Assembly (NCBI GenBank): GCA_022566355.1
Contig: JADFJB010000112.1
Span: 1-15,336 of the forward strand
DNA: 15,336 nt
Origin: a candidate division KSB1 bacterium
Lineage (GTDB): Bacteria > Zhuqueibacterota > JdFR-76 > DREG01
Reading direction: 5' to 3'
Within the stretch, counting starts at the first letter, position 1, and every line of letters begins with the position of its first letter. A model generated the notes under the pieces. That model saw only the letters and a list, made by a program, of their open reading frames with translations, made no database searches and was not told the DNA's origin. Below, in pieces: positions 1-15,336 of this stretch. The translations under genes and the position numbers were made by a program.

Positions 1-33
1 AAATATACAAAGGAAAAGACAATGTACTAGATG

Positions 34-68
34 AGGTTAAGCTTAAGGTTGAGGTTGAGGTTAAAATT
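34..68. repeat. GGTTAA-type hexamer array
   Basis: Degenerate 6-bp tandem units read as ggttaa, gcttaa, ggttga, ggttga, ggttaa. The same unit recurs in many other gaps of this window. Nothing coding is convincing in positions 1-201; the open frame there is made of repeat. Confidence 0.75.
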
Positions 69-136
69 AAATGTTAGTTGGATTAATAGAGATACTTGGG
101 TTTTTTGGGTGAAACAAGAAAAAGGAAAAGAAAATA

Positions 137-208
137 AGGTAAAAGTAAAAAGTAAAAATTTAGAACAAGGTATGAGGAAATCTACTTTTTACCTTTTACT
201 TTTAACTT
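137..208. repeat. Mirrored heptamer array (AGTAAAA / TTTTACT)
   Basis: The left arm (about 137-160) has repeated AGTAAAA-like heptamers. The right arm (about 183-208) has the complementary TTTTTAC/TTTTACT heptamers, separated by about 22 bp. The two arms could pair as a long imperfect hairpin just downstream of the wecB remnant, so it could act as a weak transcription end, but there is no classical GC stem. Confidence 0.6.
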
Positions 209-704
209 GCATAAAACCAGTTATCAATTATTCCCACAATCCGTTGACTTACATCTCCATCCCATAGTTCGGGATGCGCAGCTTTGGAAAAATTTTCACC
301 CATTATTTTATTCACTTCACTTTTTAAACTATCAATATCTTCCCCAATGATAGTATTTGTACCCATTTCAACTGTAACTGGTCTCTCAGTAATTTTACGC
401 AAGGTCAAGCAAGGCACATTAGATAAGTCGTTTCTTCCTGAATGCCACCTGAATCTGTAATTACTAATGAGGCTTTCCTCTGTAAAGCAAGAAAATCCAA
501 ATAACCAATAGGCTCTAAAAGATTCAGATTATGCGAATTACCACTATTAAAAAATCCATTTAATCGATGACGCGTTCTCGGATGAATGGGAAAAATCACA
601 GGTAATTCCTTTGATATATCCTGTAGCGATGCCATTAGATCCTTCAACTTTTGGGGGTTATCCACATTTGAGGGTCGATGCAAGGTCACCAAAATATAAG
701 GATT
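202..704 (-). pseudogene. wecB: UDP-GlcNAc 2-epimerase, C-terminal fragment, frameshifted
   Basis: This is the C-terminal part, roughly the last 165 of about 370 residues, of the non-hydrolysing UDP-N-acetylglucosamine 2-epimerase, which makes UDP-ManNAc for surface polysaccharides. Family signatures seen are VTLHRPSNVDN, the IHPRTR segment, ITDSGGIQEETTYL, then PCLTLRKITERP and VEMGTN. These lie in two frames: the first (692 down to 405) runs into a premature stop just after TTYL, and the second (417 down to 202) carries the rest. Adding one A in the cta-atgtgcc stretch near 420 restores YLNVPCLTLR, so a single-base deletion explains the break. Upstream, the homology (PYILVTLHRP) stops near 701 and runs directly into GGTTAA-type hexamers, so the N-terminal half is missing. 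It is a relic of the polysaccharide locus to which upxY and the tyrosine kinase belong. No start codon or ribosome binding site remains. Confidence 0.88.
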
Positions 705-790
705 GTTAAGGTTATAGTTATGGTTAAGGTTAAGAATGTTTATGAGAAAGGACGGTTGATGATGGACGAACGACGATGAGGGTGCCCCAT
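701..790. repeat. Composite spacer repeat, copy A (left part)
   Basis: Hexamers gttaag, gttata, gttatg, gttaag, gttaag (705-733) are followed by aatgttta and heptamer-like ggacggt, tgatgat, ggacgaa, cgacgat. This matches the left half of copies B-D (2058-2193, 3093-3240, 4199-4319). The right, pyrimidine-rich half is absent. It sits between the wecB remnant and the AbiEii-type gene. Confidence 0.65.
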
Positions 791-836
791 TCTGATCTCA
801 AAAATCCACCGCATCTGATGAGAATATTTCTGCTAT

Positions 837-1544
837 TTACCGCCATTCCTGAAAATTATAAATGATTTGTATATATTTCTTAATCGTTGATTCTAATTCC
901 ACCCATACTATAGGTTTTTTCATCATAGGTTTAAAATTATCTATTATCGCTTGTGCAAACTCTAATGTCTGTTCAATCTGATAAGCTGCGGCAGCGGGAT
1001 CATCTAATAATGCTTCTTTTTTACGGGCTTTTTTATAGCAATCCATAAATATTGCTTCCGAAAAATCCCAGGCTTCTTTTGAGATACAGTAGAAATCCAC
1101 CAAATCCTTAATCTCAAAACGACTGACCATCGTTGTCAGCTTATTTGAAGAAATATTGTCAATTGTATCAATATTAATTCTATTGCCTATTTTCAGGGTG
1201 ATATTATCTCTTTCACATTCTTCTGTTAGTGGATCAATGACAATATCCACTTTAATGTTTTTTATTAAATATGATAAAAACATTGGCGCTGATTGAACTA
1301 AACTTATCCCATCCTTATAGGTTCTTTTAAGAATTTGGTCCAGAATACCCAGATCTACATCATTCTTTGTAAAGAGATCTATATCTTCCGATGTACGATG
1401 GTGCAGGTAAAAAACGGAAAGCGCTGTACCACCTGTCAGAAAGAAATTCTCCTTGATTAATTGGATTCCTGCCAGTTCATGTAATAACTGTTGCTGTTCC
1501 AGGGATACATAGCAGCTGGGATCTTCTCTAATCAACATTTTCAT
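837..1544 (-). CDS. AbiEii/AbiGii-type nucleotidyltransferase toxin
   Basis: This 235-aa protein has the AbiEii-family nucleotidyltransferase core. GGTALSVFYLHHRTSEDIDLF at about residues 38-58 is the GGTAL plus DxD catalytic/metal-binding signature. A later stretch, NKLTTMVSRFEIKDLVDF at about 133-150, matches the conserved K...R..KD..D motif. Members of this family act as toxins in type IV toxin-antitoxin or abortive-infection pairs, transferring nucleotides to RNA or protein targets. The sequence does not show which target applies here. The ATG start overlaps the 3' end of the preceding small gene by 17 nt, the usual antitoxin-first, translationally coupled layout. The partner is not a recognisable AbiEi winged-helix antitoxin, so calling it a canonical AbiE system would be too strong. 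Catalytic residues look intact. The stop is followed by copy A of the spacer repeat. Confidence 0.85.
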   Translation of the reverse strand: MKMLIREDPSCYVSLEQQQLLHELAGIQLIKENFFLTGGTALSVFYLHHRTSEDIDLFTKNDVDLGILDQILKRTYKDGISLVQSAPMFLSYLIKNIKVDIVIDPLTEECERDNITLKIGNRINIDTIDNISSNKLTTMVSRFEIKDLVDFYCISKEAWDFSEAIFMDCYKKARKKEALLDDPAAAAYQIEQTLEFAQAIIDNFKPMMKKPIVWVELESTIKKYIQIIYNFQEWR

Positions 1545-1803
1545 AAACTTCTAACAACCGCCGCCATTTCCTATTTGCATATTTTGAGAGTCTGAGCGCC
1601 TCTAAACTATCATTTATTTCACGAAGATTAAAAAATAGTGCAACATCCCGCACTCTCCCCCGTTCGAGGAATCTCCCTAAAATCCAGTTAAGTGTCAGTG
1701 TATCGTTATTTCTCCGCGCCTTCTGCACTGCCAATCTAATGGTTTCGGCATTCTGGAAATTTGGATAGTCCCAAAAAACCGCTTTTAGGAAATTCTGTTT
1801 CAA
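1528..1803 (-). CDS. Small partner of the AbiEii-type toxin (putative antitoxin)
   Basis: A 91-aa protein directly upstream of, and overlapping, the AbiEii-type gene. Visible features are an N-terminal KAVFWDYP segment, then a helical, basic region with ILGRFLERGRVRDVALFF and a C-terminal SKYANRKWRRLLEVYE. FWD near the N-terminus followed by an RFLERG-like helix resembles the small DUF6922-type proteins often found beside nucleotidyltransferase toxins; this is from memory and not searched. The likely start is TTG at 1803, with GGGA about 6 nt upstream. No ATG is available in frame, although the frame stays open upstream to about 1873. Position and coupling suggest an antitoxin; direct function is inferred from context only. 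Confidence 0.65.
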   Translation of the reverse strand: MKQNFLKAVFWDYPNFQNAETIRLAVQKARRNNDTLTLNWILGRFLERGRVRDVALFFNLREINDSLEALRLSKYANRKWRRLLEVYENVD

Positions 1804-1805
1804 TC

Positions 1806-1961
1806 TTATTCCCGCATTAAACGATAAAATCCGGTATGTGCCACCGGGGTTTGCAATAAGTCCAATGGATGTTTTTTAGCAATAAGGAGGGTTTGAGTTG
1901 TCGGTAACCCAAGAATCCGCGCTTCAGCATTTCGATTCGAAAAAAAAGTATTGCGTTGCTA
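1806..1961 (-). other. Unrecognised coding-like fragment upstream of the antitoxin
   Basis: Between an in-frame TAG (1959-1961) and a TAA (1806-1808) the minus strand is open for 50 codons. It reads as a protein-like C-terminus with segments NRNAEARILGLPTTQTLLIA, KKHPLDLLQTPVAHTGF and YRLMRE. There is no good start codon, and the residue mix is typical of a soluble alpha/beta protein rather than of repeat translation. Its stop lies 2 nt before the TTG of the next gene, as in an operon. It may be the surviving end of a deleted gene or part of a dispersed element. I do not recognise the family. Confidence 0.3.
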
Positions 1962-1969
1962 TTCGCCAT

Positions 1970-2020
1970 CGCCTAGAAATTTCAAATGGCACTGCCAGCC
2001 AAAATGGGCTCTTCCAGGCG
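1970..2020. repeat. Palindromic element bounded by CGCCT / AGGCG
   Basis: The segment begins CGCCT and ends AGGCG, with internal GGCACTGCC and GCC...GGGC pairings, so it can fold back on itself. It is more GC-rich than the surrounding DNA and looks like a REP/MITE-type relic. Flanking TTTCAAAT (about 1980-1987) and ATTTGAAA (about 2044-2051) form another inverted pair around it. Confidence 0.35.
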
Positions 2021-2057
2021 TAGCATGCGAGATGCGAACTGCAATTTGAAAACTTGT

Positions 2058-2193
2058 CTAATGTTTATTGTGTGCTTTTATCGTCAATCGTCTTTTGGCT
2101 ATCGTCTGCTTGTGAGAGGACGATGGATGATGGGCGATCGCCGATGGGATTAATTACAGTCGTTAATGGTCTTTCGTCTATCATCTTCAGTCG
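2058..2193. repeat. Composite spacer repeat, copy B
   Basis: After aatgtttattg come TCGTC-type heptamers (atcgtca, atcgtct, atcgtct at about 2080-2107). Then come purine heptamers (gacgatg, gatgatg, ggcgatc, gccgatg at about 2119-2147), a centre attaattaca, and complementary heptamers (gtcgtta, atggtct, ttcgtct, atcatct). The two arms can pair into a long hairpin. The core matches copies C and D. Together with the fragment and palindrome at 1806-2020 it fills the 425-bp gap between the AbiEii cassette and the first HepT/MntA pair. Confidence 0.7.
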
Positions 2194-2231
2194 AAGGGTT
2201 TCCCGTCATTCATTCTATTTATTACTATTCA

Positions 2232-2651
2232 CTAAATGTTAAAATAATCCCCAACTTGCAGAATGTAACTTTCAATATCTTTTATTCCATATTGCCAGAC
2301 TTCATAAACAATATTTAAGTCAATTTCCTCATAATCATGAATAATTCGATTCCGAAAGCCAACCATTCGAACCAATTGCTCATTTAACTCCCTATTAATA
2401 ACTTCTCGTTCTTCCAATTTATAAAATACATCAGAAAAGCTACCCGGTGTGCCCCATCCCTCATCAGTGATTATATGCACTCCTATATCAATACACGCCT
2501 GAATAGCTAACTGAAGATTATGTAAAACCATATCTTGTAAATCTTGACTATTAAAGAACTTATTTTTTGAAGGTCTACCCAGGTTTTTTAGTCTTTCTAT
2601 TTTCGTAACTATATAGGATATTTTTCGTGCAAGGGTTTCTTGACTAACCAT
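2232..2651 (-). CDS. hepT: HepT-like HEPN RNase toxin (pair 1)
   Basis: A 139-aa all-helical DUF86/HepT protein. The RNase/AMPylation signature R-x4-H-x-Y is present as RNRIIHDY, with Arg100, His105 and Tyr107. The family also has LQLAIQACIDIGVHI at about 46-60, seen here. In characterised HepT/MntA systems (Shewanella, Aphanizomenon), HepT is an RNase and its motif tyrosine is AMPylated by MntA, which silences it. Length and motif are complete, so it should be active. Its ATG overlaps the mntA stop by 8 nt (ATGGTTAG), implying coupled translation. The gene ends next to spacer copy B. Confidence 0.9.
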   Translation of the reverse strand: MVSQETLARKISYIVTKIERLKNLGRPSKNKFFNSQDLQDMVLHNLQLAIQACIDIGVHIITDEGWGTPGSFSDVFYKLEEREVINRELNEQLVRMVGFRNRIIHDYEEIDLNIVYEVWQYGIKDIESYILQVGDYFNI

Positions 2652-3060
2652 GGCTAATCCCTTCTCTTAACTTTTTCATCATTCCCTTTCTCATTCTGAA
2701 CATCAAGGGTGAAAAATCAAGATAACCACAAATGCGACGCGTCTGATATTCAAGCCTCTTTACCGGGTCTCTTTGGTAAATAAGAAAACCAAGCCGAAAA
2801 ACTTCATAAACAAGCAATTCCCCTGCTCTATTTAAATTAATAACATCAAAATTCTTAGGTATTTTTCTTGATAACTCTTGAAAATATTTCATTTCTAAGT
2901 TGTAAAACAGCTCTGGTTTAATATTGGATGCAAATAAAATAGCCAAGTCAACATCACTATCCAATCGCGAACGATTCCTAGCATATGAACCAAAAAGGTA
3001 TACAGCGATCACTTCTGGTTGTTTAGAAAAATACTCTGTAATAGTTTGTTCAATGTTCAT
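2644..3060 (-). CDS. mntA: MntA-like minimal nucleotidyltransferase antitoxin (pair 1)
   Basis: A 138-aa MNT-fold protein. The motif GSx10DxD is intact: Gly24-Ser25, Asp36 and Asp38 in GSYARNRSRLDSDVDLAI, with the third acidic residue in FDVINL (Asp72). These residues bind Mg-ATP. In known pairs the enzyme transfers AMP to the tyrosine of the HepT motif. It is first in the two-gene unit and overlaps hepT by 8 nt. The basic C-terminal helix (RMRKGMMKKLREG) is typical of the subfamily. ATG start at 3060; no clear Shine-Dalgarno. Immediately upstream is spacer copy C. Confidence 0.9.
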   Translation of the reverse strand: MNIEQTITEYFSKQPEVIAVYLFGSYARNRSRLDSDVDLAILFASNIKPELFYNLEMKYFQELSRKIPKNFDVINLNRAGELLVYEVFRLGFLIYQRDPVKRLEYQTRRICGYLDFSPLMFRMRKGMMKKLREGISHG

Positions 3061-3092
3061 TGAATAATGAAAAATAAAAAATACTATACTTG

Positions 3093-3240
3093 ATTAAGGT
3101 TTAGATTTAGATTGAGGTCAAGGTTTAGCTTTAGGTTGGAATGTTTATTTGAAGGACGATCGACGATAGGGTTAATTACAATCGTCAATGGTCTGTCGTC
3201 TTTAGTCGCTTTGGTTTACTTTTGTCTTTTGTCTTTTCTT
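3093..3240. repeat. Composite spacer repeat, copy C
   Basis: Three parts in order. First, hexamers gattaa, ggttta, gattta, gattga, ggtcaa, ggttta, gcttta, ggttgg (3093-3139). Second, a heptamer palindrome with arm gacgatcgacgat, centre aattaca and complementary arm atcgtcaatggtctgtcgtc. Third, a pyrimidine tract gctttggtttacttttgtctttt. It aligns nearly base for base with copy D from aatgtt onward (about 95 bp, roughly 80% identical by eye). Confidence 0.8.
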
Positions 3241-3274
3241 TTCACGTCTTTGTGGTTAATTGGGTTTGTTTAGT

Positions 3275-3737
3275 TTAGTTATTTTGGTTTATTGGGTTAT
3301 TTTGATTCTCTCGCTCAAACCCTTTTGATATTAAGTATTGGTCAATCACATTGATGATTCGTTCTGCAGCTTTTAATGCATGTTCAGCGGTACTTTCCCC
3401 ATAAAATTGATGGGGATAACCACTAACTAATCCATTTTGGATATCGAGATGGTATATAATGTAAATCTAATTCTCTAGCATCATCAAGAAATCCCTGTAA
3501 TTCAGGAATAACTTTTATCGTTAATTTCATCAACTCAAAGACAGAATGGGTTAATAATTTCTTGCGAGAGATTACTGAAAAATAAACTAAAGATTTTAGT
3601 GCTTTTTCTGAAGCTTGTTGTGAAAGAAAACAAACCGTATTAAAAAACTCTCCTTTCAGGTTCCATTGTACTGCTTTTAAATCATAAAACGCCTGATTCA
3701 TCCAATTTTCAGCCTCCTGACCCCTTCCTTTATTCAT
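3275..3737 (-). pseudogene. HEPN-domain protein, frameshifted near C-terminus (pair 2)
   Basis: A HEPN-domain protein of the minimal type paired with MNT genes. The N-terminal part reads AENWMNQAFYDLKA, then FLSQQASEKALKSLVYF, LLTHSVFELMKL and ARELDLHYIPSRYP, all typical of the family. The frame then hits a stop at 3423. In the next frame the missing end follows: PNGLVSGYPHQFYG, then STAEHALKAAERIINVID, to a TAA at 3275. Removing one A from the aaaa run (plus-strand tttt, 3435-3438) restores one continuous protein of about 153 residues. ATG at 3737 is preferred over the upstream in-frame start at 3761, because it gives the 8-nt overlap (ATGAATAA) with the MNT stop seen in the other pairs. The last nine residues (QNNPINQNN) come from a simple repeat. 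A homopolymer sequencing error is possible; otherwise the gene is broken. Confidence 0.82.
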
Positions 3738-4041
3738 AAATAACCACTCCCTCTTCTGCAATCATTTCCGCAAACGCATTACCTCCTTGCAGCATATCTT
3801 CATACTCTCCAGGAGTATAAACTAAAATGTCTATCGCCCGATCAATTTGTAGAATCTTAATTACATTGCGTATTCGATCAAAAAAGGATTCATGAGTTTC
3901 CTTAATAACTACAAGATCGATATCACTAACATCATCGACTTCATTTCTTGCATAGGAGCCAAACAGATATACTTTTTCTGGGTCATAATACGCTATCCTT
4001 TCTTTAATTTGACGGATAACTTTGTAGCGGAGTGGAAACAT
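3730..4041 (-). CDS. Minimal nucleotidyltransferase (MNT) partner (pair 2)
   Basis: A 103-aa minimal nucleotidyltransferase. YLFGSYARNEVDDVSDIDLV carries the intact GSx10DxD motif (Ser29, Asp40, Asp42), and the third acidic residue is in AIDILVYTP (Asp71). It is shorter than the MntA proteins of pairs 1 and 3 and belongs to the compact MNT class that pairs with HEPN proteins lacking the RxxxxHxY motif. It is first in its two-gene unit and overlaps the HEPN start by 8 nt. If the HEPN partner is truly broken, this would be an orphan. ATG start at 4041, immediately preceded by hexamer repeat; no Shine-Dalgarno seen. Confidence 0.88.
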   Translation of the reverse strand: MFPLRYKVIRQIKERIAYYDPEKVYLFGSYARNEVDDVSDIDLVVIKETHESFFDRIRNVIKILQIDRAIDILVYTPGEYEDMLQGGNAFAEMIAEEGVVIYE

Positions 4042-4072
4042 AGACTAAGATAAGGTTAGGTTTAAGGTTGTA
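4042..4072. repeat. Hexamer array abutting the MNT start
   Basis: gactaagataaggttaggtttaaggttg: GGTTAA-like units starting directly at the ATG of the MNT gene (minus strand reads aaccttaaacctaacc upstream of the start). The 4073-4198 stretch beyond it is AT-rich, would have to hold the promoter for pair 2, and shows no motif I can call. Confidence 0.6.
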
Positions 4073-4198
4073 ATAAGAGTTTGTTGGGTTAACCAAATAA
4101 CATGATTTTGTAAGGATTTATTTTCTTTAACTATTCTACAATTAAAGGGATATAAACATTGGTGCTCATACCATTGAGTAAATTGAGTTAATCAATAA

Positions 4199-4319
4199 GG
4201 CTAAGGTTTAGGTTAAGGTTAAGAAATGTTAATGATAGAGGACGATATATGATGGGGGTTAAATACAATTTTCAATAGTCTTTTGTCTTTAGCCACTTTG
4301 GTTTAATTTTGTCTTTTGA
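4199..4319. repeat. Composite spacer repeat, copy D
   Basis: Hexamers ggctaa, ggttta, ggttaa, ggttaa (4199-4222) are followed by aatgttaatgatagaggacgat and centre ggttaaatacaa. The complement-type arm is tcaatagtcttttgtctttag, then the tract ccactttggtttaattttgtcttttg. It is closely similar to copy C. The palindrome arms are more diverged than in B and C. Confidence 0.8.
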
Positions 4320-4341
4320 TATCTCACCTCTGCCGCTTGTT

Positions 4342-4383
4342 CTGAGCTCCGTCGAAGGGCCTGTCCTGAGCTCCGTCGAAGGG
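4342..4383. repeat. Tandem CTGAGCTCCGTCGAAGGG repeat (REP-like)
   Basis: Two exact copies of ctgagctccgtcgaaggg (4342-4359 and 4366-4383), 24 bp apart. The reverse complement, CCCTTCGACGGAGCTCAG, resembles the CCCTTCGACAAGCTCAG-type dispersed repeats common in environmental bacterial genomes. It abuts the stop of the third HepT gene, whose last codons (KRET) lie in the neighbouring ctcacgtctcacg repeat. Confidence 0.65.
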
Positions 4384-4385
4384 TC

Positions 4386-4817
4386 TCACGTCTCACGTTT
4401 ATCTGCTTTAACATACTTATATATTGTAGAATAATAATCCTCAAAATCTTTTAAATGTCTTGTGAGGATTGATTTTAGAATCTCCACATTTATTTGTTGA
4501 TAATCGTGGACAGCAATGTTTCGAAACCCGACCATACGAGACATTTTTTCAGCCAGGTCTTTTTCAATTATTCTATTTTTTTGCAAAATTTGGAAGGACT
4601 CTTTATATGTTATTGGTAGTTTTAAACCCTTCTCAGCGATGATAGAATTAGATGCATCTATGCAAGCTTGGACTGCCCTTTGAATATTCAAAACGAAAAC
4701 ATCTTGAATAAAAATGTCATCTAAATTTTGTGGATCTAATTTTGTAACTTGTTCGATGGTTTTTAGACAATTTTTTATGATTGAAATCTTGGAGTAAATA
4801 ACATCCTTGTTAAGCAT
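4386..4817 (-). CDS. hepT: HepT-like HEPN RNase toxin (pair 3)
   Basis: A second HepT. From the ATG at 4817 it is 143 aa. An upstream in-frame start at 4829 is possible, but 4817 gives the same 8-nt overlap with mntA (ATGCTTAA) as pairs 1 and 2. The motif R-x4-H-x-Y is intact as RNIAVHDY (Arg99, His104, Tyr106). NIQRAVQACIDASNSIIAEK at about 44-63 matches the equivalent helix of the pair 1 HepT. The two HepTs share order and motif but differ clearly in sequence, so pair 3 is not a recent duplicate of pair 1. Predicted role: ribonuclease toxin silenced by AMPylation of the tyrosine. Confidence 0.9.
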   Translation of the reverse strand: MLNKDVIYSKISIIKNCLKTIEQVTKLDPQNLDDIFIQDVFVLNIQRAVQACIDASNSIIAEKGLKLPITYKESFQILQKNRIIEKDLAEKMSRMVGFRNIAVHDYQQINVEILKSILTRHLKDFEDYYSTIYKYVKADKRET

Positions 4818-5181
4818 AGATCCTGCCATTCAGTAAATGATCTTCAATTATTTTACGACTCATTTTGAAGTCAGGATACTGGCTCAGAGCTTTCGTCTTA
4901 AATTCAATCAGGTGACGAGGGTTGTTATTAACGATCAATTCACCCTTTGCTAAAATCTGCATAGTGATAATAATATCGCTATTGTTTAATAGTACAACAT
5001 CTATATTTCTAATAAAGTTCTTATTTAGATCTGACATAAATTCCCATTGTTCGTGTATATTGGGGGGAGTTCGCTTCAAATAAACTGCTACATCAATATC
5101 ACTTTTTTCTGTAAAACGATCTGAAACAATTGAACCGTATAAATAGGCAAATTCAGCTTTCTTGTTGAGCAATTGCTTCAA
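4810..5181 (-). CDS. mntA: MntA-like nucleotidyltransferase antitoxin (pair 3), start uncertain
   Basis: MNT protein with the motif GSIVSDRFTEKSDIDVAV: Ser17, Asp28 and Asp30 complete GSx10DxD, and NIDVVLLN supplies Asp61. The C-terminus, HLIEFKTKALSQYPDF, is characteristic of the MntA subfamily. The start is unclear. TTG at 5181 gives 123 aa with only about 15 residues before the motif. The frame stays open upstream, reading LIIKEDKTKIVKR, a plausible MNT N-terminal helix. No ATG or GTG is found there before the frame enters hexamer repeat near 5236. The N-terminus may therefore begin at a non-standard codon or have been replaced by repeat DNA. Otherwise it is predicted to AMPylate the downstream HepT. 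Confidence 0.85.
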   Translation of the reverse strand: MKQLLNKKAEFAYLYGSIVSDRFTEKSDIDVAVYLKRTPPNIHEQWEFMSDLNKNFIRNIDVVLLNNSDIIITMQILAKGELIVNNNPRHLIEFKTKALSQYPDFKMSRKIIEDHLLNGRIYA

Positions 5182-5228
5182 ACGTTTAACGATTTTTGTT
5201 TTATCTTCTTTTATTATAAGACCTTGAA

Positions 5229-5328
5229 TACAGGTTAAGGTTTTTTCTTTTTTCTTAGTTATAGTTAATCTTAACCTTAATCGTCTTGTGGTTTATTAAT
5301 CTTAACCTAAACCTAAATCTCAATCTAT
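5229..5328. repeat. Hexamer repeats, both orientations
   Basis: A short GGTTAAGG block (5236-5243) is followed by complementary-orientation units ttaatc, ttaacc, ttaatc, ttaacc, taaacc, taaatc, tcaatc (5265-5325). The gap separates upxY from the last toxin-antitoxin pair. It lacks the heptamer palindrome core of copies A-D except for an isolated atcgtcttgtggttta. Confidence 0.65.
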
Positions 5329-5334
5329 CTCATA

Positions 5335-5883
5335 TCAATCAATTTTTCTCAGCAGTCCCGGGTCTATTTCCACTGCGATGGATTGTCGAATTGCATCTAT
5401 AGTAATAACAAACCTGCGGGCATTCCTAATCTCTACCAATTTCCCCTGCACTCCCATTAACGGACCATGTGTAACCTTTACCCGGTCGCCTTTAACCAGG
5501 TAATCCTGGGGCTCGAACTTATATCCTTCCTTTAGAAAACGTTTTATGGTATCAATTTGGTCATCCGGAATGATTGAAAGCTTACCGCCAAAGCTTACCA
5601 TTCGAACGACTCCGTCTATCTGCAAAGAGCCAATCCGATCGTTTGAAGTCGTATGAACAAACACATAGCTTCGAAACAAGGGCTCTTCCACTTTCTTTTT
5701 ACGATCGCTCCACTGCCGGATAACTGTCTGCACAGGCAGGTAAGATTCAATCTCCCTGCGATGCAACTCCACTTCCACTTTTTTTTCAAACCGCGGACGT
5801 GTGTAGAGGGCATACCAGTTTAGTTTATCAACCAAAGGTGGGTTATTAAGGTTGCTTGGATTATTGTGATTTGTTGGGTTCAT
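5335..5883 (-). CDS. NusG-paralog transcription antiterminator, UpxY/RfaH-like
   Basis: A 182-aa NusG-family protein. The NGN domain starts at NWYALYTRPRFEKKVE (about residues 21-36) and includes SYLPVQ and PLFRSYVFVH. A C-terminal KOW domain reads VKGDRVKVTHGPLMGVQGKL (about 129-148). UpxY/RfaH-type paralogs bind RNA polymerase and suppress premature termination in long polysaccharide operons. Core NusG sits in the secE-nusG-rplK cluster, which is not here, so a specialised role is likely. Neighbours support this: a Wzc-type kinase upstream and a wecB relic downstream on the same strand. The first 17 residues (NPTNHNNPSNLNNPP) are low complexity and encoded by the same kind of simple repeat as the gaps; the conserved domain begins after them. 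ATG at 5883 is the only start seen; no Shine-Dalgarno. Confidence 0.9.
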   Translation of the reverse strand: MNPTNHNNPSNLNNPPLVDKLNWYALYTRPRFEKKVEVELHRREIESYLPVQTVIRQWSDRKKKVEEPLFRSYVFVHTTSNDRIGSLQIDGVVRMVSFGGKLSIIPDDQIDTIKRFLKEGYKFEPQDYLVKGDRVKVTHGPLMGVQGKLVEIRNARRFVITIDAIRQSIAVEIDPGLLRKID

Positions 5884-5970
5884 TGGTGTGGCTGGAGTTA
5901 ACTAAAAAAAAAGAAAATTCTGAAATATTTAAATTAATTTTGATTTTTGATTGGATGAGAACTCAATAAG

Positions 5971-6076
5971 GCTAAGATTAAGATTCAGCTCATAAGTTTT
6001 TCAGATTAATTTGTCTTTTATTCCAACCTCAATCAACTTTTTCTTAACCTTAACCTGAACCTAAATCTAAATCTTG
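5971..6076. repeat. Hexamer-flanked module, copy 1
   Basis: gctaagattaagattcagct, then cataagtttttcagattaat, ttgtcttttattcc and aacctcaatcaa (5971-6036), followed by hexamers ttaacc, ttaacc, tgaacc, taaatc, taaatc to 6073. The same module recurs at 6482-6543 and 6784-6850. The purine-rich left side and pyrimidine-rich right side are roughly complementary. Its right end lies 4 bp from the stop of the four-helix-bundle gene. Confidence 0.65.
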
Positions 6077-6079
6077 TGT

Positions 6080-6443
6080 TTAAATTTGGGATTTGAAAGT
6101 CTTTAGAATTGTGTTTATTTCCTTATGAATTCTGGCCAATAATTTTTCTATTTCAGTGACTTGATTGCAGGAAAAATAACTAACTCGTATTCCATATTCC
6201 AAATGGTTCATGGTTTCTAAAAGGGAACCTCGTGAAATAGAATAGAACTGCATTTTTTCACCGATTGAATTACGACCAAATCCCTTCGGCTATATTTGCA
6301 GAAATACTAAGGGCAGATCTTCTAATCTGGGATGTTAATCCATAGTCTTCGTTTCTGGGTAGATCTTTAGTCAAATAAAATATCTTCTCTGAGACTTCCA
6401 TGACTAATTGCCATACTGGCATTTCCTTGAATGATTTATGCAT
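6080..6443 (-). pseudogene. Four-helix-bundle protein (23S IVS-encoded family), frameshifted
   Basis: The first frame begins MHKSFKEMPVWQLVMEVSEK, continues with YLTKDLPRNEDYGLTSQIRR and reaches SALSISANIAEG. This is the hallmark N-terminus of the about 120-aa four-helix-bundle family found in 23S rRNA intervening sequences and scattered through genomes. It then reads a TAA six bases later. In the next frame the rest is intact: FGRNSIGEKMQFYSISRGSL, then ETMNHLEYGIRVSYFSC and EIEKLLARIHKEINTILK, to TAA at 6080. One extra base in gccgaaggg (plus strand 6281-6290) accounts for the break; the partial copy at 6858-6942 has gccgaggg and is in frame. A strong Shine-Dalgarno precedes the ATG. The function of the family is unknown. 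Confidence 0.87.
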
Positions 6444-6448
6444 ACTCC

Positions 6449-6455
6449 CCTCCTT
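6449..6455 (-). promoter_or_regulatory. Strong Shine-Dalgarno (AAGGAGG) of the four-helix-bundle gene
   Basis: The minus strand reads AAGGAGG, 5 nt of spacer, then ATG at 6443. It fixes the start of the frameshifted gene. It stands out because the large genes in this window (ftsK, lolA, the tyrosine kinase) show no comparable site. Confidence 0.8.
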
Positions 6456-6460
6456 AAGAT

Positions 6461-6543
6461 TCAGGCTGAGGATAAGGTTGAGGTTAAGATTAAGATTTTA
6501 GCTCATAAATTTATAGATAGATTTTTTTTATCTCCTCAATCAA
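6461..6543. repeat. Hexamer-flanked module, copy 2
   Basis: gattcaggctgaggataagg and hexamers lead into ggttaagattaagattttag, then ctcataaatttatagataga, tttttttta and tctcctcaatcaa. It shares the left flank gattcaggctga with copy 3 (6772) and the core with copies 1 and 3. It lies just upstream of the four-helix-bundle gene's Shine-Dalgarno. Confidence 0.65.
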
Positions 6544-6559
6544 TTCTTTTCTTATCATT

Positions 6560-6740
6560 TACATTATCCTAAACCTTAAGCTCAATCTCAGTCTTTAACC
6601 TCAATATATTATTTTCTTAACCTCGACCTTAAACTTAACCTCAACCTCAATCTTTTTTACTTAACCTTAACCTTATTTTTAACACAGCTCCGCCACATCA
6701 GTCCCAAAATTTAGATTAAGATTGAGGTTAAGGTTAAGAC
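6560..6740. repeat. Dense hexamer field
   Basis: Runs of taaacc, ttaagc, tcaatc, tcagtc, ttaacc, tcaacc (about 6568-6676) in the C-rich orientation, a short unique stretch cacagctccgccacatcagt (6680-6699), then the opposite orientation agattaagattgaggttaag (about 6713-6740). The opposed orientations can pair. No gene is seen in 6444-6857 or 6943-7119. Confidence 0.65.
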
Positions 6741-6771
6741 TTTTTATTTCTTTTATCCCAACCTCTTTGAG

Positions 6772-6850
6772 ATTCAGGCTGAAGCTAAGATTTAAGATTC
6801 AGCTCATAAGTTTTTTAGATTGATTTTCTTTTATCTCCACCTCAATCTAA
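6772..6850. repeat. Hexamer-flanked module, copy 3
   Basis: gattcaggctga, then gctaagatttaagattcagc, tcataagttttttagattga, ttttcttttatctcc and acctcaatctaa. Nearly the same as copy 1 (5971-6036). It abuts the truncated duplicate of the four-helix-bundle gene at 6858. Confidence 0.65.
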
Positions 6851-6857
6851 ACAATTA

Positions 6858-6942
6858 TCATGGTTTCAAAAACTGAACCTCGTGAAATAGAATAGAACTG
6901 CATTTTTTCACCGATTGAATTACGACCAAATCCCTCGGCTAT
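6858..6942 (-). pseudogene. Internal fragment duplicated from the four-helix-bundle gene
   Basis: An 85-bp block nearly identical to 6208-6292 of the frameshifted gene. The differences are a few bases near 6868-6873 and the absence of one base in gccgaggg. It encodes AEGFGRNSIGEKMQFYSISRG in one frame, with repeat DNA on both sides, so it has no ends of its own and cannot be a gene. It preserves the unbroken reading frame that the longer copy has lost. Confidence 0.85.
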
Positions 6943-6949
6943 CACAGCC

Positions 6950-7033
6950 TCTTAACCTTAAACTCAACCTTAACCTTATTTTTAACCTCAATTAATTTTT
7001 TTTAAACCTTAGCCTTATCCTTACCTCAACTTA
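6950..7033. repeat. Hexamer array, C-rich orientation
   Basis: Units cttaac, cttaaa, ctcaac, cttaac, cttatt, then ttaaacc, cttagc, cttatc, cttacc, tcaacttaag. It ends about 85 bp from the stop codon of the tyrosine kinase gene. No terminator hairpin of classical form is evident there. Confidence 0.65.
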
Positions 7034-7119
7034 AGCCGCCTGGATAATTCAAAAAGATTCTTTTACTTTGGAAAGAAATTGGAGTAAACCTGTTAATCGC
7101 CATTTAATTGGCCCAAAAT

Positions 7120-9462
7120 TTAAACATCAGCTTTATGAGATTGCTTCCGATGCTTCCTTCTATGTTTTCCGCCTTTCCGGCTCTTCTTTTCACCTGAATC
7201 TCCATAGTAGTAATAATAGTAGTAATAGTAGTAATAAGATCCGTACATATTGGACGCTGAAACGTCATTCAGCAATACTCCCAAAGCTCTTCCCCGCACA
7301 TTTTGTAATAACTCAAATGTTCGCAATGCAGCATCCCGGTCCGTTTTACCCGACCTTAAAACAACAACCACGCCATCCACCAAGGGCGCTAAAACCAATG
7401 CATCCGTCACGGCAATCATTGGCGGACTATCGAAGAGAACATATTCAAATTCTTGTTTGATCTCCTGCAAAAATTCCCGCATGCGTTTCGATCCAATCAT
7501 CTCGGAAGGGTTGGGTGGTAAAATGCCTGTAGTGATCATGTGAAGGTTCTCAATTTCCGTTACTTTAACGATACTTGTTAACGGTTCATTACCGACGAGA
7601 TAGTTAGTTAAACCAACTTCACGGGAAAGGTTGAACAAATTGTGCAATACCGGCCTGCGTAAGTCAGTATCCACCAATATAACTTTAGAGCCCATCTGTG
7701 CCAATGCAATTGCGAGGTTGGCAACAGAGGTGGATTTACCCTCTCCGGGTCCCGGACTGGAGACCAAAATAGTACGGGCAGGATCGTCAGTTTTAGAGTA
7801 CTGCAGTTGTGTTCGTAATGCCCGGTAAGCCTCGGAAATGGGTGATTTCGGCTTCAAATGAGTGATTAATCGCTCGGCTATTTTTCCTTCTTCGACTTTC
7901 TTATCATTCTTGGATTGAAATTGCTTGATAAAAAGAGGTTTCCATTTGCCATTTGTTAATTCCGGTTTAATTTCGGGGATTGAACCCAGCAAGGGTAGTT
8001 TTAAGCGCTCAACATTCTCTATAGTACGTATTGAATTATCCATGTATTCAATCAGGAAGGTAATTCCAATACCCAACCCAAGCCCTATTAAGGCTCCTAA
8101 TAATAAATTCCGATTAGTTTTGGGAGAAATTGGATTTCCGGAAGGAACTGCCCCATCCACCATTCGGATCTTACCGATCTGACCCGCACGAGTAATCCTG
8201 GTTTCCTCATACTTTTCTTTCATCATGAGATAGATGTTCTCATTCAATCTACGTGATCGTTCGAGTCGCGCCAATTGTAATGTTTTTTCCGGTAATTCCT
8301 CAAGTTTGCTGTCGAAATCATCGACAATTTTTTTCAATGCGGCTGCACGGGCTCCAAATGCACTAATCTCAATCTCAGAAGTGATTATAGCTTCCACAAG
8401 TCCCTGGTTACGTTGTAATGGATCGCCGACAGGAATCTTTGCCAATAGTAATTTCTTCGTTTCATCTGCCAATGATTTTTTTAGTCCTTCTAAGTTTTTC
8501 TTTTCTTTCTCGACCTGAGGGAAATTATCAGGCACACCCTGGATTTTATAAGTTGCCAGGTTTGCTTCTATCGAGGCAATTCTCGATCGATATTCAATAA
8601 TTTTTGGATGAGTAATATCTGCAAGGTCGGCTACTAAACTTTGCTTTAGTTCCCCCAACCTGGATTTCAAGCCTGCTAATCTTGTAGAATTCGTGCTGAT
8701 TTCGATCTGCGCTTCCCGATAGGCGCTTTCAAAAGTGACCAATTGGTTGACGATTAAAGCTGCATCCCCAGTTAAGGAAACAGATCCCGATTCTTGTTGA
8801 AATTCCTTAAACGCTTCCTCCGAATATTTTAATTCCTTTTCTATCTTTTCCAATTGATCATCAAGGAAATCTACCACTTGAGTTATTTCTTGCCGGTTGG
8901 TGGTTTGATCTAATTCTTTATACACTTCAGCCACAGAATTTGCCAGATAAGCTGCTTCCCAACCTGATGAGGCTTTCATTTTAATCTGGATGATATCGGT
9001 ATCCCGGATGATCGAAACATCCATGCTTCTCATAATCTGGCCAATACCGGGTTTATTGGGAATCGCTTCCTCTCCTGAGAGATTGTAATTTGCAGCTCGG
9101 AGAGAATCATATTCGGTTGAATTGGATAAATAATCAACGACCTTAATGGCCAGGTATCTGCTTTTCAGGATTTGTAATTGATTATTTAACCGGGTCATCT
9201 GCTGGCCGAAGGGTGAAACAGAAAATAATGTTCTCTCTAATCCGCCGGATTGAACTACGATGACTTTGCATGAAGATTCATATATTGGAGGGGTCGTAAA
9301 CGAAAAATAAGCGGTTGCTGCAAAAACCGATATAAATGAAAAGACTATGATCCAGCGGCCGCGATATAGAATTCGCAGGTAATCCGTAATTCGAACTGGC
9401 TGTTCATCAAATTGACTATTCCATGTGTCTTGCAAATTCAAATTCCTTTTTGAATATGACAT
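7120..9462 (-). CDS. wzc: Wzc-type polysaccharide co-polymerase / bacterial tyrosine kinase
   Basis: A 780-aa inner-membrane protein of exopolysaccharide or capsule export. In order: a Wzz-type N-terminus with one membrane segment (about 34-52); a long periplasmic coiled coil (about 190-430) with the GNVR-like region near LERSRRLNENIYLMMKEKYE; a second membrane segment (LLLGALIGLGLGIGITFLIE, about 450-470); then the cytoplasmic BY-kinase. Kinase motifs are Walker A (SSPGPGEGKST, about 566-576), Walker A' (VILVDTDLRRP, about 592-602) and Walker B (YVLFDSPP, about 673-680). The family controls chain length and export by cycling autophosphorylation of a C-terminal tyrosine cluster. Here that cluster is an unbroken run of eleven Tyr (about 743-753), plus one in MYGS, followed by a strongly basic tail (KKSRKGGKHRRKHRK). 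All motifs are intact. ATG at 9462, no Shine-Dalgarno. Confidence 0.93.
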   Translation of the reverse strand: MSYSKRNLNLQDTWNSQFDEQPVRITDYLRILYRGRWIIVFSFISVFAATAYFSFTTPPIYESSCKVIVVQSGGLERTLFSVSPFGQQMTRLNNQLQILKSRYLAIKVVDYLSNSTEYDSLRAANYNLSGEEAIPNKPGIGQIMRSMDVSIIRDTDIIQIKMKASSGWEAAYLANSVAEVYKELDQTTNRQEITQVVDFLDDQLEKIEKELKYSEEAFKEFQQESGSVSLTGDAALIVNQLVTFESAYREAQIEISTNSTRLAGLKSRLGELKQSLVADLADITHPKIIEYRSRIASIEANLATYKIQGVPDNFPQVEKEKKNLEGLKKSLADETKKLLLAKIPVGDPLQRNQGLVEAIITSEIEISAFGARAAALKKIVDDFDSKLEELPEKTLQLARLERSRRLNENIYLMMKEKYEETRITRAGQIGKIRMVDGAVPSGNPISPKTNRNLLLGALIGLGLGIGITFLIEYMDNSIRTIENVERLKLPLLGSIPEIKPELTNGKWKPLFIKQFQSKNDKKVEEGKIAERLITHLKPKSPISEAYRALRTQLQYSKTDDPARTILVSSPGPGEGKSTSVANLAIALAQMGSKVILVDTDLRRPVLHNLFNLSREVGLTNYLVGNEPLTSIVKVTEIENLHMITTGILPPNPSEMIGSKRMREFLQEIKQEFEYVLFDSPPMIAVTDALVLAPLVDGVVVVLRSGKTDRDAALRTFELLQNVRGRALGVLLNDVSASNMYGSYYYYYYYYYYYGDSGEKKSRKGGKHRRKHRKQSHKADV
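7204..7236 (-). repeat. TAT/TAC codon microsatellite encoding eleven tyrosines
   Basis: Eleven consecutive tyrosine codons. On the coding strand they run TAT TAC TAC, TAT TAC TAC, TAT, TAT TAC TAC, TAT, so a 9-bp unit (TATTACTAC) occurs three times. Such an array can change copy number by slippage in steps that keep the frame. Confidence 0.85.
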
Positions 9463-9640
9463 GCATAATTACAAAAGGTATGAGTTTAAATCCGGGAGTT
9501 TCTAAATGTTACAAACAAATTAAAATTTAATGTTTAATGTTTCAAATTCAAGAAAAAATTTATATTAAATTCATTTTGTAACTTTAAAAATTCAGAGCCT
9601 CTACCAATCATATTTCTTTAGAACTCCTCCTGGAATTGCA

Positions 9641-9751
9641 TTAAAAATATATTACAAAACAAATGATAGTAGATATTAAGGTTACAATAATCAAAGCCGC
9701 ACTATATCCCGTCACCATTTTAGTTGCTATGACCAAATCCCTGAATTTCAT
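9641..9751 (-). CDS. 36-aa single-pass membrane protein, unknown
   Basis: ATG at 9751 preceded by AAAGGAGA with 5 nt spacing, then 36 codons to TAA at 9641. The N-terminus is MKFRDLVIATKMVTGYS, followed by a hydrophobic stretch of about 19-20 residues (AALIIVTLISTIICFVIYF) that ends the protein. The short amphipathic start plus TM resembles the first segment of methyl-accepting chemotaxis or other sensor proteins, but no further domain follows in any frame. It could be a genuine small membrane protein or the stub of a lost receptor. It lies 179 bp upstream of the tyrosine kinase gene on the same strand and could be cotranscribed with it. Confidence 0.6.
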   Translation of the reverse strand: MKFRDLVIATKMVTGYSAALIIVTLISTIICFVIYF

Positions 9752-9756
9752 TTTTA

Positions 9757-9764
9757 TCTCCTTT
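9757..9764 (-). promoter_or_regulatory. Shine-Dalgarno of the 36-aa ORF
   Basis: The minus strand reads AAAGGAGA, then five bases, then ATG at 9751. This is the main evidence that the small ORF is translated. Confidence 0.7.
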
Positions 9765-9887
9765 ATGATTATTGATTTTCAAATAAATTTAAAGCTCTAT
9801 CTTAGCAAGCATAATCAAACTTAGAACTACTCTAAATTTAGATGGAAATACATTGTTATTTTGGCCTTCGAAATTCAATGTTTTCAC

Positions 9888-9940
9888 AAAAAAAAGCACA
9901 GTCAATACACCTATATAGGGATAAGAGTGATTGACTGTGC
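9888..9940 (-). terminator. Hairpin plus T-run, minus-strand terminator
   Basis: Perfect 11-bp inverted repeat gcacagtcaat (9896-9906) / attgactgtgc (9930-9940). The plus-strand A run at 9888-9895 becomes eight Ts after the stem on the minus strand. The 23-nt loop contains a nested perfect palindrome CCTATATAGG (about 9910-9919). It has the form of a Rho-independent terminator, but the nearest upstream gene on this strand (lolA) ends about 600 bp away. Confidence 0.6.
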
Positions 9941-10199
9941 CTTCAACTTGCAGCCCTTAAATTATGCGAATCAGCAAACGAATTGTTATGAAAGAACCCA
10001 TTTAAATCCGATTCTACCTTATGTTCTCAGGAAAGCTCTAATCACATAAGGTTTTATTAACATGAATTGATCACAGAATAAAATAGTAAAGCAAATAGTT
10101 CCATATAATTATTGCAACACCTGTTTCACATCTGTTAAATATATTTTTGTTATATCAATTTCTTTTTTTGTCGTAAGTCGAAACGAAAAGCACCCATTC
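9941..10199. other. Non-coding stretch, nothing recognised
   Basis: AT-rich sequence without a convincing gene. The only longer open frame here (plus strand 9861-10049) crosses the terminator hairpin, has no ribosome binding site and resembles nothing. If the terminator at 9888-9940 serves a small RNA, its body would lie here. Confidence 0.4.
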
Positions 10200-10277
10200 T
10201 GTCATTCCCGCATGCTTTTAGCGGGAATCTTGTTGCTTGCACCCTTAGATCCCCGATAAAATCATTCGAGGATGACA
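10200..10277. repeat. TGTCATTCCCGC ... GAGGATGACA REP-like element
   Basis: TGTCATTCCCGC (10200-10211) pairs locally with GCGGGAATC (10221-10229). Its outer part TGTCATTCC is complementary (with one mismatch) to GAGGATGACA (10268-10277), and there is an internal agatccccg. This is the layout of the widespread TGTCATTCCCGC-type dispersed palindromic elements. GC content is above that of the surroundings. Confidence 0.65.
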
Positions 10278-10345
10278 TTTTATGGGAGTTCTGGGACAGC
10301 CTTAAGAATTCGGGAAATGGCACTAGTTGTTGAGTTTTCGTTCAG

Positions 10346-10385
10346 ACAATAATTATTATTAACCTATATATAGTATTATTATTGT
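10346..10385. repeat. AT-rich imperfect palindrome
   Basis: acaataattattatta / tagtattattattgt flank a short cctatata centre, giving a stem of about 15 bp with one or two mismatches. It lacks a GC stem or T-run and lies in the 268-bp non-coding stretch downstream of lolA. That stretch also has ttttact-type heptamers at about 10459-10480 and tgggatt heptamers at about 10511-10533. Confidence 0.45.
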
Positions 10386-10545
10386 AGACTAATCAAAATA
10401 TAGCATAAGTTTTTTAATAACAAGTTTTCTTTTATTCAAATTTCCCCTATATTTTCTCTTTTTACTTTTTACTTTTACCGTACTTAGCCTAGAACCTAAA
10501 ATCAAGTATCTGGGATTGGGTGTTGGGATTGAAGAAACTAAAGAC

Positions 10546-11193
10546 CTACCTTAAATCAACAACTTCAATGGAATCATCCGGTATGTAATGAAAAAGATCA
10601 TTATTGGAGTTTGTGAGAAGTGTAATCTTGTTAATGATGTAGGTAGTACTATTCTCATTTGCATCAAAGTAGGTTAATTTTCGAGTTAGCCATTCCTTCT
10701 TATCAACCCATACGTCCAATTTTTGTATAAAGACATCCGGCGACTGGGACTTTAAGGTAATATGATAGCACTGCCTATTTTCAAAAACTTCCAACCCTAT
10801 CAATTCTACATCGTAATCTTTATGATAATTTACGAATAAATGATGTGGCAAATAGCTACCCTCAGTCGGATCTAAATAATCTATAATAACTTGCTTTTCA
10901 ATTGTCGATAAAGTCCAAACCGATTTCCCATCCGAAACAATCAGTTGGTGAGGAGTTTCGATTCGAAATGCATCCTTTTTACCGATATAAATTTTCCCGG
11001 AATTTTGTTCTTCTTCTTCGGCAAGCGACCAATAAAAAGTCTGGGAGAATTCCGCTTCTATGACTTGAACATCTTCAAGCTTTTTTTGTACATTTTTGAT
11101 GATCTGTTTTGCGGAGGGGTCCTTATCATAAATCCAGCCAAGCAAAGGCAGGATTATACAAATAATAAAAATTTTTGGGCTTAAGGAATTCAT
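10546..11193 (-). CDS. lolA: Outer-membrane lipoprotein carrier protein LolA
   Basis: A 215-aa periplasmic protein of the LolA family, which carries lipoproteins from the LolCDE complex to the outer membrane. An N-terminal hydrophobic segment (FIICIILPLLGWIY, about residues 9-22) follows a short start with Lys7 and serves as signal peptide, without an obvious AxA site. The mature part shows the family pattern: IEAEFSQTFYWSL, a SGKIYIGKKDAFRIETP strand pair, LIVSDGKSVWTLSTIEKQVI, and later strands to DDSIEVVDL. Length is normal. In FCB genomes lolA commonly follows ftsK, as here, but about 1 kb of repeats and broken small genes separates the two. ATG at 11193; no Shine-Dalgarno. Its presence shows a two-membrane envelope. 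Confidence 0.85.
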   Translation of the reverse strand: MNSLSPKIFIICIILPLLGWIYDKDPSAKQIIKNVQKKLEDVQVIEAEFSQTFYWSLAEEEEQNSGKIYIGKKDAFRIETPHQLIVSDGKSVWTLSTIEKQVIIDYLDPTEGSYLPHHLFVNYHKDYDVELIGLEVFENRQCYHITLKSQSPDVFIQKLDVWVDKKEWLTRKLTYFDANENSTTYIINKITLLTNSNNDLFHYIPDDSIEVVDLR

Positions 11194-11332
11194 ATTATTA
11201 TTAGGATAAGGTATTTGAAATTAGTTTGTATCAATGCTTTTAATGTTTTATTCAAAATATTGATTTTAGTTTCTTATTTATTGGTTTAATTAAAGAATAT
11301 TTGTTATTGGGTTTGGTATTTCAGGGCGGTAT

Positions 11333-11402
11333 ACCTTACTCCTAATACCTAATACCTAATACCTGATACCTTATACCTGACACCTTATTCCTTATATCTT
11401 AT
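11333..11402. repeat. Heptamer array (ACCTAAT-type), about 10 units
   Basis: Ten consecutive 7-bp units: accttac, tcctaat, acctaat, acctaat, acctgat, accttat, acctgac, accttat, tccttat, atcttat. It ends next to the stop of the degenerate small gene at 11404. The rest of the gap from 11194 is AT-rich upstream sequence of lolA with no clear promoter. Confidence 0.85.
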
Positions 11403-11403
11403 A

Positions 11404-11606
11404 TTATCGTTTAATAATTTCAGAAGTTTTTCGGTGTCCATTTATTATAAACAGGCTCTTCATAAATTTATTTTTTCTTCAAGTAATTGAAATCTTTCTT
11501 GAACAGACAAAGAATTTAAAAATTCCAACTCAAATTCAATTTCTAATTGTTCATCATGTTCCGTTAGTTTTAATATTTTGGTTTTTTTCATTGTTTTTTT
11601 GAGCAT
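11404..11606 (-). pseudogene. Small acidic protein, about 65 aa, frameshifted; family not named
   Basis: From ATG at 11606 (alternative ATG at 11591) the frame reads KKTKILKLTEHDEQLEIEFE, then LEFLNSLSVQERFQLLEEK, to a TGA at 11460. In another frame directly after it follow KFMKSLFIINGHRKTSEIIK and R, to TAA at 11404. The layout (charged N-terminus, SLSVQERF helix, C-terminal GHRKTSEIIKR) reads as one small protein split by an indel in the gaagaaaaaataaa run around 11468-11480. Small proteins of this shape often precede nucleotidyltransferase toxins; this is recollection, not a search. No such toxin follows here. An alternative is a complete 48-aa protein ending at 11460. Confidence 0.55.
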
Positions 11607-11608
11607 TT

Positions 11609-11702
11609 TGGGTATAGGGTATAGGATATGAGGTTTGCCGTATGAGGTATGAAGTATGGGATTTGGGTCCTCATTCTCTCATTCCTCATTCCTCATTCTC
11701 CT
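11609..11702. repeat. Mirrored heptamer array (GGGTATA/GTATGAG ... CTCATTC)
   Basis: The left side has gggtata, gggtata, ggatatg, aggtttg, ccgtatg, aggtatg, aagtatg, ggatttg. The right side has tcctcat, tctcat, tcctcat, tcctcat, tctcc, which can pair with the left side using some G-T pairs. The right side runs into the 3' end of the four-helix-bundle pseudogene and encodes its last residues (RMRNEE). Confidence 0.75.
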
Positions 11703-12110
11703 TTTCACAAAGTTGATATAACCATTTAAAGTTTTTCGTGCCGTATCTTCTGAAGTCAATCCTTCATTAAATAAACTTTCCCCAATATACTTCAAATCCA
11801 GACAAGTAATCAAATGATCTTTGAGTTCGTTCATTGATCCTCTTGAAATCATATAAAATCTAATTGTATCTTTATAATGAAATCTACCATAACCTTCAGC
11901 AATATTGGCTGTACAACTCACAGCAGCTTTTCTTATTTGGTTATTCAAATTATACTTTTCTTCAACTGGAAACATACTAATATACTAATATTTTATTATG
12001 AAAGAACAGTTTCAATTCCCTTGCTTTATTCCAGGCGCTGCTAAAGAGGCAAATTCTTTTTGTTCTTCATAATCTGGAAGAGGCTCCCTCACCTCGAGTT
12101 TATCAAAAGA
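11679..12110 (-). pseudogene. Second four-helix-bundle protein, multiply disrupted
   Basis: The C-terminal 97 residues are open from ATG at 11975. They read FPVEEKYNLNNQIRKAAVSC, then TANIAEGYGRFHYKDTIRFY and MISRGSMNELKDHLITCLDL, the core of the IVS-type four-helix-bundle family. A normal member has about 25-30 more N-terminal residues. These are found upstream in pieces: WNKARELKLFFHNK in another frame (12033 to about 11992) and SFDKLEV (12110-12090). Joining SFDKLEV directly to WNKARELKLF requires removing 56 bp (12034-12089), and a further indel at the atattagt duplication near 11976-11991. It sits between ftsK and lolA and interrupts that usual neighbourhood. The truncated 98-aa ORF might still be translated. 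Confidence 0.65.
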
Positions 12111-12112
12111 AT

Positions 12113-12204
12113 ATGTGTTTTCAATTTCATGATAGTGTGGGTATGGGTTCTCGATTCCTCATTTTCTCATACCTCATTCCGTCGTTTCCTAATACCCAAC
12201 CTTA
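12113..12204. repeat. Heptamer remnants between ftsK and the pseudogene
   Basis: gggtatgggt (about 12139-12148) on the left and tcctcat, tctcat, acctcat, tcc (about 12155-12181) on the right, then cctaatacccaacc. The same unit type as at 11609-11702, again in mirrored arrangement. Confidence 0.5.
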
Positions 12205-14646
12205 TCATATTAGCCCCAATTCCTCAATTTCATCCTCACCAACCAATACTTCCCGTGCCTTGCTTCCATCGGGAGCACTGACATAACCAGCCATCTCCAA
12301 TTCATCAACCAATCTAGCGGCACGAGCATAACCGACCCTTAGTCGTCGCTGTAACAATGAGATTGAGCCCTGGTTATGACGAATCACTAATTTCAGAGCT
12401 TCATTAAATAAGGGATCTCTATTTTGTGAAATTTTTCTTCCATCCGCTGTCTCAATCATAACCGTTCCGGAAGCTACTTCCGGCAATTTATATAGAGGAT
12501 ATTTGGGTTGCCTTTTTACAAACTGAATAATTCGATTAATCTCTTCATCACTCATAAATGGTGCATGGAGACGTATGGGTTGCGGTTGTCCCGGGGGTAA
12601 GAATAACATATCTCCTCTCCCCAATAACTTTTCCGCACCGTTAAAATCGAGAACCACCCTCGAGTCGGTTTTGGAAAATACCTTAAACGCTATTCGACAT
12701 GGAAAATTAGCCTTAATAGCCCCGGTAATCACATCTGTTGAGGGTCGCTGAGTTGCTAATATTAAATGAATTCCTACAGCCCTGGCTTTATGGGCAAGGC
12801 GGCCAATTGGTTCTTCGACATCATTTGCAGAAGCTATGAGTAGGTCAGCCAGTTCATCAATGATCACCACACAGTAAGGAATTCTCTCGAATGACTTCTG
12901 CGGATACCGCTCTTCTAATTCACCACTCGCTACTTTATTGTTATAATCTTCAAGTGTACGAACGCTGGCACTTGCTAAAATATTAAATCTTTCCTCCATC
13001 TCCTGCCAAACTCTACCTAAAATTGTAATGGCATTATCGGCGGTTGTGATGACTTCTTCATTCAATTCCGGAAGACTAATTAGATGGTGTCGGCGTAAAT
13101 CGGCATATCCGGAAAGCTCCAGTTTTTTAGGATCAATCAATATCAGCTTCAAGTTCTGAGGTGTAAGTTTAAACAACAAAGAGGAAATGATGGTGTTTAA
13201 ACAAACACTCTTTCCGGATCCTGTGGAGCCTGCAATCAGTAAGTGCGGCATTTTTATCAGATCGGCGACATACGGTTTACCTGTTGTATCTACTCCTAGT
13301 GCAATTGGAAGCTGCATTTTTGCATTGCCGAAACTCTCCGAATCAACGACTTGCCGGAAGGAAATAATCTGCGGGTTTCGATTCGGAATTTCAATTCCAA
13401 CTACCGGTTTACCGGGAATCGGGGCAAGTATTCGAATTTGTGGTGCACGCATGACCATAGCCAGATCATCTGCAATCGTAAAAAACTTACTGATTTTTAC
13501 ACCCTGAGGTGGTTCAACTTCAAATTGAGTGATAAGTGGACCTGGATGAATTTGGACCACTTTGCCATCGATACCATAAACTGAAAGCTTTTCTTCCAGC
13601 AACCTCGCTTCTTGCAATAAATCGGATTTTATCTTCTCTCGATCAACTTCAGGGGGATCTTCTAACAATTCGACGTTAGGAAGCTCATACTTACTGGGCG
13701 GTTCAATTGCATTTTCAACAGGAGATGATAAATTATCACTATTTTCATCCTGATAAATATTTGTTCCTGGAATCGGTTCTTCGAAATCGAATGTAACCTC
13801 TGAATCTTGAAGATCAGGATGATGCTGCGTTGTAATTTGCTGTTCCGGCACAGGTTCATTTGCATCATTCAAGGTGCGAGTGATTTCCGGTTTGGCTGGT
13901 TCCTCATTAATTTCAGATCGTTTTGGAATGTAATCGGAAACAATTGGTTTTTTCTCTTTATTGAAATCAGAAACAACAGGTTTTTTCTCGACATTCCCTT
14001 TGTGAATATTTCGCTTCTTCGATCTCACAGATCGATTCAAGCTGTATTTTCGCCAAACAGCATTCAAGTTGAAGATAATTTTGCTCTGAATATTTTTCAA
14101 CTCATTGGTAATATTATGAAAAATAGTGGTGAGGCTGATTTCCGTGATCGACAAAAATGCGATCAACATGACAATAAATAGCACTAATACACTACCAATG
14201 GAACCGAGATATTTGTAGAGGAGTTGGGCAAAAAATAATCCTATCAAACCATTGAATTCATGCGTAAAGCTTGAACTTTTTTGTATAGCCCCAGGCAATG
14301 CAAACGCTACTGAAAAACAAAATGCAAAAAACAAGATATAGCTTGACAGCCTAAAAAACCGGGGCCATGAGCCTTGCCGGACAAAAACCAGCCCTAAATA
14401 TATGATTAATACCGGTAAAACCAAGATGGGATAGCCAATTGTAAAATTATATAAATTCGACGCCAACCATGCGCCTGCCGGACCCATCCAATTTTGGATT
14501 TGATCCGGGGGGCTACTGCTATTAGGCCAATCCGTGAGCTTATAAGAAACCAGGCTCAATGATATTAATACTCCTAGGAAAATCAGCAATAATCCAAGGA
14601 ATTCAAACCTGCTTTCCCGTATATTTTTAGTTTTCTTTTTAGCCAT
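12205..14646 (-). CDS. ftsK: DNA translocase FtsK
   Basis: An 813-aa FtsK/SpoIIIE protein that pumps chromosomal DNA through the division septum and activates dimer resolution. The N-terminus is basic (MAKKKTKNI), followed by about four membrane segments within residues 18-170. A charged linker runs from about 180 to 330 and is moderate in length. The motor domain follows, with Walker A GSTGSGKS at about 469-476 and Walker B CVVIIDELADLL at about 589-600. RAVGIHLILATQRPSTDVIT comes later in the ATPase core. The C-terminal gamma winged helix (about 745-813) includes GSISLLQRRLRVGYARAARL and the ending EVLVGEDEIEELGLI. All motifs are intact. ATG at 14646, AT-rich leader without a Shine-Dalgarno. 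gcvT lies upstream across a heptamer array and lolA downstream. Confidence 0.96.
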   Translation of the reverse strand: MAKKKTKNIRESRFEFLGLLLIFLGVLISLSLVSYKLTDWPNSSSPPDQIQNWMGPAGAWLASNLYNFTIGYPILVLPVLIIYLGLVFVRQGSWPRFFRLSSYILFFAFCFSVAFALPGAIQKSSSFTHEFNGLIGLFFAQLLYKYLGSIGSVLVLFIVMLIAFLSITEISLTTIFHNITNELKNIQSKIIFNLNAVWRKYSLNRSVRSKKRNIHKGNVEKKPVVSDFNKEKKPIVSDYIPKRSEINEEPAKPEITRTLNDANEPVPEQQITTQHHPDLQDSEVTFDFEEPIPGTNIYQDENSDNLSSPVENAIEPPSKYELPNVELLEDPPEVDREKIKSDLLQEARLLEEKLSVYGIDGKVVQIHPGPLITQFEVEPPQGVKISKFFTIADDLAMVMRAPQIRILAPIPGKPVVGIEIPNRNPQIISFRQVVDSESFGNAKMQLPIALGVDTTGKPYVADLIKMPHLLIAGSTGSGKSVCLNTIISSLLFKLTPQNLKLILIDPKKLELSGYADLRRHHLISLPELNEEVITTADNAITILGRVWQEMEERFNILASASVRTLEDYNNKVASGELEERYPQKSFERIPYCVVIIDELADLLIASANDVEEPIGRLAHKARAVGIHLILATQRPSTDVITGAIKANFPCRIAFKVFSKTDSRVVLDFNGAEKLLGRGDMLFLPPGQPQPIRLHAPFMSDEEINRIIQFVKRQPKYPLYKLPEVASGTVMIETADGRKISQNRDPLFNEALKLVIRHNQGSISLLQRRLRVGYARAARLVDELEMAGYVSAPDGSKAREVLVGEDEIEELGLI

Positions 14647-14686
14647 TTATTTAATAATAAGTCAATAAAAAGTCATTAAGTCATTA

Positions 14687-14784
14687 ATCTGGTATCCGGC
14701 ATCTGGCATCTGGTATCTGGTATCTGGTATCTGGTATCTGGTATCTGGTATCTGGTATCTGGTATCTGGTATCTGGCATCTGGC
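14687..14784. repeat. Heptamer tandem array, 14 units of ATCTGGT
   Basis: Exactly 98 bp of consecutive 7-bp units: atctggt, atccggc, atctggc, nine atctggt, then two atctggc. It is the most uniform array in the window. It occupies most of the gap between the stop of gcvT (14810) and the start of ftsK (14646), so any shared transcript must run through it. Confidence 0.95.
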
Positions 14785-14809
14785 ACATCATTTTGGAATC
14801 ACCCTACTA

Positions 14810-15336
14810 CTAGCTCGCTGGTTTATAAAAAGGTGTTTCCACAATAGTCATGGATTCAAACTTATTGCGAATCTCTATTTCAAGTTGAGCGCCTATATCC
14901 GAAAATTCGTTGGCAACATAACTTAATCCAATTCCGACGCCCAAAGATGGTGAATGCGTTCCACTTGTCACTTTTCCTATTTCTGTACCCTCATAAAATA
15001 TCGAATAGCCGTGCCTTGGAAAGGCACGCTCTTGCATTTTGAATCCAACCAGTTTTCTTGTCAATCCTTTTTCCTTTACTTCAAGCAAAGCATCGCGACC
15101 AACAAAATCCCCTTTCTTGAGTTTGGTGATCCAACCCAGTCCCGCCTCAAATGGATTTGTGGTCTGATCAATGTCATTTCCATATAAACAATATTTCATT
15201 TCAAGCCTCAAGGTGTCCCTGGCTCCTAATCCAATTGGTTCTATTTCAAATTCTTTTCCGGCATCCATTATTTTAGTCCATAATTGAACGCCATATTGAT
15301 TATCCATATAAAGCTCAAAACCAAATTCGCCCGTGT
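14810..15336 (-). CDS. gcvT: Glycine cleavage system T protein (aminomethyltransferase), C-terminal part
   Basis: Partial gene: the frame is open through the right edge of the window, reading TGEFGFELYMDNQYG across the ATG at 15307, which is therefore internal. About 174 of roughly 360 residues are present. GcvT transfers the methylene unit from the H-protein-bound aminomethyl group to tetrahydrofolate. Signatures are GARDTLRLEMKYCLYGNDID, TNPFEAGLGW, FVGRDAL, FPRHGYSIF, then IGKVTSGTHSPSLGVGIGLS and YV, covering the C-terminal half and the GCV_T_C barrel. The N-terminal catalytic region lies outside the window. The ending ETPFYKPAS is normal for the family. Confidence 0.93.
   Translation of the reverse strand, partial: TGEFGFELYMDNQYGVQLWTKIMDAGKEFEIEPIGLGARDTLRLEMKYCLYGNDIDQTTNPFEAGLGWITKLKKGDFVGRDALLEVKEKGLTRKLVGFKMQERAFPRHGYSIFYEGTEIGKVTSGTHSPSLGVGIGLSYVANEFSDIGAQLEIEIRNKFESMTIVETPFYKPAS

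Follow-up and report, generated by a model that had tools for sequence, protein, structure and literature searches.

Short-word repeat arrays between toxin-antitoxin genes of a KSB1 contig and their possible relation to inverted arrays around IVP genes

Toxin-antitoxin genes and their spacers

The window, which is the whole stretch of DNA analysed here, is an entire 15.3-kb contig (C112) of a 4.62-Mb genome that is assembled in 213 contigs with a completeness of 98.5%. Its backbone is a polysaccharide and cell-division neighbourhood with a wecB fragment, an UpxY-type antiterminator, a BY-type kinase (wzc), a lolA-like gene, ftsK and gcvT, the last four being identified from translations rather than by family search. 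Synteny comparison recovered the order upxY-wzc-lolA-ftsK-gcvT in the relative genome G002 and, reversed and with one additional gene between ftsK and gcvT, in G005. The interval between wecB and upxY contains AbiEii, HepT/MntA, HEPN/MNT and a second HepT/MntA in the window and other genes in G002, and its content varies from genus to genus. Since these contents differ inside a shared gene order, we regard the wecB-upxY stretch as variable DNA within a conserved framework. The wecB fragment is truncated and frameshifted and ends near spacer A, at the edge of the interval, whereas the homologue in G002 is intact (412 aa).

Profile matches confirmed the toxin-antitoxin (TA) families that had been named in an earlier, sequence-only reading of this DNA: AbiEii, HepT/MntA twice, and HEPN with a nucleotidyltransferase (Table 1). 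The equivalog models for type VII pairs (NCBIfam NF047751 and NF047752) have a cut-off of 60 bits. In both HepT/MntA pairs the two ORFs are adjacent and overlap, and the translations contain the RX4HXY motif in HepT (RNRIIHDY and RNIAVHDY) and the GSX10DXD motif in MntA (GSYARNRSRLDSDVD and GSIVSDRFTEKSDID). A scan of the genome collection for MntA returned distant relatives only, and the partner ORF of AbiEii (1528-1803) matched no family. A frameshift within an A run interrupts the HEPN gene (3423-3737), whose C-terminal part runs on to about 3301; an assembly error may be the source. The genes on either side of the gaps are thus of the families assumed before, except that only a frameshifted 3' part of wecB is present and that the HEPN reading frame is shifted. 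Every TA cassette is encoded on the minus strand and is followed by a spacer.

Table 1. Features of the window (positions of the whole 15.3-kb stretch)
Feature	Position	Strand	Remarks
GGTTAA-type hexamer tract beyond the TA genes	29-78	+	
wecB (UDP-GlcNAc 2-epimerase) 3' fragment	202-692	-	Epimerase_2 over profile 185-346; two frames (202-417, 405-692)
Spacer A	705-790	+	GGTTAA hexamers and GACGAT heptamers; second half of the composite missing
AbiEii nucleotidyltransferase (type IV TA toxin family)	837-1544	-	PF08843 6.5e-15
Spacer B	2078-2193	+	ATCGTC / GACGAT / ATCGTC heptamers; without GGTTAA hexamers
HepT/MntA pair 1 (type VII TA)	2232-3060	-	NF047751 127.8 bits, NF047752 81.3 bits
Spacer C	3092-3240	+	hexamers, GACGAT/ATCGTC hairpin, TTTTGTC tract
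HEPN (frameshifted) and minimal nucleotidyltransferase pair	3301-4041	-	PF05168 1.9e-18, PF01909 6.5e-11
Hexamer tract	about 4053-4070		
Spacer D	4196-4318	+	aligns with C and A
HepT/MntA pair 2 (type VII TA)	4386-5181	-	NF047751 143.5 bits, NF047752 84.4 bits
Inverted (TTAACC) hexamer tract	5265-5327	-	fifth tract; 72% to 5997-6074
Inverted hexamer tracts, one side of IVP pseudogene	5968-6081		tracts at 5968-6077
Four-helix-bundle (23S rRNA IVP, PF05635) pseudogene	6113-6428	-	two frames
Inverted hexamer tracts, other side of IVP pseudogene	6457-6742		6457-6497, 6567-6680, 6706-6742
Second IVP fragment	6793-6945	-	
Inverted TTAACC tract beside wzc	6950-7030	-	
Heptamer array (TATACCT), in the lolA-ftsK insertion of about 1 kb	11326-11407	-	
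Second IVP four-helix gene, in the lolA-ftsK insertion	11679-11975	-	TIGR02436 3.9e-23
Solo heptamer array (ATCTGGT)14, between ftsK and gcvT	14687-14783	-	

The four spacers A to D are related repeats, as had been proposed, and their orientation is the same throughout. Self-BLAST of the window aligned C with D (70% identity over 201 bp, E 4e-21), A with D (80% over 60 bp, E 1e-7) and B with C (85% over 52 bp, E 1e-8). The composite runs in the order GGTTAA hexamers, AATGTTTATGA link, GACGAT heptamers, GGTTAATTACAA, ATCGTC heptamers and TTTTGTC tract. Each spacer is a partial copy of it, so the proposal of a version of one element in every gap is right about relatedness but not about completeness, with A and B each missing a part. 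What had been read as a GACGAT palindrome consists of a short heptamer tract and, after it, the reverse complement of that tract; it folds beyond shuffled sequences in B (z -2.7) and in C (plus strand z -1.8, minus strand -2.6), but D and A fold no better than shuffles. Ordinary terminators were rejected as an identity of the spacers, with 5 terminator-like sites compared to 4.2 in shuffles and zero in A-D. Tandem duplication of one TA pair was rejected as well because the cassette families differ while the spacers are related, in agreement with the sequence-only reading. Direct copies bracket AbiE, HepT/MntA-1 and HEPN/MNT (direct scores 18.5, 32 and 32), whereas HepT/MntA-2 is bracketed by inverted copies, namely D and the fifth tract (inverted score 18, shuffle maximum 12).

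IVP genes and short-word arrays

The GGTTAA words are not limited to the TA gaps but extend around upxY and a broken gene for the four-helix 23S rRNA intervening sequence protein (IVP) as far as wzc (Table 1). An 86-bp piece of this IVP gene is present twice at 95% identity (6208-6293 and 6858-6942), and the second IVP fragment is, to judge from its sequence, a recent local duplication. Hexamer-bearing blocks are repeated at 5242, 5971, 6449 and 6762, and local duplications span 1-7033 (self-BLAST). The best match of the pseudogene is the IVP of G005:C52 (55-57%). G005 has an intact IVP gene in the same wzc-upxY gap, with GGTTAAGGTTAAG to its left and TTAACCTTAACC to its right; in G001 and G002 this gap holds neither an IVP gene nor a tract. 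In the 4.6-Mb genome, GGTTAAGGTTAAG occurs 8 times, 5 of them within this contig. Most simply, the words of the upxY-wzc zone would be the rearranged ends of an old IVP cassette, whose inverted arms are partly decayed in the window; as the words are too short for proof, this descent is one that we infer.

A second IVP gene lies together with heptamer arrays in the lolA-ftsK gap, which measures about 1 kb in the window but 26 bp in G002 and 18 bp in G005 (ORF coordinates). The window's 15 kb contain 12 period-6/7 arrays compared to no more than 4 in each of the other sampled loci, the sample being about 0.69 Mb of the 4.62-Mb genome. Among the gene-less arrays of this sample (n=25) none had an inverted partner (maximum score 12), and their words are closer to the IVP arms of their own genome than to those of other genomes (0/2000 samplings).

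In genomes of this phylum, Nitrospira, Anaerolineae/Chloroflexota and Bacillota, IVP genes are bracketed by locus-specific arrays of 6-9-mers that are inverted and matched. In this genome and its relatives, the 700-bp flanks of IVP genes reached an inverted-flank score of at least 17 in 41% of 73 cases, compared to 2.4% of 337 control ORFs (p 8e-17), a contrast that is slightly understated since one IVP gene is among the controls. The flanks match their own partner and not those of other IVP genes (32/73 at a score of at least 15; permutation mean 1.6, maximum 8). Clear arms, matched and inverted, were present at 43 of 88 IVP loci with a score cut of 14.5 that was chosen after the distribution had been seen. 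They lie about 60 bases from the gene, and their words vary by locus (AAACGGC, ACTGGAT, GTGATGAG, AATATCC, GGGTGACA and others). The 5' arm is purine-rich in 39 of the 43 (mean 0.66; upstream controls 0.53). Across the 43 armed loci, excluding pairs with homologous outer flanks, arm-word similarity increases with IVP protein identity from 0.20 below 30% to 0.47 above 60% (r 0.33, 0/2000 permutations); the p-value is a guide only, as the loci share ancestry and their pairs are not independent. For example, the IVP proteins of G006:C206 and G012:C105 are 79% identical and both loci carry AAAATGCAAA words, and a Nitrospira locus and G002:C30, with proteins 70% identical, both carry GAGGACTGAG words.

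Three pairs of empty and occupied sites in two species of one genus reveal insertion polymorphism at conserved positions. The flank-to-flank distances are 597, 691 and 1013 bp in the occupied sites and 66, 40 and 37 bp in their empty counterparts, where the neighbouring genes are the same and the arms are absent. Gain and loss of an IVP gene look alike in such a pairwise comparison, which applies also to its absence in G001 and G002. None of the ORFs in the three inserts was recognisable as a transposase, and the flanks of the three sites are too diverged for a target-site duplication to be read. The IVP loci compared for synteny sit between protein genes, and the window had no match to an Rfam RNA family, rRNA included.

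Origin of the spacers

We lean towards the view that the spacers are decayed local duplicates of the word arrays that form the ends of IVP cassettes, and that the TA pairs are lodged in a variable stretch; we consider this moderately probable. The short-word arrays, that is GGTTAA hexamers and GACGAT/ATCGTC heptamers, would in matched inverted pairs be the ends of IVP-carrying cassettes. Most likely, the IVP protein would recognise them directly or indirectly and the cassette would insert in spacers. The broken IVP cassette between upxY and wzc would then be the neighbour that carries the same word as the spacers. Slippage could lengthen and shorten the arrays, and local recombination could spread the words and give rise to zones such as that from the wecB fragment to wzc, where both processes may have duplicated the IVP pieces and C/D. 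The TA pairs would be ordinary accessory genes, either passengers or independent arrivals, and the direct spacer copies around them would permit their loss via recombination. Word arrays, their matched inversion around IVP genes, sites with and without the insert, words that covary with the protein, and the local duplications are observed and speak for this view. Three further points we infer: the IVP cassette would move as DNA or RNA, its arrays would be read as ends by the IVP protein itself or by an enzyme acting in trans, and such ends would be the source of the TA spacers. This origin would account for a spacer common to different TA genes without a TA-specific exchange system.

Several observations count against it. 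The best direct match between a TA spacer and an IVP arm is 72% over 85 bp (tract 5242-5326), and homology between the two is weak by sequence because the words are of low complexity. In addition, A-D are direct and not inverted around AbiE, HepT/MntA-1 and HEPN/MNT, and the heptamer part of C/D is absent at the window's IVP. Clear arms are confined to 43 of the 88 IVP loci, and the three compared inserts show neither a transposase nor a readable target-site duplication. A wider generalisation can be offered tentatively, as a possibility only: IVP genes could be a widespread class of mobile cassettes, with inverted word arrays that co-evolve with the IVP and a purine-rich 5' arm, which seed the unexplained intergenic heptamer arrays of many bacterial genomes, the TA spacers being a local outgrowth.

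Alternatively, the arms could act in RNA, as a transcript stem around the IVP ORF that is kept for processing or silencing and not for mobility. The intervening sequences (IVS) of 23S rRNA encode the same protein family between inverted repeats at their ends, which pair into a stem of 28 bp that RNase III cuts (PMC4990558), and the purine polarity relative to the IVP gene points in the same direction. On its own, however, a role in RNA leaves both the insertion in protein-gene spacers and the sharing of words with gene-less arrays unexplained. As a full explanation it appears rather doubtful to us, but it is compatible with an origin from IVP cassette ends and may in part be the same biology.

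Plain slippage, with arrays of short words forming wherever intergenic DNA is relaxed and the TA and IVP genes just co-located there, seems unlikely. It agrees with the many gene-less solo heptamer arrays and with the over-representation of heptameric repeats in bacteria, for which slippage has been put forward (PMC4692102, PMC4679880). Yet slippage would not place one word in opposite orientations on either side of a particular gene family, make that word follow protein identity, or fix a purine polarity.

The sequence-only reading had favoured modular gene capture, with TA cassettes captured or exchanged at the common spacer through homologous recombination. The variable content of the wecB-upxY interval speaks for capture, as does the tie between this class of repeats and gene insertion, and the direct or inverted spacer copies around each TA cassette would suit an exchange. 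The role of the spacer as a TA exchange site did not hold up. The C/D core was sought in the host genome and 20 relatives and found only in this contig, so that a genome-wide mobile spacer was rejected. No tracts accompany eight MNT-type loci in other parts of this genome, and of 25 HepT loci from other parts of the phylum none has matched flanks at a score of at least 15, compared to 3% of controls (p 0.76); non-TA genes are flanked by hexamers too. That TA genes in general are bracketed by tracts was rejected on these grounds, and exchange at the spacer is distinctly unlikely. The window thus makes a weak case for a TA-exchange system, but the lead that it gives towards IVP cassettes with cognate inverted arrays of words merits pursuit.

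A chromosomal integron with the spacers as attC-like sites behind same-strand TA cassettes would fit the gene orientation described above, and TA genes often abound in integron arrays, but this extremely improbable reading was rejected because no integrase exceeded the cut-off in the 98.5% complete genome (best 78.5 compared to 265 bits), and the spacers are tandem words at one place only.

Relation to known systems

Both HepT/MntA pairs exceed the equivalog cut-offs for type VII systems, and their setting is the sole unusual point. REPIN/RAYT systems consist of small, non-autonomous palindromic repeats that are mobilised in trans. Their repeats are gene-less, whereas the word described here varies by locus and tracks the enclosed IVP gene. 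Decades after heptameric arrays became known in bacteria there is no agreement on their origin, and no function is known for the IVP/S23 family. With a word that follows the IVP protein, matched inverted arrays would join these two puzzles and make both testable. Short tandem heptameric repeats have been described in cyanobacteria and Xanthomonas (PMC4692102) and as TAACTGA repeats in Beggiatoaceae (PMC4679880). In the accessible portions of both papers they resemble the present arrays as intergenic 6-9-mers with genome-specific words and differ in being upstream or intergenic arrays without a link to IVP genes or inverted pairs. A limited search of the open-licence literature found no paper joining IVP genes to inverted tandem arrays. 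As a lead only, the accessory protein Avd of diversity-generating retroelements resembles the IVP family (PMC10053308). The closest parallel may be drawn to the 23S rRNA IVS of Leptospira and Coxiella, which encode S23p/IVP, have inverted ends and are suspected to be mobile (PMC4990558). Common to both are the PF05635 protein, a small ORF within terminal inverted repeats, a sporadic distribution and the suspicion of a mobile element. In contrast to the IVS, the IVP loci described here lie outside rRNA genes, between protein genes, and in place of one near-perfect stem they carry locus-specific tandem arrays of 6-9-base words.

Inverted repeats around small genes

Within the lolA-ftsK insertion, a possible short ORF is flanked by inverted TATACCT / GGTATAG heptamer arrays, whose inverted score of 13 compares with a shuffle maximum of 11. 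Inverted 9-mer repeats lie on both sides of a GxxExxY gene (PDDEXK_3, PF13366) in the relative G005, so that further small accessory genes may have similar ends. Two small uncharacterised ORFs of another relative, G002, each lie between inverted 7-mer tracts. A 25-bp inverted repeat flanks an IS200-like (Y1_Tnp) transposase gene, the product of which is a candidate for a possible trans-acting enzyme.

Positions of the features
Feature	Source	Coordinates
Possible short ORF	window	11411-11612
GxxExxY gene	L125 (G005:C52)	17243-17638
Small ORF	L124 (G002)	6025-6345
Small ORF	L133 (G002)	649-933
IS200-like gene	L078 (G000:C34)	9606-10166
Tandem 24-mer	window	4335-4382
Related piece	window	2187-2207
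Tyrosine codon run	window	7204-7237

Other repeats

The 24-mer with the core CTGAGCTCCGTCGAAGGGC, present in two tandem copies and as a related piece, is apparently an intergenic repeat of wide distribution. A tyrosine codon run (YYYYYYYYYYY) close to the C-terminal end of the BY-type kinase was called as a tandem repeat (TRF). Two Chloroflexota genomes carry a 23S rRNA intervening sequence protein gene at the same locus (L251 and L264; protein identity 95%), and both loci contain the word GGATGAG in differing copy numbers.
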